A stretch of 64,000 bases of DNA from positions 62,001-126,000 of the forward strand of contig NZ_PXNQ02000004.1 in NCBI RefSeq assembly GCF_003007735.2, read 5' to 3'. The notes under the pieces were generated by a model. The model saw only the letters and a program-made list of their open reading frames with translations, was not told the origin of the DNA and did not search any database. How positions within the stretch are numbered: the stretch's first letter is position 1; each line of letters begins with the position of its first letter. A program made the position numbers and the translations under genes. Shown here one piece after another: positions 1 to 64,000 of this stretch. The stretch comes from Paracoccus methylarcula. Its GTDB lineage: Bacteria > Pseudomonadota > Alphaproteobacteria > Rhodobacterales > Rhodobacteraceae.

Positions 1-66
1 GACCAGTATCACCAGAAACCCGATCAGGAGCCCAAGAGCCAGAATTGCCATCAGCTTTTCGCTCAT
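1..66 (-). CDS. N-terminus of a small membrane protein (cut by window edge)
   Basis: Only the first 22 residues are visible. They begin MSEKLMAILALGLLIGF and continue as a run of hydrophobic residues, so this is the start of a membrane-spanning segment. The start codon overlaps the stop codon of the amidase gene (ATGA arrangement), which argues for translational coupling and membership in the TRAP transporter/amidase operon. The family cannot be named from so short a piece; it runs off the left end of the window. Confidence 0.55.
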   Translation of the reverse strand, partial: MSEKLMAILALGLLIGFLVILV

Positions 67-1427
67 GCTGTTTCTCCAATTTGTTCCGGCTCTTGCTGAG
101 CCTCCAGGAGCCGTGCCAGCCAGGCCGCCGTCCGCAACAGCCGCGCATCGTCTCCGAGCCGCCCGACAAGCTGCAGGCCCATGGGCAGCCCCTCTTCGGT
201 GGTAAACAGGGGCAGGGTCACGGCGGGTGTTCCGCAAAGCGTCCAGATGCCGTTGAAGGCGGAATCGCCTGTGCTGCCCAGCCCGTCGGGGGCCGGGCCG
301 GGGCTGGCCGCGCAGATGATCGCGTCGCAGCGGTCGAAGACCCGTTCCAGCCCGGCGTTCAACACGTCGCGCCAGTCGAGCGCGGCCAGGTAATCGCGTG
401 CCAGAACTGCCTTTCCCGCGTCGATGGCTTCGGTCAACTGCGGCGACATCAGGTCGCGGCCCCGGCGCTCGTGATTGTAATAGCATTTCGCCATCTCGGC
501 CTGGTTGATCCGCGTGCGGGTCTGCTGTGCCTCGGCGAAGATCGGTGGCAGTTCCACCCGCTCGACCTGATCGCCCAGCATCCCGGCAAGCTCATCCAGC
601 GCGGCGCGCATGCGGGGATCGGTTTCCGGCGGGGCGGGAAGATCGACCAGTGCGAAATGCGGGCGCACGGGCGGCTCTGCGATTGCTGTCTGGTGCAGCC
701 GGGGCGCGGGCATGGGGACGGTTGCCCGGTCGGCGGGATCGTGGCCCGCCATCACCTCGGCCAGCAGGGCGGCATCGGGGACCGAGCGGGCAAAGGCCCC
801 GACCGTGTCGAGAAAGGGCGATTGCGGCAGGATGCCGGATCGGCCAATCATTCCGAAACTGGGCTTGAAGCCGACCACGCCGCAGAACGAGGCGGGCCGG
901 ATGACCGAGCCGCCGGTCTGCGTGCCCACCGCAAGCGGCACCATTCCTGCCGCCACCGCCACCGCGGATCCGGACGAAGACCCCCCGGGGGTGCGCGAGG
1001 GATCATGCGGATTGCGCGATTTCGACGGCTGCATGAAGGCCATCTCGGTCGTGACGGTCTTGCCCATGATGATGGCACCGGCAGCGCGCAGCCTTGCCAC
1101 CAAGCCCGCATCCTCGCGGGGGACGCGGCCCTTGTCGATCCCGGTCCCGTTCTCGGTCGGCACGCGTGCCGTGTCGATGACGTCCTTGATCCCCACCGGC
1201 AGCCCGTGCAGCGCACCGATGGGCGCGCCGGATTTGCGGCGCGCATCGAGCGCCCGCGCCTGTTCCAACGCATATTCGCCGTCCAGCCACGCCCATGCCT
1301 GCAATTGCGGCTCGGTCTCATGGATGCGTTTCAGGCAGGCGGTAACCAGCTCGACCGCCGAGATCTGCCCCTGGGCGATACGATCACGCAGATCGGTAGC
1401 GTAAAGCCGTGTCAGGTCAACCGCCAT
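63..1427 (-). CDS. amidase (amidase signature family)
   Basis: A 454-residue enzyme of the amidase signature family, which hydrolyses amides to a carboxylic acid and ammonia with a Ser-cisSer-Lys triad. Visible residues fit: Lys81 in GIKDVIDT, cis-Ser at about 150 in the GGSSSGSA motif, and nucleophile Ser at about 174 in TGGSVIRPASFCG; the 24-residue spacing is that of the family. There is no signal peptide, so it acts in the cytoplasm. Its start overlaps the end of the TRAP large permease by 11 bases. I infer that it acts on the solute imported by that transporter, or on a related amide. The substrate cannot be read from sequence, and GatA is unlikely because gatB and gatC are absent. Confidence 0.9.
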   Translation of the reverse strand: MAVDLTRLYATDLRDRIAQGQISAVELVTACLKRIHETEPQLQAWAWLDGEYALEQARALDARRKSGAPIGALHGLPVGIKDVIDTARVPTENGTGIDKGRVPREDAGLVARLRAAGAIIMGKTVTTEMAFMQPSKSRNPHDPSRTPGGSSSGSAVAVAAGMVPLAVGTQTGGSVIRPASFCGVVGFKPSFGMIGRSGILPQSPFLDTVGAFARSVPDAALLAEVMAGHDPADRATVPMPAPRLHQTAIAEPPVRPHFALVDLPAPPETDPRMRAALDELAGMLGDQVERVELPPIFAEAQQTRTRINQAEMAKCYYNHERRGRDLMSPQLTEAIDAGKAVLARDYLAALDWRDVLNAGLERVFDRCDAIICAASPGPAPDGLGSTGDSAFNGIWTLCGTPAVTLPLFTTEEGLPMGLQLVGRLGDDARLLRTAAWLARLLEAQQEPEQIGETA

Positions 1428-2835
1428 AGAACAGCTCCGGCAGGTAGAAGACGATATCGGGGAAGATATACATCAGCGCCATGGCCATGAAGACCATGAA
1501 CAGGAAGGGCAGCACTCCGGCGAATATCTGGGTCAGCTTGACGCTTGGTGGCGCGATGCCCTTGAGATAATAGGCCGACATGGCCATGGGTGGCGTCAGG
1601 AACGAGGTTTGCAGGTTCAGTGCCACGAGGATGCCGAAGAACAGCGGATCGATCCCGAACATCGGCAGCAGCGGCAGGAAGATCGGCACGAAGATGATGA
1701 TGATCTCGGACCATTCCAGCGGCCAGCCCAGCAGGAAGATGATCAACTGCGCCAGTAGCAGGAATTGCAGCGGCGTCAGGTCCAACCCGCCCACGAATTC
1801 CGAGATAAGCTGTTCGCCTCCCAGGTAGGAGAACACCGATGAGAAGGTATAGGAGCCGACGAAGAGCCAGCAGACCATCGCCGTGGTGCGCACCGTCAGA
1901 TAGACCGACTCGCGCAGTCGCTGAAAACTGAGCGCGCGATACGCCGCCGCCAGCACCAAACCGCCCAATGCACCGATTGCTGCCGCCTCTGTCGGGGTGG
2001 CAAGCCCGAAGAGGATCGAGCCCAGCACCGCGACGATCAGGATCGCCAGCGGAAAGAACGAGGTCGCCAGCATCAGCAGCAGGCGCGGCAGGGGCACCGA
2101 GGGGACCTCTTCTTCGGAGGGGCGCGGCGCGACGGAAGGCTGCAAGATGGATCTGCCGATCACATAGATCAGATACAGGCCCACCAGCACCAGCCCCGGC
2201 AGCATCGCCCCGGCATAGAGGCGCACGATCGAAACGCCCGAGGCGGCGGCATAGACGATCAGCATGATCGATGGCGGGATCAGGATGCCGAGCGTGCCGC
2301 CCGCGCAGATGATACCGCTGGCAAAGCTGGGATTGTAACGCGCCTTCAGCATGGCCGGCAGCGCCAGCAGCCCCATCAGCGTGACCACCGCCCCGACGAT
2401 CCCGGTCGCCGTGGCGAACAGCGCGCATGTGATCAGCGCCGCCACCCCCATCGAGCCGGGCATGTTGCGCGACGCGACCGCCAGGGTCGAGAACAGCCGG
2501 TCGACGATATTTGCGCGTTCGACGATATAGCCCATGAACAGGAACAGCGGCACGGCCGTCAGCACCTCGTTCGACATGACGGTATAGGTCTGGTTGATGA
2601 ACAGGTCGAAGATGCGGTTGTTGAAGAACCCCTCGATCCATGTCGTGACCGAGGTCAGCCAGTCGGCATCCTCGCCCAACCGTTCGAAGCTGCGCCACAT
2701 CCGGCCCGCGTCGAAATAGGCATAATAGCCGAACATGATCCCAAGGGCCATCAGCGTGAAGGCGATGGGAAAGCCCAGGAAGACAAGGATGATGAACACG
2801 CCCAGCATCGACAGGGCGACTTGTGGGTCGGTCAC
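1417..2835 (-). CDS. TRAP transporter large permease (DctM)
   Basis: A 472-residue, very hydrophobic protein with about 12 predicted membrane segments, the length and profile of the DctM subunit. DctM forms the ion-coupled translocation pathway in the inner membrane and works with DctQ and a periplasmic binding protein. Family landmarks include the N-terminal PIAFTLMALGI region and the GILIPPSIMLIVYA loop (around residues 155-175). The gene lies between the small permease (36-base gap) and the amidase (overlap), so all are probably one transcript. TRAP systems usually take up organic acids; the substrate here is unknown. Confidence 0.93.
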   Translation of the reverse strand: MTDPQVALSMLGVFIILVFLGFPIAFTLMALGIMFGYYAYFDAGRMWRSFERLGEDADWLTSVTTWIEGFFNNRIFDLFINQTYTVMSNEVLTAVPLFLFMGYIVERANIVDRLFSTLAVASRNMPGSMGVAALITCALFATATGIVGAVVTLMGLLALPAMLKARYNPSFASGIICAGGTLGILIPPSIMLIVYAAASGVSIVRLYAGAMLPGLVLVGLYLIYVIGRSILQPSVAPRPSEEEVPSVPLPRLLLMLATSFFPLAILIVAVLGSILFGLATPTEAAAIGALGGLVLAAAYRALSFQRLRESVYLTVRTTAMVCWLFVGSYTFSSVFSYLGGEQLISEFVGGLDLTPLQFLLLAQLIIFLLGWPLEWSEIIIIFVPIFLPLLPMFGIDPLFFGILVALNLQTSFLTPPMAMSAYYLKGIAPPSVKLTQIFAGVLPFLFMVFMAMALMYIFPDIVFYLPELFYGG

Positions 2836-2871
2836 TTTTCGTTCTCCGGCAGGGTGATCGGGGATGTCGGA

Positions 2872-3450
2872 TCAGGCATCATGGGTTTCCTGCGCCTTTT
2901 CTCGGATAAGGAGTTCCTCGGTCTCCTCGACATCCTCTTCGGCGAGATACCAAACCCCGTCCCGCAGCGCGAGGATGCAGCGCAGGACCTGGGCGATGCC
3001 CTGGATGAAGAGCAGGATTCCGGCTACGACCAGCACCGTCTTGAACTGGAAGATCGGCACGCCCGCAGGGCTGTTCACGCTGACCTCGCCATATCTCCAA
3101 CCGCGGGCGGCATATTTCCAGCCCGAGAAGATCAGCGCCGTGACGCCCGGAAAGAAGAACAGCAGATACAGCACCAGATCGACCCCGGCCTGTACCCGGA
3201 CCGGCCACATCCGATACAGGAAATCGCCCCGCACATGGCCGCCGCGCGACAGCGTATAGGCGCCGCCCATCATGAACAGCGTACCATACATGATGAAGGA
3301 AACATCCAGCGACCACGAGGTCGGCGCGTTGAAGATATAGCGGACGACGACCTCGTAGCTGACCCCGATGGTCATCAGCATGACCAGCCAGCCGAATGTC
3401 TTGCCGAACCATGCCGACAGGTTATCGGCAAAGCGCATGAAGGCGAACAT
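2872..3450 (-). CDS. TRAP transporter small permease (DctQ)
   Basis: A 192-residue membrane protein with four hydrophobic segments, as in DctQ subunits. It starts with an amphipathic stretch (MFAFMRFADNLSAWFGKT), followed by a first membrane helix and the family's short charged loops; the last 40 residues are acidic and cytoplasmic. It docks to DctM in the inner membrane. It is separated from the binding-protein gene by 52 bases containing a strong stem-loop, and from DctM by 36 bases. Confidence 0.9.
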   Translation of the reverse strand: MFAFMRFADNLSAWFGKTFGWLVMLMTIGVSYEVVVRYIFNAPTSWSLDVSFIMYGTLFMMGGAYTLSRGGHVRGDFLYRMWPVRVQAGVDLVLYLLFFFPGVTALIFSGWKYAARGWRYGEVSVNSPAGVPIFQFKTVLVVAGILLFIQGIAQVLRCILALRDGVWYLAEEDVEETEELLIREKAQETHDA

Positions 3451-3470
3451 GGGATTCCTCGCATTGCGGA

Positions 3471-3496
3471 CCGCCCCGGCCCTTCAGCCGGGGCGG
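3471..3496 (-). other. intercistronic stem-loop between dctP and dctQ
   Basis: A perfect 10-base-pair inverted repeat (CCGCCCCGGC and GCCGGGGCGG) with a six-base loop sits between the binding-protein stop and the DctQ start. On the transcribed strand no T-run follows, so it is not a classical terminator. In transporter operons such hairpins commonly protect the upstream message and so give more binding protein than permease; that role here is inferred. Confidence 0.6.
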
Positions 3497-3502
3497 CAAG
3501 GC

Positions 3503-4648
3503 TCAGAGCTTCAACTCGCCCGGGAAGAAATGCTCGTAGGCGAGCGCATAATCGGGCTTGTCCATCAGTTCGTAATAGGTCGTCCGCTTGACCCATTCAC
3601 GCTGGCTGTCCATCACCTTCTTGATGAACGGATCCTCTTCCAGCGTGGTGATCATCTCGGACCACGCCTCAAGCTGGGCCTGAAGGATGGGCTGCGGCGT
3701 CTTCTGGACCGAGACCCCGTCCTCGTCGCGCAGTTTCAGCAGGTCGGCCGAGTAATTGTCCAGCGCATAGGCGGTGTTATAGGTCGACACGGCCTCGACC
3801 GCATGTTCCATGATCGCGCGCAGATCGGGTTCCAGATCCTCCATCACATCCCGGTTGAACAGGAACTCGAAGGCTTCGGAAGCCTGGTGATAGGAGCCGA
3901 GGTAATAGTTCTTGGCCACGTCCTGCGCCCCGAAACGGCGGTCCGAGGACGGGTTGTTGAACTCGAAGGCGTCGATCACGCCACGCTCCATCGCCGGGAC
4001 GATCTCGCCGCCGGGCAATTGCGCGACGGACATGCCCATGGATTGCAGCAGGTCGGCGGCAAGGCCGACAGTGCGGTATTTCATCCCCTGGATGTCCTCG
4101 ACCCCGGCGATCGGGTTCTTGAACCAGCCGAATGGCTGCGCGGGCATCGGGAAAGCCATCAGCCCGACGACATTCAACCCCATCTCGTCCTGTGTCAGCT
4201 CGCGATACAATTCGCGGCCGCCGCCCTGCCAGAACCAGCTGAGCATATTGGTGGGATCGCCGCCGAAGACCGGGCCGGTGCCGAACAGCGATGCGGCCTT
4301 GTGCTTGCCGTACCAGTAGGCCGAAACCGAATGGGCGATGTCGATCACCCCGTCGCTGACCCCGTCCATCACCTGGAACGCGCCCACGACGGCGCCCGCG
4401 GGCAGCAGGTCGATCTTGATCCGCCCGCCGGACATGGCCTCGACCCGGTCCACATATTGCTGCGCCATCGTCTGCCAGATATCCGAGGCCGGCCAGCTTG
4501 TCTGCATCTTCAGCGTCAGCGGCGACTGCGCAAGAACGGCCGGAGCCGCGACAAGCGTGCTGGCGGCCGCTCCGCCCGCGATGGCGCCTCCGCGGCGCAG
4601 GAACGAACGGCGTGAGACATCCTGGGTTGCCGGTACATGTTTGGTCAT
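3503..4648 (-). CDS. TRAP transporter substrate-binding protein (DctP/TakP type)
   Basis: Periplasmic solute receptor of the TRAP system. From the chosen start it has 381 residues; an upstream TTG at 4702 is possible but lies before the strong ribosome-binding site GGGGGAGGAAAA. The N-terminus carries a twin-arginine signal (SRRSFLRR at about 12-19) with a likely cleavage after AVLA near residue 40, so export is probably through Tat. The body resembles the TakP subgroup: a YWYGKH stretch, a WFWQGGG stretch, and MKYRTVG whose arginine is the usual carboxylate ligand. This suggests an organic-acid ligand. It is the first gene of the operon with the permeases and amidase. Confidence 0.9.
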   Translation of the reverse strand: MTKHVPATQDVSRRSFLRRGGAIAGGAAASTLVAAPAVLAQSPLTLKMQTSWPASDIWQTMAQQYVDRVEAMSGGRIKIDLLPAGAVVGAFQVMDGVSDGVIDIAHSVSAYWYGKHKAASLFGTGPVFGGDPTNMLSWFWQGGGRELYRELTQDEMGLNVVGLMAFPMPAQPFGWFKNPIAGVEDIQGMKYRTVGLAADLLQSMGMSVAQLPGGEIVPAMERGVIDAFEFNNPSSDRRFGAQDVAKNYYLGSYHQASEAFEFLFNRDVMEDLEPDLRAIMEHAVEAVSTYNTAYALDNYSADLLKLRDEDGVSVQKTPQPILQAQLEAWSEMITTLEEDPFIKKVMDSQREWVKRTTYYELMDKPDYALAYEHFFPGELKL

Positions 4649-4945
4649 TTTTCCTCCCCCTGTTGCTACGGACAAGGTCCAAGCATGGCTGACACTGTCC
4701 AAATAATTGGGTTTTGATGCAAGGAAATGTTGGTATCCGGCGGGGCCTTGCGTTCCGGATCATTCGGGAACCGGCGGGATTGTGAAGGTTTTTCAGTCTA
4801 TTGCGCGATTTTCAACTCATGAGGATTGGCCTGGCCCGCGAACCGGAACCCTGTCCAAAAGAACAGGGGTGTTCCGCGGTAAAATCCTTGACTCATCCAA
4901 TTCATCTGTTGTCGTATTTGCCCACGTTATATGGGGTAATTTGGA
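4649..4945. other. divergent intergenic region, dctP / lipoprotein
   Basis: About 300 bases without a convincing gene, between the start of the TRAP operon (minus) and the start of a small lipoprotein gene (plus). It must hold both promoters. It is visibly more AT-rich than its surroundings, especially 4860-4945. One sigma70-like site for the plus strand is listed separately. I see no clear operator dyad and no RNA gene. Confidence 0.5.
4888..4917 (+). promoter_or_regulatory. possible sigma70-type promoter for the small lipoprotein gene
   Basis: TTGACT (4888-4893) matches the -35 consensus in five of six positions. TCGTAT (4912-4917), 18 bases downstream, is a weaker -10. The start codon is 29 bases past the -10. 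It is a sequence match only. Confidence 0.3.
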
Positions 4946-5185
4946 ATGAGAAAACTTTCTTTCGCCGTTGTCGGCATCGCGGCACTGTCAGCTTGCAGCA
5001 TCGATCCCAAGCAGTGGGAGACCGAACCGGTTACTGTCGAGACACCGAATGGCCGGGTGGTCTGTCAGCTTTATTCGCCCGATATCGTGCGTTGGGATCG
5101 TGCGATCGAACGCCCGGAGAACATGTCGGTCAAAACCGCCGATGCCTATTGCCATAACGAGGGTGTGAAACAGCAGGGCATGTAA
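4946..5185 (+). CDS. small lipoprotein, function unknown
   Basis: A 79-residue protein with a lipoprotein signal: a short basic N-terminus (MRKLSFAVVG), a hydrophobic core and the lipobox LSAC with Cys17 as the predicted lipidated residue. The mature part is about 63 residues with two further cysteines (near residues 49 and 71), which could form a disulfide. It stands alone, divergent from the TRAP operon and convergent with argC, with a terminator between. I recognise no family; its likely place is the periplasmic face of a membrane. Confidence 0.75.
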   Translation: MRKLSFAVVGIAALSACSIDPKQWETEPVTVETPNGRVVCQLYSPDIVRWDRAIERPENMSVKTADAYCHNEGVKQQGM

Positions 5186-5267
5186 TACGCGGTTAACCCT
5201 CCGCCTCATGGCGAGGGGAGCGCAACCGTTTCCGTTTTCAGGTTGAAACGGCTATTTATCATTCATG

Positions 5268-5304
5268 GACCACGCGATCTTTTCAAGACCGCGCGGTCTT
5301 TTTT
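5268..5304. terminator. bidirectional rho-independent terminator (lipoprotein / argC)
   Basis: GACCACGCGATC (5268-5279) and GACCGCGCGGTC (5287-5298) pair over 10 of 12 positions on the plus strand, followed by six T. On the minus strand the two mismatches become G-T wobbles, so argC can also end here, though the run of T beyond the stem is weaker in that direction. Confidence 0.75.
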
Positions 5305-5312
5305 CCTGGCGG

Positions 5313-6230
5313 CTACAGCCCGATCGTCTCATCCAGCCCCAGCATGATGTTGAGGTTCTGCACCGAGGCGCCGGACGCGCCCTTGCCCAGATTGTCCAAC
5401 ACGGCCACGATCGTTGCGCAGCCGGTGTCCTGGTCCCCCTGAACCGAGATATGCATCATGTTGGTGCCGTTCAGCGCCGTCGGCACGATCCGCGCCCCGG
5501 GTTCTCCAAGATCCAGGACATGGACGAAATGCTCACCCGCGTAATGGGCCGCCAACGCGTCATGCAAGGCCGGGATGCTGCGGCGCCGATCCAGACGCAG
5601 CGGCAACTGCACCGCCATGCCCTGAGCGAAATTGCCGACCGAGGGCGCGAAGATCGGCTGTACGGTCAATCCGCCCTGCTGAACGATCTCGGGGATATGC
5701 TTGTGATTCTGGTTCAGCCCGTAGACGAAATGTGCCGGAGCCTCGCCGGTCTCGTATTCCGCGATCAAGTTCTTGCCGCCACCGGTAAAGCCCGAGACCG
5801 CATTGATCGACAGCGCCTCGTCCGGCGCGATCAGCCCGGCGGCAACCAGCGGGGCGATCATCGCGATGGAGCCGGTCGAATAGCAGCCCGGGTTGCTGAC
5901 GAAACCTGCCTCGGCGATGCGTGCGCGATTGTCCTTGTTCAGTTCGGGAAAACCGAAAACCCATGCCTTGTCGACACGATGCGCCGTCGAGGCATCGATC
6001 AAGCGCACGTCCAGGCCCTCGCAGAGCCTGACCGCTTCGCGCGCCGCGTCATCGGGCAGGCACAGGATCGCGACATCGGCCCGGGCGAAAGCCTCGCGCC
6101 TTGCCTCGGCATCCTTCCGGCGCTCCGGATCGATCTGGATCAATCGGATATCTTCACGCGCTTCCAGGCGCTCGCGGATCTGCAGACCCGTCGTGCCGGC
6201 TTCGCCATCGATGAAGATATGATACGCCAT
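5313..6230 (-). CDS. argC: N-acetyl-gamma-glutamyl-phosphate reductase, type 2
   Basis: Catalyses the NADPH-dependent reduction of N-acetylglutamyl phosphate to the semialdehyde, the third step of arginine (ornithine) synthesis, in the cytoplasm. At 305 residues it is the short type 2 form. The N-terminal dinucleotide-binding region contains FIDGEAGTTGLQ (about 6-17) and the catalytic cysteine is Cys116 in SNPGCYSTG. A GGAGG ribosome-binding site precedes the ATG. It stands alone; in this family rpsI-rplM often lie next to argC, but they are not here. Confidence 0.95.
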   Translation of the reverse strand: MAYHIFIDGEAGTTGLQIRERLEAREDIRLIQIDPERRKDAEARREAFARADVAILCLPDDAAREAVRLCEGLDVRLIDASTAHRVDKAWVFGFPELNKDNRARIAEAGFVSNPGCYSTGSIAMIAPLVAAGLIAPDEALSINAVSGFTGGGKNLIAEYETGEAPAHFVYGLNQNHKHIPEIVQQGGLTVQPIFAPSVGNFAQGMAVQLPLRLDRRRSIPALHDALAAHYAGEHFVHVLDLGEPGARIVPTALNGTNMMHISVQGDQDTGCATIVAVLDNLGKGASGASVQNLNIMLGLDETIGL

Positions 6231-6297
6231 TCTTGGACCTCCGAAGGAATGTTCCGCTTATAGGCGTATCCCGGCGGCATCACAATCGGGGGACAAA

Positions 6298-6627
6298 TCA
6301 GATCGAGCAGATTTCCGAACGGGTGAGAAACCGCTTTTCGCGCCCGTTATCAAGGCTGAACATCCCGCCCCGCCCCGGCACGACATCGATGATCAGGTCG
6401 GTATGCTTCCAGGCCTCGTATTGGCTGGCCGAGATATAGAAAGGTGCCCCTCCGATCTCGCCCAGTTTCACATCCCGTTCGCTGAGCTTGAAATCGCTCT
6501 GCGGATAGCACATCGGCGACGACCCGTCGCAGCAACCGCCCGATTGATGGAACAGGACGGGGCCGTGATCCGCAACGATTTCGTCAATCAACTCCAACGC
6601 TTCCCGGGTCGCGGTGACAGTGGACAT
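6298..6627 (-). CDS. DUF779 family protein
   Basis: A 109-residue cytoplasmic protein of the DUF779 family. The start is the ATG behind GGAGG (MSTVTATREAL...); the reading frame extends further upstream but lacks a better site. The recognisable core is FHQSGGCCDGSSPMC, where Cys32, Cys33 and Cys40 could bind a metal or act in redox chemistry, followed by DVKLGEIGG. From memory, members are usually encoded beside NAD-dependent aldehyde or alcohol dehydrogenases; no such gene is present here, which is unusual. The molecular role of the family is not settled. Confidence 0.85.
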   Translation of the reverse strand: MSTVTATREALELIDEIVADHGPVLFHQSGGCCDGSSPMCYPQSDFKLSERDVKLGEIGGAPFYISASQYEAWKHTDLIIDVVPGRGGMFSLDNGREKRFLTRSEICSI

Positions 6628-6801
6628 TTCACGCCTCCAATTTAAGTATCCGCCCGGCGTTGCGGGCGGGTTTCGGCAAATCATGCAGGCTCGGCACCTG
6701 TGTGACCTCATTCTGCATGATCCGGGCAGAATTTTACAGAGATTCCGATGGCGTGAATTGAAGCCGGGTGTTTTCCTGCAAGAAATACCGAAGTATCGGG
6801 G

Positions 6802-7713
6802 TCAAGCGGGCATTTCATGTGCCCAGGGTGGATTCGCACCGGGACGCGACACGGTGATGGCGGCGGCTTGCGCGCCCAGGGTCAGGGCGGCATGGATCTG
6901 TTCGCCGGTGATCCCGGCGATTCCATTCTTGCTCAACACGCCCTGACGTCTCAGGCTGGCCAGCACGCCGGCGTTGAACGTGTCGCCCGCGCCGATCGTA
7001 TCGGCGACATCGGTGCGAATGGCCGGGGCGCTAACAGTTTCGCCCGACCACAAGGCGCGGGCACCAGAGGCGCCGCCGGTCAGCAGGACAATCCTCGGGC
7101 CCAGTTCCAGCACCTTGCGGGCCGCATCCTCGGGGGCGAGTCCGGGATGCAGCCATTCGAGGTCGTCGGTCGAGAGCTTGACGATATCGGCCTGTGGCAG
7201 GATGCGATGCAGGCGGGCGCGGAAAGCATCCGCGTCGGAGATGAAGAAGGGCCGGATATTCGGATCGATCATGACCGGCAGGCGGTCATGGTTGCGCTCG
7301 ATCAGGGTCTCGACGGCCGCGCCGCAGGGATCGGGCACAAGGCTGATGCCGCCTGCGAAGATCGCCTCGATCCGGTCTGGCAGGGTGGGGATGTCATCCG
7401 GCGACAGCATCCGGCCCGCCGAGCCCTCGTCATAGAAGGAATAGACCGCATCGCCATCGCTCAGCGTCACCAGTGCGAGGGTGGTCAGCCGGTCCGAGCG
7501 GGGACAAAGGCCGGTATCGACCCCGGCCTCGGTCAGCGGGGCCAACAGCAACTCGCCGAAAGGATCGCGGCTGATAGGCCAGAGATAGCCGGTCGGTGTC
7601 CCAAGGCGGCCCAGGGCGATTGCCGTGTTATACACGGCTCCGCCCGCGAGGGGCCGGAATGTGTCGCCCTCCGGCACCATGTCGATCAATGATTCACCCG
7701 AACACAGGATCAT
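6802..7713 (-). CDS. PfkB-family carbohydrate kinase (fructokinase-like)
   Basis: A 303-residue ribokinase/PfkB-fold sugar kinase that transfers phosphate from ATP to a sugar hydroxyl. The N-terminal CSGESLIDMVP and the substrate-side glycine pair LAGGAVYNTAIALGRLG (22-38) are present, as is the ATP/anion-hole signature TIGAGDTFNAG (239-249) with catalytic Asp244. Overall it most resembles fructokinases. It begins 15 bases after the zinc-ribbon gene ends and may be read through from that cluster, although no functional link is evident; no sugar transporter is adjacent. Confidence 0.88.
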   Translation of the reverse strand: MILCSGESLIDMVPEGDTFRPLAGGAVYNTAIALGRLGTPTGYLWPISRDPFGELLLAPLTEAGVDTGLCPRSDRLTTLALVTLSDGDAVYSFYDEGSAGRMLSPDDIPTLPDRIEAIFAGGISLVPDPCGAAVETLIERNHDRLPVMIDPNIRPFFISDADAFRARLHRILPQADIVKLSTDDLEWLHPGLAPEDAARKVLELGPRIVLLTGGASGARALWSGETVSAPAIRTDVADTIGAGDTFNAGVLASLRRQGVLSKNGIAGITGEQIHAALTLGAQAAAITVSRPGANPPWAHEMPA

Positions 7714-7728
7714 GGTCGCGTCCTCCCG

Positions 7729-9000
7729 CTATGCGCCGCCAATGGCAAAATTCCCGCCCGGAGCCATCCCATCCGGCAATAGCCCTCCGCCAAGCTGGAT
7801 ATAACCTCCGGCATCGGCGAAATACAGGAAAACCGCTAGCGCCACCAGAGCGGCGATGATGGCGGCGGCGATTTTCCAGATCGACCAGGGGCGTTCACCC
7901 TGCACCCGGCCCGACTGCCCGTTGACAAGGAACCGATAGCTTTTGCCGTTATACTTGTAGGCTGCGGCCCAGATCGGCAAAAGAACATGCTTGAAACTTT
8001 CGCCGCTGTAGTCGGTCTGGATCTGCGTCACCCGCTGCTCGTCCCCGCCGATGTCGTGGCGGGCGTCGTTCAGGATCACCCCGGCCATTTCCTGCCGCGC
8101 GATCCGGTGACCGTCGGCAAGCGGGACGGTGTATCCCTGGGCTCCGAATCCGGCGAGATAGTCGGGGCGATACGGCACCAGATGCGACAGGTCCCAAGGT
8201 GCCAGCCCATCCGAGAACTGCCGCGGCAGAGAGGCAGAGGCCAGCACCAGCACATCGTTGAAATCGCGGGAGACCCGGCCCGACACGTGACGCCAGCGGA
8301 TACGCCTGACCTGCCTGGCAACGCGCTGACGGCGGCCATTCACCTCTTGCGTGACATATACGGTCTCGTAATAGGCATCGCCTCGCTGCCCGGAATAGGC
8401 CGAGCGGGTGCGGGCGTCAAAGGTCCAGAAGGGCGAATAGACGCCGCTCATCCGCCGCCCCCGCCGCGCATAGGACAGCAGACCGGAGGGCGCGAACCAA
8501 AGGCGCCCCAGCCAGTCCTCCATCGCCTTGCGGGCCTGTTCCTCGGTCAGCTTGAATGGCAGCACGCCCTGTGGCTTGATATGGCGGGTGGTGCCGGTAT
8601 CGATGACGACAGGGGTGGCGCAGAATGGGCAGGCGCCGGCATGGCTGCCGCCGTCGAACTGCATCTGCGCGCCGCAATTGGGGCAGGAGGTGGTGCCAAT
8701 CTCTTCGGCGACATCCGAAGCTGCATCGAGCCGGAACCCCTTCTCCAACGGGATTTCGGTTAATTGCGGCGCCTTGTGCCCCGCATCCCATTGCAGGGCC
8801 TGCCTCGTCGGAGCAATTATCGGGATCGCGCTTCCGGTCCCGCCCTGATGCTGGTGGGCGGATGCGGGCGCCGGATTGTCAAGAATGTCCTGCCGATGGC
8901 CGCAATAGTCGCAGACCAGTTGCTGCTGGCCCGGCTGGAAGCGCAGGCTGGCACCGCATTGCTCGCAGGGATAGCGATGCTCGGTCGAGGATGTCGGCAT
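7729..9000 (-). CDS. zinc-ribbon membrane-anchored protein (YdjG-like)
   Basis: A 423-residue protein with two N-terminal zinc ribbons: CEQC...CDYC (Cys12, 15, 30, 33) and CPNC...CPFC (around residues 105-130). A long middle domain of beta-rich, tyrosine-rich sequence follows, and a single membrane segment lies near the C-terminus (IWKIAAAIIAALVALAVFLY, about 373-392). Proteins of this kind are often mislabelled as replication factor Y or helicase; no helicase motif is present. The start is 6 bases from the end of the SPFH gene, so the two are co-translated. The pair recalls Bacillus YdjG-YdjI, which hold PspA at the membrane; a similar role here is inferred. Confidence 0.75.
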   Translation of the reverse strand: MPTSSTEHRYPCEQCGASLRFQPGQQQLVCDYCGHRQDILDNPAPASAHQHQGGTGSAIPIIAPTRQALQWDAGHKAPQLTEIPLEKGFRLDAASDVAEEIGTTSCPNCGAQMQFDGGSHAGACPFCATPVVIDTGTTRHIKPQGVLPFKLTEEQARKAMEDWLGRLWFAPSGLLSYARRGRRMSGVYSPFWTFDARTRSAYSGQRGDAYYETVYVTQEVNGRRQRVARQVRRIRWRHVSGRVSRDFNDVLVLASASLPRQFSDGLAPWDLSHLVPYRPDYLAGFGAQGYTVPLADGHRIARQEMAGVILNDARHDIGGDEQRVTQIQTDYSGESFKHVLLPIWAAAYKYNGKSYRFLVNGQSGRVQGERPWSIWKIAAAIIAALVALAVFLYFADAGGYIQLGGGLLPDGMAPGGNFAIGGA

Positions 9001-9006
9001 GGGCGG

Positions 9007-10140
9007 TCAGCGCGGCAGGGGTGGAGGCAGCGTGGTGAACAATTGCGCGAGTTCCGGGATGTCTTCGGCCTTCAGCCAGCCATCCTGTCCCTGTGTCCAG
9101 ACCAGCGTTTCGCGGGTAAAGCTGCCATCCGTGATCATGCGCCCCAGATGGCCGCGCCCGAACGGCCCCTGCGCCTCGCCATCGATCGCTACATGCCAGA
9201 CGGTTTCGGCCTGGCGGCCGGGCAGCGGGGGCGGAGTGGCCGCGGCGGAAGAAGGCGCGGGATGGGGCACCTGCCCGGCATGCGGCGCTTGCCCCCAGGG
9301 GCCTGCCATGCCCATCCCCATGGCGGCGCCCATCGCCGCCCCCATGCCCGCCCCGGCGCCTCCCGGATTGGTGCTGGCATTCATCATCGCCTCGCTGGCG
9401 GCATATTGGCCAAAGCGGTCCAGATCGCCGATGATTCCCATCGAGGTCCGCTTGTCCAGCATCTTCTCGACCTCTTGGGGCAAGCTGATATTCTCGATGT
9501 AGAATTCCGGGATGCTCAGCCCATAGGCCGCGATCACCGGCCCGATCGCCTTGGCCACCATCTTGCCCAGATCGCCGGTATTCGCGGCCATATCAAGCAC
9601 CGGGAGCCCCGACCCGGCGATCATGCGCGAGAATTCCTGCACGATCACGTTGCGGATCTGGAAGGTGATTTCATCACTGGTGAATTCGCCATCCGTGCCA
9701 ACGATTTCCGACATGAAAAGCGCCGGATCCGAGACGCGCATCGAATAGGTGCCGAAGGCGCGCAGGCGGATCGGGCCGAATTCAGGGTCGCGGGCGATGA
9801 TCGGGTTCTTGGTGCCCCATTTGAGATTGTTGAAGCGGGTGGTGTTGACGAAGTAGATTTCCGATTTGAACGGGCTGCGGAAGCCGTGATCCCAATGCTG
9901 CAGCCGGGTCATGATCGGCAGGTTGTTGGTCTCCAGCATGTAGAGACCGGGCTTGAACACATCGGCCAATTGCCCTTCATGGATGAAGACGGCCGCCTGT
10001 CCTTCGCGCACGGTCAGCTTGGCGCCGTATTTGATCGCACGCCCGACCGTGTCGAAGCGCCAGACCATGGTGTCATGCGTGTCGTCGGTCCATTCGATGA
10101 TCTCGATGAACTCGCCGCCGAGAATGTCGAAGATGCTCAT
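9007..10140 (-). CDS. SPFH-domain protein with C-terminal GYF_2 domain (YdjI-like)
   Basis: A 377-residue protein. The chosen start (MSIFDILGGEFIEIIEW) follows a GGAGG site; a longer frame begins at 10185. Residues 1 to about 245 form an SPFH/band-7 domain of the type labelled virion core protein. A glycine/alanine/methionine-rich linker (about 250-315) leads to a GYF_2 domain (VWHVAIDGEAQGPFGRGHLG to the end), a peptide-binding or membrane-targeting module. SPFH proteins form large membrane-associated rings or scaffolds. It sits between the DUF2927 lipoprotein and the zinc-ribbon protein. Confidence 0.85.
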   Translation of the reverse strand: MSIFDILGGEFIEIIEWTDDTHDTMVWRFDTVGRAIKYGAKLTVREGQAAVFIHEGQLADVFKPGLYMLETNNLPIMTRLQHWDHGFRSPFKSEIYFVNTTRFNNLKWGTKNPIIARDPEFGPIRLRAFGTYSMRVSDPALFMSEIVGTDGEFTSDEITFQIRNVIVQEFSRMIAGSGLPVLDMAANTGDLGKMVAKAIGPVIAAYGLSIPEFYIENISLPQEVEKMLDKRTSMGIIGDLDRFGQYAASEAMMNASTNPGGAGAGMGAAMGAAMGMGMAGPWGQAPHAGQVPHPAPSSAAATPPPLPGRQAETVWHVAIDGEAQGPFGRGHLGRMITDGSFTRETLVWTQGQDGWLKAEDIPELAQLFTTLPPPLPR

Positions 10141-10257
10141 GCCGTCCTCCGTCAGAGACCGATAGCCCGGATCGTCCATGGCCATCCTTGCCCGACTTTT
10201 CGCACAGGATGGTAACGGGATCCATTCATTGCTGGCCGATCCGCCCGGCAGCCCGAC

Positions 10258-11298
10258 TCAGGGCAGCAATTCCCCGGCGATTTGCCGGACGATCGGCTCG
10301 GCCTCGGCCTCTGACATGCCGGGACGAAGGCGTGGGTCGTAAAGGATTTTCAACAGCAATTCGTCGTGCCGCGTCAGCAGGGCGAATTCCTCGTCGTCGT
10401 TGAAGATCGAGGGGCGCGCCTCGGGGCTGTCATTGGCAAGGCCCATGCCCTGCGCCATTTCTTCATGGATGCAGGACAGGCGCAGGAGCGGGGGCAGTTC
10501 GGCGCGGATCACCGCGACGGCATGGGCATAGCTGGTCGAAGCGCCCTCGGAATAGGCGAAGACGGTGCAATAGATATCGGGCGACAGATCACGCAATGCC
10601 GCGACGTCCCGGACAGGGATACCCGGCGCAAGGCCGGGGAGCCGCGCACCGATCTCCCGACGCTCCTCGTCGCTCAGCACCAGGATGGTGAAATTGCCGG
10701 TACCGTCAGTCAGGGCGACGTCATGCCCGGTGATCTCTCTCAGCCGGTTGGCAAAGGCGGCGACCTCGCTCCGTATTTCTCGCTTCAAGGCGGTGTTGGA
10801 TGACGGGCCGAACTCCAGATCGACATGAACCGGCTGTTGCCAGCGCCGCAACGGGGCGCTGGCGCCATCGGTATGATGCGTGCCATCGCTGCTGTATTCG
10901 TCGCGCAAGGCGATCCGGATGAAATTCCGTGCCAGTGTCTCGGCATCGATGGGCGCATCCATGGGAACCCGGTCGAGGCGCAGCCGATTACCGTCAAGCA
11001 GCTTCCGCTCGACTTCCGCGTAATAGTTCTGCTGCGTTTGGCTGATCGCGCTAACCTTGGTTGCTGCAACCCGATTAGCGGCTCGATTCCGCTCTGCCCG
11101 GGCCTCGCGAAGCTCCGCCTGGCTGGGGCCTTCGGATTCCGGAAGCTCAGGCTCGGTGACAGGGGGCGGGGCGATCCCGACCTCTTTTCCACCCTTGTCC
11201 GTGCAGCCGGCCAGTGCGAATGCAAGCATCAATGCCGGCATTGCCAGCGGATGGCACCGGGCATTGCGCAAAACCGAAGGGGACATCGTCAGCATCAC
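10258..11298 (-). CDS. DUF2927 lipoprotein
   Basis: A 346-residue protein with a lipoprotein-type signal: hydrophobic stretch ending in LAGC near residue 32. A charged, helical segment (about 50-90) precedes the DUF2927 domain, seen as ARNFIRIALRDEYS, LRRWQQPVHVDLEFG and a C-terminal SCIHEEMAQGMGLAND, whose HEE pair looks like a zinc-peptidase fragment, though activity is not established for the family. It overlaps the TelA gene by four bases (ATGA), so the two are translationally coupled and probably act together at the cell envelope. Confidence 0.82.
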   Translation of the reverse strand: MMLTMSPSVLRNARCHPLAMPALMLAFALAGCTDKGGKEVGIAPPPVTEPELPESEGPSQAELREARAERNRAANRVAATKVSAISQTQQNYYAEVERKLLDGNRLRLDRVPMDAPIDAETLARNFIRIALRDEYSSDGTHHTDGASAPLRRWQQPVHVDLEFGPSSNTALKREIRSEVAAFANRLREITGHDVALTDGTGNFTILVLSDEERREIGARLPGLAPGIPVRDVAALRDLSPDIYCTVFAYSEGASTSYAHAVAVIRAELPPLLRLSCIHEEMAQGMGLANDSPEARPSIFNDDEEFALLTRHDELLLKILYDPRLRPGMSEAEAEPIVRQIAGELLP

Positions 11299-12488
11299 GG
11301 TTCGACAGGCCGTCCGGCCGCTCCCTCCGGTTCGCCCGGGCGCTGTGCGCGGGCGGATGACAGCGCGTCGCGCAGCTCTGCCTCCATCTGGGTCAGTTCC
11401 TCTTCGGCGGCGGCCCGGCGGGCCCGGCCCTCGTCGGCGATCCGCAAGCTGTCCTCGATGGTCGAGATCAGTTCGGCATTTGCGGTGCGGACAGCCTCGA
11501 TATCGAACACGCCCCGCTCGGTCTGCGTGCGGATCTGGGCATTGGCCTGGCGAAGGTTTTCCGCATTGCCGGTCAGCAGGTCATTGGTCAGGTCGCTGGC
11601 CTCCCTGACCGCATTCGCGGCCTCGGCGCTACGCTGGATGGTGACGGCCTGCGCAAGCTGCGTCTCCCATAGCGGGACCGTGTTCACCAGGGTCGAGTTG
11701 ATCTTCGTCACCAGCGACTTGTCGTTCTCCTGCACCAGCCGGATCGAGGGCAGCGATTGCATCGTCACCTGCCGAGTCAGCTTGAGATCATGCACCCGGC
11801 GCTCCAGGTCGTCGCGCATGGTTTGCAGATCGCGCAGCTCCTGCGCCTCCATCACCTGATCGGATTCGGCGGTCTTGTCCAATGCGGCCCGCTTGGCGGG
11901 AATCACATCGTTATCGAGTTCGCGCAGCTTTTCCTCGCCCGCCGCGATATAAAGCGCCAATTCGTCATAGAAATTCAACGTGCGGTCATAGAGCAGATCC
12001 AGCGATTTGATATCCTTCAAAAGCTGCTGCTCGTGCCCTTCCAGATCCGTTGTCACGCGGTCGATCTGGGTCTGCACTTCTTCGTATCTGGCGGTGAATT
12101 TCGCGAAAGGTGCTGCGCGGCCCAGAAAACGCTCCCACCAACTGCGTTCGCGGCGCAGATCCAGCTCCGATGTCGAAAAGCCCCTGATCGAGGTGACGAT
12201 TTCGCGCAGGCTCTCGCCCGCGGGTCCGACATCCTTGTTCTTGACATCGGCCAGCATCTTCTGGCTGATTTCCTGTAGCTGGGTCTGCGCGCCCGCGCCG
12301 AAATGGATGATCGAGCCGGAATCGTCGAGATCGATCTCGGCCATGCGCTTGCGGATTTCCCCGCTCGTGGCGGGGTCGGCACTGGTCATCTCGACCTGAT
12401 CGCTGCTGGGTTCGGGCAGCACCACCGAGGTCACGTCTTCGATGTCCTTGGCAACAGCCTCGGCGCGGCGTTTCGTGTCTTCGGTCAT
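11295..12488 (-). CDS. TelA-like toxic anion resistance family protein
   Basis: A 397-residue cytoplasmic protein rich in long helices and coiled coil (heptad patterns across roughly 120-390). The chosen ATG follows AAGGGA; the open frame extends 48 codons further upstream without support. It matches the TelA/KlaA family by its IHFGAGAQTQLQEIS motif, the SWWERFLGRAAPFAKF motif and the long KSLDLLYDRTLNFYDELALYI helix. TelA was named for tellurite resistance on IncP plasmids, but chromosomal members are usually tied to membrane or antibiotic stress. It is the first gene of the cluster with DUF2927, SPFH and zinc-ribbon proteins. Confidence 0.88.
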   Translation of the reverse strand: MTEDTKRRAEAVAKDIEDVTSVVLPEPSSDQVEMTSADPATSGEIRKRMAEIDLDDSGSIIHFGAGAQTQLQEISQKMLADVKNKDVGPAGESLREIVTSIRGFSTSELDLRRERSWWERFLGRAAPFAKFTARYEEVQTQIDRVTTDLEGHEQQLLKDIKSLDLLYDRTLNFYDELALYIAAGEEKLRELDNDVIPAKRAALDKTAESDQVMEAQELRDLQTMRDDLERRVHDLKLTRQVTMQSLPSIRLVQENDKSLVTKINSTLVNTVPLWETQLAQAVTIQRSAEAANAVREASDLTNDLLTGNAENLRQANAQIRTQTERGVFDIEAVRTANAELISTIEDSLRIADEGRARRAAAEEELTQMEAELRDALSSARAQRPGEPEGAAGRPVEP

Positions 12489-12573
12489 GACAACTTCCCT
12501 TTTGACTTTGACGACCGCCCCGGCCGTTTTGCGCTGCAGCATAAGGTGATTCGGCAGGCTTTCAACAACTAGA

Positions 12574-12617
12574 GGGGGCGAAAATTTCGCCCCCCTTGCA
12601 GACGGGCAACGCCCGTC
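12574..12617 (-). terminator. two hairpins downstream of the FadB-like gene
   Basis: GGGGGCGAAA and TTTCGCCCCC (12574-12594) and GACGGGC-AAC-GCCCGTC (12601-12617) form two strong stems in the gap between the end of the FadB-like gene and the TelA start. No long T-run follows on the minus strand, so they may be a terminator of the beta-oxidation transcript or an mRNA 3' stabiliser. Confidence 0.5.
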
Positions 12618-12647
12618 ACCTTCCTGCTGCATCGAATTGATGCGATA

Positions 12648-14834
12648 TTAGGCAGCCTTTGCCTGCGGTCCGAACCGGCCATAGAAGCTGTCGCCCTTGC
12701 CCGCCATGTCGCGTAGCAGATCCGGTGCCTCGAAACGGGCGCCGTGACGGTCGGTCAAGCCCTCGCAGATCTCGACTGCGCGCGCCGCGCCCAGCATGTC
12801 CAGCCAGCCGAATGGACCGCCCGACCAAGGCGCAAAGCCCCAGCCCAGGATGGCGCCGACATCGCCTTCGCGAATGTCTTCCAGCACGCCTTCCCCAAGC
12901 GCCCGAACGGCTTCGAGGGTCTGGGCGAACATCAGGCGGTGCTGAACCTCGGTCAGTTCCGGCTGCTCATCCGCCTGAGGATATTTCGCCTCCAGCCCGT
13001 CCCAAAGCTCCTGCCGCTTGCCCTTTTCGTCATAGGCATAGAAGCCGGCATTTGCCTTGCGCCCAAGGCGGCCCTCATCGGCCATCCAGAACAGCACCTC
13101 GTCAACCGTGCCATCGGGATAGGCATCGCCCATCGCGGCCTTGGTCGCCTTGGCGATCTTGACGCCCAGATCGATAGAGGTCTCATCGACCAGTTGCAGC
13201 GGACCCAGGGGCATTCCCATCATCTTGGCCGCATTCTCGACCAGCACCGGGTTGACGCCCTCGGCCACCATCCGCACGCCCTCGTTGATATAGGGAATGA
13301 TGCAGCGATTGGCATAGAAGAAGCGGGCATCGTTCACCACGATCGGCGTCTTGCGGATCTGGCGCACGAAATCGAGCGCCTTGGCCACGGCACGGTCTCC
13401 GGTCTCGCGGCCCTTGATGATCTCGACCAGCAGCATCTTGTCCACGGGCGAGAAGAAATGGATGCCGATGAACTGATCGGGGCGGGCGCTTGCCTTTGCC
13501 AGATCGCTGATCGGCAGGGTCGAGGTGTTGGTGGCGAAGATCGCATCCTGCGGGATGACCGCCTCGGCTTTTTTCGTCACTTCGGCCTTGACGCCGGGAT
13601 CCTCGAACACCGCCTCGACCACCAGATCGCAGCCCTCAAGCGCGGCATAATCCGTGGTGGGCAGGATGCGGCCCAGAACCTCGGCCTTTTTCTCCTCGGT
13701 GGATTTCTTGCGGCTGATCGCCTTGTCCAGCAGACCCTCCGAATAGGATTTCCCCTTTTCGGCGGACTCTTGCTTGGCGTCGATCAGCACCACTTCGATT
13801 CCGGCCATGGCGCTGACATAGGCGATACCCGCACCCATCATTCCCGCACCGAGGATGCCGACCTTCCTGACCGTCTGGTCCGGGGCTTCGGGACGGTTTG
13901 CGCCCTTCTCCAATGCTTCCTTGTTGATGAACAGGCTGCGGATCATGGCGCTGGACGAAGGGTTCATCAGGACATGGGTGAACCAGCGGGCCTCGATCTT
14001 CAGGGCCTGGTCAAAGGGCACCAGCGCGCCTTCGTAAACCGCCGAGAGCAGGGCCTTGGCGGCAGGGTAAACCCCCATCGTCTTGCCATGCACCATCGCG
14101 CTTGCGCCGACAAAGGTCATGAAACCCGCCGGATGATAGGGCGCGCCGCCGGGCATCTTGTAGCCCTTCTGGTCCCAGGGCTTGACCAGATCGGCATCCT
14201 TGGCGTTCAGCACCCATTCACGCGCGGTGGCCAGAGGATCCTCGGCCACCTCGTCGATGATCCCGGCAGCCTTGGCCTTTTTCGGATCGTTAAGCTTGCC
14301 CTCGAGCAGGAAGGGCGCGGCCATCATCGCCCCAAGCTTGCGCGCCAGCCGCGTGGTGCCGCCCCCGCCGGGAAAGATACCGACCATGATCTCGGGCAGG
14401 CCGATCTTGGCCTTCGGGTTGTTGGCGGCAAAGATGCGATGCGTGGCCAGCGGCAATTCCAGCCCGATGCCAAGCGCCGTGCCGGGCAGGGCCGCCGCGA
14501 TGGGCTTGCCGCCTTTCAGCGTCTTGGGATCCATCCCGGCGCGCTCGATCTTGCGCAGCAGGTGATGCAGGGTCATGATCCCGTCGAACACGCCCTGCGC
14601 GCCGCCCTGGTCCTTCATTCCTGCAATGACATTCAGATCCATCCCGGCGGCGAAATCCTTCTTTCCGCTGGTGATGACGATGCCCTTCACCGCCTCGTCG
14701 GCAAGCGCCTCGTCGATCAGCTTGTCAAGCTCGGCCGCGCCCTCCAGCGACAGCACGTTCATGGACTTCTTCGGGACATCCCAGGTAATGACGGCAACGC
14801 CGTCCGAGTCTTTCTTGATCGTGAAATCGGTCAT
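12648..14834 (-). CDS. bifunctional enoyl-CoA hydratase / 3-hydroxyacyl-CoA dehydrogenase (FadB-like)
   Basis: A 728-residue fusion enzyme of fatty-acid beta-oxidation. Residues 1 to about 300 are an enoyl-CoA hydratase/isomerase (PGTALGIGLELPLATHR; LPEIMVGIFPGGGGTTRLAR, which carries the catalytic acidic residue). Residues about 325-500 are the NAD-binding 3-hydroxyacyl-CoA dehydrogenase (VGILGAGMMGAGIAYVSAMAG; the IGIHFFSPV motif with catalytic His), followed by the C-terminal dehydrogenase domains. It lies 14 bases downstream of the thiolase, the usual partner in a FadBA-type complex. The last gene of the block. Confidence 0.92.
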   Translation of the reverse strand: MTDFTIKKDSDGVAVITWDVPKKSMNVLSLEGAAELDKLIDEALADEAVKGIVITSGKKDFAAGMDLNVIAGMKDQGGAQGVFDGIMTLHHLLRKIERAGMDPKTLKGGKPIAAALPGTALGIGLELPLATHRIFAANNPKAKIGLPEIMVGIFPGGGGTTRLARKLGAMMAAPFLLEGKLNDPKKAKAAGIIDEVAEDPLATAREWVLNAKDADLVKPWDQKGYKMPGGAPYHPAGFMTFVGASAMVHGKTMGVYPAAKALLSAVYEGALVPFDQALKIEARWFTHVLMNPSSSAMIRSLFINKEALEKGANRPEAPDQTVRKVGILGAGMMGAGIAYVSAMAGIEVVLIDAKQESAEKGKSYSEGLLDKAISRKKSTEEKKAEVLGRILPTTDYAALEGCDLVVEAVFEDPGVKAEVTKKAEAVIPQDAIFATNTSTLPISDLAKASARPDQFIGIHFFSPVDKMLLVEIIKGRETGDRAVAKALDFVRQIRKTPIVVNDARFFYANRCIIPYINEGVRMVAEGVNPVLVENAAKMMGMPLGPLQLVDETSIDLGVKIAKATKAAMGDAYPDGTVDEVLFWMADEGRLGRKANAGFYAYDEKGKRQELWDGLEAKYPQADEQPELTEVQHRLMFAQTLEAVRALGEGVLEDIREGDVGAILGWGFAPWSGGPFGWLDMLGAARAVEICEGLTDRHGARFEAPDLLRDMAGKGDSFYGRFGPQAKAA

Positions 14835-14848
14835 CTGAATGCCCTCCC

Positions 14849-16059
14849 TTACACGCGCTCGATGATGGTGGCGGCACCCATGCCGGATGCGATGCAGAGC
14901 GTCGCGAGCCCGATCTGCTTGTCCTGCCGTTCCAACTCGTCCAGCAATGTGCCGATGATGATTGCGCCGGTCGCGCCAAGCGGGTGGCCCATGGCGATGG
15001 AACCGCCATTGACATTGACCTTGCCGGGATCGACCTGGAAGGCTTGGCAGAAGCGCAGCACGACCGCGGCGAAGGCCTCGTTCACCTCGAACAGGTCGAT
15101 ATCGCCGATCGACATGCCGTGATCCTTCAGGATCTTCTCGGTGACCGGTACCGGTCCGGTCAGCATGATCGTCGGATCGGTGCCGATCTTGGCGGTCGCG
15201 CGGATGCGTGCACGGGGTTTCAGACCATGCGCCTCGCCGAATTCCTTGCTGCCCAGCAGCACGGCCGCCGCCCCGTCCACGATGCCCGAGCTGTTCCCGG
15301 CATGGTGGATATGCTCGATATGCGACAGATGCGGATATTTCAGCATCGCCACCTTGTCGAAGCCGGGCATGGACTCGCCCATCTCCTTGAAGCTGGGCTT
15401 CAGCTTGGCCAGATCATCGGTGGTCGTGCCGGGGCGCATGTATTCGTCGCGCTCCAGGATGGTCAGCCCGTTCTGGTCGGTGACCGGCACGATGGACTTG
15501 GCGAAACGGTTCTCTTCCCATGCCTTGGCCGCCCGGCGCTGCGATTCGACGGCCAGCGCATCGGCCTCTTCACGGGTGAAGCCGTATTCCGTGGCGATGA
15601 TGTCGGCGCTGATCCCCTGCGGCACGAAATAGGTCCTGAGCGCAAGGCTGGGATCGACGGCGATCGCGGCGCCGTCGCTGCCCATGGCCACGCGCCCATC
15701 ATCTCGACACCGCCGGCGATATAGCCCTGGCCCGCACCTCCCCTGATCTGGTTCGCGGCGAGGTTCACGGCCTCCATTCCGCTGGCGCAGAAACGGTTGA
15801 TCGCGAGCCCGGGAATGGACTCATCGAGATCCGAGGCCAGCACCGCCGAGCGTGCAAGGCAACCGCCCTGTTCCTTGACCTGGGTGACATTCCCCCAGAT
15901 CACGTCCTCGACGGCATGGCCTTCCAGCCCGTTGCGCTCCTTGACGGCATTGAGCAGCCGCGCCGACAATGCCAGCGAGGTCACTTCGTGCAGGCTGCCA
16001 TCCGGGCGGCCCTTGCCCCGCGGCGTGCGCGCGGCGTCGTAGATATAGGCTTCAGACAT
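14849..16059 (-). pseudogene. acetyl-CoA C-acyltransferase (FadA-like thiolase), one-base frameshift
   Basis: Thiolase that cleaves 3-ketoacyl-CoA to acetyl-CoA. Two frames together give a full 403-residue enzyme: the first from 16059 (MSEAYIYDAARTPRG, with nucleophilic Cys in NRFCASGM at about 91), the second down to 14849 (AMGHPLGATGA histidine and LCIASGMGAATI cysteine). They meet just after GGVEMM: restoring one base in the CCC at 15695-15697 gives a continuous GGVEMMGRVAMGSDG. So the frame is broken by a single-base deletion. All catalytic residues remain, which favours a sequencing error over true decay. AGGAGG precedes the ATG; GST lies 21 bases upstream. Confidence 0.9.
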
Positions 16060-16080
16060 GCGTCCTCCTGTGGTGTTCGG

Positions 16081-16707
16081 TCAAGCCCGGTCCGAGGGGT
16101 TGCCGGGCATCAGGTCATAGGGATGTTTCCAGCCGGGCAGGGCGCTGATAGCGTCCAGCCATCGGTCGATATGCGGCCAGTCCTTGCGATCGAAACCGAA
16201 GGGCTCGGGATAGAACAGGTAGCCGCAGCAGGCGAAATCGGCGATGGTGGGGCTGCTGTCCGCCACCCAGTCCCGCCCTGCCAGGTGATCGTCCAGCACC
16301 TTGTAGGTGGCTTTCAGGCGTCCCTGCAGAAAGGCGATGGCTTCCTGCGGGCGCTTTTCCTCGGGCAGGAAATTCATCAGGAAGCGCGTCGCACCGGCCT
16401 GTCCCGACAGCTTGTGATTGTCGAACATCAGCCAACGCAGCGTCTCGTTGCGATCGGATCCGAGGAATTTCCCGGTCCGCTCGGCGATATGAAGCTGGAT
16501 CACCGCCGATTGCGTCAGGGTCAATTCGCCCTTGCGAAAGACCGGCACCTCGCCCATCTCGTTGATCTCCCGGAACCCGGGGCTGCGCGCCTCGCCGTTG
16601 AAGAAATCGACATAGACGGGCGACCAGTCGTAACCCGCCAGCTCCATGGTCAGCGCCGCCTTGTAGGCATTGCCGGATTCGCCAAAGCACCAGAGTTGGG
16701 CGGTCAT
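16081..16707 (-). CDS. glutathione S-transferase family protein
   Basis: A 208-residue cytoplasmic protein. The start MTAQLWCFGES is preceded by AGGAGGAAAG; the frame is open for 16 more codons upstream. The N-terminal thioredoxin-like domain includes the glutathione-binding GEVPVFRKGELTLTQSAVIQLHIAE segment (about 53-77), and the C-terminal helical domain follows from residue 85. It lies between the acyl-CoA dehydrogenase and the thiolase genes, in the same orientation, so it may handle an electrophilic product of the pathway; the substrate is unknown. Confidence 0.88.
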   Translation of the reverse strand: MTAQLWCFGESGNAYKAALTMELAGYDWSPVYVDFFNGEARSPGFREINEMGEVPVFRKGELTLTQSAVIQLHIAERTGKFLGSDRNETLRWLMFDNHKLSGQAGATRFLMNFLPEEKRPQEAIAFLQGRLKATYKVLDDHLAGRDWVADSSPTIADFACCGYLFYPEPFGFDRKDWPHIDRWLDAISALPGWKHPYDLMPGNPSDRA

Positions 16708-16724
16708 CTCTTTCCTCCTAGATG

Positions 16725-16745
16725 CCGGGGGCTTTGCGCCCCCGG
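16725..16745. other. GC-rich hairpin adjoining a repeat copy, upstream of the GST gene
   Basis: CCGGGGGC and GCCCCCGG form an 8-base-pair stem with a five-base loop, ending 18 bases before the GST start codon and 10 bases from the repeat copy at 16755. Hairpins of this kind accompany most copies of the repeat. It could lower read-through into, or translation of, the GST gene. Confidence 0.5.
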
Positions 16746-16754
16746 ACCCCCGCA

Positions 16755-16777
16755 AGGTATTTGCACAAAGAAGAAGG
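16755..16777 (+). repeat. T-rich intergenic repeat, copy 1
   Basis: AGGTATTTGCACAAAGAAGA plus AGG. One of seven related intergenic copies in the window; consensus on this strand RGATATTTGSRCAAAGAAGAAG. It forms a long inverted repeat with copy 2 at 16933-16955 and so bounds the structured element between them. Confidence 0.8.
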
Positions 16778-16793
16778 GGGCGTGTTAAGGTTA

Positions 16794-16904
16794 ATGCAAC
16801 GCTTTCATGTCAGAGTCCCCGGTGCGGTACAGGCTGAGGAGCCGATGACCGCCAAAGGAGAAGTCGTCCCGGTCTGTGGGCCGATAACGCCCGACCCGTC
16901 GTGA
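16794..16904 (+). CDS. possible 36-residue small ORF inside the structured element
   Basis: ATG at 16794 follows AAGG closely; a second in-frame ATG at 16845 has a better Shine-Dalgarno (GAGGAG, four bases away) and would give 19 residues (MTAKGEVVPVCGPITPDPS). The TGA stop falls in the GTGA loop of a predicted hairpin. No homologous family is recognised and no neighbouring plus-strand gene lies downstream, so it may be a leader peptide, a small protein, or chance. Confidence 0.25.
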   Translation: MQRFHVRVPGAVQAEEPMTAKGEVVPVCGPITPDPS

Positions 16905-16935
16905 GGCGGGAGAGGCCGGGACGCAGCCTTGTGCT
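16815..16935. ncRNA. candidate structured RNA of unknown class
   Basis: The segment has dense complementary pairing. Stems seen by eye: GCGGT/ACCGC (16824-16828 with 16848-16852) enclosing GGCT/AGCC; a long-range 8-bp stem CGTCCCGG/CCGGGACG (16865-16872 with 16916-16923) closing a junction with two hairpins, GGGC/GCCC (16878-16892) and CCCGTC-GTGA-GGCGGG (16895-16910), the latter with a GNRA-type loop on the plus strand. AGGCTG (16831-16836) can alternatively pair with CAGCCT (16924-16929), giving two exclusive folds. It matches none of the riboswitch, 6S, SRP, RNase P or tmRNA signatures I know. The strand is unresolved; the GTGA loop and the small ORF favour plus, while the flanking genes are all minus. 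Confidence 0.4.
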
Positions 16936-16955
16936 TCTTCTTTGCACAAATACCT
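16933..16955 (-). repeat. T-rich intergenic repeat, copy 2 (inverted relative to copy 1)
   Basis: GCTTCTTCTTTGCACAAATA plus CCT, the reverse complement of copy 1 except for two central bases and one end base. It lies 31 bases from the stop of the acyl-CoA dehydrogenase gene. Confidence 0.8.
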
Positions 16956-16985
16956 GTTCCGGCCTTGCCCATCTTTGCCACCGCT

Positions 16986-18761
16986 TCAGAATGCTTCCGC
17001 ATCAAGGGCCATCACCGGATCGGCGCCGGACTGGATGCGGGCCAAGTGCGTGGCGGTCATCGGCAGTTGACGCTTCATGTAGTAGCGGCCGGTGGCGAGC
17101 TTCGTCTCGAGATATTCCTTGTCGCCATCACCCGCGCCCAGGGCGGTCTGTGCGGCCACCGCCATCTGCGCCCACATGAAGCCAAGCGTGACATGCCCGA
17201 AGAGATGCATGAAGTCATAGGAGCCCGACAGGGCGTCATTCGGGTTCTTCATGCCGCGTTCCATGAAGAACATGCCGGCTGTCTGCAGATCCTTCGAGGC
17301 GGCTTTCAACGGCTCGACGAAATCACCGGCGAGGGCTTCGTTCCCACCATGCTCCTTGCAGAAGGATTTTACCATCTCGAAGAAGCCCATGACATGCTTG
17401 CCGCCGTCCTGCGCCAGCTTGCGGCCGACAAGGTCCAGCGCCTGCACGCCATTCGCACCCTCGTAGATCATGGTGATGCGGGCATCGCGGACGAACTGGC
17501 TCATGCCCTGCTCCTCGATATAGCCGTGCCCGCCATAGACCTGTTGCGCCAGCACCGCCGATTCGAAGCCCTTGTCGGTCAGGAAGCCCTTGATGACCGG
17601 CGTCAGCAGCGAGATCAGCCCTTCGGCCTCGGCATCGCCCTGGTGACCGCGATCGATCATATGCGCGCCCCACAGCGCCAGCATCCTTGCGCCTTCGAGG
17701 AAGGATTTCTGGTCCATCAGGCTGCGCCGGATATCGGGATGCACGATGAGCGGATCGGCGGGGCCCGAGGGGTTCTCGGCCCCGGTCACGGCACGGCCCT
17801 GCAGCCGTTCGCGGGCATATTCGACGGCGTTCTGATAGGCGGGCACCGCGCAGGCATAGCCCTGCAGCCCGACACCCATGCGGGCTTCGTTCATCATGGT
17901 GAACATGGCGCGCATACCCTTGTGCAACTCGCCCAGCAGCCAGCCCCTGGCACCGTCGTAATTCATCACGCAGGTCGAATTGCCGTGGATGCCCATCTTC
18001 TCTTCGAGATTGCCGACCGAGACCGCGTTCCGTTCGCCCGGTGAGCCGTCCTCGTTCACCAGGAGTTTCGGCACGATGAAAAGCGAGATGCCCTTGGTGC
18101 CCTCGCCCCCGCCCGGAGCCTTGGCCAGCACCAGGTGGATGACGTTTTCCGACAGGTCGTGATCGCCTGCCGAGATGAAGATCTTCTGGCCGGTGATCAG
18201 GTAACTGCCATCCTCCTGCGGTTCCGCCCTGGTCCGCAGCATGCCCAGATCGGTGCCGCAATGCGGCTCGGTCAGGTTCATTGTGCCGGTCCAGTCGCAA
18301 CTCACCATTTTCGGCAGGTAGGTCTGCTTCTGTTCGTCGGTGCCATGGGCGTGGATGGCGGAATAGGCGCCATGGGTCAGGCCCTGATACATGTTGAAGG
18401 CCATGTTGGCCGAGACGAACATCTCGCCCGTGGCGACGCCGAGCGTATAGGGCATGCCCTGTCCGCCATATTCGGGATCGCAGTCCAGCCCGGGCCAGCC
18501 GCCTTCCTTCATCGCCTCGAATGCCTTGTCGAAGCCTTCGGGTGTGCGCACCACGCCGTTTTCCAACGTGCAGCCCTGCCGGTCGCCGACCGTGTTCAGC
18601 GGTGCCAGCACCTCGGAGGCCAGCTTGCCCGCGGCGTCCAGCACGGCCTCGGTGAAATCGCGGTCGAGTTCATCATGGCCGGGCAGGCCGGATTGCGACA
18701 GCTTCAGCACGTCGTGGAGGGCGAACTGCATGTCGCGGATCGGGGGGGTATAGATCGGCAT
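16986..18761 (-). CDS. acyl-CoA dehydrogenase with C-terminal extension
   Basis: A 591-residue FAD enzyme catalysing the first dehydrogenation of an acyl-CoA. It has the N-terminal helical domain, the middle domain motif [17 protein letters not shown] (about 158-174) that contacts FAD and substrate, and [17 protein letters not shown] (around 425-441), which holds the catalytic glutamate. The extra C-terminal domain and length place it in the long ACAD group used for fatty or aryl acyl-CoA, not the 380-residue short-chain group. Its start is 3 bases beyond the MerR gene stop, so the regulator and enzyme share a transcript. Confidence 0.93.
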
Positions 18762-18764
18762 GGT

Positions 18765-19163
18765 TTATCCTGAACGCTTGCTTCGGGTTGCGGTGGACAG
18801 GCGGCTTTCGGCATCGCCGATCTGCGTCTGCAGTTCGGCAATCGCCTCGCTGAGTTCCGAATATTGACGTTCCATGTCTTCCAGACGTTCCCGCGCCACC
18901 TGGATGGTGGCGGCGATCTGCGTCTCGTTCCGGCCGCCCGGCTCGTAGAGTTCGAGCAATTGGCGGATCTGTTCGAGGCTGAAGCCAAAGCGCTTGCCGC
19001 GCAGGATCAGTGTCAGCCGCGCCCTGTCCCGGCGGTCATACAGCCGGTGCTGGCCGCGACGTTGGGGAAAGATCAGTTCCCGCGCCTCGTAGAAGCGCAG
19101 GGTGCGGGGGGTGACGCCGAAGCTGTCGCACATCTGGCGGATCGTCATCAGCTCGTCGGACAT
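18765..19163 (-). CDS. MerR family transcriptional regulator 1
   Basis: A 132-residue DNA-binding protein. MSDELMTIRQMCDSFGVTPRTLRFYEARELI is the MerR winged helix-turn-helix, followed by LILRGKRFGFSLEQIRQLLELY and a coiled-coil dimerisation helix (about 80-130). No metal-binding cysteines are present at the C-terminus, so it is not a metal sensor. The start was chosen because AGGAGG stands ahead of it. It is the first gene of the acyl-CoA dehydrogenase transcript and probably controls beta-oxidation; by analogy with LiuR-type MerR proteins the effector may be an acyl-CoA, an inference. Confidence 0.9.
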   Translation of the reverse strand: MSDELMTIRQMCDSFGVTPRTLRFYEARELIFPQRRGQHRLYDRRDRARLTLILRGKRFGFSLEQIRQLLELYEPGGRNETQIAATIQVARERLEDMERQYSELSEAIAELQTQIGDAESRLSTATRSKRSG

Positions 19164-19208
19164 GGATCGCGGTTCCTCCTCATTCACCGTCTGTCGTCCT
19201 TGGCAGCA

Positions 19209-19253
19209 TACATAGCCAAAAGTTGACGCGAACGTAATCGAAACGCTGCGTCA
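19209..19253 (-). promoter_or_regulatory. candidate promoter and operator for the MerR1 / beta-oxidation transcript
   Basis: On the minus strand TTACGT (19232-19237) and TATGTA (19209-19214) are separated by 17 bases and resemble -35 and -10 boxes, about 45 bases upstream of the MerR1 start. The inverted repeat TGACGC-N18-GCGTCA (19224-19253) overlaps the -35 side and is a candidate regulator site; TGACGC recurs once near 19721 before MerR2. Confidence 0.35.
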
Positions 19254-19300
19254 CAACCGACAGGCGGACCAGACCCGGCCGCAAGGCCGGATGGGGCAGG

Positions 19301-19681
19301 TCAATCGAGCCCCTTCAATTCATCGGCGGCCGTGTCGCGCAGATCCTGCAGATCGGCGCGGGCCGCCTGCAATTCCTCGATCTGCCCGGCAAGGACCCCA
19401 AGCTGCCGGTCGGCAAGCTCCAGCCAGACCTGCAACTGTTCGCGGCTGCCCTTTTGTTCATAGATCAGCAACCATTGGCGAATCTCTTCCAGCGAGAAAC
19501 CGAAACGCCGGCCGCGCAGGATCAGCGTCATGCGCGCAGCCTCGCGCGGGCCGTAAAAGCGGGAACGCCCTTCCTTACGTGGCTGCAGCAGTTCGATATA
19601 CTCGTAGTAACGCAGGGTTCGGGGCGTCACGTCGAACTTCGCGCACATCTCCTTGAAACCGATTACCTGATCGTCCGTCAT
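19301..19681 (-). CDS. MerR family transcriptional regulator 2
   Basis: A 126-residue paralogue of the neighbouring MerR protein. The N-terminal domain is MTDDQVIGFKEMCAKFDVTPRTLRYYEYIELL, then LILRGRRFGFSLEEIRQWLLIYE and a helical, coiled-coil C-terminus (about 75-126). The two regulators share the VTPRTLR(F/Y)YE and LILRG(K/R)RFGFSLE(Q/E)IRQ segments, so they derive from duplication and may bind similar sites or form heterodimers. It lies 138 bases upstream of MerR1 and is divergent from the thioesterase operon. Confidence 0.88.
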   Translation of the reverse strand: MTDDQVIGFKEMCAKFDVTPRTLRYYEYIELLQPRKEGRSRFYGPREAARMTLILRGRRFGFSLEEIRQWLLIYEQKGSREQLQVWLELADRQLGVLAGQIEELQAARADLQDLRDTAADELKGLD

Positions 19682-19826
19682 CCGCCTCTCCCAGCATCCG
19701 CTTGCCTGAAAGGCTATCCTGACGCAGGTTGCTTCTCAACCGAAAGGCGCGGATAGCGGTGAACGGGACTTGAGCAGGCATGGTTGCCCCGGCTAAGCCA
19801 TGGGCAGATTTGAGGAGACCGGACAG

Positions 19827-20276
19827 ATGGGCGATGACGCGAAGGACGCCACGCAGGACGACAATCACGCCCGAATCGCCCAGGCATTCATCGAATCGAT
19901 TCCCCATGCCAGCGCGTTGCGGATGCAAGTGGACGAGATCGGAGACGGCCGCGCGGTGATCTCGATGCCGTGGGATGAACACCTGGTCGGCGATCCGCGC
20001 AGCGGGGTCATCCATGGCGGGGTCGTCTCGGCGCTGATGGATACCTGTTGCGGTGCAGCGGTCATGGCGCATTCCAGCCAACCGCGCTCGACCGCGACCA
20101 TCGATCTGCGCATCGACTATATGCGCGCGGCCAAGCCGGGCCAGCGGATCACTGCGCGGGCCGAGGTCTATCACATGACCCGCAGCGTGGCATTCATGCG
20201 GGCCGTGGCGCTGGACGATGATGACGCAAGCAATCCGGTTGCCACCGCGACCGGCGCCTTCACGGCGGAACGATAG
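19827..20276 (+). CDS. PaaI-like hotdog thioesterase A
   Basis: A 149-residue hotdog-fold protein of the PaaI/YdiI group that hydrolyses acyl- or aryl-CoA thioesters. The fold's active region is HGGVVSALMDTCCGAAVMAH (about 61-80), with the Gly-Gly and acidic residue typical of the group; TATIDLRIDYMRAA is the central strand. The start MGDDAKD was chosen for its AGGAG site; an ATG nine codons upstream lacks one. It is followed 10 bases later by a second thioesterase and then a MATE exporter, divergent from the MerR/beta-oxidation block. Confidence 0.86.
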   Translation: MGDDAKDATQDDNHARIAQAFIESIPHASALRMQVDEIGDGRAVISMPWDEHLVGDPRSGVIHGGVVSALMDTCCGAAVMAHSSQPRSTATIDLRIDYMRAAKPGQRITARAEVYHMTRSVAFMRAVALDDDDASNPVATATGAFTAER

Positions 20277-20286
20277 GGGCAGGCCA

Positions 20287-20784
20287 ATGGATCGCAACGA
20301 GCCGCTGGACCAGATCAAGACCCGCCGCGATTCGGCGCTGAACGCGCTGGTCTCGGGCGTTCCCTATATGAATTGGCTGGGTATCAGGTTCGACCGGCGG
20401 GGGGATGAGTTGACCGCCGTCCTGCCCTTTGACCGAAAGCTGATCGGCAACCCGCAGCTTCCGGCGTTGCATGGTGGCGTGACTGCGGCCTTCTTGGAGA
20501 TGACCGCGATTGTCGAATTGGCATGGGCGGCGATGTGGGAGGATCTCGAATCGGGCCGTATCGCCCCCGATGCGGCCATGCCCGAAAGCCTGCCGCGCCT
20601 GCCCAAGACCATCGATTTCACCGTCGATTACCTGCGCAGCGGCCTGCCCCGCGACGCCTATGCCCGCGCCAATGTGGTGCGCTCGGGGCGGCGCTACGCC
20701 TCGGTCCAGGTCGAGGCATGGCAGGACAACCGCGCCAAGCTGATCGCCCAGGCAACGGCGCATTTCCTGATGCCGCAGGGGTGA
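20287..20784 (+). CDS. PaaI-like hotdog thioesterase B
   Basis: A 165-residue hotdog protein. The typical helix region is ALHGGVTAAFLEMTAIVELAW (about 61-81) and the central strand is TIDFTVDYLRSG (about 107-118). Compared with thioesterase A it has an insertion of about 25 residues after the central helix. The paired genes may form a heteromer or act on different acyl-CoA. The start MDRNEPLDQIKTRRD lies 10 bases after the preceding stop; the frame is open upstream inside that gene. The MATE gene begins 4 bases beyond the stop. Confidence 0.84.
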   Translation: MDRNEPLDQIKTRRDSALNALVSGVPYMNWLGIRFDRRGDELTAVLPFDRKLIGNPQLPALHGGVTAAFLEMTAIVELAWAAMWEDLESGRIAPDAAMPESLPRLPKTIDFTVDYLRSGLPRDAYARANVVRSGRRYASVQVEAWQDNRAKLIAQATAHFLMPQG

Positions 20785-20788
20785 TCGG

Positions 20789-22105
20789 ATGGAGATCACC
20801 CACCGGCGGGTGCTGAATATCGCCCTGCCCATCGTCCTGTCGAACGTGACCGTGCCGCTTCTGGGGCTGGTCGATACCGGGGTCGTGGGCCAGCTTGGCC
20901 GGGCCGAGCCGATCGGCGCGGTCGGGATCGGCGCGGTGATCCTGACCTCGATCTACTGGATCTTCGGTTTCCTGCGCATGGGGACCTCGGGGCTGGTGGC
21001 GCAAAGCCACGGGGCGGGCGACGGTGCGCAGGTGGGGGCCCATCTGCTGCGGGCGCTAACCATTGCGGGGATCGCGGGGCTGGTCCTGATCCTGTTGCAA
21101 CTGCCCATCTTCTGGGCGGCGTTCCGGCTGGCGCCGGCATCGGGCGAGGTCGAATCGCTGGCGCGCGATTACCTGGCCATCCGTATCTGGGGGGCGCCCG
21201 CCACCATCGGCCTTTACGCCATCACCGGCTGGCTGATCGCCATCGAGCGGACGCGGGCGGTGCTGGCGCTGCAGGTGTTGCAGAACGGGTTGAACGTGGG
21301 GCTGGATGTCTGGTTCGTGCTGGGCATCGGCATGGGCGTGACCGGAGTCGCTTGGGCGACATTGATCGCGGAATGGGCCGGGCTGATGCTGGGCCTGTGG
21401 CTTGCCCGCCATGCCCTGCGCGCCGCCATAACTGCCGCCCGCAATGCCGCCACGCTGTTCGCGCGGGACAAGCTGAACCGGCTCTTGCGGGTGAATGGTG
21501 ATATCATGATCCGCTCGGTGCTGCTGCAGGCGAGCTTCACCAGCTTCCTGTTTCTCGGGGCGGCGCAGGGCGATGTGACCCTGGCGGCCAACCAGGTGCT
21601 GGTGCAGTTCCTGGCGATTACCGCCTTCGCTCTGGACGGTTTCGCATTCGCCGCCGAAAGCCTTGTCGGGCAGGCCGTCGGGGCCTACCGGCCCGAGAAG
21701 GTACGCCGCGCCTCTATCGTGACATCGCAATGGGGCGTTGGGGGCGCGATCGTCCTGGGGCTGGTCTTCTGGTTCGGCGGCGGGGCGATCATCGACCTGC
21801 TGACCACTGCGCCCGAGGTCCGGGCAGAGGCGCGTCAATACCTGGTCTGGATGGGCTTCGCGCCGCTGATCGGCGTTGCCAGCTGGATGTATGATGGCAT
21901 CTTCATCGGAGCCACCCTGACGCGCGAGATGCGCCTCGCGATGCTGCAGGCGGTGGCGGTCTATGTCGCGGCGATCCTGATATTGCCGCCGCTGATGGGT
22001 AATCACGGGCTCTGGGCGGCGCTGATGATCCTGAACGCGGCCCGGGGGGCGACCATGGCCCGGATGTATATGCGCGCAGAGGCGGCGGCAACGGCGCGGG
22101 CCTGA
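20789..22105 (+). CDS. MATE family efflux transporter (DinF-like)
   Basis: A 438-residue inner-membrane protein with 12 hydrophobic segments in two six-helix bundles. The opening LNIALPIVLSNVTVPLLGLVDTGVVGQLG is typical of the DinF branch, as is the helix 7 acidic residue region AITAFALDGFAFAAESLVGQAVG. MATE proteins export cationic or organic compounds in exchange for Na+ or H+. It is the third gene of an operon with two thioesterases, so export of a product released from CoA is conceivable; the substrate is not known. Confidence 0.9.
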   Translation: MEITHRRVLNIALPIVLSNVTVPLLGLVDTGVVGQLGRAEPIGAVGIGAVILTSIYWIFGFLRMGTSGLVAQSHGAGDGAQVGAHLLRALTIAGIAGLVLILLQLPIFWAAFRLAPASGEVESLARDYLAIRIWGAPATIGLYAITGWLIAIERTRAVLALQVLQNGLNVGLDVWFVLGIGMGVTGVAWATLIAEWAGLMLGLWLARHALRAAITAARNAATLFARDKLNRLLRVNGDIMIRSVLLQASFTSFLFLGAAQGDVTLAANQVLVQFLAITAFALDGFAFAAESLVGQAVGAYRPEKVRRASIVTSQWGVGGAIVLGLVFWFGGGAIIDLLTTAPEVRAEARQYLVWMGFAPLIGVASWMYDGIFIGATLTREMRLAMLQAVAVYVAAILILPPLMGNHGLWAALMILNAARGATMARMYMRAEAAATARA

Positions 22106-22158
22106 GGGCATGGTGTGATTCGCGTCCCGCGATGACCGGGGTTCCACCCCGGACCCCG

Positions 22159-22181
22159 AGGTATTTGGACAAGGAAGAAGC
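22159..22181 (+). repeat. T-rich intergenic repeat, copy 3
   Basis: AGGTATTTGGACAAGGAAGA plus AGC, in the convergent gap between the MATE gene and the zeta-subunit gene. It is preceded by a GGGG/CCCC-rich stretch (22139-22158), as at copies 1 and 5. Confidence 0.75.
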
Positions 22182-22276
22182 GGGATGCGGCCCATCACGG
22201 CAATGGGGCGAGTCGTTCGCAGCGTATCACGGATATGTGGCCCGCATACGCCCCATGCGTGTCCGTTGCGAAAAAA

Positions 22277-22292
22277 GGGGGCCGAAGCCCCC
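22277..22292 (-). terminator. rho-independent terminator of the zeta-subunit gene
   Basis: GGGGGC-CGAA-GCCCCC on the plus strand; read on the minus strand it is GGGGGC with a TTCG tetraloop, GCCCCC and then six T, a textbook terminator 27 bases beyond the stop. Confidence 0.85.
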
Positions 22293-22318
22293 TGATTCCG
22301 TTGCAGAGCGTTTCGGGT

Positions 22319-22636
22319 CTAGCTTGTCTCGCCGATCACCTGCCGCTTGGCCTCTTCCAACATTTCCGCCATCTTGGCGCGGATCGTGGCGGCGTCGGCG
22401 CGGCCTTCCAGGTCGCCGGCCAGCTTGCGGAACACGTCGTCATCACCGGGCTCTTCGAAATCCGACGAAACGACGGTCAGCGCATAACTTCTTGCTTCAT
22501 CGCCCGATTTCCCCAGTAATTCGGCCGCCCATTCGCCCAGCAGGCGATTGCGGCGCGCCTCGGCCTTGAAGCGCAGATCGGCGTCATGGGCGAATTTCGC
22601 CTCATATGAACGCTCGCGGTCGTCAAAGGTGGTCAT
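22319..22636 (-). CDS. F1FO-ATPase inhibitor zeta subunit (DUF1476)
   Basis: A 105-residue helical protein matching the Paracoccus denitrificans zeta subunit, which binds F1 and blocks ATP hydrolysis while allowing synthesis. The match is clear along the length: [30 protein letters not shown] at the N-terminus, the inhibitory region, then [31 protein letters not shown] and [15 protein letters not shown]. It stands alone, far from the atp operon, divergent from purC with 127 bases between the starts, and has its own terminator. Residual regulation cannot be read from the sequence. Confidence 0.93.
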
Positions 22637-22763
22637 GCTTGGCCTCCTGATTAGCGGTCGGATCCCGGTATGCCCATTGCGGAGCCGCGCCGCAAGCCTT
22701 ATTGCCCCCCGACCCTGTTCTGCGCTAAGGGCGGGCAGTCAGATGCGAAAGGATGGCCCCCTC

Positions 22764-23525
22764 ATGGCTCCGCGGCGCAAGAAAATCTACGAAGGCAAGG
22801 CGAAGATCCTTTACGAAGGCACCGAGCCGGGCACGCTGGTGCAATATTTCAAGGACGACGCGACGGCCTTCAATGCCCAGAAAAAGGCGGTGATCGAGGG
22901 CAAGGGCGTGCTCAACAACCGCCTGTCCGAATTCTTCATGCAAGGGCTCACGAATATCGGCGTGCCCAATCACTTTATCCGCCGCATCAACATGCGCGAG
23001 CAATTGATCCGCCAGGTCGAGATCATCCCGCTTGAGGTGATCGTGCGCAATTTCGCCGCCGGCTCGCTGTCCAAGCGCCTTGGGCTGGAGGAGGGCACGC
23101 AATTGCCGCGCCCGATCGTCGAATACAGCTTCAAGAATGACGATCTGGGCGATCCGATGGTGTCCGAGGAATATGTCATCGCCTTCGGTTGGGCCAGTCA
23201 ACAGGATCTTGACGATATCGTCAGCCTTGCCTTGCGGGTGAATGATTTCCTCTCGGGCGTGTTCTTCGGTGTCGGCATCAAGCTGATCGATTTCAAGATC
23301 GAGATCGGCCGGATATGGGACAATGATTTCATGCGGTTGATCGTTGCCGATGAAATCAGCCCCGATTCCTGCCGCCTGTGGGACCTGAAGACCGGGCAAA
23401 AGCTGGACAAGGATGTGTTCCGCCGCGATCTGGGCGATCTGACCGACGCCTATACCGAGGTCGCCCGCCGTTTCGGCCTCATGCCCGCGAACACGACCAG
23501 CCTGAAACCGACCGCGATCAACTAA
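22764..23525 (+). CDS. purC: phosphoribosylaminoimidazole-succinocarboxamide synthase
   Basis: A 253-residue SAICAR synthetase of purine synthesis, joining CAIR and aspartate with [22 protein letters not shown] is the usual N-terminus, with AAAGGA upstream; the frame is open for 72 codons further but those residues are not PurC-like. Family signatures include [17 protein letters not shown] and [11 protein letters not shown] (about 170-180). purS follows after 13 bases, but purQ, which normally comes next, is absent. Confidence 0.96.
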
Positions 23526-23538
23526 GAGGGAAAGCCCC

Positions 23539-23778
23539 ATGAAAGCCCGTATCACCATCATGCTCAAGGACGGCGTTCTCGATCCACAGGGAGAGGCGAT
23601 CCGCCATGCGCTTGGCGGATTGGGGCACAGGGGCGTGACGGGCGTGCGCCAGGGCAAGCTGATCGAGCTGGACCTGGATGCGACCGATCCGGAAGCCGCC
23701 CGTGCGGAGGTGGCGAAAATGTGTGAAGGTCTGTTGGCCAACATGGTGATCGAGAAATACTCGATCGAGATCGCCTGA
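23539..23778 (+). CDS. purS: phosphoribosylformylglycinamidine synthase subunit PurS
   Basis: A 79-residue subunit that helps PurL and PurQ form the FGAM synthase complex, bridging the amidotransferase and synthase. KARITIMLKDGVLDPQGEAI and the LG..G...VRQGKLIEL core are diagnostic, and the length is usual. The partners purQ and purL must lie elsewhere; here the next gene belongs to an amino acid transporter, 79 bases downstream. Confidence 0.95.
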   Translation: MKARITIMLKDGVLDPQGEAIRHALGGLGHRGVTGVRQGKLIELDLDATDPEAARAEVAKMCEGLLANMVIEKYSIEIA

Positions 23779-23857
23779 ACGACGGCGCATGCTCGAACCT
23801 GTTGCAATCGCCGCGTAATTGTCGCCCAATACGCGGATGGAAAGCCGGAACGACAAG

Positions 23858-24637
23858 ATGCCCGAAGATACACCCCCCGTTATCCAGATAACCGGGCTGC
23901 ACAAGGCCTATGGTCAACTGGAGGTTCTCAAGGGGGTCTCGATGACCGCTCCGCGCGGCCATGTTGTCAGCCTGATCGGATCCTCCGGTTCTGGGAAATC
24001 GACGCTTCTGCGCTGTTGCAACCTGCTGGAAAACAGCCAGCAGGGCGAGATTCTCTTCGATGGCGAGGCCGTTCATTGGAAGAAGCAGGGGCAAGAGCGT
24101 GTGCCCGCCGACCGGGCGCAGGTGACGCGTTTCCGCACCAACCTGTCGATGGTGTTCCAGCAGTTCAACCTGTGGTCCCACATGACGATCCTGCAGAATG
24201 TCATGGAAGCCCCGCTGACCGTGCTGGGCGAAAAGCGCACCGAAGTCGAGGAACGGGCGCGGGCGCTTCTGGCCAAGGTGGGTATCGGCGACAAGGCCGA
24301 GGCCTGGCCCGCCCAGCTTTCGGGTGGGCAGCAGCAACGGGCGGCGATCGCGCGGGCATTGTGCATGGAACCGCGGGCATTGCTGTTCGACGAGCCGACC
24401 AGCGCGCTCGACCCGGAACTGCAGCAGGAGGTCGTGCGTGTCATCAAGGACCTCGCGGCAGAGCATCGCACCATGATCATCGTCACGCATGACATGCGCC
24501 TTGCCGCAGATGTCAGTGATCACGTCGTTTTCCTGCATGAAGGTCTCATCTGCGAGGAAGGCCCGCCCGACCGGCTTTTCGGCGCTCCGCAAACCGAGCG
24601 GCTGCGCCAGTTTCTCAGTGCCACGATGGTGGCCTGA
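23858..24637 (+). CDS. polar amino acid ABC transporter, ATP-binding protein
   Basis: A 259-residue ABC ATPase of the HisP/GlnQ type. Walker A is GSSGSGKST (near residue 40), the Q-loop is VFQQFNLWSH, the signature motif is LSGGQQQR and Walker B is ALLFDEPTSALD, followed by TMIIVTHDM. The start MPEDTPPVIQ is the most family-like; ATG at 23837 and TTG at 23819 are possible. It energises the two permeases encoded downstream. Confidence 0.93.
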   Translation: MPEDTPPVIQITGLHKAYGQLEVLKGVSMTAPRGHVVSLIGSSGSGKSTLLRCCNLLENSQQGEILFDGEAVHWKKQGQERVPADRAQVTRFRTNLSMVFQQFNLWSHMTILQNVMEAPLTVLGEKRTEVEERARALLAKVGIGDKAEAWPAQLSGGQQQRAAIARALCMEPRALLFDEPTSALDPELQQEVVRVIKDLAAEHRTMIIVTHDMRLAADVSDHVVFLHEGLICEEGPPDRLFGAPQTERLRQFLSATMVA

Positions 24638-24661
24638 TCTTGTCCAACAGGAGAGTATAAA

Positions 24662-25387
24662 ATGAAAAAACTGATCCTTGCCGCAACCGCTCTGGCCATG
24701 AGCGCCGGGATGGGCATGGGCGAGACCGTTCGCCTTGGCACCGAGGGGGCCTATCCTCCGTATAACTTCGTCAATGATGCAGGCGAGGTGGACGGCTACG
24801 AGCGTGAGCTCGGCGATGAGCTGTGCAAGCGTGCCGAGCTGGACTGCACCTGGGTCAAGAATGACTGGGATTCGATCATCCCGAACCTCGTTTCGGGCAA
24901 TTACGACGCGATCCTGGCCGGGATGAGCATCACGCCCGAGCGCGAGGAGGTCATCGCCTTTACCCAGAACTACATCCCGCCAGCGGCCTCGGCCTATGCC
25001 GCATTGTCGGAGGATGCCGATATCGAGGGTGGCGTGGTCGCCGCCCAGACCGGGACGATCCAGGCCAGCCATGTGGCTGAAAGCGGGGCGACCTTGCTGG
25101 AATATGCCACCCCGGACGAGACCGTTGCCGCCGTTCGCAATGGCGAGGCGGACGCGGTCTTTGCCGACAAGGACTTCCTTGTGCCCGTGGTCGAGGAATC
25201 GGGTGGCGAAATGGTCTGGATCGGTGATGACGTGCCCTTGGGCGGCGGGATTGGCGTCGGTCTGCGCCAATCGGACACCGAATTGAAGGAAAAGCTGGAC
25301 GCTGTCATCGGGGAAATGAAAGAGGATGGTACCATCAACGAGATGATCGCGAAGTGGTTCGGCGAAGACGCCCCGCTTTTCGAATGA
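24662..25387 (+). CDS. polar amino acid ABC transporter, periplasmic binding protein
   Basis: A 241-residue type 2 binding protein (SBP_bac_3). A Sec signal peptide (about residues 1-21) precedes VRLGTEGAYPPYNFVNDAGEV, the typical first lobe of lysine/arginine/ornithine or polyamine-type receptors. YDAILAGMSITPEREEVIAFT is the conserved ligand-binding stretch with its arginine for the alpha-carboxylate. AGGAGAG precedes the ATG, 24 bases after the ATPase gene. The ligand is an amino acid or related compound; the adjacent glutamine-synthetase-like gene hints at an amine. Confidence 0.9.
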   Translation: MKKLILAATALAMSAGMGMGETVRLGTEGAYPPYNFVNDAGEVDGYERELGDELCKRAELDCTWVKNDWDSIIPNLVSGNYDAILAGMSITPEREEVIAFTQNYIPPAASAYAALSEDADIEGGVVAAQTGTIQASHVAESGATLLEYATPDETVAAVRNGEADAVFADKDFLVPVVEESGGEMVWIGDDVPLGGGIGVGLRQSDTELKEKLDAVIGEMKEDGTINEMIAKWFGEDAPLFE

Positions 25388-25423
25388 CATGAAACGCCGC
25401 CTCCGATTCCGGTCGGTGGCGGC

Positions 25424-26317
25424 ATGACGGTGCCGCTCATGATCTCGCAATGTGCCGATCCTGCCTCGCTTCAGGGGCTGTCATGGCTGATGTGCTACCT
25501 GACCACGGGCAAGCACATGCTGTTCTATGCCAGTTTCGGAGTCGTGCTTCTGCTGCTGGCCGTCACTGCACCCATCGCGCTCTTGTTCGGTTTCGGCGGG
25601 GCGATGGCGTCGCGGTCGCGCCTTCTGCCGGTCAGGTGGTTCGGCAAGCTCTACACTTCGATGGTGCGGGGCGTGCCGGATATCATCTTTTTCCTCTTCG
25701 TACCGATCGCGCTGGACCAGGCCCTTGAATGGACGCGCCACCAAATGCTTTGCGATACCGACGCCCCGGTGCGGCAAGGCAATGATTTCGTCGTCTGCGC
25801 GGCGGCCAAGCTGCCGCTATCGACCAGCCCTGAATGGGTGCACCAGACCTATGGCTTCATTCTGGCCGTGATCGCTTTTTCGATTGTCTTCGGGGCCTTC
25901 GCCGCGAATGTGCTTTATGGCGCGATGCAGGCGGTGCCGCGTGCGCAGCTTGAAACCGCCGAAGCCTATGGCATGAGCCAGCGTCAGGTGAACCGCCGAA
26001 TCCTGATTCCGCAGATGTGGAGCTATGCGATTCCCGGCCTGTCCAACCTGTGGATGATCCTGATCAAGGCGACGCCGCTTCTGTTCCTGCTGGGGATCGA
26101 GGATATCGTCTATTGGGCGCGGGAACTGGGCGGGGCCAAGACCAGTGCCTTCGCCTATCCGCATCCGGATTGGCGGCTGTATTACTTCCTTGGCATCCTT
26201 GTCTTCTACCTGGCCATGACCTGGGGATCCGAGAAGATCCTCGCCCGTCTGACGCGCCGCCTCTCGGCGGGACAGGCGACCATGGGCGGCGAAGCGCTGC
26301 GCAAGGGGGCTGCATGA
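25424..26317 (+). CDS. polar amino acid ABC transporter, permease 1 (HisQ/ArtQ type)
   Basis: A 297-residue inner-membrane permease. The cytoplasmic coupling helix that docks on the ATPase is visible as ETAEAYGMSQRQVNRRILIPQM (about 178-200). Compared with a usual permease of about 230 residues it carries an insertion near 100-140 (TRHQMLCDTDAPVRQGN and onward), a periplasmic loop with two cysteines. Its stop overlaps the start of permease 2 (ATGA). Confidence 0.9.
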   Translation: MTVPLMISQCADPASLQGLSWLMCYLTTGKHMLFYASFGVVLLLLAVTAPIALLFGFGGAMASRSRLLPVRWFGKLYTSMVRGVPDIIFFLFVPIALDQALEWTRHQMLCDTDAPVRQGNDFVVCAAAKLPLSTSPEWVHQTYGFILAVIAFSIVFGAFAANVLYGAMQAVPRAQLETAEAYGMSQRQVNRRILIPQMWSYAIPGLSNLWMILIKATPLLFLLGIEDIVYWARELGGAKTSAFAYPHPDWRLYYFLGILVFYLAMTWGSEKILARLTRRLSAGQATMGGEALRKGAA

Positions 26318-27138
26318 GCTGTGTCCAGACGATCAGCGATTACGCCCTGCGCTCTATCGGGATGGGCGAGCGGTTGCTGCCGCGCAGCGATTTCACCCTG
26401 TGCCAGCAATTCACGCTGATCGGCTCGGGGCTGATCTGGAACCTCTATTTCGCCTTTCTCGCGCTGCTGGTCGGCTTCTTCCTTGCCAATGGGCTGGCGG
26501 TGGCCAAGACCAGCCCAAGCCGCTGGCTGCGCAAACCCGCCGACTGGTTCATCTTCCTGTTTCGGGGCAGTCCGCTCTTCATCCAGTTCTTCCTCGCCTA
26601 CGAGGCGCTGGTCATGCTGCCCCGCGCAGGGATCGAGGTTCTCGGCATCACCATCGAGACAAGCTGGCTGACCAGGGCATGGGCGGGGGCGCTGATCGTG
26701 CTGATCCTGAACACGACAGCCTATTCCGCGCAGATATTCCACGGTGCGCTCATGTCGGTGCCCAAGGGCGATATCGAGGCCGCCGACGCCTATGGCCTGA
26801 CCGGCTGGCACAGGTTCCGCCGGGTGGTCTGGCCCACGATGATGCGGTTGGCATGGCCCTCTTACACCAATGAGGCGATTTTCCTGTTCCACGCCACGAC
26901 GCTGGTGTTCTTTTCCGGTTTTCCCGCCTTTCAGCAAAAGGGCGACAGCCTCTATTATGCGAGCTATTTCGCCGACAAGACCTTCAATCCCTTTGTGGCC
27001 TATCCAATCGTCGCGGGTTACTTCATTATCTGCACATTGATCCTGATCGGGCTGTTCGGCATCGCGAACCGGCGGTTGAACCGGCATCTGCCGGGGGCCG
27101 CGAAGCGGCTGAAATATCGCCCGCAAATCGTGAGATAG
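26314..27138 (+). CDS. polar amino acid ABC transporter, permease 2 (HisM type)
   Basis: A 274-residue permease with about five membrane segments. The coupling helix is IEAADAYGLTGWHRFRRVVWPTMM (around 150-172). The start MSCVQTISDY overlaps the stop of permease 1; the frame is open further upstream inside that gene but is not coding. Permeases 1 and 2 should form the heterodimeric channel. Confidence 0.9.
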   Translation: MSCVQTISDYALRSIGMGERLLPRSDFTLCQQFTLIGSGLIWNLYFAFLALLVGFFLANGLAVAKTSPSRWLRKPADWFIFLFRGSPLFIQFFLAYEALVMLPRAGIEVLGITIETSWLTRAWAGALIVLILNTTAYSAQIFHGALMSVPKGDIEAADAYGLTGWHRFRRVVWPTMMRLAWPSYTNEAIFLFHATTLVFFSGFPAFQQKGDSLYYASYFADKTFNPFVAYPIVAGYFIICTLILIGLFGIANRRLNRHLPGAAKRLKYRPQIVR

Positions 27139-27142
27139 CTTC

Positions 27143-28474
27143 ATGGAATGGCTGAGACAGCATCCCGACGTCAAGACCATCCGCGTCGCTGCTGCCGATC
27201 TGAACGGCGTGGCGCGCGGCAAGAGGATGCCTGCCCGTTTCGCCCAGAAGCTGATGGATGAGGGGACCAAGTTTCCCTATTCGGTCCTGAATCTCGATAT
27301 ATGGGGCGAGGATATCGACGACAGCCCGCTGGTTTTCGAATCCGGCGATCCTGACGGGTTGCTCCTGCCGACCGAGCGGGGCTTCCTGCCGATGCCCTGG
27401 CTGGACGCGCCGACCGCGCTTTTGCCGCTGTGGATGTTCCATCCCGATGGAAGCCCCTATGACGGTGACCCGAGGCAGGCGCTGGCCCGCGTCGTGGCCC
27501 GCTACAAGGACGCAGGGCTGGTGCCAGTGGTGGCGACCGAACTGGAGTTCTTCCTGATCGACGATTCCGGCAGGCAGTTGCGTGTCGCGCCCAGTCCCCG
27601 TTCGGGCAAGCGGCGGACGGGCGGGGAAGTGCTCAGCCTGCGGGCGCTGGACGCCTTCGACCAGTTTTTTACCAGTCTCTACGACGCCTGCGAGATGATG
27701 GATATCCCCGCCGACACCTCGATTTCCGAAGCCGGGCCGGGGCAATTCGAGATCAACCTGATGCATCAGGCCGATCCGATGAAGGCGGCGGATGATACCT
27801 GGTTGTTCAAGATGCTGGTGAAGGGGGTGGCACGGTCCTATGGTTTCGCCGCCAGCTTCATGGCCAAGCCCTATGACGCGTGGCCGGGCAACGGGATGCA
27901 TATGCATTTCTCGATCCTGACCGAGGATGGGCGGAACATCTTCGACAATGGCGGCGAAGAGGGAACCGAGCAGTTACGCCATGCCGTCGCCGGATGCCTG
28001 CGTGCCATGCCCGGCTCGACCCTGCTGTTCGCTCCGCACGAGAATTCCTATGACCGGCTGGTGCCGAACGCCCATGCGCCCACCGGGATCGGGTGGGCCT
28101 ATGAGAACCGCACCGCGGCGATCCGCATCCCGTCCTCATCCCCCAAGGCCCGCCGGATCGAGCATCGGGTGGCGGGGGGCGATGTGAACCCTTACCTGAC
28201 CGTCGCCGCGATTCTTGGCGCGGCCCTGGACGGGATCGAGGACAGGCTGGAGCCGCCCGCACCGTTCAAGGGAAATGCCTATGACAAGAAGCTGGACCAG
28301 CTTCCCGGGGATTGGGGATCAGCGATCGAGGCCTTCGACAAATGCCCCGAAATCCGGCGTATTTTCCCGGAGCACCTGATCGACAATTATCTGATGACCA
28401 AGCGGCAGGAACTGCATTACATGGCGGAACTGACCGACGAAGAGACGGTCGAGCTGTATCTGGATACGGTCTGA
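27143..28474 (+). CDS. glutamine synthetase family protein (gamma-glutamyl-amine synthetase type)
   Basis: A 443-residue enzyme with the glutamine synthetase fold. N-terminal beta-grasp residues 1 to about 100 precede the catalytic domain, with EAGPGQFEINL (metal-binding glutamates), NGMHMHFSIL (the histidine motif) and NRTAAIRIP (the arginine that binds phosphate/glutamate). The sequence is of the PuuA-like group that joins glutamate to an amine such as putrescine, not GlnA. It starts 4 bases after permease 2, so import and gamma-glutamylation of the same amine is a reasonable inference. Confidence 0.88.
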   Translation: MEWLRQHPDVKTIRVAAADLNGVARGKRMPARFAQKLMDEGTKFPYSVLNLDIWGEDIDDSPLVFESGDPDGLLLPTERGFLPMPWLDAPTALLPLWMFHPDGSPYDGDPRQALARVVARYKDAGLVPVVATELEFFLIDDSGRQLRVAPSPRSGKRRTGGEVLSLRALDAFDQFFTSLYDACEMMDIPADTSISEAGPGQFEINLMHQADPMKAADDTWLFKMLVKGVARSYGFAASFMAKPYDAWPGNGMHMHFSILTEDGRNIFDNGGEEGTEQLRHAVAGCLRAMPGSTLLFAPHENSYDRLVPNAHAPTGIGWAYENRTAAIRIPSSSPKARRIEHRVAGGDVNPYLTVAAILGAALDGIEDRLEPPAPFKGNAYDKKLDQLPGDWGSAIEAFDKCPEIRRIFPEHLIDNYLMTKRQELHYMAELTDEETVELYLDTV

Positions 28475-28480
28475 CAGGCT

Positions 28481-28505
28481 GTGGTCGGAATGATTTTCCG
28501 GCCAC
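28481..28505. terminator. bidirectional hairpin between the GS-like gene and the M16 genes
   Basis: GTGGTCGGAA and TTCCGGCCAC pair over ten positions (one wobble) around a five-base loop. It lies between two convergent stops only 34 bases apart. No long T-run follows on either side. Confidence 0.5.
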
Positions 28506-28508
28506 TGG

Positions 28509-29864
28509 TTACGGTTTGTCTTTCGGCTGATCTTCCGCTGCGCGGGCATCTTCCTGCGCGTCTCCTTCGATCCCCTCCGGACGGCCGACGAGCACGAAGC
28601 GCAGCTCATCGGAATGCAGCAGGCGTTTTGCCACGCGCTGGACATCATCGGCCGTTACCGCTTCGACCTGTTCATTTCGGGTATTGGGATAGTCGGCAGG
28701 AAGGCCGATCAACTGCATCCCCGCAAGGATCGAGGCGATCTTGCCATTGCCGTCGAAGCGCAGCGGGTATTCGCCGGTCAGGTAGGTCTTGGCATCGGTC
28801 AGTTCCTTCTGCGTCACGCCTTCTTCCGCCATGCGGTCCCATTCCTGCCGGATCAGGTCGATCGCCTGACTGACTGTATCATTGGAGCCGGCCATGCCGC
28901 CTTGCCATGTCTGCCCGTAAATCCCGGTCGCCAGCCCGGTGCCGATCCCATAGGTCAGCCCGCGTTTTTCGCGGATTTCATCCATCATGCGCGAACTGAA
29001 GCCGCCGCCGCCAAGGATATGATTGGCCACATAGGCGGCGAAGTAATCGGGATCGTCGATCGGCAGGCCCGGCCCGGCAAAGCTGACGATGGTCTGTGGG
29101 CTGTCCCAATCGATCACCGTCACGCCGCCGGTCAATTGCAGCCTTGCCTCTTCGGGAAGCGGGGCGGTGCCTTTCTCGGGCAGGCCGCCAAGGATCTTGT
29201 CCAGCAATGGACCAAGTTCTTCGGCGCTGATATCTCCCGCGACGCCAACGACGACGCGGTCGCGCGCCAAAACGCGGTTCTTGGCGGCCACCAGGTCCTT
29301 GCGGGTCAGTTTCGCCACGGATTCGGCGGTGCCGTTGGTCGAGCTTGCATAGGGATGATCGCCCCATGCCTGCCTGGCCATCTCCTTTGCCGCGATGGAC
29401 TGCGGATCGGTGGCTTCGGATTTGATGATGGCCTGCACCTGTGCCCGGACCCGCTCGACCGCGCTCTCGTCGAAACGCGGCTGCGACAAGGCCTGCGCCA
29501 GCAGATCGGCGGCTTCGTCGCGGTTCTCGGTCAAGCTGCGCATCGAGACATTCAGTGAATCGTCTCCGACATCGAAACTGAAATTCACCCCCAGGGCTTC
29601 GACCGCCTGCGCGAATTCGGTGGCGTTCCGCTTGCCCGCGCCTTCCTCCAGAGTGGCGGTCATCAGGTTGATGGCCCCACGTTTCTTGGGGTCATCCAGG
29701 CTTGCGCCTCCCTTGAAATCAAGGCTCAGCGAGACGAAGGGGATCGAGTGATCCTCGACCAGCCAGGCCTTGATGCCGCCGGGCGATGTCACCTCCTGGA
29801 TGTCGATGGCATGGGCCGGAACGGCCATGACCGTGAAGAAAAGGGCAATGGCGGCACGGATCAT
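28509..29864 (-). CDS. M16 family peptidase, probably non-catalytic partner
   Basis: A 451-residue secreted protein with a signal peptide (about 1-19, ending AHA). It has the two M16 halves (VSLSLDFKGGASLDDPKKRGAINLMTATLEEGAGKR and the C-terminal half with GLTYGIGTGLATGIYG), but where a catalytic M16 protein has HxxEH this one reads NLMTATLEEG, with no histidines. It therefore should be the regulatory subunit that pairs with the catalytic protein encoded just upstream, with a four-base overlap. Confidence 0.9.
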   Translation of the reverse strand: MIRAAIALFFTVMAVPAHAIDIQEVTSPGGIKAWLVEDHSIPFVSLSLDFKGGASLDDPKKRGAINLMTATLEEGAGKRNATEFAQAVEALGVNFSFDVGDDSLNVSMRSLTENRDEAADLLAQALSQPRFDESAVERVRAQVQAIIKSEATDPQSIAAKEMARQAWGDHPYASSTNGTAESVAKLTRKDLVAAKNRVLARDRVVVGVAGDISAEELGPLLDKILGGLPEKGTAPLPEEARLQLTGGVTVIDWDSPQTIVSFAGPGLPIDDPDYFAAYVANHILGGGGFSSRMMDEIREKRGLTYGIGTGLATGIYGQTWQGGMAGSNDTVSQAIDLIRQEWDRMAEEGVTQKELTDAKTYLTGEYPLRFDGNGKIASILAGMQLIGLPADYPNTRNEQVEAVTADDVQRVAKRLLHSDELRFVLVGRPEGIEGDAQEDARAAEDQPKDKP

Positions 29865-31318
29865 TCTTGCACCTCGGGCTTGGCGGCATCCTGTGGGGCG
29901 GGGCGCGCCGGCGGTGGTCCGGAGAGGTTCGCAGGCGTCGTGGAAGGCGTGGATGTCGCCGTTTGCGCATCGGTCCGGGGATCATCGTCCTCGGCGGGCA
30001 GAAGCCAGCCGGTGACGCTGGCCTTGCTGTTCAGCAATGTCCGGGCGGCCTTGCTGACATCCTCGGCGGTGATCGAGGCGAGAATATCGGGCCAGTCGTT
30101 CACATCCTCGATTGTCAGCCCGGTCGCGAGACCCTGACCGTAATCATAGGCCCGTCCATGGGCCGAGTCGCGGGCATAGATCTGCGCGGCGCGGATACGG
30201 GTTTTCACCCGTTCGAGATCATCCGGATCCGGGCCGGTTTCCAGGAATTTCGCCAGCACCTCGTCCAGCATGGCCTCGGCCTTGCCGGATTCAATCCCCT
30301 GTGCGGGAACCATGGACAAGGTGAATGTGGTCTGATCGACCGCCAGGCCGTCGTAACCGGCACCGACCCAAAGCGCCTTGCCGGGAATTGCCAGCTTCTG
30401 CCCCAGGACCGATGTCTGCATCGACCCGCCCAGCAAATCGGCCAGAACGGTCAGTGCTGCTGCGGTTTTCTGATCGCCGGGATCACGCTCCGGCGCGAGG
30501 TAACTGCGCACCAGCCGAGGCTGAGCGACGCGCGCATCATGCATTTCCATCCTGCGGGGCGCATTCTGCCGTGGTTCCTGCGGACGCAGGCGCGGCTCGG
30601 CCTCGCCCTTTGCCGGGATGGGGCCGTAATATGTCTCGACCAGTTCACGCGCCTTCTCGGCGGTTACGTCGCCCGCGAGGATCAGCACCGCATCGTTCGG
30701 AGCATAATGCGCGTCATACCATGCGATGGCGTCCTTGCGGGTCAGCCCCATCATCTCGTCCCGCCAGCCGATGACCGGGCGGCCATAGGGATGGTTGTAA
30801 TACTGAACTGCATTGCGCTCTTCGGCAAAGAGGGCGCGCGGATCGCTGTCGATCCGCTGCGCGCGCTCCTCCAGCACCACCTGCCGTTCGGCCTGCCAGT
30901 CATCCTCGCCGATCTTCAGGTTGGCCATCCGGTCCGCCTCCATCTCCATGATCAGGGGCAGGCGGTCGCTGGCGATACGCTGGAAATAGGTGGTGTAATC
31001 GTAAGAGGTGAAGGCGTTGTCCATGCCGCCATTGGCCGTCACGGTCCTGGACAATTCCCCCGGCTCCAGCTTGTCGGTGCCCTTGAACATGAGATGTTCC
31101 AGGTAATGGGCGATCCCCGACTTTCCGGGCTGCTCATCGGCCGAGCCGATCTTGTACCACAGCATCTGCACGACGACCGGGGCGCGGTGATCCTCGATCA
31201 CGACGGTTTCCAGCCCGTTCGGCAGGGTGAAATGGCTGATCCCCTCGGGCATTTCGGCCAGGGCGGGTGGCGCGGCCAGCAACAGCGCCATCGTGGCGGA
31301 CAGGACAGGGCGACGCAT
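29861..31318 (-). CDS. M16 family zinc metallopeptidase (insulinase type)
   Basis: A 485-residue periplasmic protease. A signal peptide (about 1-21) is followed by QMLWYKIGSADEQPGKSGIAHYLEHLMFKGT, which contains the inverted zinc motif HYLEH (near 77-81); EADRM at about 133 supplies the third ligand. The C-terminus is a proline-rich tail. The pair resembles the pitrilysin-like heterodimers common in this family; peptide degradation in the periplasm is the expected role. Confidence 0.92.
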   Translation of the reverse strand: MRRPVLSATMALLLAAPPALAEMPEGISHFTLPNGLETVVIEDHRAPVVVQMLWYKIGSADEQPGKSGIAHYLEHLMFKGTDKLEPGELSRTVTANGGMDNAFTSYDYTTYFQRIASDRLPLIMEMEADRMANLKIGEDDWQAERQVVLEERAQRIDSDPRALFAEERNAVQYYNHPYGRPVIGWRDEMMGLTRKDAIAWYDAHYAPNDAVLILAGDVTAEKARELVETYYGPIPAKGEAEPRLRPQEPRQNAPRRMEMHDARVAQPRLVRSYLAPERDPGDQKTAAALTVLADLLGGSMQTSVLGQKLAIPGKALWVGAGYDGLAVDQTTFTLSMVPAQGIESGKAEAMLDEVLAKFLETGPDPDDLERVKTRIRAAQIYARDSAHGRAYDYGQGLATGLTIEDVNDWPDILASITAEDVSKAARTLLNSKASVTGWLLPAEDDDPRTDAQTATSTPSTTPANLSGPPPARPAPQDAAKPEVQE

Positions 31319-31463
31319 GTTCAGGACGTTCTCCTCTATTGCGAGAGGAACCTGACCCGAGGGGAAGGCGGGTGCAAGTCTCCCCCGGGGTCACCTGTCG
31401 ACAAAGTGATCCGGGGTGACCGTTCCCGGAGCAGCGGGCAGACCGGCTCCCGCCATCCGGCCC

Positions 31464-32770
31464 TTACAGTACGTAGCGCGACAAATCGGTCGAACGCGCC
31501 AGATCACCCAGATGCTCATCGACAAAGGAAGCGTCCACGCTGACGGTCTCGCCGCTCTTGTCCGGGGCAGCGAAGGACAGGTCCTCGAACACCCGCTCGA
31601 TCACGGTGTAAAGCCTACGCGCACCGATATTCTCGACCGAGGCATTCACCTCGGCGGCGATCCGGGCGAGCGCGGCGATGCCGTCCTCGGTAAAGCCGAC
31701 CTGAACGCCTTCGGTCGCCATCAGCGCGGTATATTGCCGCGTCAGCGCGTTGTCGGTCTCGGTCAGGATGCGGACGAAATCCTCTTCGCTCAGCGCGCGC
31801 AGCTCGACCCGGATCGCAGCCGCCCCTGCAATTCGGGCAGCAGATCCGATGGCTTGGCGACATGGAAGGCGCCCGAGGCGATGAACAGGATATGATCGGT
31901 CTTGACCGGGCCGTATTTGGTGCTGACCGTGGTGCCCTCGATCAGCGGCAGCAGGTCGCGCTGCACGCCTTCGCGGCTGACATCGCCGCCCCGGGCGTCC
32001 GAGCGCGCGCAGACCTTGTCGATCTCGTCGACAAAGACGATGCCGTTCTCCTGCACCGATTCCAGCGCGGCGGTCTTGACGGCCTCGTCGTCCAGCAGCT
32101 TGTCGGCCTCTTCGGCGATCAGCAGGTCATAGCTTTCCGCCACCGTCACCTTGCGCCGGACCCGCCGCCCGCCAAAGGCCTTCATCAGCCCCGACAGGTC
32201 CATCATCCCGCCCATGGCCGCCCCCTGCTGTCCGGGGATCTCCATGGCGCCCAGAGGATTTGAATTATCCTGCAGCTCCAGCTCGATCACCGTGTCGTCA
32301 AGCTCACCCCGCTTCAGCTTGTCGCGGAACATCTGTCTTGTGCCCTCGCGCGCGGCGTCCCCGGCCAGCGCCTCGACCACCCGTTCCTCGGCCGAGTGAT
32401 GCGCCCGTGCCTTGACCTCCTCGCGCATCCGTTCGCGGGTGTCGATCATCGCCGAATCTGTCAGGTCGCGGATGATCTGTTCGACATCGCGCCCGACATA
32501 GCCGACCTCGGTGAACTTGGTGGCCTCGACCTTGATGAAGGGCGCATTGGCCAGCTTTGCCAGCCGCCGGCTGATCTCGGTCTTGCCGACCCCGGTCGGG
32601 CCGATCATCAGGATATTCTTGGGATAGACCTCGTCGCGCAGATCATCACCCAATTGCTTGCGCCGCCAGCGATTGCGCAGCGCCACGGCAACGGCACGCT
32701 TGGCGTCCCTCTGACCGATGATGAAGCGATCCAGTTCGGATACGATCTCGCGCGGTGTCAGGTCGGTCAT
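31464..32770 (-). pseudogene. hslU: ATP-dependent protease ATPase subunit HslU, one-base frameshift
   Basis: HslU is the AAA+ unfoldase that feeds the HslV peptidase. The N-terminal frame (32770 to 31790) has Walker [16 protein letters not shown] and Walker [13 protein letters not shown], and ends shortly after LLPELQGRL. The rest ([19 protein letters not shown]... to STDLSRYVL) continues in another frame to 31464. One G missing near 31816 restores [17 protein letters not shown] and a total of 435 residues, the usual length. Both domains are otherwise perfect, so a sequencing error is more likely than decay. Confidence 0.92.
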
Positions 32771-32785
32771 TGCTCTGCCTATGCT

Positions 32786-32808
32786 GTTTCTTCTTTGTCC
32801 AAATATCT
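32786..32808 (-). repeat. T-rich intergenic repeat, copy 4
   Basis: GTTTCTTCTTTGTCCAAATA plus TCT, between hslV and hslU. It is followed by a GC-rich stretch with the hairpin GGGGGCGGCGCCCCC (near 32834-32848), which could uncouple the two genes. Confidence 0.75.
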
Positions 32809-32848
32809 CGGGGGTGAGGCCCGTCAGGGCCGAGGGGGCGGCGCCCCC

Positions 32849-33406
32849 TTACCCGCCGATCGTCTCAACCGTCAGGTTTCCGTTGGTGTAAACGCAAATA
32901 TCCGCCGCGATGGCCATTGCCTTGCGGGCGATTGTCTCGGCATCCAGGTCGCTCTCGATCAGGCCCCGCGCCGCCGCCAGTGCGAAATTCCCGCCCGAGC
33001 CGATCGCGGCGATGTCATGCTCCGGCTCCAACACGTCGCCCGCGCCGGTCACGACATAAAGCTGGTCGCCATCCGTGACGATCAGCATCGCCTCCAGATT
33101 GCGCAGATACTTATCGGTGCGCCAGTCCTTGGCCAGTTCGACACAGGCGCGTTGCAGCTGTCCTGGCGCGGCCTCAAGCTTCGTCTCCAGCCGCTCCAGC
33201 AGGGTGAAGGCATCGGCGGTGGAACCCGCGAAACCCACCACCACGTCGCGCCCGCCGGGCTTGAGGCGGCGCACCTTGCGGGCCGAGCCCTTCATCACCG
33301 TCTGGCCGACGCTGACCTGGCCATCGCCCGCGACCACGACCTTGCCGCCCCGCCGCACCGCGAGGATCGTCGTGCCATGCCATCCTGGAAATCTGTCTTC
33401 CGCCAT
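32849..33406 (-). CDS. hslV: ATP-dependent protease subunit HslV
   Basis: A 185-residue peptidase of the HslUV (ClpQY) complex, related to proteasome beta subunits. After [11 protein letters not shown] the sequence starts [22 protein letters not shown]; the first Thr is the N-terminal nucleophile after processing, and Lys/Asp residues of the site are present. A 78-base gap with repeat and hairpin separates it from hslU. Confidence 0.95.
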
Positions 33407-33430
33407 CCGGGCCTCCGTCGTTTCGGGTCA

Positions 33431-33457
33431 GATATGGGTGCGGCTGCGGCTTCGCAA
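33431..33457 (-). promoter_or_regulatory. candidate RpoH (sigma32) promoter of hslVU
   Basis: On the minus strand TTGCGAA (33451-33457) and CCCATATC (33431-33438) are 12 bases apart, close to the heat-shock consensus (CTTGAAA, spacer, CCCCATNT). The start codon of hslV is 25 bases further. hslVU is a known heat-shock operon in many proteobacteria. Confidence 0.45.
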
Positions 33458-33497
33458 CCCGTTGATACCGGAGCAAGGCCGAATTAGCTTGCAATGC

Positions 33498-34399
33498 ATG
33501 AGCACGCCACTGCATTTGCATATCTATCTGCATCACCCGGTCCTGCAAACGGTTCGCGCGGGAAAGCTCGGTTTCATCAACCGGTTAAGCAACCTTCTCG
33601 GGGACAGGGGCTGGCGGATAGAGGTCCACAAATCGGGTGACGAGGCAAGGGCGCGGGCCCCGAAGCGGCCGGGTTACGCGCTTTTCAACATGGAACGCCC
33701 GACCCATCCACGGGCGCTCACCTTCCGTCTGGCCTATCATTATCCCTTCTGGAGATTGGAGCAGGTGGCCGAACGCTGGCGCTGGCCGGTGGCGCGGGCG
33801 CGATTCGACCCGGAACTGCTTGACGCGGATGCCGCCGAGGATTTCGCCACCCGCCTGCGCCGGCGGGTCTTGCCCGGGCCCGAGCCTCGGCGGGGTGATT
33901 ACGTGCTGATCCCGCTTCAGGGCCGTATCCGGCAGCAACGGTCATTCCAGGCCATGAGCCCGGTCGAGATGGTCGAGGCGGTCGCCCGGACCGGGCGACC
34001 CGCCGTGGCGACCCTGCATCCCAACGAGACATATGACATTGCCGACATGGCGCGCTCGAGGACCTGTCGAATCGTTTTCCGAACCTGAGCATCGGAGGCG
34101 AAACCGGCGCGCTGTTGCGCGACTGCGCATTCGTGGCGACACAGAACAGCGCGACTGCCTTTGACGGCTATATCCTCGGGAAGCCGGCGGTCCTCTTCGC
34201 GCAGGTCGATTTTCACCATATCGCGCTCAACGTGGCCGATTTGGGCGCCGAAGAGGCCCTGGCCCGCGCCCCGCGGCATGATCCGCATTTCGCGGCCTAT
34301 CTGGACTGGTTCCTTCGGCAGGGCAGCTTGAACATGATGGCACCGGATGCGGATGACCGCTTGCTGGCTGCGATGAGGAATGGCGGTTGGCCGGTATAG
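33498..34399 (+). pseudogene. unknown protein, capsule-synthesis-like, one-base frameshift
   Basis: Two frames together encode 300 residues. The first (from 33498, MSTPLHLHIYLHH) runs to VATLHPNETYDIADM; the second continues LLRDCAFVATQNSATAFDGYILGKPAVLFAQVDFHHI to 34399. Adding one base near 34050 gives a continuous DIADMAALEDLSNRFP. The C-terminal part (Thr-Leu-His-Pro, then asparagine/serine and Gly-Lys-Pro-Ala-Val) looks like the nucleotide-sugar side of KpsC/KpsS or GT-B enzymes, but the family is not certain. It is divergent from hslV. Loss by sequencing error is likely, as for hslU nearby. Confidence 0.7.
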
Positions 34400-34451
34400 A
34401 TTCGTGGCCGTCTCGGGAATGACGGCGGCCCACAAATGGGGAGGAGAGAAG

Positions 34452-34850
34452 ATGACGGACAAATCGGAAAACGACCGTGCGGTTCGCGTCCCGCGCGAGA
34501 CATGGGGATCGGGGCAGGATCCCTGGCATGGTCATATCGAAGGCGTGCAGATCGATGCCGGGATCACGGTGCTGTTCTATTCCAACGACACGCCGGGCAG
34601 GGGGCCGAAATGGCATGTCCATCCCTATGACGAGCTATTCGTCATCAGGAAAGGCCGCGCTCTTTTCACCATAGGTGACCGCAGGATCGAGGCGGAAGAG
34701 GGCGATGTCCTGCTTGGGCCGCGCAACGTGCCGCACAAGTTCCACAATCTCGGGCCGGGGCGCCTGGAGACCGTGGATATCCATCACAGCCCGCGCTGGA
34801 TCCAGACGAATCTGCCGGACCCCGAACTGGACGACGAAGCCGGGACATGA
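34452..34850 (+). CDS. cupin domain protein
   Basis: A 132-residue single-domain cupin. The first motif is WHVHPYDELFVIRKGRALFTIG (His and Glu ligands at about 59-77) and the second GPRNVPHKFHNLGPG (His near 100). The start follows GGGGAGGAGAG. Such proteins bind a metal and act as isomerases, oxygenases or sugar-binding proteins; no further assignment is possible. It lies 52 bases after the frameshifted gene and may be in the same transcript. Confidence 0.82.
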   Translation: MTDKSENDRAVRVPRETWGSGQDPWHGHIEGVQIDAGITVLFYSNDTPGRGPKWHVHPYDELFVIRKGRALFTIGDRRIEAEEGDVLLGPRNVPHKFHNLGPGRLETVDIHHSPRWIQTNLPDPELDDEAGT

Positions 34851-34888
34851 TCGCCGGTTTCCCGTCCGAAAATGGGCGGGACATGGCT

Positions 34889-34921
34889 GTCAGCCGTCCG
34901 GAAGGACTCCGGGCGGCTGAC
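34889..34921. terminator. convergent hairpin between the cupin gene and trxA
   Basis: GTCAGCCG and CGGCTGAC (34889-34896 and 34914-34921), continued by CCGGA/TCCGG after one mismatch, form a long stem between two convergent stops. T-runs are absent. Confidence 0.5.
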
Positions 34922-34930
34922 GGTCTCGGA

Positions 34931-35251
34931 TCAGACGCTTTCGTCGATCCAGCTTTTCAGCGCGGCTTTCGGCGCCGCGCCCATGCGGTTCGAGATGACT
35001 TCGCCGTCCTTGAACATGAACAGCGCCGGGATGCCGCGCACGCCAAGGGCGGCGGCCTGTTCCGGGTTCTCGTCCACATTGACCTTGACGACCTTCAGCT
35101 TGCCTGCATATTCGTCCGACAGTTCTTCCAGCGCGGGGCCGATCTGTTTGCACGGCCCGCACCATTCAGCCCAGAAATCCACGATAACCGGGGTGTCGGC
35201 CTTGCGGACCTCGTTGTCGAAGTCGGTGTCATTCACATGCACGGTAGCCAT
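34931..35251 (-). CDS. trxA: thioredoxin
   Basis: A 106-residue thioredoxin, the general cytoplasmic disulfide reductant. The active site is [13 protein letters not shown] (Cys at about 30 and 33) and the cis-proline loop is [12 protein letters not shown]. The start MATVHVND fits the family; the frame is open 19 codons upstream. It is the last gene of the tsaE-murU-addBA run, an arrangement I remember from other Rhodobacteraceae, 60 bases after addA. Confidence 0.96.
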
Positions 35252-35311
35252 GTTCGATGCTCCTTGAAGGGCGTGGGCCGGAAGCTCCGGCGGTAAGGGT
35301 TCTTCCAACAG

Positions 35312-38300
35312 CTATGGACGCGAGGTCTCGTGGTCAAGGGCTTCCATTACTTCGTCCAGTAGTGGGTCCGGCAATGCCATCAGGTCGCGCGTCGCGGTCC
35401 ACAGGATGGCGGTTCGGACGGCATGTCCGGGATAGATCAGCCGCAGCGCCGCCCGATATGCCGCCATCTGGCGCAGGATACCGTTCGGAGTGGCCTCGGG
35501 CCGCGCCGGGACCTCGGCGTTGGATTTGTAGTCCACCGCCAGGACCTCATTCCTGCGCAGCACCAGCCGGTCGATGGTTCCGTGCAGCGGGCCGATGCCC
35601 GGAACTTTCGCGGTCAGGCGAACCTCGCGCAGAACCTCCGCGTCGGGGGCGGGCTCCATCACCTCGGCCAGTTCCGGCGCCTCGATCACCGCCCGGGCCT
35701 CGGCGATCAGGGCCGCCATCTCGTCCTCGTCCGGCAGACCGCCCTCGGCCCCGGCCAATGCCGCCTGCGCCAGATCGGGCCATTCCGCGGGGGGGGTGCC
35801 GGGCAGATGTTCGAGCAGCAGATGCAACCGGGTGCCGCGCAGCATGGCGGCGGCAGGATCGGCGTCCTCGACCGGCGCACCCAGCACCTTGGCTCCACCA
35901 AGCGATGTCGCCGCGACGGGGCGGGGTGGCCGCGGAAATGTCGCGGCTCGACGTTGCGCCCATTCCGGAAGTGATACATGATCTGCGGGGGCGTTCTCGG
36001 CGGAAACCTCGTCAGCGGGCCAGTTGCCGAAGGAAAGGCGTCGCACGGTGCCGATGCCTTCGACCTCGATATTGGTCGAAGCCAGCCCGACCCGGCCCGC
36101 GCCCTCGACGATCATGCCGTGCCAGCTTTCAAGCCCGGTCCCGGTGTCGCCCGCCGCAGCCACGATCAACCAGCTTTCCGCCCGCGTCATCGCCACATAG
36201 AGCAGCCGCCGCCGTTCTTCCTCCTGCCGCCGCGCCTGTGCGCCGACCGCCTCGGCCATGGGCTCGGGGCGCTCCGAGGCACTGCCGCGCCATGTCTGCA
36301 TATCCGCGATCCGGACGGTGCGTGCGCGGTTGTCGCTGCGACGTTTTTGTGTCTCGGACAGGATCACCACCGGGCTTTCCAGCCCTTTTGACCCATGCAC
36401 CGTCATGATCCGGATCAGCCCGCCCGAGCCGCCGGGAAGTTGGCGCTTGACCTCGACCTCGTCGCCCGACAGCCAGACAAGAAAGCCGGTCAGCGAAGGC
36501 GGCTCGACCGTCTCATAGGCCAGCGCCTGCGACAAGAGCTCGTCAATGCCATCCTCGGCTTCGACGCCCAAGCGGGCCAGCAGGGCATTGCGCCCGCCAT
36601 GCCGGGTCAGCAGCCGCGAGATCAGGTCATAGGGGCGGATATAATCGGCATGGTTCAGCAGGTCGTTCAGGATGTCCGATGCCTGCCGATGGCCGGAAGC
36701 GCGCAACTTTTCCCAGAGATAGGTGCGCCCACGCCCAGAGGCGAGCCGGTAAAGATCGTCCTCGGACAACCCGAAGAGTGGCGAGCGCAGCGCGGCGGCC
36801 AGCGACAGGTTGTCCTCGGGCGTGGCCAGCACCGACAGCGTTGCGGTGATGTCGCGCACGGCAAGTTCCGCCGCCAGCTTGAGCCGGTCCGCCCCGGCCA
36901 CGGGCAGGTTCAGCGCCTTGCATTCGCGGATCAGTTCTTCGAACAGACCCGCCCGGCGCTGGACGAGGATCTGGATGTCGCCGGGGCCGATGGCGCGCAC
37001 CCGCTCGGATTTGGTATCGAAGATGGGCGTGCCGATCATCGCCTTTATCTGCCTGGCGATGGCGCGGGCCAGCAGCGTGTCGGCGGCATTCTCGGCCGGT
37101 GCATCGACCGGCTCTGTCCAGTCGCCATGCTCGGGCTTGTCCGGCTCGGGGATCGGAGGCCAGATATCCACCCGCCCGGGCAGGTCGTCGCGAAAGGCGA
37201 TATGGCACGGCGGATCCCCCAGCCCTTCGGCGGCGCCATCCCGGAATACCGCGTCCACCAGCGACAGGATCGCCGGGGAAGAGCGGAAGGAATGCGACAA
37301 TCCGCGCTGCTGCATGGGGCGCTGGATCGCGTGGAAATCCCTGTCGAACAGGTCGCGCATTTCCTCGAAAACCGCGATATCGGCGCCCTGGAAGGAATAG
37401 ATCGACTGTTTCGGATCGCCGACCACGAAAAGCGTGCGCGGATGGGTGCTTGCCCCCGCGCCGCTGGTAAATTCTGCGGTCAGGCTGCGGATCACCCGCC
37501 ATTGTTCGGGGCTGGTATCCTGCGCCTCGTCCACAAGGATATGATCGATGCCGCCATCCAGCCGCCACAAGACCCATTGCGCCATGCTGGATTCCCGCAA
37601 GAGCCGGGCAGTGCGACGGATCAGATCGTCGAAATCCAGCCAGCCATGCGCCGCCTTGCGTGTCGCCAGCCGCCGCGTGAATGCATGGGCAAAGCGGTGC
37701 AGCGCCAATGTCTTGCGCGCGATGGCAAGGCCGAGCATCCGGGGGCGGCTGTCCTGCACGCGCAGCATCAACGCTTCGAGATCGGGCATCATGGGCGCGC
37801 AGGGGCCGCTACGCAGCTCCTTGGTCGGAAGGCTGCCGATCTTCGCGGTGAAGGGCTCTTTCGCCTTTTCGCCGGTCAATAGTGTGTCGGCCAGCAACCT
37901 GAACTCGGCCTGTGTCGGCGCTGACCAATTGCCCTCTCGCAGTCTGTCGGCCAGCTTCTGATCGGTGGATTTGCCGCCTTGCAGGATCGGCACCAGTGCC
38001 GCGAGCAGATCGCCCTCACCGCCGTCGAAAACCTCGGCCAGCAATGCCCCCTCGTCCAACCCCGGCGGCAGGTCCAGACCGGCCCAGATAGCATCCGCAT
38101 CGGGGGGCTTTGCGAAATCGGCCTCGGACAGCCCGGCCAGGAAATTGTCCAGATTGTCGCCCGAATGCAGCGCCGTCAGATCGAGGATCGCCGGATCACC
38201 CTCATCGGCCATTTCTTCCACGATTTCGGTGCGCAAGGCGCGAGCGCTGCGGTCGTCAAGCTCGGCGAAGCCCATCGGCACCCCGGCCTCCAGCGGAAAG

Positions 38301-38683
38301 CGCCGCAGCAGGGCAGCGCAGAAGCTGTGGATGGTCTGCACCTTCAACCCGCCCGGAGCCTCGATGGCACGCGCGAAGAGCCGCCGCGCCTCGGCCAGAT
38401 CGGGATTGCCGCTTTCGCCCAATTGCGCGAGTTCTTTCCGCAATTCGGGTTCGGGCAGCATTGCCCATTTGCCCAACCGCTTCAAAAGACGGTTCTGCAT
38501 CTCGGTCGCGGCGGCCTTGGTATAGGTCAGGCAGAGGATGCGTTCCGGCGCGGTTCCGGCCAGCAGAAGCCGCGCCACACGGTCGGTCAGAACCCGGGTC
38601 TTGCCCGATCCGGCATTGGCCGTCAGCCATGTCGATTTCGCCGGATCCGCCGCTTCGGTCTGGTTGCGGGTCGCCTCATCCAT
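35312..38683 (-). CDS. addA: double-strand break repair helicase-nuclease AddA
   Basis: A 1123-residue UvrD-type helicase with a C-terminal nuclease. Walker A is TANAGSGKTRVLT (about 21-33), Walker B ILVDEAQDTSPEQ, then VVGDPKQSIYSFQGADI; late motifs include LIRIMTVHGSKGLESPVVIL and LLYVAMTRAES. The RecB-like nuclease motif is VLAVDYKSNAEVP (near 1055). With AddB it processes DNA ends at Chi-like sites for RecA in place of RecBCD. Its first codons overlap the end of addB. Confidence 0.94.
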   Translation of the reverse strand: MDEATRNQTEAADPAKSTWLTANAGSGKTRVLTDRVARLLLAGTAPERILCLTYTKAAATEMQNRLLKRLGKWAMLPEPELRKELAQLGESGNPDLAEARRLFARAIEAPGGLKVQTIHSFCAALLRRFPLEAGVPMGFAELDDRSARALRTEIVEEMADEGDPAILDLTALHSGDNLDNFLAGLSEADFAKPPDADAIWAGLDLPPGLDEGALLAEVFDGGEGDLLAALVPILQGGKSTDQKLADRLREGNWSAPTQAEFRLLADTLLTGEKAKEPFTAKIGSLPTKELRSGPCAPMMPDLEALMLRVQDSRPRMLGLAIARKTLALHRFAHAFTRRLATRKAAHGWLDFDDLIRRTARLLRESSMAQWVLWRLDGGIDHILVDEAQDTSPEQWRVIRSLTAEFTSGAGASTHPRTLFVVGDPKQSIYSFQGADIAVFEEMRDLFDRDFHAIQRPMQQRGLSHSFRSSPAILSLVDAVFRDGAAEGLGDPPCHIAFRDDLPGRVDIWPPIPEPDKPEHGDWTEPVDAPAENAADTLLARAIARQIKAMIGTPIFDTKSERVRAIGPGDIQILVQRRAGLFEELIRECKALNLPVAGADRLKLAAELAVRDITATLSVLATPEDNLSLAAALRSPLFGLSEDDLYRLASGRGRTYLWEKLRASGHRQASDILNDLLNHADYIRPYDLISRLLTRHGGRNALLARLGVEAEDGIDELLSQALAYETVEPPSLTGFLVWLSGDEVEVKRQLPGGSGGLIRIMTVHGSKGLESPVVILSETQKRRSDNRARTVRIADMQTWRGSASERPEPMAEAVGAQARRQEEERRRLLYVAMTRAESWLIVAAAGDTGTGLESWHGMIVEGAGRVGLASTNIEVEGIGTVRRLSFGNWPADEVSAENAPADHVSLPEWAQRRAATFPRPPRPVAATSLGGAKVLGAPVEDADPAAAMLRGTRLHLLLEHLPGTPPAEWPDLAQAALAGAEGGLPDEDEMAALIAEARAVIEAPELAEVMEPAPDAEVLREVRLTAKVPGIGPLHGTIDRLVLRRNEVLAVDYKSNAEVPARPEATPNGILRQMAAYRAALRLIYPGHAVRTAILWTATRDLMALPDPLLDEVMEALDHETSRP

Positions 38684-41624
38684 GATCGCCGACCTTCTGG
38701 GGTTGCGCGGGATCGGTCAGCGACCATTCGCCATATCGCGCGAGATGATCGTAATCGCCTGCATAGCTGGTCTTTTCCGGCGAACGCATGGAGGTGAAAC
38801 CGGCACCGCCCGACAGGTAGGCGCCGATCAGCCGGACAAACCCGTCCCAACTTTGGGTTTCCATCTCGGGGGAATACTGGCGCCCATGCGTGCGACCCTC
38901 GCCACCCAGCTGGATATAGCGGATGCCGGCCACATCGACCGGACCAAGCGCGTCGAAGCCGCCGCGCCTCGCCATCGCGGCCTCGAGGATCAATTGCTTG
39001 TCGAAATACGCGATCTGCTTGTCGGTGGGCGGAGAGCCGGACTTGTAATCATAGATCGTCACCCGCCCGTCATTCAGCAGATCGATCCGGTCCGGCTTGG
39101 CGGTCAGGCGGAAATCCATGCCGGTCACCGAAACCGCGCCGCGCCGCTCGATCACCTGCGGATGCCCTTCGGCCAGGCGGGTCAGCTCATCCGCCACGAT
39201 ACGGTCGGCGATCGCCTCCATCCGGGCCTGCCAGAAGGCGCGGGCGGCGGGCCAAGGCACCCCTTGCTCCAGCACCTCGGCGGTGATGCGCAGGAACTCG
39301 GCCCGAAGGCGCTCTGCCGGGGTGTCGGGGCCCGGTTTCGTCCTCAGCAAACGCTCGACGATGCCGTGCAGGGTCTGGCCGCGCAGGGCGGCGTCGGGTT
39401 CGGGACGCAGCGGGTTCAGCGGGCGCAGCCCGAGAACGCGCTTGGCATAGACCGCGTAGGGATCGCGGATCAGCAACGAGATATCGGTGACCGGCAATTC
39501 GCGGAATGACGGGGTGGGGGGAACGGGGGACGGGCGGGGCGCGGGTAGGGCCTGCCCATCGGGGCGCGCCAGCGCCGCAGCCATCACCAGCCATTTTGCA
39601 CCGCGTTTCCGCATATCGGCCAATGCCTGCGGGCCGCGGCGATCCGGCAATCCCGCCATCAGGTTGGTCAGCCGGTTCAGCCAGCGCGAGGGAATGGTTT
39701 CGGCCTCGGCATTGCGCCTGGCGCGGGTCAGGATCACCTGCCCGGCGGCGATGCCCTGCTGGAAATCATGCGCGGCCAATCCGATCTGCCGTTCGGGCAG
39801 GGTCAGTCCGGCCTGCCTGCGCATCTGCCGCGACAGCCACGGATCGGGATCAAGGGGCTGGGGCCATTCGCCCTCGTTCAACCCCGAGAGGATGACCGTG
39901 CCATGTCCCTCGGTCCGCGCCTCCCTCGGGCCACGAATGCGCAGCAGGGGATGCGGTTCGACATCGTCGCGGATCGATTGCGCCTGCAACTCGTCGGTCA
40001 GCAATGCCGTGAAATCGGCAGGAGGCATCGGCGGGCCTTCGGCGGCATGGGCCGCCATATGGTCCATTATGGCCGCGGCCTGCTGCCCCGCCTTGCCGGT
40101 CCACAGCGCCGAACTCCTGGCATTGCCATCGGGTCCGGCCGCCAATGCCTCTGCCAGGCCGCGCAGATCCGCCAGCCGGTCGGGCAATGGGCGGGGGGCA
40201 CGATCGGTCTCGAAACCCGCGATCCGGTCGAGGATGCCGGCCAGCCAGTCCGCCCATGCCTTGCGCGCCCCGTCCCCCTTACTTCCCCAGTTGCGCAAGG
40301 CGCTGCCATCGGGAAAGGCCGGGCCATGGGCGCGCAGGTGCAGCTCCAGCTCACGGGCCTGAAGCCGGGCCTCGTTGGAACCGACCACCTCTGAACCGGT
40401 CGCCGTCATCGGATGTTTCAGCAGGATCAGCAGCCGGTCGATGGTCAGCGGCTGACCGAACAGCGCCGCGAGATGGCGCAGGAAAAGCCCCTGCGCGGTC
40501 AGGTGCAGCGGCTGGCCGGAACTATCGTCCGGACGCAGATGCCAGCGGTCCAGTGCCGTGACCACACGCCGGATCAACCCGCTATTGGCGGCGATCAGCG
40601 TGATCGGCTGTGCGCGCTCGGCGGCTTCGCGCATGAGCAGCGCGATGGCCTCGGCCTCGCTGCGGGGCTGGTCGGCCTCGATCAGCGTGAGATGCTCGCA
40701 GGCTGGCAGCAGATCGGGCAGGGTGGGGCCATCGGCGATCCATTGATCGGTGACAGGAGCGGGGCGCAGGGCAAGCGAGACCAGCTTGTTTCGATCCGGT
40801 GCGGGTGCCCGGGTGGCGGTCCAGGGACGCGGGCGACCCGCCGCCTTGATCAGAGGTGCAAAGCGCGCCTGTGGATGATCCTCGCCTTCCGCATCGAGCC
40901 TGTCCCAGATTGCCTGCGGCTGGTCGAAATCGAAACCCGGCAGAACCACGGCGCCATTCGGCAATCCCGCGACCGCCTGCATGAACATTCGTGTCGCCCC
41001 GTGCGAGCCCGTCGAGCCTGCCACGATCACCGGCGCTTCCGGCAGGTTTTCCGCCCTGGACCATTGGGCGGCGGCCATCTCGGCGCGGGCGCGCTGACGG
41101 GCGGGGCGGTCGACCTGAGCGCCGGTCAGGTAGAATTTCGCGGCGATGCGCAGGAACCCGAGCGCATCCTGCCAATGGCGGGCATGATCGCCGGTATCGA
41201 TGGTCTCCAATGCCTCGGGGCCGCATCCCTCGGATTGCATCTCGATCATCAGCCCGGTGAGCGAACGGGCCAGTTCCGGCACCGAATGGCCTGCCGCCAG
41301 ATCGGGGCGCGTCCGCAAGAGCTGATCGATCAGCCGCGCCAATTGCAGCCTGCGGGCCAGTAGCGCGGCCAGCGCCCCCTGATCCGCCGCCGGACCGGCG
41401 CCGAGATCGGTGATCACGCGCAATTGCGGCAGCAATAGCGGGCCGTGATCGTCGAAAGCCTGTTGCAACGCTGTCAGGGTGCGGCCGGAATTGGCATAGA
41501 TGGTGACGCGGGCGATGGCTTCGGGCGGCTGGCTGGCCATGCGTTCCAGGAACCCCGCCACGAATTCCCCGGCGAAATCGACGCCGGGAGGAAGCGCGAA
41601 GAGGCCGCTTTCCCATTCAGCCAT
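38676..41624 (-). CDS. addB: double-strand break repair protein AddB
   Basis: A 982-residue partner of AddA. Like other alphaproteobacterial AddB proteins it has a degenerate N-terminal helicase fold (VTIYANSGRTLTALQQAF in place of a strict Walker A) and a C-terminal PD-(D/E)xK nuclease, VTIYDYKSGSPPTDKQ (near 860). It overlaps murU by 8 bases and addA by 8 bases, so the whole block is probably one transcript. Confidence 0.92.
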   Translation of the reverse strand: MAEWESGLFALPPGVDFAGEFVAGFLERMASQPPEAIARVTIYANSGRTLTALQQAFDDHGPLLLPQLRVITDLGAGPAADQGALAALLARRLQLARLIDQLLRTRPDLAAGHSVPELARSLTGLMIEMQSEGCGPEALETIDTGDHARHWQDALGFLRIAAKFYLTGAQVDRPARQRARAEMAAAQWSRAENLPEAPVIVAGSTGSHGATRMFMQAVAGLPNGAVVLPGFDFDQPQAIWDRLDAEGEDHPQARFAPLIKAAGRPRPWTATRAPAPDRNKLVSLALRPAPVTDQWIADGPTLPDLLPACEHLTLIEADQPRSEAEAIALLMREAAERAQPITLIAANSGLIRRVVTALDRWHLRPDDSSGQPLHLTAQGLFLRHLAALFGQPLTIDRLLILLKHPMTATGSEVVGSNEARLQARELELHLRAHGPAFPDGSALRNWGSKGDGARKAWADWLAGILDRIAGFETDRAPRPLPDRLADLRGLAEALAAGPDGNARSSALWTGKAGQQAAAIMDHMAAHAAEGPPMPPADFTALLTDELQAQSIRDDVEPHPLLRIRGPREARTEGHGTVILSGLNEGEWPQPLDPDPWLSRQMRRQAGLTLPERQIGLAAHDFQQGIAAGQVILTRARRNAEAETIPSRWLNRLTNLMAGLPDRRGPQALADMRKRGAKWLVMAAALARPDGQALPAPRPSPVPPTPSFRELPVTDISLLIRDPYAVYAKRVLGLRPLNPLRPEPDAALRGQTLHGIVERLLRTKPGPDTPAERLRAEFLRITAEVLEQGVPWPAARAFWQARMEAIADRIVADELTRLAEGHPQVIERRGAVSVTGMDFRLTAKPDRIDLLNDGRVTIYDYKSGSPPTDKQIAYFDKQLILEAAMARRGGFDALGPVDVAGIRYIQLGGEGRTHGRQYSPEMETQSWDGFVRLIGAYLSGGAGFTSMRSPEKTSYAGDYDHLARYGEWSLTDPAQPQKVGDHG

Positions 41625-42291
41625 CGGTCAGCAACGCCTCGGCCAGCGGGATCGCCTCGGGCCGGCCGACATCGCACCAGCCGCCTCTGTGAATCATCCC
41701 GAAGGCACGCCCCTCGGCGATCAGCACATCCCAGATACGGTTCAGCGAGAACATCCGATCGGGGATCTCGGCCAGCCGTTCCGGGCGGATGATCTGCGCA
41801 CCGGCAAAGACGAAATCGCCGCGCCGGGCGAGCCGGCCCGTGGCATCCATGGAGAAATCCCCCCCGCCGACCCGCGCCGTCGCCGCCGCGATGGGCACCA
41901 GCGCCAACAGCGCGTCCATCCGCTCGTCCCATGCCTCGCACAATGCGGCAAGGGGATTCGGCCCGGACCAGACCACGTCGGGATTCAACGTCATCACCGG
42001 CCCACCGCCCAAGAGCGGCAGCGCCTTGCGCAGCCCTCCGCCGGTATCCAGAAGCAGGTCGGATTCATCACTGATGGCGACATCCTGTCCGGCCAGGTGA
42101 TCCGCGATCTGGGCGCCAAGGTAATGGCTGTTGACCACGATTGGCGAAAGCCGCGCCTCCCGGCCCATTGCCAGCGCGCGGTCCAGCAGGGTCTGGCCCG
42201 CGACCTCGATCAGCGGCTTGGGGCGGTTGTCGGTCAGGGGCCGCATCCTCGTGCCGAGCCCGGCGGCGAAGATCATCAGGGCTGGGCGCAT
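41617..42291 (-). CDS. murU: N-acetylmuramate-alpha-1-phosphate uridylyltransferase (MurU-type)
   Basis: A 224-residue nucleotidyltransferase. The N-terminal IFAAGLGTRMRPLTDNRPKPLIEV (about 7-29) is the sugar-nucleotide pyrophosphorylase signature. In Pseudomonas MurU converts MurNAc-1-P to UDP-MurNAc, following AmgK, and bypasses de novo synthesis. The gene overlaps the tsaE-amgK fusion by 16 bases, which fits that pathway. Another sugar nucleotide is possible. Confidence 0.82.
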   Translation of the reverse strand: MRPALMIFAAGLGTRMRPLTDNRPKPLIEVAGQTLLDRALAMGREARLSPIVVNSHYLGAQIADHLAGQDVAISDESDLLLDTGGGLRKALPLLGGGPVMTLNPDVVWSGPNPLAALCEAWDERMDALLALVPIAAATARVGGGDFSMDATGRLARRGDFVFAGAQIIRPERLAEIPDRMFSLNRIWDVLIAEGRAFGMIHRGGWCDVGRPEAIPLAEALLTDG

Positions 42292-43691
42292 CGGCGGCGG
42301 ATCCTTTCGATAATGTCGTCATCGGGTTCCGGTAATTCACCGACGATCGCAGCGAGCGAGGCAAGCGCGGGATGCGCGAGGTCGCGGCGGATATAGCCCC
42401 AGACCCGGGGCATGAAATCAAGGTAGCGAGGCTTGCCGTCGCGGATGCAGAGACGGGTGAAAATTCCCATGATCCGCAGGTTCCGCTGCGCCCCGAGCAG
42501 CGCATAGGCGGCGTGGAAACGCTCCCCGTCCATCCCGGTCGCCTCCAGGTAGCGGGCAATGCAGGCGGTTTCGATGTCTTCCGCGACATCGCGGCGGGCG
42601 TCCTGCAGCGCCGAGACAAGGTCATAGGCGGGGTGGCAGGCCACCGCGTCCTGGTAATCGATCAGCCCGAGCGGGGCCTCGTCACGCCAGATCAGGTTCT
42701 CGGCATGAAAATCGCGCAGGCCGAGGACCGGCGGAATATCCGCGGCGAGTTCGGCATGTAGCCGGGCGATCTCGGGGGCGATCCCCGCGGCCATTTCGGC
42801 GGAAGCTCCGACCGCCTGCGGATACCATTCGGCGAACAGTCCGACTTGCTCGGCAAGGCTCGGACCGTCGAGGGGTGCGACGAAATCGGGGACAGGGTGA
42901 CGATGCAGTTCCACCAGGAAATCGGTGATCCGGTCATAGATTTCGGGGGCCGTGTCGGGGCGGTCTTCCAGCACCCGCGCCACGAGATCATCGCCGAGGT
43001 CCTCGACCAGCAGCAATCCTGCCTGTTGATCCTCGGCGAGTATTTCCGGCGCGCCGAAACCGTGACCGCGCAGCCAGCGGGTCATGGCGACAAATCGCGG
43101 CACATCGCCCGAGGGATCGTCCATCAGAACCGCATTCCCCCCGGGACCGATCAGCCGGAAATAGCGCCGGGCCGAGGCATCCCCTGCCAATGGCTCGACC
43201 CGAGCCTCTCCCCATCCCGCACTGGCAGCGAAGCGGTTGCGCTGGAGTGCCCGCTGCGTATCGGTTCCTCCGATCAGGGTGATCTCGCGCAAGGCCGGAT
43301 CGAGATGGCTGGCGATCGAAACGGTCAAGGCACCCTCGGGCAGCACCTCCATCCGGTCTGGCCATTCGATCAGGCAGATGGCTTGGCCTTGCGCTTCATC
43401 CAGTCCCAACTCGTCCAGTTCCGATGGGTCGGTAAGACGGTAGAGATCGGCATGCCAGATCTCGGTTCCCATCGGGTCGTCATAGGTCTGCACCAGCGTG
43501 AAGGTCGGGCTGGGCACATCCTCGGCCGCCTCGCCCTGGCGGGCACGGATGAAGGCACGCGCGAAATGCGTCTTGCCCGCGCCGACGGGACCGTCCAGCA
43601 GGATCGTCAGGCCGGGCCGCGCGGTGGCCGCCAGCATCCGCGCGAGCGCGGCGGTCAGGTTTTCGTCGGCGATCAGGCTATGCGTTATCAT
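42276..43691 (-). CDS. fusion: tRNA t6A ATPase TsaE + N-acetylmuramate/GlcNAc kinase AmgK
   Basis: A 471-residue two-domain protein. Residues 1 to about 150 are TsaE (Walker A LDGPVGAGKTHFARAF; SPTFTLVQTYDD; HADLYRLTDP), the ATPase needed with TsaB and TsaD for N6-threonylcarbamoyl-adenosine in tRNA. Residues about 160-471 are an aminoglycoside-phosphotransferase-fold kinase with the catalytic LRDFHAENLIW loop and LIDYQDAV metal motif, as in AmgK, which phosphorylates MurNAc and GlcNAc. No stop or start separates the halves. Known in related alphaproteobacteria from memory; the coupling has no obvious logic. Confidence 0.87.
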   Translation of the reverse strand: MITHSLIADENLTAALARMLAATARPGLTILLDGPVGAGKTHFARAFIRARQGEAAEDVPSPTFTLVQTYDDPMGTEIWHADLYRLTDPSELDELGLDEAQGQAICLIEWPDRMEVLPEGALTVSIASHLDPALREITLIGGTDTQRALQRNRFAASAGWGEARVEPLAGDASARRYFRLIGPGGNAVLMDDPSGDVPRFVAMTRWLRGHGFGAPEILAEDQQAGLLLVEDLGDDLVARVLEDRPDTAPEIYDRITDFLVELHRHPVPDFVAPLDGPSLAEQVGLFAEWYPQAVGASAEMAAGIAPEIARLHAELAADIPPVLGLRDFHAENLIWRDEAPLGLIDYQDAVACHPAYDLVSALQDARRDVAEDIETACIARYLEATGMDGERFHAAYALLGAQRNLRIMGIFTRLCIRDGKPRYLDFMPRVWGYIRRDLAHPALASLAAIVGELPEPDDDIIERIRRRCAQP

Positions 43692-43780
43692 GAGCCGCTT
43701 CTACCTTGTGGAATCCGCTGTGCAAATGGCCATTGCCATGTGAGACTGCCCACCGGGTTGATATTGATGGGGAGCATGGG

Positions 43781-44377
43781 ATGCTACGCATTACCATTCT
43801 GTTGATGATGCTGGCCGGCCCGGCCCTTGCGACGCAGGAATATATCCTGCCAACGCTGTTTGACGTGACGAAGGTGGCGACAGATGACGTGCTGAATATC
43901 CGCGCGCAGCCCAATGCCGGAGCCGAGATCATCGGCACGCTGGCTCCGGATGCGACGGAGATCGAGGTGGTCGAAGAGACCGGGGGCTGGGGTCGGGTGA
44001 ATAATGGCGAGGCCTCGGGATGGGTTTCCATGGCCTATCTCGCCTATCGGGTCGATGTCTGGGAGGATGACAAACTGCCTGACGGGTTCCGTTGTTTCGG
44101 GACCGAGCCATTCTGGGGGCTGGAACGACAGGCCGATCAGTTGCTTTTGAGCCGTCCCGACATGGAGGACGACGCGCGGCCGATTCAGGCAGTGCTGGGA
44201 ACCGGGGTATTCCGCGATCCGATGCGGGCGGTCGTGGCCGAGGGGATCACGGTGACCTCGACGCGGGCCATCTGTTCGGACGGAATGTCGGACCGGCTTT
44301 TCGGGCTTGAGGCGCATGTGATCCTGCATGGCGACAAGCCGGCGATGCTGTCAGGCTGTTGTTCGATCCAGCCGTGA
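43781..44377 (+). CDS. SH3-domain periplasmic protein
   Basis: A 198-residue exported protein. A signal peptide (about 1-17, ALA) precedes a bacterial SH3 domain (VLNIRAQPNAGAEIIGTL ... GWGRVNNGEASGWVSMAYL, about 32-85), which probably binds peptidoglycan or peptides. The C-terminal half (FRCFGTEPFWGLERQADQ ... SDGMSDRLFGLEAHVIL, about 105-190) resembles the COG3650-like heme/lipid-binding-like domain, with four cysteines that may pair. It is divergent from tsaE-amgK by 89 bases and convergent with dapB. Confidence 0.8.
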   Translation: MLRITILLMMLAGPALATQEYILPTLFDVTKVATDDVLNIRAQPNAGAEIIGTLAPDATEIEVVEETGGWGRVNNGEASGWVSMAYLAYRVDVWEDDKLPDGFRCFGTEPFWGLERQADQLLLSRPDMEDDARPIQAVLGTGVFRDPMRAVVAEGITVTSTRAICSDGMSDRLFGLEAHVILHGDKPAMLSGCCSIQP

Positions 44378-44427
44378 TCGTCGGGCTTTCGCGTCCCGCG
44401 AAGGCTGGGGCTCTGCCCCAGACCCCG

Positions 44428-44450
44428 GGATACTTGCATGAAGAAGAAGG
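44428..44450 (+). repeat. T-rich intergenic repeat, copy 5
   Basis: GGATACTTGCATGAAGAAGA plus AGG, in the gap between the SH3 gene and dapB. The hairpin TGGGGCTCTGCCCCA (44406-44420) stands just before it, and the same GGGGCTCTGCCCC wording recurs at copy 6, inverted. Confidence 0.7.
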
Positions 44451-44481
44451 GAATGGCTTGCCTGGATCATTCGCGAAGGAG

Positions 44482-45315
44482 CTAACCTAACCCCAGCACA
44501 TCCGCCATGTCGTATTCGCCCGGCCCCTTGTCCTGCCCCCACAGGGCGGCGCGGATGGCGCCGCGGGCGAACAAGGCGCGGTCGGTGGCGAGATGGCGAA
44601 GCACGATACGCTCACCCGCCCCGGCAAAGATCACGTCATGCTCGCCGACCACGTCTCCGCCGCGAATGGCGGAAAAGCCGATACTGCCTGTTTCGCGCAC
44701 ACCGGTGATGCCCTCGCGCGCGGGAACCCGCAGATCGGCCAGCCTGGCGCCGCGCCCCTCGGCGGCGGCCTCGCCCAGCATCAGGGCAGTGCCCGAGGGA
44801 GCGTCGACCTTGTGACGGTGATGCGCCTCGACCACCTCGATATCCCAGTCCTCGCCCAGGGCGGCGGCGACCTTGCGGGTCAGGCCGAGCAGCAGGTTGA
44901 CGCCAAGGCTCATATTGCCCGCGCGGATGATCGGCGCGTGGCGGGCGGCGGCCTTCAGATGCGCGAGATCGGATTCCTCCAGTCCGGTCGTGCCGATCAC
45001 ATGCACGGCGCGGGCCTGTGCGGTCAGCTCGGCAAAGGCCACCGTCGCCGCCGGAGAGGTAAAGTCGATCACCGCCTGCGCCCGCGCGATCTCTGTCACC
45101 GCATCGTCGCTGACCGTTACGCCGACTGCAGCCCCGCCCATCGCCTCGCCGATATCGCGGCCGACCCAATCATGCCCCGGACGTTCCAGTGCGCCGACCA
45201 ACCTGGCCTGATCGCTTTCCAGAAGCAGCCGGATCAGCATCTGCCCCATCCGGCCCGATGCGCCCGTCACCACGATTCCCGGCAACCCGCTTTCTACCTG
45301 TTGGCTATCAATCAT
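44482..45315 (-). CDS. dapB: 4-hydroxy-tetrahydrodipicolinate reductase
   Basis: A 277-residue NAD(P)H enzyme of lysine/diaminopimelate synthesis. The dinucleotide motif is [18 protein letters not shown] (about 14-31), the catalytic segment is [21 protein letters not shown] (about 160-180) with the catalytic histidine and the substrate-binding lysine. The last step products feed peptidoglycan and lysine. It is divergent from rbfA (70 bases). Confidence 0.96.
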
Positions 45316-45385
45316 CTGTCACCCCCACGCTTTCCTGCGTCATATCCCGTTGCTTTGCCATTCGCGACCCCCTACATCGGGACGC

Positions 45386-45799
45386 ATGGCACAGAACCGC
45401 TTTTCTCATGGTAAGGGCCCGTCACAGCGGCAGCTGCGCGTGGGCGAATTGATCCGGCGCACTCTTTCCGACGTGCTTTTGCGCGCGGATGTGCATGACC
45501 CGGATCTGAACCGGCATTCGATCACCGTGGGCGAGGTACGCACCTCGCCCGATCTGAAGGTGGCGACGGCCTTCGTGCTGCCCCTGGGCGGGCAGGAGGC
45601 AGAGGAGGCGCTGGAGGCGCTGCGCCGCAATGCGCCCGAACTGCGTCACCTGATCGCCAAGGAGATGACGCTGAAATATGCGCCGCAACTGCGGTTCCAA
45701 CTGGACGAGACCTTTGATCGCATGGACGATACGCGCCGCCTCTTTGCCGATGAGCGCGTCCGCCGCGATGTCGAGGCCCCGGATGACGATGAAGCCTGA
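45386..45799 (+). CDS. rbfA: 30S ribosome-binding factor RbfA
   Basis: A 137-residue KH-like protein that binds the 30S subunit and helps mature 16S r[24 protein letters not shown] and [24 protein letters not shown] are the family signatures, and [24 protein letters not shown] closes the fold. The start [13 protein letters not shown] is usual for alphaproteobacteria. infB, often upstream, is absent; truB follows after an intervening gene. Confidence 0.94.
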
Positions 45800-46547
45800 C
45801 CTGCGGCGCCGGCTTGGCGTTGCAGCGGGAATGGTGCTGGCGATGGCCCTGCCCGCCGCTGCCGCCGAATGCGGCAAGATGAGCCATGACGGCAATGGCT
45901 ATGTCGTCTGCGAGGTCCCGGCAGAGCAGGAACCCGCGCTGAAGCTGTGGCAGGACGGGGCGGATGGCAAGCCGCTGCGCAATTTCGGCAATGTCCGCAA
46001 GACGCTTGGCGCGGGCGAAAGCCTGTCCTTCGCGATGAATGCCGGGATGTTTCATCCCGATTATCGCCCCGTCGGCTTGCTGATCGTCGATGGCAAGGAA
46101 TTGTCGCCCATCACCACGGCGGCGGGTGGCGGCAATTTCGGGATGCTGCCGAATGGGGTATTCTGCACCGGCGGGACGCGGCCGTTCCAGGTGATCGAAA
46201 GCCGCGCCTTTGCCAAGGTCCGGCCCGATTGCCGATTGGCCACGCAATCGGGGCCGATGCTGGTGATCGATGGCGATCTGCATCCGCGTTTCCTGGTCGA
46301 TTCGGACAGCCGCTATGTCCGCAACGGCGTGGGAGTCTCTCCCGACGGGCAAAAGGCATGGTTCGTGATCTCGGACCGGCCGGTGACCTTCCACGAATTC
46401 GGGCGGTTGTTCCGCGATGGGCTGGGCGTGCGCGATGCGCTCTATTTCGACGGCTCGATCTCGCGGCTTTACGCGCCGGCGGTGAACCGGGCCGATTTTG
46501 GGCGCAGTCTAGGACCGATCATCGGACTGGTGGAAAGCGCCGGTTGA
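45783..46547 (+). CDS. phosphodiester glycosidase family protein (DUF2233)
   Basis: A 254-residue exported protein of the NAGPA/DUF2233 family. A signal peptide (about 1-27, ending AAA) precedes the core: [31 protein letters not shown] and [12 protein letters not shown], with [18 protein letters not shown] and [15 protein letters not shown] near the end. These residues match the family's active-site loops. The substrate in bacteria is not established. The start follows GAGG inside rbfA (an alternative ATG is at 45789); the overlap suggests coupling to rbfA and truB. Confidence 0.85.
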
Positions 46548-46599
46548 CGGGCTGGGCGCCCGGGGCTATGCCCTCGGCCTTCCAATTCGCGAGGTTCCG

Positions 46600-47493
46600 A
46601 TGGCACGAAAGAAGGGCCGCAACATCAATGGCTGGCTGATCGTGGACAAGCCCGCGGGCGTGACCTCGACTTCGGTCGTGAACAAGCTGCGTTGGGCGCT
46701 GGACGCGAAAAAGGCGGGCCATGCGGGCACGCTGGACCCGGATGCGACGGGGGTTCTGGCAGTGGCCCTGGGCGAGGCGACCAAGACCGTCAGCTATATC
46801 ACCGACGCACTGAAATGCTATGATTTCACCGTGAACTGGGGCGCGGAAACGACCACCGACGATGCATCGGGGGAAGTGGTCCGGCGCTCGGATAGCCGCC
46901 CGGAACCGGCGCAGATAGAGGCGGCGCTGGCGGGTTTCACGGGCGAGATCATGCAGGTTCCTCCTGCCTATTCGGCGGTGAAAGTGGATGGTGAGCGCGC
47001 CTATGACCTGGCGCGCGAGGGCGAGGAGGTCGAACTGACCGCCCGTCCGCTCTGGGTCGAGAGCCTGTCGCTGATCGAGACGGATGGCGATACCGCGCGA
47101 CTGGAAATGGTCTGCGGCAAGGGCGGCTACGTGCGATCCATTGCCCGGGACCTGGGGCGCGAACTGGGCTGCCTCGGCCATGTCGCCGGGCTGCGCCGGA
47201 TCTGGTCCGGACCGTTCGATGTCGAGGACGGCGTGGCGTTCGAGCGTATCGACCGCGAGGCGCAGGCATGGCTGGAAGAGCGGCTTCTGCCACTGGAAGC
47301 CGCGCTTGAGGATATGCCGATGCTGCGGGCCACACCAGACGGCGCGCGGCGGATCCGAAATGGCAATCCGGGCGAGGTGACGGGCACCGCCGAATGGGGG
47401 CAGGCGATTTGGGTCAGCGACGCCGAGGGACCCGTCTGCATCGGGCGCTACCAGGGCGGCACGGTCCAGCCCGAGCGGGTCTTCAACCTGTAG
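46600..47493 (+). CDS. truB: tRNA pseudouridine(55) synthase
   Basis: A 297-residue enzyme that makes pseudouridine 55 in the T loop of t[26 protein letters not shown] and [24 protein letters not shown] (catalytic Asp in TLDPDATG, near 48) are diagnostic, as is [10 protein letters not shown] (about 168-177). The rpsO gene that often follows is absent. Confidence 0.96.
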
Positions 47494-47526
47494 ATCACAG
47501 CGGGAACAACCGCCCTTGGCTCAGCC

Positions 47527-47549
47527 CTTCTTCTTCATGCGAAATATCC
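47527..47549 (-). repeat. T-rich intergenic repeat, copy 6
   Basis: CCTTCTTCTTCATGCGAAAT plus ATC, in the convergent gap between truB and the NlpC/P60 gene. Followed by GTCGCGCG-TA-GCGCGAC and CGGGGCAGAGCCCCGG, two stems (47556-47588). Confidence 0.7.
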
Positions 47550-47687
47550 CGGGGAGTCGCGCGTAGCGCGACGGGGCAGAGCCCCGGCCATCGCGGAACG
47601 CATCCCCGGCACTTCATTCAGAACCCGGCGAACCCCGATTCCGACGGGCGGCACCGATGCGCGTGGCGGACCCGTTTCAACAAGCCG

Positions 47688-48509
47688 TCACCCTCCGGGT
47701 CTGCGAATGCCCAGGAACGGCCCGTCGCTTGCCGCGTCTATCCGGGCGATGGCGTCGGGGATGTTTTCCCGGATCACCGCCATTTTCCATGCGGTGGCGT
47801 GGATCATCAGATCCGCCGATACGGCCAGCGCGACATGGCCCGGCCAGAACAGCAGGTCTCCACGCCGGATCTGTTCCGCTTCGGGAAAAGCGTCGCGTTG
47901 CAGGTCGCTGTCTCCGGGACAGGGGATACCGCAAGCGGTCAGTGCGATCTGCACCAGTGCCGAGCAATCCAGCCCCGAACGGCTGTTCCCGCCCCAAAGA
48001 TAGGGCGTGCCCAACAGGGTCTCGGCGAGTTCGACCGGATCACGGACAGGTCGGTCGTCGATATGCTGGAGAGGCACGTAACCGCCGGTGACAAGGCGGG
48101 CGAAGCGCCCCTCGGTCCCCTCGACCGCCAGCCGCGCGCCGATGGAAAGCATACAGATCTCGGGCTGCTTCATGTCGGCGGCAGGGTAGAGATGGGTCGC
48201 TGGCGCCGTCACGCGATGGGTGATCGGCGGCAATTCGGGGCTAAGGGTTTCCTCGGGCAGCCATCCGCAATAGCCGTCAAGCGCGGCCTGCACGAAGGCC
48301 CATCCGTCGCGACGTTCGATTACGGTCAAGTCGGCGCCGAAAATCACCTGCCGGTCGCGATGACCATCGGGCGCGCTCATCAGATCGGCAAGCGGGACAG
48401 CCATCCGCGCAGGCTCTCCGGCCGTGTATTCCGGGCGGTCGAGCTTGCCGCGCAGGCTGTCGAGCGCGACCCGCTCGGTCGCGGGGGTCAGGCGGCGGTC
48501 ATGGTTCAT
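47688..48509 (-). CDS. NlpC/P60 endopeptidase with N-terminal SH3 domains
   Basis: A 273-residue cysteine peptidase. Two SH3-like domains (about 35-155) precede the NlpC/P60 domain, with catalytic Cys in LDCSALVQIAL (near 180) and His in WPGHVALAV (near 229). No signal peptide is seen, so it is cytoplasmic like YkfC, which cuts gamma-D-Glu-diamino acid bonds of recycled muropeptides. The start MNHDRRLTPATERV overlaps the stop of the aminopeptidase gene by four bases. Confidence 0.87.
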   Translation of the reverse strand: MNHDRRLTPATERVALDSLRGKLDRPEYTAGEPARMAVPLADLMSAPDGHRDRQVIFGADLTVIERRDGWAFVQAALDGYCGWLPEETLSPELPPITHRVTAPATHLYPAADMKQPEICMLSIGARLAVEGTEGRFARLVTGGYVPLQHIDDRPVRDPVELAETLLGTPYLWGGNSRSGLDCSALVQIALTACGIPCPGDSDLQRDAFPEAEQIRRGDLLFWPGHVALAVSADLMIHATAWKMAVIRENIPDAIARIDAASDGPFLGIRRPGG

Positions 48510-49882
48510 TTCAGCAGATCGGGTAAAGCGGCAAGGATGGCGCGCGCGCCCTGACCGACGCCGCCCCTGGGGCGTCCGGGCGCAGCGGTGGGTTGCCAGC
48601 CATAGATATCCATATGGACATAACGCCCCGCACCTTCGGCAAAGCGGCGCAGGAACAGCGCGGCGGTGATCGAACCGGCCATGCCGCCCGATGGCGCATT
48701 GTCCAGATCGGCGATGGCGGGTTCGATCATCGTCTCGTAAGGCTCCCAGAAGGGCATGCGCCACAGCGGATCGCCCGTTGTCATGGAGGCCGCCGAGATC
48801 GCCTGCGCGGTGGCGTCGTCATCGCAGTAGAAGGGCGGGATGTCGGGGCCAAGCGCCACCCGCGCCGCGCCGGTCAGCGTTGCCATCGAGATCATCAGGT
48901 CGGGATTTTCCTCGGCTCCCAGGGTCAGCGCATCGGCCAGCACCAGCCGCCCCTCGGCATCGGTATTGTTCACCTCGACGCTCAGCCCCTTGCGGCTGCC
49001 CAGCACGTCGCCGGGGCGGAAGGCGTTGCCCGCGATGCTGTTCTCGACCGCCGGAATCAGAACGCGCAGCCGCAAGCCCTGCGCCGCCCCGGTTCCCGCC
49101 AGCATCTTCAGCAGGCCCAGAACGGTTGCCGCGCCGCCCATGTCCTTTTTCATCAAGCCCATCGAGGCGGGCGGCTTGATGTCCAGCCCGCCGGTGTCGA
49201 AGCAGACGCCCTTGCCGACCAGCGTCAGCATCGGTCCGCTTTCCCCAAGGCGGATATCGATCAGGCGGGGTGCCTGCTCGGCCGCGCGGCCGACCGCATG
49301 GATCATCGGAAGGTTGGATTTCAGCAAGGCATCGCCGGTGGTCACCTCGACGCTGGCGCCGATCTCGTTGGCCAGCTTGCGGGCGGCGGCTTCAAGCTGT
49401 TTCGGGCCCATGTCACTGGCCGGGGTATTGATCAGGTCGCGGGTCAGGAATTCGCCCGCGGCGATGGCAAGTATCCGGTCTGCGTCCACATTCTCGGGGC
49501 AGGTGAGGCGCGTTTCCTTCGGGGGGCTGCCCTTGTAGCGGGTGAAGCGGTATTGCCCCAGAAGCCAGCCAAGCGCCGCCTCTTCCGCGTTGAAACCGTC
49601 GGGAAGATCCATCAGGTGCCAATCGCCCTTGGGCAGCGAGGTGGCGGCACGCGCGAAGGCAAAGCGTTCGCGACGGGCGCGGGCCGGATCGCCAAGCCCG
49701 AACAGGGCCCCGGACAAGCCGCCATCCGCTGCGGGCAAGAGGCAGATTTCCCCGGCCTTGCCGGTGAAACCGCAGGCGGCGGGCCAGTCTCCCGCCGCTG
49801 CCTCGGGCGGGATCCCGGCGTCTTTCGCAACCGGCCATATCGGCAGGGCCTGGTCCGATGAGGGGGCGAATTCGAGCGGCAT
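48506..49882 (-). CDS. M17 leucyl aminopeptidase family protein
   Basis: A 458-residue di-zinc aminopeptidase. The family signature NTDAEGRLVLADAL (near 316-329) carries metal ligands; GKGVCFDTGGLDIKPPASMGLMKKDMGG (about 222-249) has the lysine and aspartate ligands. It removes N-terminal residues from peptides in the cytoplasm. The coupled NlpC/P60 gene suggests it finishes the peptides from muropeptides, or dipeptides in general. Confidence 0.93.
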   Translation of the reverse strand: MPLEFAPSSDQALPIWPVAKDAGIPPEAAAGDWPAACGFTGKAGEICLLPAADGGLSGALFGLGDPARARRERFAFARAATSLPKGDWHLMDLPDGFNAEEAALGWLLGQYRFTRYKGSPPKETRLTCPENVDADRILAIAAGEFLTRDLINTPASDMGPKQLEAAARKLANEIGASVEVTTGDALLKSNLPMIHAVGRAAEQAPRLIDIRLGESGPMLTLVGKGVCFDTGGLDIKPPASMGLMKKDMGGAATVLGLLKMLAGTGAAQGLRLRVLIPAVENSIAGNAFRPGDVLGSRKGLSVEVNNTDAEGRLVLADALTLGAEENPDLMISMATLTGAARVALGPDIPPFYCDDDATAQAISAASMTTGDPLWRMPFWEPYETMIEPAIADLDNAPSGGMAGSITAALFLRRFAEGAGRYVHMDIYGWQPTAAPGRPRGGVGQGARAILAALPDLLK

Positions 49883-49944
49883 GGCGGGTTCCTTCGTCGA
49901 TTGACGGCCAGACTACATGCTGGTGAACTCTTCGCAAGATGGGC

Positions 49945-50439
49945 TCAGCCCAAGCCGCTGTTTTCCCGCATCCTGGCAAACGAGCTGTCGCCCACCCTCA
50001 TCAACCGGGCGCGAACTGCGGCGAGGGCCATGGGGTCGCGTTGTTCGATGCAATTCCCGAGATTCTGGGCGACGGCCGCCAGCGACGGCAGGCCGATTTG
50101 CCATGCCATCCGTGCCAGGGCCTCCGCATGCGTTACGGCATTCGCAAAATCTTCACGGCTCAATGCCTTGTCGGTTGCCGCCAGGGCCGCCGCAAGCTGT
50201 TCGAGCGTCAGCCCGATGACGTTCCGGGCGGTTCGTTCGCCCAGCTCGTTGACGATATCCGCCATGCGCCGCTTGTCGAAGCGGACGGGTTCGGACAAGG
50301 GCAGCGCCCTGACATATGCCATGCTGGCATCTCCAAGATGTTCCAGACCCTTCCCGGCCTCCTTCGAGCCATTTCGGGGTTCGGTGACGACAGGAACACC
50401 GCGCCGCGATGGATGCGGATATCGCGATGATTGCCGCAT
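49945..50439 (-). CDS. unknown helical protein
   Basis: Up to 164 residues; a start at Met39 (MAYVRALPLSEPV) is possible, giving about 126. The sequence is alpha-helical, with LTLEQLAAALAATDKALSREDF and LPSLAAVAQNLGNCIEQRDP. It looks like a small four-helix domain (Hpt-like size) but has no HxxKG motif, so no phosphotransfer can be claimed. It lies 62 bases upstream of the aminopeptidase gene in the same orientation. Codon usage is like its neighbours. Confidence 0.55.
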   Translation of the reverse strand: MRQSSRYPHPSRRGVPVVTEPRNGSKEAGKGLEHLGDASMAYVRALPLSEPVRFDKRRMADIVNELGERTARNVIGLTLEQLAAALAATDKALSREDFANAVTHAEALARMAWQIGLPSLAAVAQNLGNCIEQRDPMALAAVRARLMRVGDSSFARMRENSGLG

Positions 50440-50750
50440 GTGAATGCCATGGAAAGCTTAAGGAAGACGTTGCGATGAAACGGAAATTTGGTTGTAATTG
50501 TAGATATCCGGTTTCCCGGGAAGCTTGAGGGGCAAGGGCGGATCAACCCGCCATGCAGGGGGCCATGCGCGGGCATCCGCAAGTCACGGCGGAAAACCCG
50601 GCAATCCCGGTCACGAATTGCCCTATTGCGCCGGTCTGTCGCAGGTTCCCGATGGTGCCGCTCACGGGAAAGCAACTCATGGCGTGATAATTCCTCTCGA
50701 ATTCCGTTAGAATGATGTTTATCGAGCGGAAAACTTGCGAGAGGTCAGCC
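50440..50750. other. 311-base divergent intergenic region
   Basis: No gene convincing on either strand. The stretch has mixed composition with AT-rich pieces near 50450-50520 and 50680-50740. TTAGAAT (50707-50713), 38 bases before the carbonic anhydrase start, could be a -10 box, but no good -35 is at the right distance. I see no RNA structure. Confidence 0.45.
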
Positions 50751-51398
50751 ATGCACAATGTTCGCCCCCTGCCGCAATATCTGGTCAGCCGCTATCACGG
50801 CTGGAAAGCCACCGCCTATGCCGAAAACAGCGCATGGTACCGGCGATTGGCCGAAGACGGCCAGAGGCCGCGGGCGATGGTGATTTCCTGCTGCGATTCG
50901 CGGGTGCATGTCACAAGCATCTTCGGCGCCGATTCGGGAGAGTTCTTCATCCACCGCAATATCGCCAACCTGGTGCCGCCCCATGCGCCGGACGGGCAGC
51001 AGCACGGCACCTCGGCGGCGGTCGAATATGCCGTCGCGGCGCTGCGGGTGGCGCATCTCATCGTTGTGGGGCACACGAGTTGCGGCGGGGTGGCCGGGTG
51101 CCACGCGATGTGCTCGGGGCAAGCTCCCGAACTGGAAGAGAAGTCCAGCTTCGTTGGCCGCTGGATGGATATCCTGCGCCCGGGTTACGAACGGGTGAAG
51201 GACCTGCCCGAAGATCAGCAGGTCAGCGCGCTGGAGCGCGAGGCGGTGCTGGTCTCGATCGGGAACCTGATGACATTCCCCTTCGTGGAATCCGCCGTCA
51301 CAAGCGGGGAATTGTCATTGCACGGCCTTGTCCATGACATCCGCGAAGGCACCTTGTGGCAAGCCGAAGACGGCGGAAGGCGCTGGATAGCGGTCTGA
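50751..51398 (+). CDS. beta-carbonic anhydrase
   Basis: A 215-residue zinc enzyme interconverting CO2 and bicarbonate. Zinc ligands are visible: CCDSR (Cys and the Asp-Arg dyad, near 46-50) and HTSCGG (His and Cys, near 107-112). The start follows GAGAGG; the frame is open 13 codons upstream. It is monocistronic, divergent from the unknown gene at 49945-50439 and convergent with DedA. Confidence 0.94.
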   Translation: MHNVRPLPQYLVSRYHGWKATAYAENSAWYRRLAEDGQRPRAMVISCCDSRVHVTSIFGADSGEFFIHRNIANLVPPHAPDGQQHGTSAAVEYAVAALRVAHLIVVGHTSCGGVAGCHAMCSGQAPELEEKSSFVGRWMDILRPGYERVKDLPEDQQVSALEREAVLVSIGNLMTFPFVESAVTSGELSLHGLVHDIREGTLWQAEDGGRRWIAV

Positions 51399-51524
51399 CG
51401 CCACGCCGGTCGTGGCGGATGCCTGCGGCGGCGGCTTGTCATCGGTTCGGCGCCGCCCGTTTCGTCAGACGCAGGTTTCGTGAAGCGGTGCGAATGGCAA
51501 ACCCCGGGTTGCACCCGAGGCGGA

Positions 51525-52124
51525 TCAGCGATCCGGCCGCCACCGGATCACCCGCCAGAGGTAACCGGCGACCAGCGCGGCGGCGATGACGGTCGAAACC
51601 GGGTTCAGCCATGCGCCGACCTGCTGGTAGCGTGCTCCCAGCCAATATCCGGCCAGGGCAAGCATGCTGCACCAGAGAATGCTTCCGAGGGCCGAGAACA
51701 GGATGAAGCGGGGCATGAACATCCGCGCAAGCCCCGCCGGAACCGAGATCAGCGTGCGGACAGTCGGGAACAGGCGGCCGAGGAAGACCGCCGAACGCCC
51801 GTGACGGTCGAACCACCGTTGTGCCCGTTCCAGTTCGGCCGGGGTCATCGTCAGCCAGCGGCCATGGCGTTCGATCATGCGGCGCAGCCGGTCGGCACCG
51901 TAAGCCCGGCCCAGGAGATACCATAGCCACACCCCGGCGAGCGAACCGGCGGTTCCGGCGAGGATGACGAGGAACAGGGCCGGTCCGCCGCGTGCCGCGC
52001 CGAAACCCGCAAGTGGCATGATCAGTTCCGAGGGAATCGGCGGAAAGACGTTCTCCAAAAGCATGAGGGCGGCGATGGCCAATGCCCCGCCGCCCTCGAT
52101 GAAGCTGGTGATCCAGTCGAACAC
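51525..52124 (-). CDS. DedA family membrane protein
   Basis: A 199-residue membrane protein of the DedA/SNARE-associated family. FPPIPSELIMPLAGF (about 27-41) carries the characteristic acidic residue, and WFDRHGRSAVFLGRLFPTVRTLISVPAGLARM (about 105-136) carries the conserved Arg and Pro positions. Family members flip undecaprenyl phosphate or phospholipid carriers and affect membrane potential; the exact lipid here is unknown. It lies 10 bases downstream of asd. Confidence 0.9.
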   Translation of the reverse strand: MFDWITSFIEGGGALAIAALMLLENVFPPIPSELIMPLAGFGAARGGPALFLVILAGTAGSLAGVWLWYLLGRAYGADRLRRMIERHGRWLTMTPAELERAQRWFDRHGRSAVFLGRLFPTVRTLISVPAGLARMFMPRFILFSALGSILWCSMLALAGYWLGARYQQVGAWLNPVSTVIAAALVAGYLWRVIRWRPDR

Positions 52125-52134
52125 CTGTCGGGTC

Positions 52135-53157
52135 TCAGCCCTTCTTGAGAATGCGATTGCCCAGCAACTCGGCTATCTGCACGGCATTCAGCGCCGCGCC
52201 CTTGCGCAGGTTGTCGCTGACGCACCAGAGGTTGAGCCCGTTCTCGATGGTGGAATCCTGGCGGATGCGGCTGATGAAGGTCGCGAAATCGCCCACGCAT
52301 TCGACCGGCGTGGTATAGCCGCCCGGCTCGCGCTTATCGACCACCAGGATGCCCGGAGCCTCGCGCAGGATGTCGCGGGCCTCGTCCTCGTCCAGGAAAT
52401 CCTCGAACTCGATATTGATCGCCTCGGCATGGCCGACAAAGACCGGCACCCGCACGCAGGTCGCGGTGACCTTGATCGCGGTATCGACGATCTTCTTGGT
52501 CTCGACGACCATCTTCCATTCTTCCTTGGTCGAGCCGTCTTCCATGAAGACATCGATCTGCGGAATCACGTTGAAGGCGATCTGCTTCTGGAACTTACTG
52601 GGCGCGACCTCTTGCCCAGGCACATACATGCCCTTGGTCTGGTCCCACAGCTCGTCCATGCCTTCCTTGCCCGCGCCGCTGACCGACTGATAGGTCGAGA
52701 CGACGACGCGCTTGATCCGGGCGCGGTCATGCAGCGGTTTGAGCGCCACCACCATCTGCGCCGTCGAGCAGTTCGGATTGGCGATGATGTTCTTTTTCGC
52801 ATAGCCTTCGATCGCGTCGGGGTTCACCTCGGGCACGATCAGCGGAATGTCGGGGTCGTAGCGATAGAGTGACGAGTTGTCGATCACCACGCAGCCCGCC
52901 TTGGCGGCGATGGGCGCATATTTCCTGGTGGCGTCCGAGCCGATGGCGAACAGCGCGATATCCCAACCGGTGAAATCGAACTGCTCGATATCCGTAATCT
53001 TCAGGGTCCTGTCGCCAAAGCTGACTTCGGTGCCTTGCGAACGGCGCGAGGCGAGGACGGCAATTTCATCCACCGGGAACTGGCGCTCGGCCAGGATGTT
53101 CAGCATTTCGCGGCCCACATTTCCCGTGGCGCCGGCAACAACGACTTTGTAGCCCAT
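52135..53157 (-). CDS. asd: aspartate-semialdehyde dehydrogenase
   Basis: A 340-residue enzyme of the lysine/threonine/methionine/DAP pathway, reducing beta-aspartyl phosphate with NADPH. The nucleotide motif is VAGATGNVGREML (about 7-19), and the catalytic Cys lies in IIANPNCSTAQMV (near 130). HAEAINIEF (about 237-245) has the catalytic His. It is divergent from sspB by 163 bases. DedA follows 10 bases downstream. Confidence 0.96.
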   Translation of the reverse strand: MGYKVVVAGATGNVGREMLNILAERQFPVDEIAVLASRRSQGTEVSFGDRTLKITDIEQFDFTGWDIALFAIGSDATRKYAPIAAKAGCVVIDNSSLYRYDPDIPLIVPEVNPDAIEGYAKKNIIANPNCSTAQMVVALKPLHDRARIKRVVVSTYQSVSGAGKEGMDELWDQTKGMYVPGQEVAPSKFQKQIAFNVIPQIDVFMEDGSTKEEWKMVVETKKIVDTAIKVTATCVRVPVFVGHAEAINIEFEDFLDEDEARDILREAPGILVVDKREPGGYTTPVECVGDFATFISRIRQDSTIENGLNLWCVSDNLRKGAALNAVQIAELLGNRILKKG

Positions 53158-53320
53158 CGGGGCCTCCTTTCCTACGGTCGCTGGCGTTTAACGCAGGCAC
53201 TCGCCGGATGGAAGGGGGCGCGAGGACAGGGGGCATTGATTGTCGTGCGGTTGTGCGAATAGGCCCCTTTTCATCGACGGTCATTTGCCTATGCTGACCC
53301 TGTCGAAGAAGGAAGGCTGA

Positions 53321-53788
53321 ATGACCCGGTCCGAAATTGATTACGGTGGAATGATGCATCGCGCGATGCAGGGCTTGATCGCGGATGTCCTGCGTGACGT
53401 GGCCGAGCACGGCCTGCCTGGCGAGCATCATTTCTTCATCACTTTCGATACCCGCGAAGATGGCGTCGAGATGGCCGACTGGCTGCGCGAACGCTATCCT
53501 GAGGAAATGACCATCGTCATCCAGCACTGGTTCGAGAACCTGATCATCGACGAAGAGGGTTTCAACATCACGCTCAATTTCGGCAATTCGCCCGAGCCGA
53601 TGCGTGTGCCCTTCGATGCATTGCGGACCTTTGTCGATCCATCGGTGGAATTCGGCCTGCGCTTCGAGACCCAGGACAGCGACGAGGACGAACCGGACGA
53701 GGACGACGGGCCGGATCACGAGGACGACGGGCCGGATGATCCTCCGGGCGGCGGCGAAGTCGTGCAGCTCGACCGTTGGCGCAAATAA
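53321..53788 (+). CDS. sspB: ClpXP adaptor SspB (alphaproteobacterial type)
   Basis: A 155-residue adaptor that delivers ssrA-tagged proteins to ClpXP. The folded part (about 10-120) includes HHFFITFDTREDGVEM and MTIVIQHWFENLIIDEEGFNITLNF; a flexible, highly acidic linker (repeats of DE and DDGPD) leads to VVQLDRWRK, the ClpX-binding tail. AAGGAAGG precedes the ATG. SmpB, which helps add the tag, is encoded at the end of this window. Confidence 0.93.
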   Translation: MTRSEIDYGGMMHRAMQGLIADVLRDVAEHGLPGEHHFFITFDTREDGVEMADWLRERYPEEMTIVIQHWFENLIIDEEGFNITLNFGNSPEPMRVPFDALRTFVDPSVEFGLRFETQDSDEDEPDEDDGPDHEDDGPDDPPGGGEVVQLDRWRK

Positions 53789-53852
53789 CCCGTCACACGC
53801 CTGTCACCTGCCTGCAATAAGCCGGGATTCGGCATAATTGCAGGAGATCGCC

Positions 53853-54404
53853 ATGTCGGATTTGCCGCTGTTTCTTGGCCAGTTCATCCGCCGTCCATCC
53901 GAAATTCGTTCCGTTATTCCCACCGGCCGGGCCACCGCCCGCGAGATGGCGCGCCTTGTCTCGCCCGATATGCGCGCCGTGGCCGAGATCGGTGCCGGAA
54001 CCGGCACGGTAACCCGGTCGATCCTGGCCCGCGGCCTGCCGCCCGAACGGCTGGATCTCTACGAGTTGAACGCGGCCTTTTGCGACCGGCTGCGGTCCCG
54101 CTTTCCGGGAACTCGTGTTCACAACCATCCCGCGCAGGAGATGGCCAATCGCGCCGGTGAGCCCTTTGATGCGGTCATCTCGGGCGTGCCGACCTTGCCG
54201 ATGCCGGACGAATTGCAGGCCGCGATCGTCGGTGCCGCGCTGTCGGTGATGCGCCCCGGCGCGCCCTTCGTGCAGATCACCTATGGCCCATTGCCTCCGC
54301 TTTCCGAGGCGACCCGCCGCCGTTTCGGGCTGAGCCATGAACGCAGCCGACGCATCTGGGCGAATCTGCCGCCCGCACGGGTCTATGTGTTCCGGCAGGA
54401 ATAA
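53853..54404 (+). CDS. class I SAM-dependent methyltransferase (PmtA-like)
   Basis: A 183-residue methyltransferase. SAM-binding motif I is VAEIGAGTGTVTRSIL (about 43-58), then DLYELNAAFCDRL. It most resembles PmtA of Rhodobacter, phosphatidylethanolamine N-methyltransferase, by the FLGQFIRRPSEIRSVIPTGRATAREMA start and the FVQITYGPLPPLS motif. The start follows AGGAGA. Membrane phosphatidylcholine synthesis is the expected role, but other small-molecule methyltransferases of this subgroup exist. Confidence 0.78.
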   Translation: MSDLPLFLGQFIRRPSEIRSVIPTGRATAREMARLVSPDMRAVAEIGAGTGTVTRSILARGLPPERLDLYELNAAFCDRLRSRFPGTRVHNHPAQEMANRAGEPFDAVISGVPTLPMPDELQAAIVGAALSVMRPGAPFVQITYGPLPPLSEATRRRFGLSHERSRRIWANLPPARVYVFRQE

Positions 54405-54435
54405 AGACCTCGTTCAGCATACAATGGCATGCCGA

Positions 54436-54464
54436 TTGCTTATCGCTGCCGCGGGGGCTAAAAA
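54436..54464 (+). promoter_or_regulatory. candidate sigma70-type promoter for fumC
   Basis: TTGCTT (54436-54441) and TAAAAA (54459-54464) are 17 bases apart, 31 bases ahead of the fumC start, with GAGGGAG as ribosome-binding site. A sequence match only. Confidence 0.4.
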
Positions 54465-54494
54465 CGCCGCGAAACCGCGAGGGAGCCATTCACC

Positions 54495-55889
54495 ATGACC
54501 AAGACCCGCACCGAAACCGACAGCTTCGGCCCGTTGGAGGTTGACGCCTCGAAATACTGGGGGGCGCAGACGCAGCGCTCGATCCTGAATTTCCCCATCG
54601 GGTGGGAGCGTCAGCCGGTCGCGATCATCCGCGCATTGGGGGCGATCAAGCTGGCGGCGGCGCGGATCAACATGGCCGAGGGCAGGCTGGACGAACGGAT
54701 CGGCCGCGCGATGGAGCAGGCCGCGACCGAGGTGTTCGAGGGCAAGTTCGACGACAATTTCCCGCTGGTCGTGTGGCAAACAGGTTCGGGCACGCAGTCG
54801 AACATGAATGCCAATGAGGTGATCTCGAACCGCGCCATCGAGATTCTTGGCGGCGAGAAGGGATCGAAAGACCCTGTTCACCCGAACGATCACTGCAACA
54901 TGGGGCAGTCCTCGAACGACACGTTCCCGACCGCGATGCATGTGGGCATCGGCATGATGGCGCGCGATGTGCTGCTGCCGGGGCTGGAAAAACTGCACGA
55001 GGCGCTGGTCGCCAAGTCGCAGGAATTCAAGGATATCATCAAGATCGGCCGCACCCATACGCAGGACGCCACGCCCCTGACGCTTGGGCAGGAATTCGGC
55101 GGCTATGCCCATCAGGTGAAGATGGGGATCGAGCGCGTCAAGCTGGCCCTGCCGCATATCTATGAACTGGCGCAGGGCGGCACGGCGGTCGGCACCGGGC
55201 TGAACACCAAGAAGGGTTGGGACACGGCCATCGCGGCCGAGATCGCGAAGATCACCGATCTGCCCTTCGTCACCGCGCCGAACAAGTTCGAGGCGCTGGC
55301 GGGCCATGACGCGATGGTGTTCTTTTCGGGCGCGCTCAAGACCGTGGCGGCATCGCTGTTCAAGATTGCCAATGACATCCGCCTGCTCGGCTCCGGCCCC
55401 CGCTCGGGTCTGGGCGAGTTGATCCTGCCCGAGAACGAGCCGGGATCGTCGATCATGCCCGGCAAGGTCAACCCGACCCAGGCCGAGGCGCTGACCATGG
55501 TCTGCGCCCATGTGATGGGCAACGATGCCGCGGTGGGTTTTGCCGGCAGCCAGGGGCATTTCGAACTGAACGTCTATAACCCGATGATGTCCTATAACGT
55601 GCTGCAATCCATGCAGCTTCTGGGTGATGCGGCAGGTTCCTTCACCGATAACATGGTGGTGGGAACCAAGGCCAATACCGCGCGGATCGAGAAACTGATG
55701 AAGGAATCGCTGATGCTGGTGACGGCGCTGGCGCCGACCATCGGCTATGACAACGCGACCAAGGTGGCCAAGACCGCGCACAAAAACGGCACCACCTTGC
55801 GCGAAGAAGCCATCGCGCTTCGTTTCGTGGATGGCGAGACCTTTGACCGGATCGTCCGGCCGGAGGACATGATCGGACCCAAGGAATGA
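54495..55889 (+). CDS. fumC: class II fumarate hydratase
   Basis: A 464-residue iron-independent fumarase of the TCA cycle. All three conserved regions are present: [13 protein letters not shown] (about 98-110), [20 protein letters not shown] (about 129-148) and the signature loop [13 protein letters not shown] (about 317-329). Its stop overlaps the start of the VOC gene (ATGA). Confidence 0.97.
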
Positions 55890-56269
55890 TTGCGGCGACC
55901 CTACAACTGATGTTCCAGGGTGAGTTGGCGGATGCCATCTCGCTCTGGTCCCGCGCCTTTCCCGATATGGTGATCAAGGAATTGTCGGGAGAGGGTGAAC
56001 CCCGCCGTGTTCAGGTTACCGTTGCCGGGCAGACGTTGTTCCTCTTCGACAGCCCGATGACGCATGATTTCACCTTTACCCCGGCGATCTCGCTGGTCAT
56101 CGCTTGTGACCGGGCAGAGGATGTGGACCGGCTGGCCGGGATATTGGGAGAGGGTGGGCAGGTTTTCATGCCGCTTGACGCCTATCCCTTCTCGCCTCGT
56201 TTTACATGGGTGGCGGATCGCTTCGGGGTCAGTTGGCAGCTCATGCAGCAGCCCGAGGGGGCGGCGTGA
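55886..56269 (+). CDS. VOC family protein (PhnB/demethylubiquinone-like fold)
   Basis: A 127-residue protein with one vicinal oxygen chelate-type domain. [21 protein letters not shown] at the start, the [14 protein letters not shown] strand and [19 protein letters not shown] at the end are typical of the PhnB-like group, some of which are wrongly named 3-demethylubiquinone methyltransferase. The metal-binding histidines of catalytic VOC proteins are poorly conserved. Starts overlapping fumC and ends overlapping the DUF4169 gene, so translation is coupled. No substrate can be named. Confidence 0.82.
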
Positions 56270-56442
56270 CCAGGCCGGTCAACCTGCGACAGGCCCGCAA
56301 GCAGCGGGCCCGCGATGAAAAGCGCGCGCAGGGCGATGCCAACGCCGCCAAATACGGCGAGGCGAAACATGCCCGCGCGGCGCGCCGGGCCGAGGATGAG
56401 CGGACCGGACGGGCGCATGAGGCCCATAAGCGCGATGATTGA
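56266..56442 (+). CDS. DUF4169 family small basic protein
   Basis: A 58-residue, highly charged protein that begins at GTG overlapping the previous stop. PVNLRQARKQRARDEKRAQG and the arginine/glutamate-rich helix that follows match DUF4169, found in alphaproteobacteria beside fumC. Function unknown; a nucleic-acid or protein binder is conceivable from the charge. It overlaps the next gene by 8 bases. Confidence 0.78.
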   Translation: MTRPVNLRQARKQRARDEKRAQGDANAAKYGEAKHARAARRAEDERTGRAHEAHKRDD

Positions 56443-56674
56443 TCTGCCGCCGATGACCCCACCGCTCAAGCACTCGGTCACGATCGAGGGGCATCGGACA
56501 TCGGTTTCGCTGGAGGACGCGTTCTGGCGCGCCCTGGGGCAAGAGGCGGACCGGCTTGGCATGACGCGGGCAACGCTTATCGGCCAGATCGACCGCAATC
56601 GCCCCTCGGGGATCGGGCTTGCCACCGCGCTGCGGCTGTTCGTCCTGTCCGAGATGCAAAAGAGAAACGATTAA
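56435..56674 (+). CDS. ribbon-helix-helix domain protein
   Basis: A 79-residue small protein with a RHH_4-type fold: KHSVTIEGHRTSVSLEDAFWRALGQEADRLGMTRATLIGQID, then a helical tail. It could bind DNA as a dimer, possibly in autoregulation, but no operator is obvious. ATG at 56435 overlaps DUF4169; ATG at 56453 is an alternative. It is the last gene of the fumC string. Confidence 0.82.
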   Translation: MIDLPPMTPPLKHSVTIEGHRTSVSLEDAFWRALGQEADRLGMTRATLIGQIDRNRPSGIGLATALRLFVLSEMQKRND

Positions 56675-56698
56675 GGCCGGTTCTGTCGTCCAGGCATG

Positions 56699-56732
56699 AA
56701 AAAACCCCCGCGAGCTCATGCATCCGGGGGTT
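56699..56732 (-). terminator. rho-independent terminator of the DUF1127 gene
   Basis: AACCCCCG (56703-56710) and CGGGGGTT (56725-56732) form a stem; on the minus strand the stem is followed by T6 (the A-run at 56699-56704). It lies 20 bases beyond the DUF1127 stop and could also slow the plus-strand fumC transcript. Confidence 0.8.
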
Positions 56733-56752
56733 CGTTCATCTGATGGCTTGGC

Positions 56753-56947
56753 TCAGAGGCCGCGCGCAATCCGCTCGATGTCGCCGCGGTTCAGGCCGAT
56801 ATCGTCCAGTTCGCGGTCCGACAGGCGGCTCAGTTCGCGGCGGGTCTGGCGCGTGTCATTCCACGACCCGATCAGCGAAGCGAGATTTGCGACGACACTG
56901 CCAAGACCCCCAACTGCAAAGCTGCGGTTCGTTTCGATGGCGGACAT
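56753..56947 (-). CDS. DUF1127 family small protein
   Basis: A 64-residue protein (a start 6 codons earlier is possible; AGGTGAT sits before this one). The DUF1127 core is at the C-terminus, TRRELSRLSDRELDDIGLNRGDIERIARGL, an arginine-rich helical hairpin. Small DUF1127 proteins in alphaproteobacteria have been linked to phosphate and RNA turnover control and to CcsR-type sRNA loci (from memory). It is monocistronic with its own terminator. Confidence 0.88.
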   Translation of the reverse strand: MSAIETNRSFAVGGLGSVVANLASLIGSWNDTRQTRRELSRLSDRELDDIGLNRGDIERIARGL

Positions 56948-57143
56948 CATATCACCTGTTTTCATATTGCCCGATCAATGGGCAGGTTTCGGATAAACCG
57001 GAGATAGATTGTGCAGCCGCAGAATTGTAGGCGCAGAATCGGCAAAGCCGCTATGCGATTTTTGCAGGCTAATTAAAGCCTAACGGAATGCTGCATTGCA
57101 GCGATACTTGGAGTGATCCGGATAATTTTCGGGCAATGCCCGA

Positions 57144-57863
57144 TCAACTCCAATCGCCCAGCTCCGCCTGCCACAAAGTCATTGCCGCTACGGCAGCCGT
57201 GTCTGCACGCAGGATCCGTGGGCCGAGACTGATTCGCGTGACGAAGGGCAGGGCTGCGATGCGGGATCGTTCAGCCTCGGAAAAACCGCCTTCGGGTCCG
57301 ATCAGGATAGCCCATGGACCGGGGGGTAGTCCCGCAAGGGTCTGTGCCGGACCCGCCATGGCCTCATCCGCCCAGATGATCCGGCGGGTTTCGTCCCAAC
57401 CGTCCAGCAGTCGGGCCAGCGGCACGAGATCGTCCACGCCTGGCACATAGGTGCCGCCGCATTGCTCGGCCGCCTCGACGGCATGGGCTTGCAGACGATC
57501 CTGCCGGATACGTTCGGAATTGGTGAAATCGGTCTGAACGGGCAGGATCCGGGCCGCACCCAGTTCCGCCGCCTTCTCGACGATGAAATCGGTGCGGGCC
57601 TTCTTGATCGGCGCGAATAGCAGCCAGAGATCGGGCGGGTCGCGCTGCGGTGCGGTTTGCTCCAGCAGTTCAAGGCTGCCGCCACGTTTGCCCGCCTCGG
57701 CAATGCTTGCCGACCATTCCCCGTCGCGGCCGTTGAAGACCGATATGACCTCTCCGGCGCGCAGCCGCATGACGCCCGACAGGTAATGCGCCTGCGGGGC
57801 TTCCAGCGTGACGGGTTGTCCCGTGGCCAGGGGGTGATCTATAAACAGTCTTATCTTCGCCAT
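57144..57863 (-). CDS. rsmE: 16S rRNA (uracil1498-N3)-methyltransferase
   Basis: A 239-residue SPOUT enzyme that methylates U1498 of 16S rRNA. The N-terminal PUA-like domain (about 1-70) precedes the knotted SPOUT domain: ILIGPEGGFSEAERSRI (about 187-203) and ISLGPRILRADTAAVAAMTLWQ (about 211-232), where SAM binds. It is divergent from ubiA with 14 bases between starts, so their promoters must overlap the two genes. Confidence 0.95.
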   Translation of the reverse strand: MAKIRLFIDHPLATGQPVTLEAPQAHYLSGVMRLRAGEVISVFNGRDGEWSASIAEAGKRGGSLELLEQTAPQRDPPDLWLLFAPIKKARTDFIVEKAAELGAARILPVQTDFTNSERIRQDRLQAHAVEAAEQCGGTYVPGVDDLVPLARLLDGWDETRRIIWADEAMAGPAQTLAGLPPGPWAILIGPEGGFSEAERSRIAALPFVTRISLGPRILRADTAAVAAMTLWQAELGDWS

Positions 57864-57877
57864 GACAGGCAGACGCT

Positions 57878-58816
57878 ATGCAAAGCCAGACGAAAAAGCC
57901 AGACACCGTCGCGGATGCGCCCAAGGGAAATTGGGTTGACCGATACGCGCCAGAAACATGGCGGGCCTGGCTGCATCTGAGCCGGGCCGACCGGCCCATC
58001 GGGACATGGCTGTTGCTGCTGCCCTGCTGGTGGGGAATAGGGCTGGCGATGATGGCGGATGCGCCCGCTTGGCGCGATCTGTGGATCGCGGTGGCCTGCG
58101 GGCTTGGCGCGCTGGTGATGCGCGGGGCGGGCTGCACATGGAACGACATTACCGACCGGGATATCGACGCCAAGGTTGCCCGCACGAGATCGCGACCCCT
58201 GCCCTCGGGGCGGGTGACGCTGCGCGGGGCCTATCTGTGGCTGATTGCCCAGGGGCTGGTGGGCTTCGTGATCCTGCTGACATTGGGGAAGGCGGCGATC
58301 TGGATGGGGATAGCCTCGCTGGCTCTGGTGGCGATCTATCCCTTTGCCAAGCGGTTCACATGGTGGCCGCAGATTTTCCTTGGCCTCGCCTTCAACTGGG
58401 GGGTGATGCTGGCCTACGCGGCGCATATGGGGCGGCTTGACCTCGCCCCTGTGATCGCGTGGCTCGCGGGCATCGCCTGGACGATCTTTTACGACACCAT
58501 CTATGCCCATCAGGATGTCGAGGATGATGCGCTGATCGGGGTCAAGTCCACCGCCCGATTGTTCGGCGAGAACAGTCCGCGCATCCTCGCCGGGTTTGCC
58601 CTGCTGGCGGTCCTGCTTCTGGCGGTCGCGATCTCACTCACGGGTCGCAATCTGTTGATAGGCTGGATCGGATTGGCCGGCTTTGCGGGCCATCTGTTCT
58701 GGCAGCTGCGAAATTTCCAACCGGATCAGAACAATATCTGCCTGCGCCTGTTCCGGTCGAACCGTGATGCAGGTCTTGTGCTGGCAATTTTCCTCGCTTT
58801 GGCGGGGCTTGCATGA
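57878..58816 (+). CDS. ubiA: 4-hydroxybenzoate polyprenyltransferase
   Basis: A 312-residue membrane prenyltransferase that joins 4-hydroxybenzoate to a polyprenyl chain, an early step of ubiquinone synthesis. The two Asp-rich Mg-binding motifs are present: MRGAGCTWNDITDRDIDAKVARTRSRPLPSG (about 86-116) and YDTIYAHQDVEDD (about 205-217). About eight membrane segments surround them. Confidence 0.95.
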   Translation: MQSQTKKPDTVADAPKGNWVDRYAPETWRAWLHLSRADRPIGTWLLLLPCWWGIGLAMMADAPAWRDLWIAVACGLGALVMRGAGCTWNDITDRDIDAKVARTRSRPLPSGRVTLRGAYLWLIAQGLVGFVILLTLGKAAIWMGIASLALVAIYPFAKRFTWWPQIFLGLAFNWGVMLAYAAHMGRLDLAPVIAWLAGIAWTIFYDTIYAHQDVEDDALIGVKSTARLFGENSPRILAGFALLAVLLLAVAISLTGRNLLIGWIGLAGFAGHLFWQLRNFQPDQNNICLRLFRSNRDAGLVLAIFLALAGLA

Positions 58817-58878
58817 TTGCGCCGGGCCGAGGGCGCGGCTAGACCGATCCGGCCTGCAACAATCGTGAGGTGCCGTTC

Positions 58879-61050
58879 ATGGCGTCGTCCCGCAAACGCG
58901 TATCCAGTTCCTTGATGACACTTGTCGTTTTGGCTGGAATCGGTGGATTGAGCTGGTTCGGTGCGCGTGAGGCGGCGGATTTCATGGAACGGCGCTCCGA
59001 GGCCCAGGTGCGGAGCGTTCTGGCCGATGCGGGGCAGGACTGGGTCGGAGTTCGAAGTGACGGGCTGCAGGTGCTGCTGTCGGGAACCGCGCCAAGCGAA
59101 GTGGAGCGGTTCCGTGCCATGACGCAGGCCGGGACCGTGGTCGATTCCAGCAGGATCGTCGATGACATGACCGTGGCGGCCGTTGACGCGGCACTTCCTC
59201 CGGCGTTCAAGGTGGAATTGCTGCGCAATGACGAGGGGATCTCGCTGATCGGGCTGGTTCCCGCTTCGACCGACCGGGCGGCACTGGTCGAAACCCTGCA
59301 GAACGAGACCGCCGCCCCGAAAGTTGCCGATCTGTTGGAAAACGCCGATTATCCGGCGCCCGAGAACTGGGACGCGGCGATCACCTATGGCTTGCGGGCA
59401 GCGCAATTGACGCCACATGCGAAGATCTCGATCGCGGCGGGTGCGGTGAGCATCGAGGCGCTCGCCGAGAGCAGGGCCGAGAAAGGCCGGCTGGAGATGG
59501 AACTGAACCGCTCGCTGCCCGCTTCGGTAAAACTTGAGACGAATATCTCCGCGCCGCGCCCGGTCATGGCACCCTTCACTCTGCGTTTCATGATCGACGA
59601 GCAGGGTGCGCGCTTCGACGCATGCGCAGCCGATCACGAAGAGGGTCGCGAACGCATCCTTGCGGCTGCCATGCGGGCCGGGGTCAAGGGAACGCCCGGC
59701 TGTGCCCTGGCGCTTGGCGCACCTGCGCCGGAATGGGCGGATGCGGCGGTTGCCGTGATCGGAGCGGTTGCCGCGTTGCAACAGGGCACCGTGACCATTT
59801 CTGATGCCGATATCGCGTTGACGGTGCCTGCGGGGGTGGAACGATCCGATTTCGACAAGGTGGTTGCCAATCTCGAACGGGCATTGCCGGCGGTCTTCTC
59901 GTTGAATGCCCATCTGGAAGAGGCCTCCGATGCCCCGGCGGGACCGGCCGAGTTCGTCGCGACCATGTCGGCGGGGCGCGAGATGGCGATGCGCGGCCGC
60001 ATTACCGACCAGCAGATGCGCGAGGCGGTCGATAGTTTCGCGCGGGCAAGATTCGCATCCGTCCAGGACAGTCTGCGCAGCGACGGGAATACACCCGGCG
60101 GTTGGACGGTGAGGGTGATCGCGGGGCTAGAGGCGCTTGACGGGCTGGAAAAGGGCTCGGTCAAGGTTTCCCCCGAGACGATAGAGCTTTCGGGGGATTC
60201 GGGTGATCCGCGTGCGGCGGAACATGCCGCTGCCGCGTTGTCGAAACGTCTTGGTGCCGGTGCCAAGTACCAGCTTTCGATCCGATATGACCGCCGGCTC
60301 GATCCGGCCCTGGCGCTGCCTGACGGCAAGGAATGCGTAAACCGGTTGAATATCATCATGTCCGAGGCGGCGATCGGCTTCGAGCCGAACAGGTCGACCA
60401 TCGCGGGCGACCCCACCGAAACCCTGGATCGCCTGGCGAAGGTCATGGGCGATTGCGCCGATTTCCAGATCGAGGCCGGTGGCCATACCGATTCGCAGGG
60501 CTCGGAAGGCTTCAACGCGGACCTGTCGCGGTCCCGCGCCCAGGCCCTGGTCCGCGCCATGTCCGATGCGGGGATCGATGTGACGAACATGACCTCGCGC
60601 GGCTATGGTGAAAGCCAGCCCATCGCCAGCAACGACACCGAGGAAGGCCGCGAGGAAAACCGCCGGATCGAATTCCGCCTGATCTCCGAACAACCTGTCC
60701 GCAGCGAACCCTTGCCCGCGCCGGTGACCGTCGAGGGCACGACAGGTGAAGTGCCGGAGCCCGATCCGGATGTCGAGATACATATGCAAACCGAAGAGGC
60801 ACCGGAAGCCGAGGAAGAGATGGCCGGTCCGGATTTGCCGCCGGCGAAGATGAACCCGGGCGCCGCTCCGGCAACGGTTGGCGCCAGCGAAGAGTTCCAG
60901 GCACTGGACGAACGCGAAGAAAATATTAGGCTGCCGGTTCAGACGCCCGATGACGGCACCCCTCGTCCCGCGCCACGCCCCGGCACGGCCGAAGGCGGAG
61001 GGGAAAGCGGTGACGGCAATATTGAACAAAGTGAAGCCACCGAAGAATGA
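58879..61050 (+). CDS. OmpA-family protein with BON-like N-terminal repeats
   Basis: A 723-residue envelope protein. A single signal-anchor helix (LMTLVVLAGIGGLSWFGA, about 13-30) precedes several BON-like repeats (e.g. VDAALPPAFKVELLRNDEG near 107 and DFDKVVANLERALPAVFSL near 330), a module that contacts membranes. The C-terminal OmpA domain (about 490-610) has FEPNRSTIAGDP, FQIEAGGHTDSQGS and SRSRAQALVRAMSDAGID plus NRRIEFRL, which binds peptidoglycan. A proline/glutamate-rich tail (about 620-723) follows. The start follows GAGG; GTG at 58870 is weaker. The next gene overlaps by four bases. Confidence 0.86.
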   Translation: MASSRKRVSSSLMTLVVLAGIGGLSWFGAREAADFMERRSEAQVRSVLADAGQDWVGVRSDGLQVLLSGTAPSEVERFRAMTQAGTVVDSSRIVDDMTVAAVDAALPPAFKVELLRNDEGISLIGLVPASTDRAALVETLQNETAAPKVADLLENADYPAPENWDAAITYGLRAAQLTPHAKISIAAGAVSIEALAESRAEKGRLEMELNRSLPASVKLETNISAPRPVMAPFTLRFMIDEQGARFDACAADHEEGRERILAAAMRAGVKGTPGCALALGAPAPEWADAAVAVIGAVAALQQGTVTISDADIALTVPAGVERSDFDKVVANLERALPAVFSLNAHLEEASDAPAGPAEFVATMSAGREMAMRGRITDQQMREAVDSFARARFASVQDSLRSDGNTPGGWTVRVIAGLEALDGLEKGSVKVSPETIELSGDSGDPRAAEHAAAALSKRLGAGAKYQLSIRYDRRLDPALALPDGKECVNRLNIIMSEAAIGFEPNRSTIAGDPTETLDRLAKVMGDCADFQIEAGGHTDSQGSEGFNADLSRSRAQALVRAMSDAGIDVTNMTSRGYGESQPIASNDTEEGREENRRIEFRLISEQPVRSEPLPAPVTVEGTTGEVPEPDPDVEIHMQTEEAPEAEEEMAGPDLPPAKMNPGAAPATVGASEEFQALDEREENIRLPVQTPDDGTPRPAPRPGTAEGGGESGDGNIEQSEATEE

Positions 61051-61376
61051 ACCGTACCGAATTCATCGCCGCCACGGCAGTTATCCTGTTCACAACCTTT
61101 GTGGTGGGCTGGCTTGTCGGTTTGATTGTCCAGCGCCTGACGCGTCCGACAAGGGCGGGCATGACCGAACTGGACCGCATGGCCCAGCAGCTTCACGAAG
61201 CCGAGGACGAGCGGGATATGGCCGTGGCGCGGCTGGAGGGGCGCGAGGCGGAACTGATGGGCAAGCTCGCGTCCGCCGATGCGGATCTGCAGGCGACGAT
61301 GGACGCGCTTCGCATCAGCCGTGCCGAGATCGAGGAATTGCGGGACTATATCGAGAAAAAGCTGGTGCAGCGCTGA
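61047..61376 (+). CDS. membrane-anchored coiled-coil protein
   Basis: A 109-residue protein. An N-terminal membrane helix (AATAVILFTTFVVGWLVGLIV, about 6-26) is followed by a continuous coiled coil (about 35-105) rich in Glu, Arg, Leu and Ala (LDRMAQQLHEAEDERDMAVA, EIEELRDYIEKKL). It is translationally coupled to the OmpA/BON gene, so the two may work as one envelope structure. No named family is recognised. Confidence 0.8.
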   Translation: MNRTEFIAATAVILFTTFVVGWLVGLIVQRLTRPTRAGMTELDRMAQQLHEAEDERDMAVARLEGREAELMGKLASADADLQATMDALRISRAEIEELRDYIEKKLVQR

Positions 61377-61386
61377 TTGCATCGGT

Positions 61387-61427
61387 GGTGGGGGCTGTCC
61401 GCCCCCACCCAGCCCATCCGGGCTGGG
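61387..61427. terminator. tandem hairpins between the coiled-coil gene and the aminotransferase
   Basis: GGTGGGGGC-TGTCC-GCCCCCACC (61387-61409) and CCCAGCCC-ATCC-GGGCTGGG (61408-61427), directly followed by repeat copy 7. They lie in a convergent gap and are suited to end both transcripts. Confidence 0.6.
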
Positions 61428-61436
61428 TTCCCCCGA

Positions 61437-61459
61437 AGATATTTGGGCAAAGAAGAAGC
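61437..61459 (+). repeat. T-rich intergenic repeat, copy 7
   Basis: AGATATTTGGGCAAAGAAGA plus AGC, two bases from the stop codon of the aminotransferase gene, so on the minus strand the T-rich side lies immediately after that stop. Confidence 0.75.
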
Positions 61460-61461
61460 GG

Positions 61462-62643
61462 TCAGATTCCGGCGTCGATGATGGCGCGGGCAAGGACCGG
61501 CACGGTGTCGCGGTTCAGCCCGGCAATATTCAGGCGCGAATCGCCGACCATGTAGATCGCCGCATCGGTCTTGAGCTTGCTCACCTGTTCGGGCGTGGCG
61601 CCGAGACGCGAGAACATGCCGCGATGCCGGGCGATGAAGTCGAAGCGGTCGCTGCCCGACAGGTCGCGCAGTTCCGAGGCGAGCTGTTCGCGAAGGGCCA
61701 GCATGCCGTTCCGGACATCCTCCAGTTCCGATGCCCAATCGGCGCGCAGCCCCTCGTCGGTCAGGATGGTGCTGACGATGCGGGCACCGTGATCGGGCGG
61801 GAAGGAATAGGTCTGCCGGTTCAGGAAGGCGAGGGAGCCCTGGCTCAGATCGCGGGCGGAATTGTTTTCGGCAAGCGCCATCAGGATGCCGGTCCGTTCG
61901 CGGTAGATGCCGAAATTCTTCGAGCATGACGCCGCGATCAGCACCTCGGGCAGGCGCGTCGCCAGCAGGCGGGTGGCGGCGGCATCGGCATCCAGCCCGT
62001 CGCCGAAACCCTGATAGGCAAGGTCGATCAAGGGCACTGCCCCGGATTTTTCCAGGATCGCGGCGACTTCCTCCCATTGCTCCGCCGTCAGGTTGGCGCC
62101 GGTCGGGTTGTGGCAGCAGCCATGCAGCAGCACCACGTCGCCCTTTCCGGCCCTGGCGATATCCTCTTTCATCGCCTCGAAAGCGACGCCGCGGGAGTCG
62201 TTGTCGAAATACCGGTATTCGACAAAGGGCAGACCCATGAATTTCATGATCGACAGATGGTTGGGCCATGTCGGATCCGAGACATGGACGGTCACGCCGG
62301 GATTGGCCAACCGTGCCAGTTCCAGCGCCTGGCGGACAGCGCCGGTGCCGCCAACCGTGGCCAACGAGGCGAGTCGGTCGGACGGCACCTCGCCCAGCAC
62401 CATCTGCGCCATGGCGTTGCGGAATTCCGGCTCGCCGGCAAGGCCGGTATAGGCCTTGGTGGTTTGCGCCTCCCAGATCCGCTGCTCGGCGGTCTTGACC
62501 GCGCGCATGACCGGGGTCACGCCTTCGGGGTTCCTGTAGACCCCGACGCCCAGGTCGATCTTGCCCTGGCGCGTGTCGGCCTTGTATTCCTCGATCAGCA
62601 TCAGGATCTTGTCGGCGGCTTGCGGTTTCAGATCTGTCAGCAT
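61462..62643 (-). CDS. aromatic/aspartate aminotransferase (type Ib)
   Basis: A 393-residue PLP enzyme that exchanges amino groups between aspartate or aromatic amino acids and 2-oxo acids. The N-terminus LKPQAADKILMLIEEYKADTRQGKIDLGVGVYR and the PLP-lysine motif IAASCSKNFGIYRERTG (Lys near 239) are typical of the AspC/TyrB group; GCCHNPTGANL carries the conserved Asn. The ATG overlaps the stop of the sulfurtransferase gene (TGATG), so the frame that runs on further upstream is not coding. Confidence 0.93.
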   Translation of the reverse strand: MLTDLKPQAADKILMLIEEYKADTRQGKIDLGVGVYRNPEGVTPVMRAVKTAEQRIWEAQTTKAYTGLAGEPEFRNAMAQMVLGEVPSDRLASLATVGGTGAVRQALELARLANPGVTVHVSDPTWPNHLSIMKFMGLPFVEYRYFDNDSRGVAFEAMKEDIARAGKGDVVLLHGCCHNPTGANLTAEQWEEVAAILEKSGAVPLIDLAYQGFGDGLDADAAATRLLATRLPEVLIAASCSKNFGIYRERTGILMALAENNSARDLSQGSLAFLNRQTYSFPPDHGARIVSTILTDEGLRADWASELEDVRNGMLALREQLASELRDLSGSDRFDFIARHRGMFSRLGATPEQVSKLKTDAAIYMVGDSRLNIAGLNRDTVPVLARAIIDAGI

Positions 62644-63503
62644 CAGGCGTCTCCGGTTGCGATTTCGAGGTCGGGAAAACTGCCCCACTCGGTCCAGCTT
62701 CCGTCGTAGAGCGAATGGTTGCGGTGGCCGATCCGCTCCAGCGCGAGGCTGAGGACCGCCGCGGTCACGCCGCTGCCGCAACTGGTGATGGCGGGTTTCG
62801 ACAGGTCCACCCCGGCTGCTTCGAATGCGGCGCGAAGGGCATCGGGGGACTTCATCGTGCCGTCCTTGTTCAGCAGATGGCCGAAGGGCAGGTTCCTCGC
62901 GCCCGGAATATGGCCGGCCCGCAGGCCGGGGCGCGGCTCGTCGGCCTCGCCGCGGAAACGTTCCGGGGCACGCGCGTCGATGATCTCGTGATCGCCCAGC
63001 TTCGAGGCAGCGGCGACCTGTGTCACGTCGCGCACCAGCCCCGCCTGACGCTGCACGGTGATGTGACGGTCGCGCAAGACCGGCGGCATGTCCTCGACCG
63101 GGCGGCCCTCGGCCTGCCATTTGGCGAAGCCGCCATCCAGCACCGCCACGTCGGTCTTGCCCATCAGGCGGAAAGTCCACCAGAGACGGGCGGCGCTGCG
63201 GACATCGGAATTGTCATAGACCACCACCTGGTGGCCGTCACCCACGCCCATCGCCCTCATCCGGCTGATGAACATCTCGACCGGAGGGGCCATATGCGGC
63301 AGGGCGCTGCGCTTGTCGGAAATCTCGTCGAGGTCGAAGAAGCGTGCGCCGGGGATATGCGCGGCGTCATATTCGGCGCGGGCATCGCGGCCAGTTGCGG
63401 GCATATGCCAGCTTGCGTCGATCACCCGCAGATCGGGATCGTTCAGATGCTTGCCCAGCCATTCGGTGGAAACCAGCGTTTTCGGATCGTCCTGCATCCG
63501 CAC
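62643..63503 (-). CDS. 3-mercaptopyruvate sulfurtransferase (tandem rhodanese)
   Basis: A 286-residue protein of two rhodanese domains (about 1-140 and 155-280). The active-site loop of the second domain is TSCGSGVTAAVL (Cys near 237), the CGSGVT form typical of mercaptopyruvate sulfurtransferase, unlike the CRxGxR of thiosulfate sulfurtransferase. The coupled aminotransferase can make 3-mercaptopyruvate from cysteine, which fits the pairing. Confidence 0.92.
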   Translation of the reverse strand: MRMQDDPKTLVSTEWLGKHLNDPDLRVIDASWHMPATGRDARAEYDAAHIPGARFFDLDEISDKRSALPHMAPPVEMFISRMRAMGVGDGHQVVVYDNSDVRSAARLWWTFRLMGKTDVAVLDGGFAKWQAEGRPVEDMPPVLRDRHITVQRQAGLVRDVTQVAAASKLGDHEIIDARAPERFRGEADEPRPGLRAGHIPGARNLPFGHLLNKDGTMKSPDALRAAFEAAGVDLSKPAITSCGSGVTAAVLSLALERIGHRNHSLYDGSWTEWGSFPDLEIATGDA

Positions 63504-63567
63504 CCCCCTTGTCGGTACTGGCCCGATTTACAGGCGGAAGGGGCAGGCTGCAATGGCGGGATTGATC

Positions 63568-64000
63568 TCATCCCCCCTGTTTGAGCAATCGCTGCTTCTG
63601 CCGGTTCCAGTCGCGCTTGGCCGAGGTCTCGCGCTTGTCGGCGATTTTCTTGCCCTTGGCGACGCCGATCTTCAGCTTTACCAGCCCGCGATGGTTGAAA
63701 TACATGACCAGCGGCACCAGCGTCATCCCTTCCCGTCCGACGGCCTGCCACAGCCGCGCAAGTTCCCGCTTGCTCACCAGCAGCTTGCGCTTGCGGCGTT
63801 CCTCATGCCCGAAGACACCGGCATTGGACAGCGCGGCGATATGGCCGTTGATCAGCCACAGCTCGCCATTCTCGATGGAGGCATAGCTTTCGGCGATATT
63901 CGACTGGCCGGTGCGCAGGGATTTCACCTCCGATCCGGTCAGCATGATGCCAACCTCCAGGTCGCTTTCGATGAAGTAATCGAAACGCGCCCGCCGGTTC
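63568..64000 (-). CDS. smpB: SsrA-binding protein SmpB (5' end beyond the window)
   Basis: At least 143 of about 158 residues are visible; the frame is open to the window end with [22 protein letters not shown] at its start, which is the normal interior of SmpB, so the true start lies outside. [38 protein letters not shown] and [25 protein letters not shown] are family signatures. SmpB binds tmRNA and brings it to stalled ribosomes. sspB in this window acts in the same pathway. Confidence 0.95.

What the first reader, a model, noticed from the sequence alone, without database searches (positions are those of the whole stretch)
7729..12488. TelA, DUF2927 lipoprotein, SPFH/GYF and zinc-ribbon membrane protein as one module
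Seen: four genes in one orientation with overlaps or gaps of 4 and 6 bases for two pairs. Known: in Bacillus an SPFH protein and a zinc-ribbon membrane protein (YdjI, YdjG) work with a PspA protein, and TelA proteins are tied to envelope stress in other bacteria. Inferred: a cell-envelope stress complex with a cytoplasmic coiled-coil protein (TelA), an SPFH scaffold, a membrane anchor and a lipoprotein on the other side. No PspA gene is present, so the lipoprotein and TelA may take its place, which would be new.
Basis: partly seen in the sequence, partly recalled or inferred. Interest (0 to 1): 0.5.

Follow-up and report, generated by a model that had tools for sequence, protein, structure and literature searches.

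The report
TelA–SPFH module with protease-like lipoprotein
Four neighbouring genes that stay together in most relatives examined look like a membrane-maintenance module, and one of them, a lipoprotein of unknown function, is predicted to have the fold of a zinc protease whose zinc-holding residues have been replaced.

Summary
Four minus-strand genes (telA, DUF2927 lipoprotein, SPFH+GYF protein, double-zinc-ribbon membrane protein) lie together, and 101 of 120 loci from one-per-genus relatives keep exactly this order. TelA and this SPFH type are kept or lost together: SPFH is in 118 of 119 TelA genomes and in 0 of 11 TelA-less ones.

The set resembles Bacillus YdjG/YdjI without PspA, and the own genome has no PspA match. 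But PspA presence does not depend on TelA (23 of 119 against 1 of 11), TelA shows no detectable PspA homology, and the zinc-ribbon protein is tail-anchored, so nothing encoded here reaches far into the periplasm. Outside the family the TelA–SPFH–zinc-ribbon core occurs without DUF2927 (3 genomes).

The new result is DUF2927. A confident model (pLDDT 93.9) matches matrix metalloproteinases (Z up to 12.1; all 50 listed rows), yet 0 of 207 sequences have HExxHxxGxx[HD] and 198 have EExxQxxGxx[ND]. I read it as a pseudo-metzincin, or less likely a site for another metal. No held paper names DUF2927 or PF11150.

The parts
11295..12488 (-). telA, 397 aa, TelA family (PF05816), soluble, predicted long helical hairpin
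10258..11298 (-). DUF2927 lipoprotein (PF11150), 346 aa, predicted metzincin fold
11203..11214 (-). lipobox LAGC of the DUF2927 protein (Cys32)
   Evidence: sequence; a lipobox-like pattern is in 185 of 191 homologous rows
10429..10464 (-). EEMAQGMGLAND stretch, at the place of the metzincin zinc-binding motif
9007..10185 (-). SPFH protein, 392 aa, no TM helix
9433..10065 (-). Band_7_1 (SPFH) domain
9049..9198 (-). GYF_2 domain
7729..9000 (-). zinc-ribbon protein, 423 aa, CxxC pairs at residues 12/30 and 106/124
7816..7872 (-). C-terminal TM helix (residues 377-395) of the zinc-ribbon protein: tail anchor

Best explanation
A membrane-maintenance module of the SPFH type. Shown: TelA and SPFH are inherited together, SPFH and the zinc-ribbon protein travel as a pair, and the zinc-ribbon protein is a tail-anchored protein with its bulk on one side. 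Inferred: the zinc-ribbon protein sits in the inner membrane with its ribbons in the cytoplasm and recruits SPFH oligomers; the GYF domain of SPFH binds proline-rich tails, probably those of its own neighbours, and holds the scaffold together; TelA is a soluble coiled-coil partner that acts on this platform when the membrane is disturbed. DUF2927 is a lipoprotein outside the cytoplasm with a metzincin fold but without the zinc-binding histidines. It most likely binds an envelope ligand (a peptide, a cell-wall fragment or a partner protein) rather than cutting it, and works in parallel with the core, not as a physical part of it.
For: Order and strand kept in 101 of 120 family loci and all four genes present in 68 of 80 named loci. 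SPFH in 118 of 119 TelA genomes and 0 of 11 TelA-less ones (Fisher p 4e-15, relatedness not corrected). Where SPFH is not beside TelA it lies elsewhere in 10 of 12 genomes tested, and with the zinc-ribbon gene in all 10. TelA-SPFH-zinc-ribbon without DUF2927 in three other families (L205-L207). An SPFH-zinc-ribbon pair alone on a Vibrio plasmid. XpaC-like, TelA and a short SPFH+GYF gene side by side in another genome of the phylum (L311). In B. subtilis YdjG and YdjH are needed to bring YdjI and PspA to the membrane (passages of PMC8581546), and xpaC-yaaN, yceC-H and pspA-ydjGHI are all in the sigma-W regulon (passages of PMC3498285). DUF2927 fold; motif. 23 of 36 conserved columns fall in 52 of 313 residues around the would-be active site (6 expected).
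Against: No expression, interaction or phenotype data for this organism. Genomes of one family are not independent. DUF2927 has other copies elsewhere in several genomes and remains in 6 of 11 TelA-less genomes. Two genomes keep telA (and DUF2927) without SPFH (G264, G272). Most TelA genes outside the family have other neighbours: none of 20 further loci of the phylum has a strong SPFH match. Foldseek's best E for DUF2927 is 4.3e-3, none at or below 0.001; the sequence profile does not match peptidase M10 significantly (probability 0.3).
Confidence: 0.5

Rival explanations
1. TelA (with the lipoprotein) replaces PspA as the membrane-repair polymer in a PspA-less version of the Bacillus ydj system.
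For: No PspA in the own genome and PspA over cut-off in only 24 of 130 family genomes against TelA in 119. Predicted TelA is almost wholly helical with helices of 80 and 116 residues.
Against: PspA and TelA do not exclude each other (23 of 119 against 1 of 11). Profiles do not match (probability 3.3). PspA is not among the 50 rows listed for the TelA model; the listed rows are mixed helical bundles in a Z range that means little. The TelA model is only moderately confident (pLDDT 79).
Confidence: 0.15
2. DUF2927 is an active enzyme: a metzincin-fold hydrolase that uses Glu, Gln and Asn to hold a metal other than zinc, and trims envelope proteins or peptidoglycan.
For: The Glu in the place of the catalytic base (E247) is invariant in 66 of 66 rows and Q250, N256 and D257 in 65 of 66; such conservation suggests a working site. 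A His (H245) precedes it in 58 of 66 rows.
Against: No sequence has the canonical motif (0 of 207); four Paracoccus copies have Ala in place of N256 and one copy has His in place of Q250; no Met of a Met-turn in the consensus.
Confidence: 0.2
3. Plain gene-order conservation without shared function: four housekeeping genes that happen to be in one conserved chromosomal stretch.
For: A carbohydrate kinase gene (pfkB type) follows in 58 of 120 loci, which shows that unrelated neighbours can also persist.
Against: Joint absence of TelA and SPFH in 11 of 11 genomes and survival of the link after relocation are not explained by gene order.
Confidence: 0.1

Closest known systems
Bacillus subtilis pspA-ydjGHI operon
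   Same: SPFH (Band 7) protein without TM helix encoded with a membrane protein that has two zinc ribbons and a TM segment (passages of PMC8581546 and PMC11237479).
   Different: No pspA in the genome; TelA and DUF2927 are added; SPFH ends in a GYF domain instead of a zinc finger (no CxxC after residue 250 in 188 rows); no gene named TPM/YdjH was looked for beyond the immediate neighbours.
xpaC-yaaN (TelA) pair of Firmicutes; Listeria lmo1966-lmo1967
   Same: TelA family; in Listeria a telA mutant is more sensitive to nisin and tellurite (passages of PMC12791056).
   Different: Partner there is XpaC; here SPFH and zinc ribbon. L311 joins XpaC-like, TelA and a short SPFH+GYF gene.
Matrix metalloproteinases and snapalysin (metzincins)
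   Same: Predicted fold of DUF2927 residues about 92-290 of the model: Z 12.1, rmsd 2.6, 147 residues aligned to MMP-7 (2y6d).
   Different: HExxHxxGxx[HD] replaced by EExxQxxGxx[ND]; sequence identity 10-15% in the listed rows.

Membership tests
TelA (PF05816) | whole-length profile match over the curated cut-off | tested here: met
   357 bits against a cut-off of 30
DUF2927 (PF11150) | profile match over the curated cut-off | tested here: met
   209 bits against 26.2
Band_7_1 SPFH (PF13421) | profile match over the curated cut-off | tested here: met
   338 bits against 24
B. subtilis PspA-YdjGHI system | PspA encoded with the SPFH and zinc-ribbon genes | tested here: not met
   no PF04012 match in the whole assembly; control genomes ring in 9 of 14
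B. subtilis PspA-YdjGHI system | zinc-ribbon membrane protein homologous to YdjG | tested here: inconclusive
   same architecture (four CxxC, TM) but YdjG's sequence was not at hand for comparison
B. subtilis PspA-YdjGHI system | membrane targeting of SPFH by the membrane partner | not testable with these tools
   needs microscopy or fractionation
Metzincins | metzincin fold | tested here: met
   predicted model only: all 50 listed VIA-align rows are matrix metalloproteinase or karilysin entries, Z 11.0-12.1; 49 of the 50 Foldseek rows are metzincin entries, best E 4.3e-3
Metzincins | zinc motif HExxHxxGxx[HD] | tested here: not met
   0 of 207 distinct ORFs
Metzincins | methionine of the Met-turn | tested here: not met
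   no conserved Met between the motif and the next helix in the consensus; place inferred from sequence, not from superposed coordinates
PspA/ESCRT-III (for TelA) | homology to PspA | tested here: inconclusive
   hhalign of 13 PspA sequences against TelA, probability 3.3; fold comparison lists only unspecific helical bundles

The most novel reading that the evidence does not exclude
Rhodobacteraceae carry a PspA-independent membrane-protection system: a tail-anchored zinc-ribbon protein and an SPFH-GYF scaffold that deploy TelA in the cytoplasm, paired with a family of envelope lipoproteins that turned the metzincin protease fold into a sensor, or into a hydrolase with an all-oxygen metal site (Glu, Gln, Asn).
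Probability: 0.3. Interest if true: 0.65.

Novelty: new variant of a known kind. Interest (0 to 1): 0.45.

Why it matters
TelA and DUF2927 are families without a known mechanism; I found no held paper that names DUF2927 or PF11150. A fixed partner set for TelA, present in 119 of 130 sampled genomes of the family of which few have PspA, makes the role of TelA testable in tractable hosts such as Paracoccus denitrificans. A metzincin fold with a conserved but non-canonical site would add a new branch to a much studied protease fold and give DUF2927 its first concrete hypothesis.

Tried and rejected
PspA replacement by mutual exclusion: tested and not seen. TelA-PspA homology: not detected; three of the 16 PspA reading frames first chosen were wrong (L248, L249, L254), and the test was repeated with 13. 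TelA fold search: only mixed helical bundles, no decision. Sequence-profile test of DUF2927 against peptidase M10: only 8 columns aligned, probability 0.3, not significant, though in the register E247 = catalytic Glu, Q250 = second His, G253 = Gly. DUF2927 profile against solved structures: nothing below E 0.1. Defence-system library: no match of note. Promoter and terminator scan: no more than in shuffles, 2 against 1.5 and 4 against 4.1; a 10-pair hairpin at 12573-12595 upstream of telA is the best single site. GYF regular expression: 172 of 188 SPFH rows; of the 16 misses listed, 10 show a GYF-like end by eye, 4 are cut short, 2 (L071, L211) lack it in the frame shown. Plasmid search with SPFH: 19 records, 3 opened. 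Phylum survey: 67 of 299 genomes with TelA, 20 of their loci fetched, of which L330 gave no match to my TelA model.
Full report
Observation. The telA/DUF2927 overlap is 4 bases and the SPFH/zinc-ribbon gap 6 bases; between DUF2927 and SPFH there are 72 bases. Upstream lies a FadJ-like gene (12648-14834), downstream a pfkB-type kinase (6802-7713).

Conservation. A scan with the DUF2927 protein gave 80 named loci, mostly Paracoccus and relatives; 68 of 80 hold all four genes (several of the rest are short contigs). For an even sample I used 130 genomes of 129 genera of the same family. TelA is found in 119. I fetched 120 loci: 118 genomes other than the own, one of them (G250) in two pieces, and one further genome, G018, from the class sample. 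101 of 120 have exactly telA, DUF2927, SPFH, zinc ribbon in one orientation; 1 has two DUF2927 copies, 1 a split zinc-ribbon match, 2 a displaced or inverted zinc-ribbon gene, 3 lack DUF2927, 3 lack the zinc-ribbon match, 5 have telA and DUF2927 only, 4 telA only; several of the incomplete ones end at a contig end.

Joint presence. The 8 TelA genomes without SPFH next door are G235, G196, G214, G198, G264, G160, G147 and G213; SPFH is elsewhere in 7 of these. So 118 of 119 TelA genomes, the own one included, have SPFH. Of 11 TelA-less genomes none has a strong SPFH match; G194 has a generic match of 27.9 bits, slightly over the cut-off. Fisher p is 4e-15, without correction for relatedness. 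In named Paracoccus loci where SPFH and zinc ribbon are not beside telA (L008-L011, L016) the pair sits elsewhere in the genome, with pfkB. In P. alkanivorans (L002) the SPFH gene is gone, a 45-codon match to the zinc-ribbon gene remains beside pfkB, and the genome has no SPFH match. In G160 DUF2927 goes with SPFH and zinc ribbon, about 37 kb from telA. DUF2927 stands beside telA in 113 of 119 genomes, the own one included, but is also in 6 of 11 TelA-less genomes.

Wider view. In 144 genomes of the class, spread over families, TelA is over cut-off in 13 and DUF2927 in 18; Band_7_1 exceeds 200 bits in 8. Three other families have telA-SPFH-zinc ribbon without DUF2927 (L205-L207), and L213 has SPFH-zinc ribbon apart from telA. 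Of 20 TelA loci fetched beyond these, none has a strong SPFH or zinc-ribbon match; L311 has a short SPFH+GYF gene after telA and an XpaC-like gene before it. A Vibrio coralliilyticus plasmid has the SPFH-zinc-ribbon pair alone. Paracoccus ferrooxidans carries all four genes and the kinase in the same order, annotated as such.

Protein anatomy. TelA and SPFH have no TM helix. The zinc-ribbon protein has one at residues 377-395 with 28 residues after it. In 111 homologues (L082-L221, at least 350 bits) all have four CxxC motifs and a TM helix near the C-terminus; the tail after it is 10 residues or fewer in 102 and 30 or fewer in 108. So it is a tail-anchored protein. Lipobox-like patterns are in 185 of 191 DUF2927 rows. 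The established preference of GYF domains for proline-rich peptides (recalled) and the proline runs beside the GYF domain in many copies suggest self-association; this is inference.

DUF2927. The model from 66 sequences has mean pLDDT 93.9 and pTM 0.86. Foldseek: best E 4.3e-3 (MMP-13), none at or below 0.001; 49 of the 50 listed rows are matrix metalloproteinase, karilysin or snapalysin entries. VIA-align 2: all 50 listed rows are matrix metalloproteinase or karilysin entries, Z 11.0-12.1, against 7 to 8 as a typical best Z for models without clear matches. The helix at model residues 237-252 carries E246, E247 and Q250 and ends at the invariant G253, as the zinc-binding helix of metzincins does (metzincin layout recalled). 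E246, E247 and G253 are invariant in 66 of 66, Q250, N256 and D257 in 65 of 66, H245 in 58. Among 207 distinct ORFs 198 have EExxQxxGxx[ND] and none HExxHxxGxx[HD]; the 9 misses are four Paracoccus copies with Ala for Asn, L087, L176 and three divergent members of the L216 cluster. 23 of 36 conserved columns lie in this region of 52 residues. I conclude: metzincin fold very likely (about 0.9), loss of classical zinc protease activity likely (about 0.8).

Comparison with print. Passages of PMC8581546 report that YdjG and YdjH are needed for YdjI and PspA to reach the membrane. Passages of PMC11237479 describe band-7/zinc-ribbon genes with pspA and contain no mention of TelA. Passages of PMC3498285 place xpaC-yaaN, yceC-H and pspA-ydjGHI in the sigma-W regulon. 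Passages of PMC12791056 tell of nisin and tellurite sensitivity of a Listeria telA mutant. Searches for TelA with SPFH, zinc ribbon and PspA, toxic anion resistance with SPFH and operon, DUF2927 and PF11150 found no description of this module in the held library; subscription papers are not held, and the Ter/TelA survey of Anantharaman and colleagues (recalled) could not be read.

Verdict. A real, conserved module, a new variant of the SPFH-zinc-ribbon membrane systems. The most interesting part is the lipoprotein's predicted fold.

Noticed in passing
6802-7713: A pfkB-type carbohydrate kinase follows the zinc-ribbon gene by 15 bases here and in 58 of 120 family loci; its link to the module is unclear.
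   Followed up: partly
L216:3982-18824: A cluster of DUF2927 genes: 7 matches in about 20 kb of one contig of genome G134, with diverged motifs in three.
   Followed up: no
L002:11220-11354: Paracoccus alkanivorans: SPFH gene missing and only a 45-codon match to the zinc-ribbon gene left next to pfkB, telA and DUF2927 kept.
   Followed up: partly
L311:4439-8945: XpaC-like gene, telA, short SPFH+GYF gene and a lytic transglycosylase gene in a row in a more distant genome of the phylum.
   Followed up: partly
L331:718-8154: Vibrio coralliilyticus plasmid: SPFH-zinc-ribbon pair next to TIR-domain and TRAFs-binding-domain genes, without TelA or DUF2927.
   Followed up: no
L087:8095-9033: A DUF2927 copy beside telA with His in place of the conserved Gln of the motif.
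   Followed up: no
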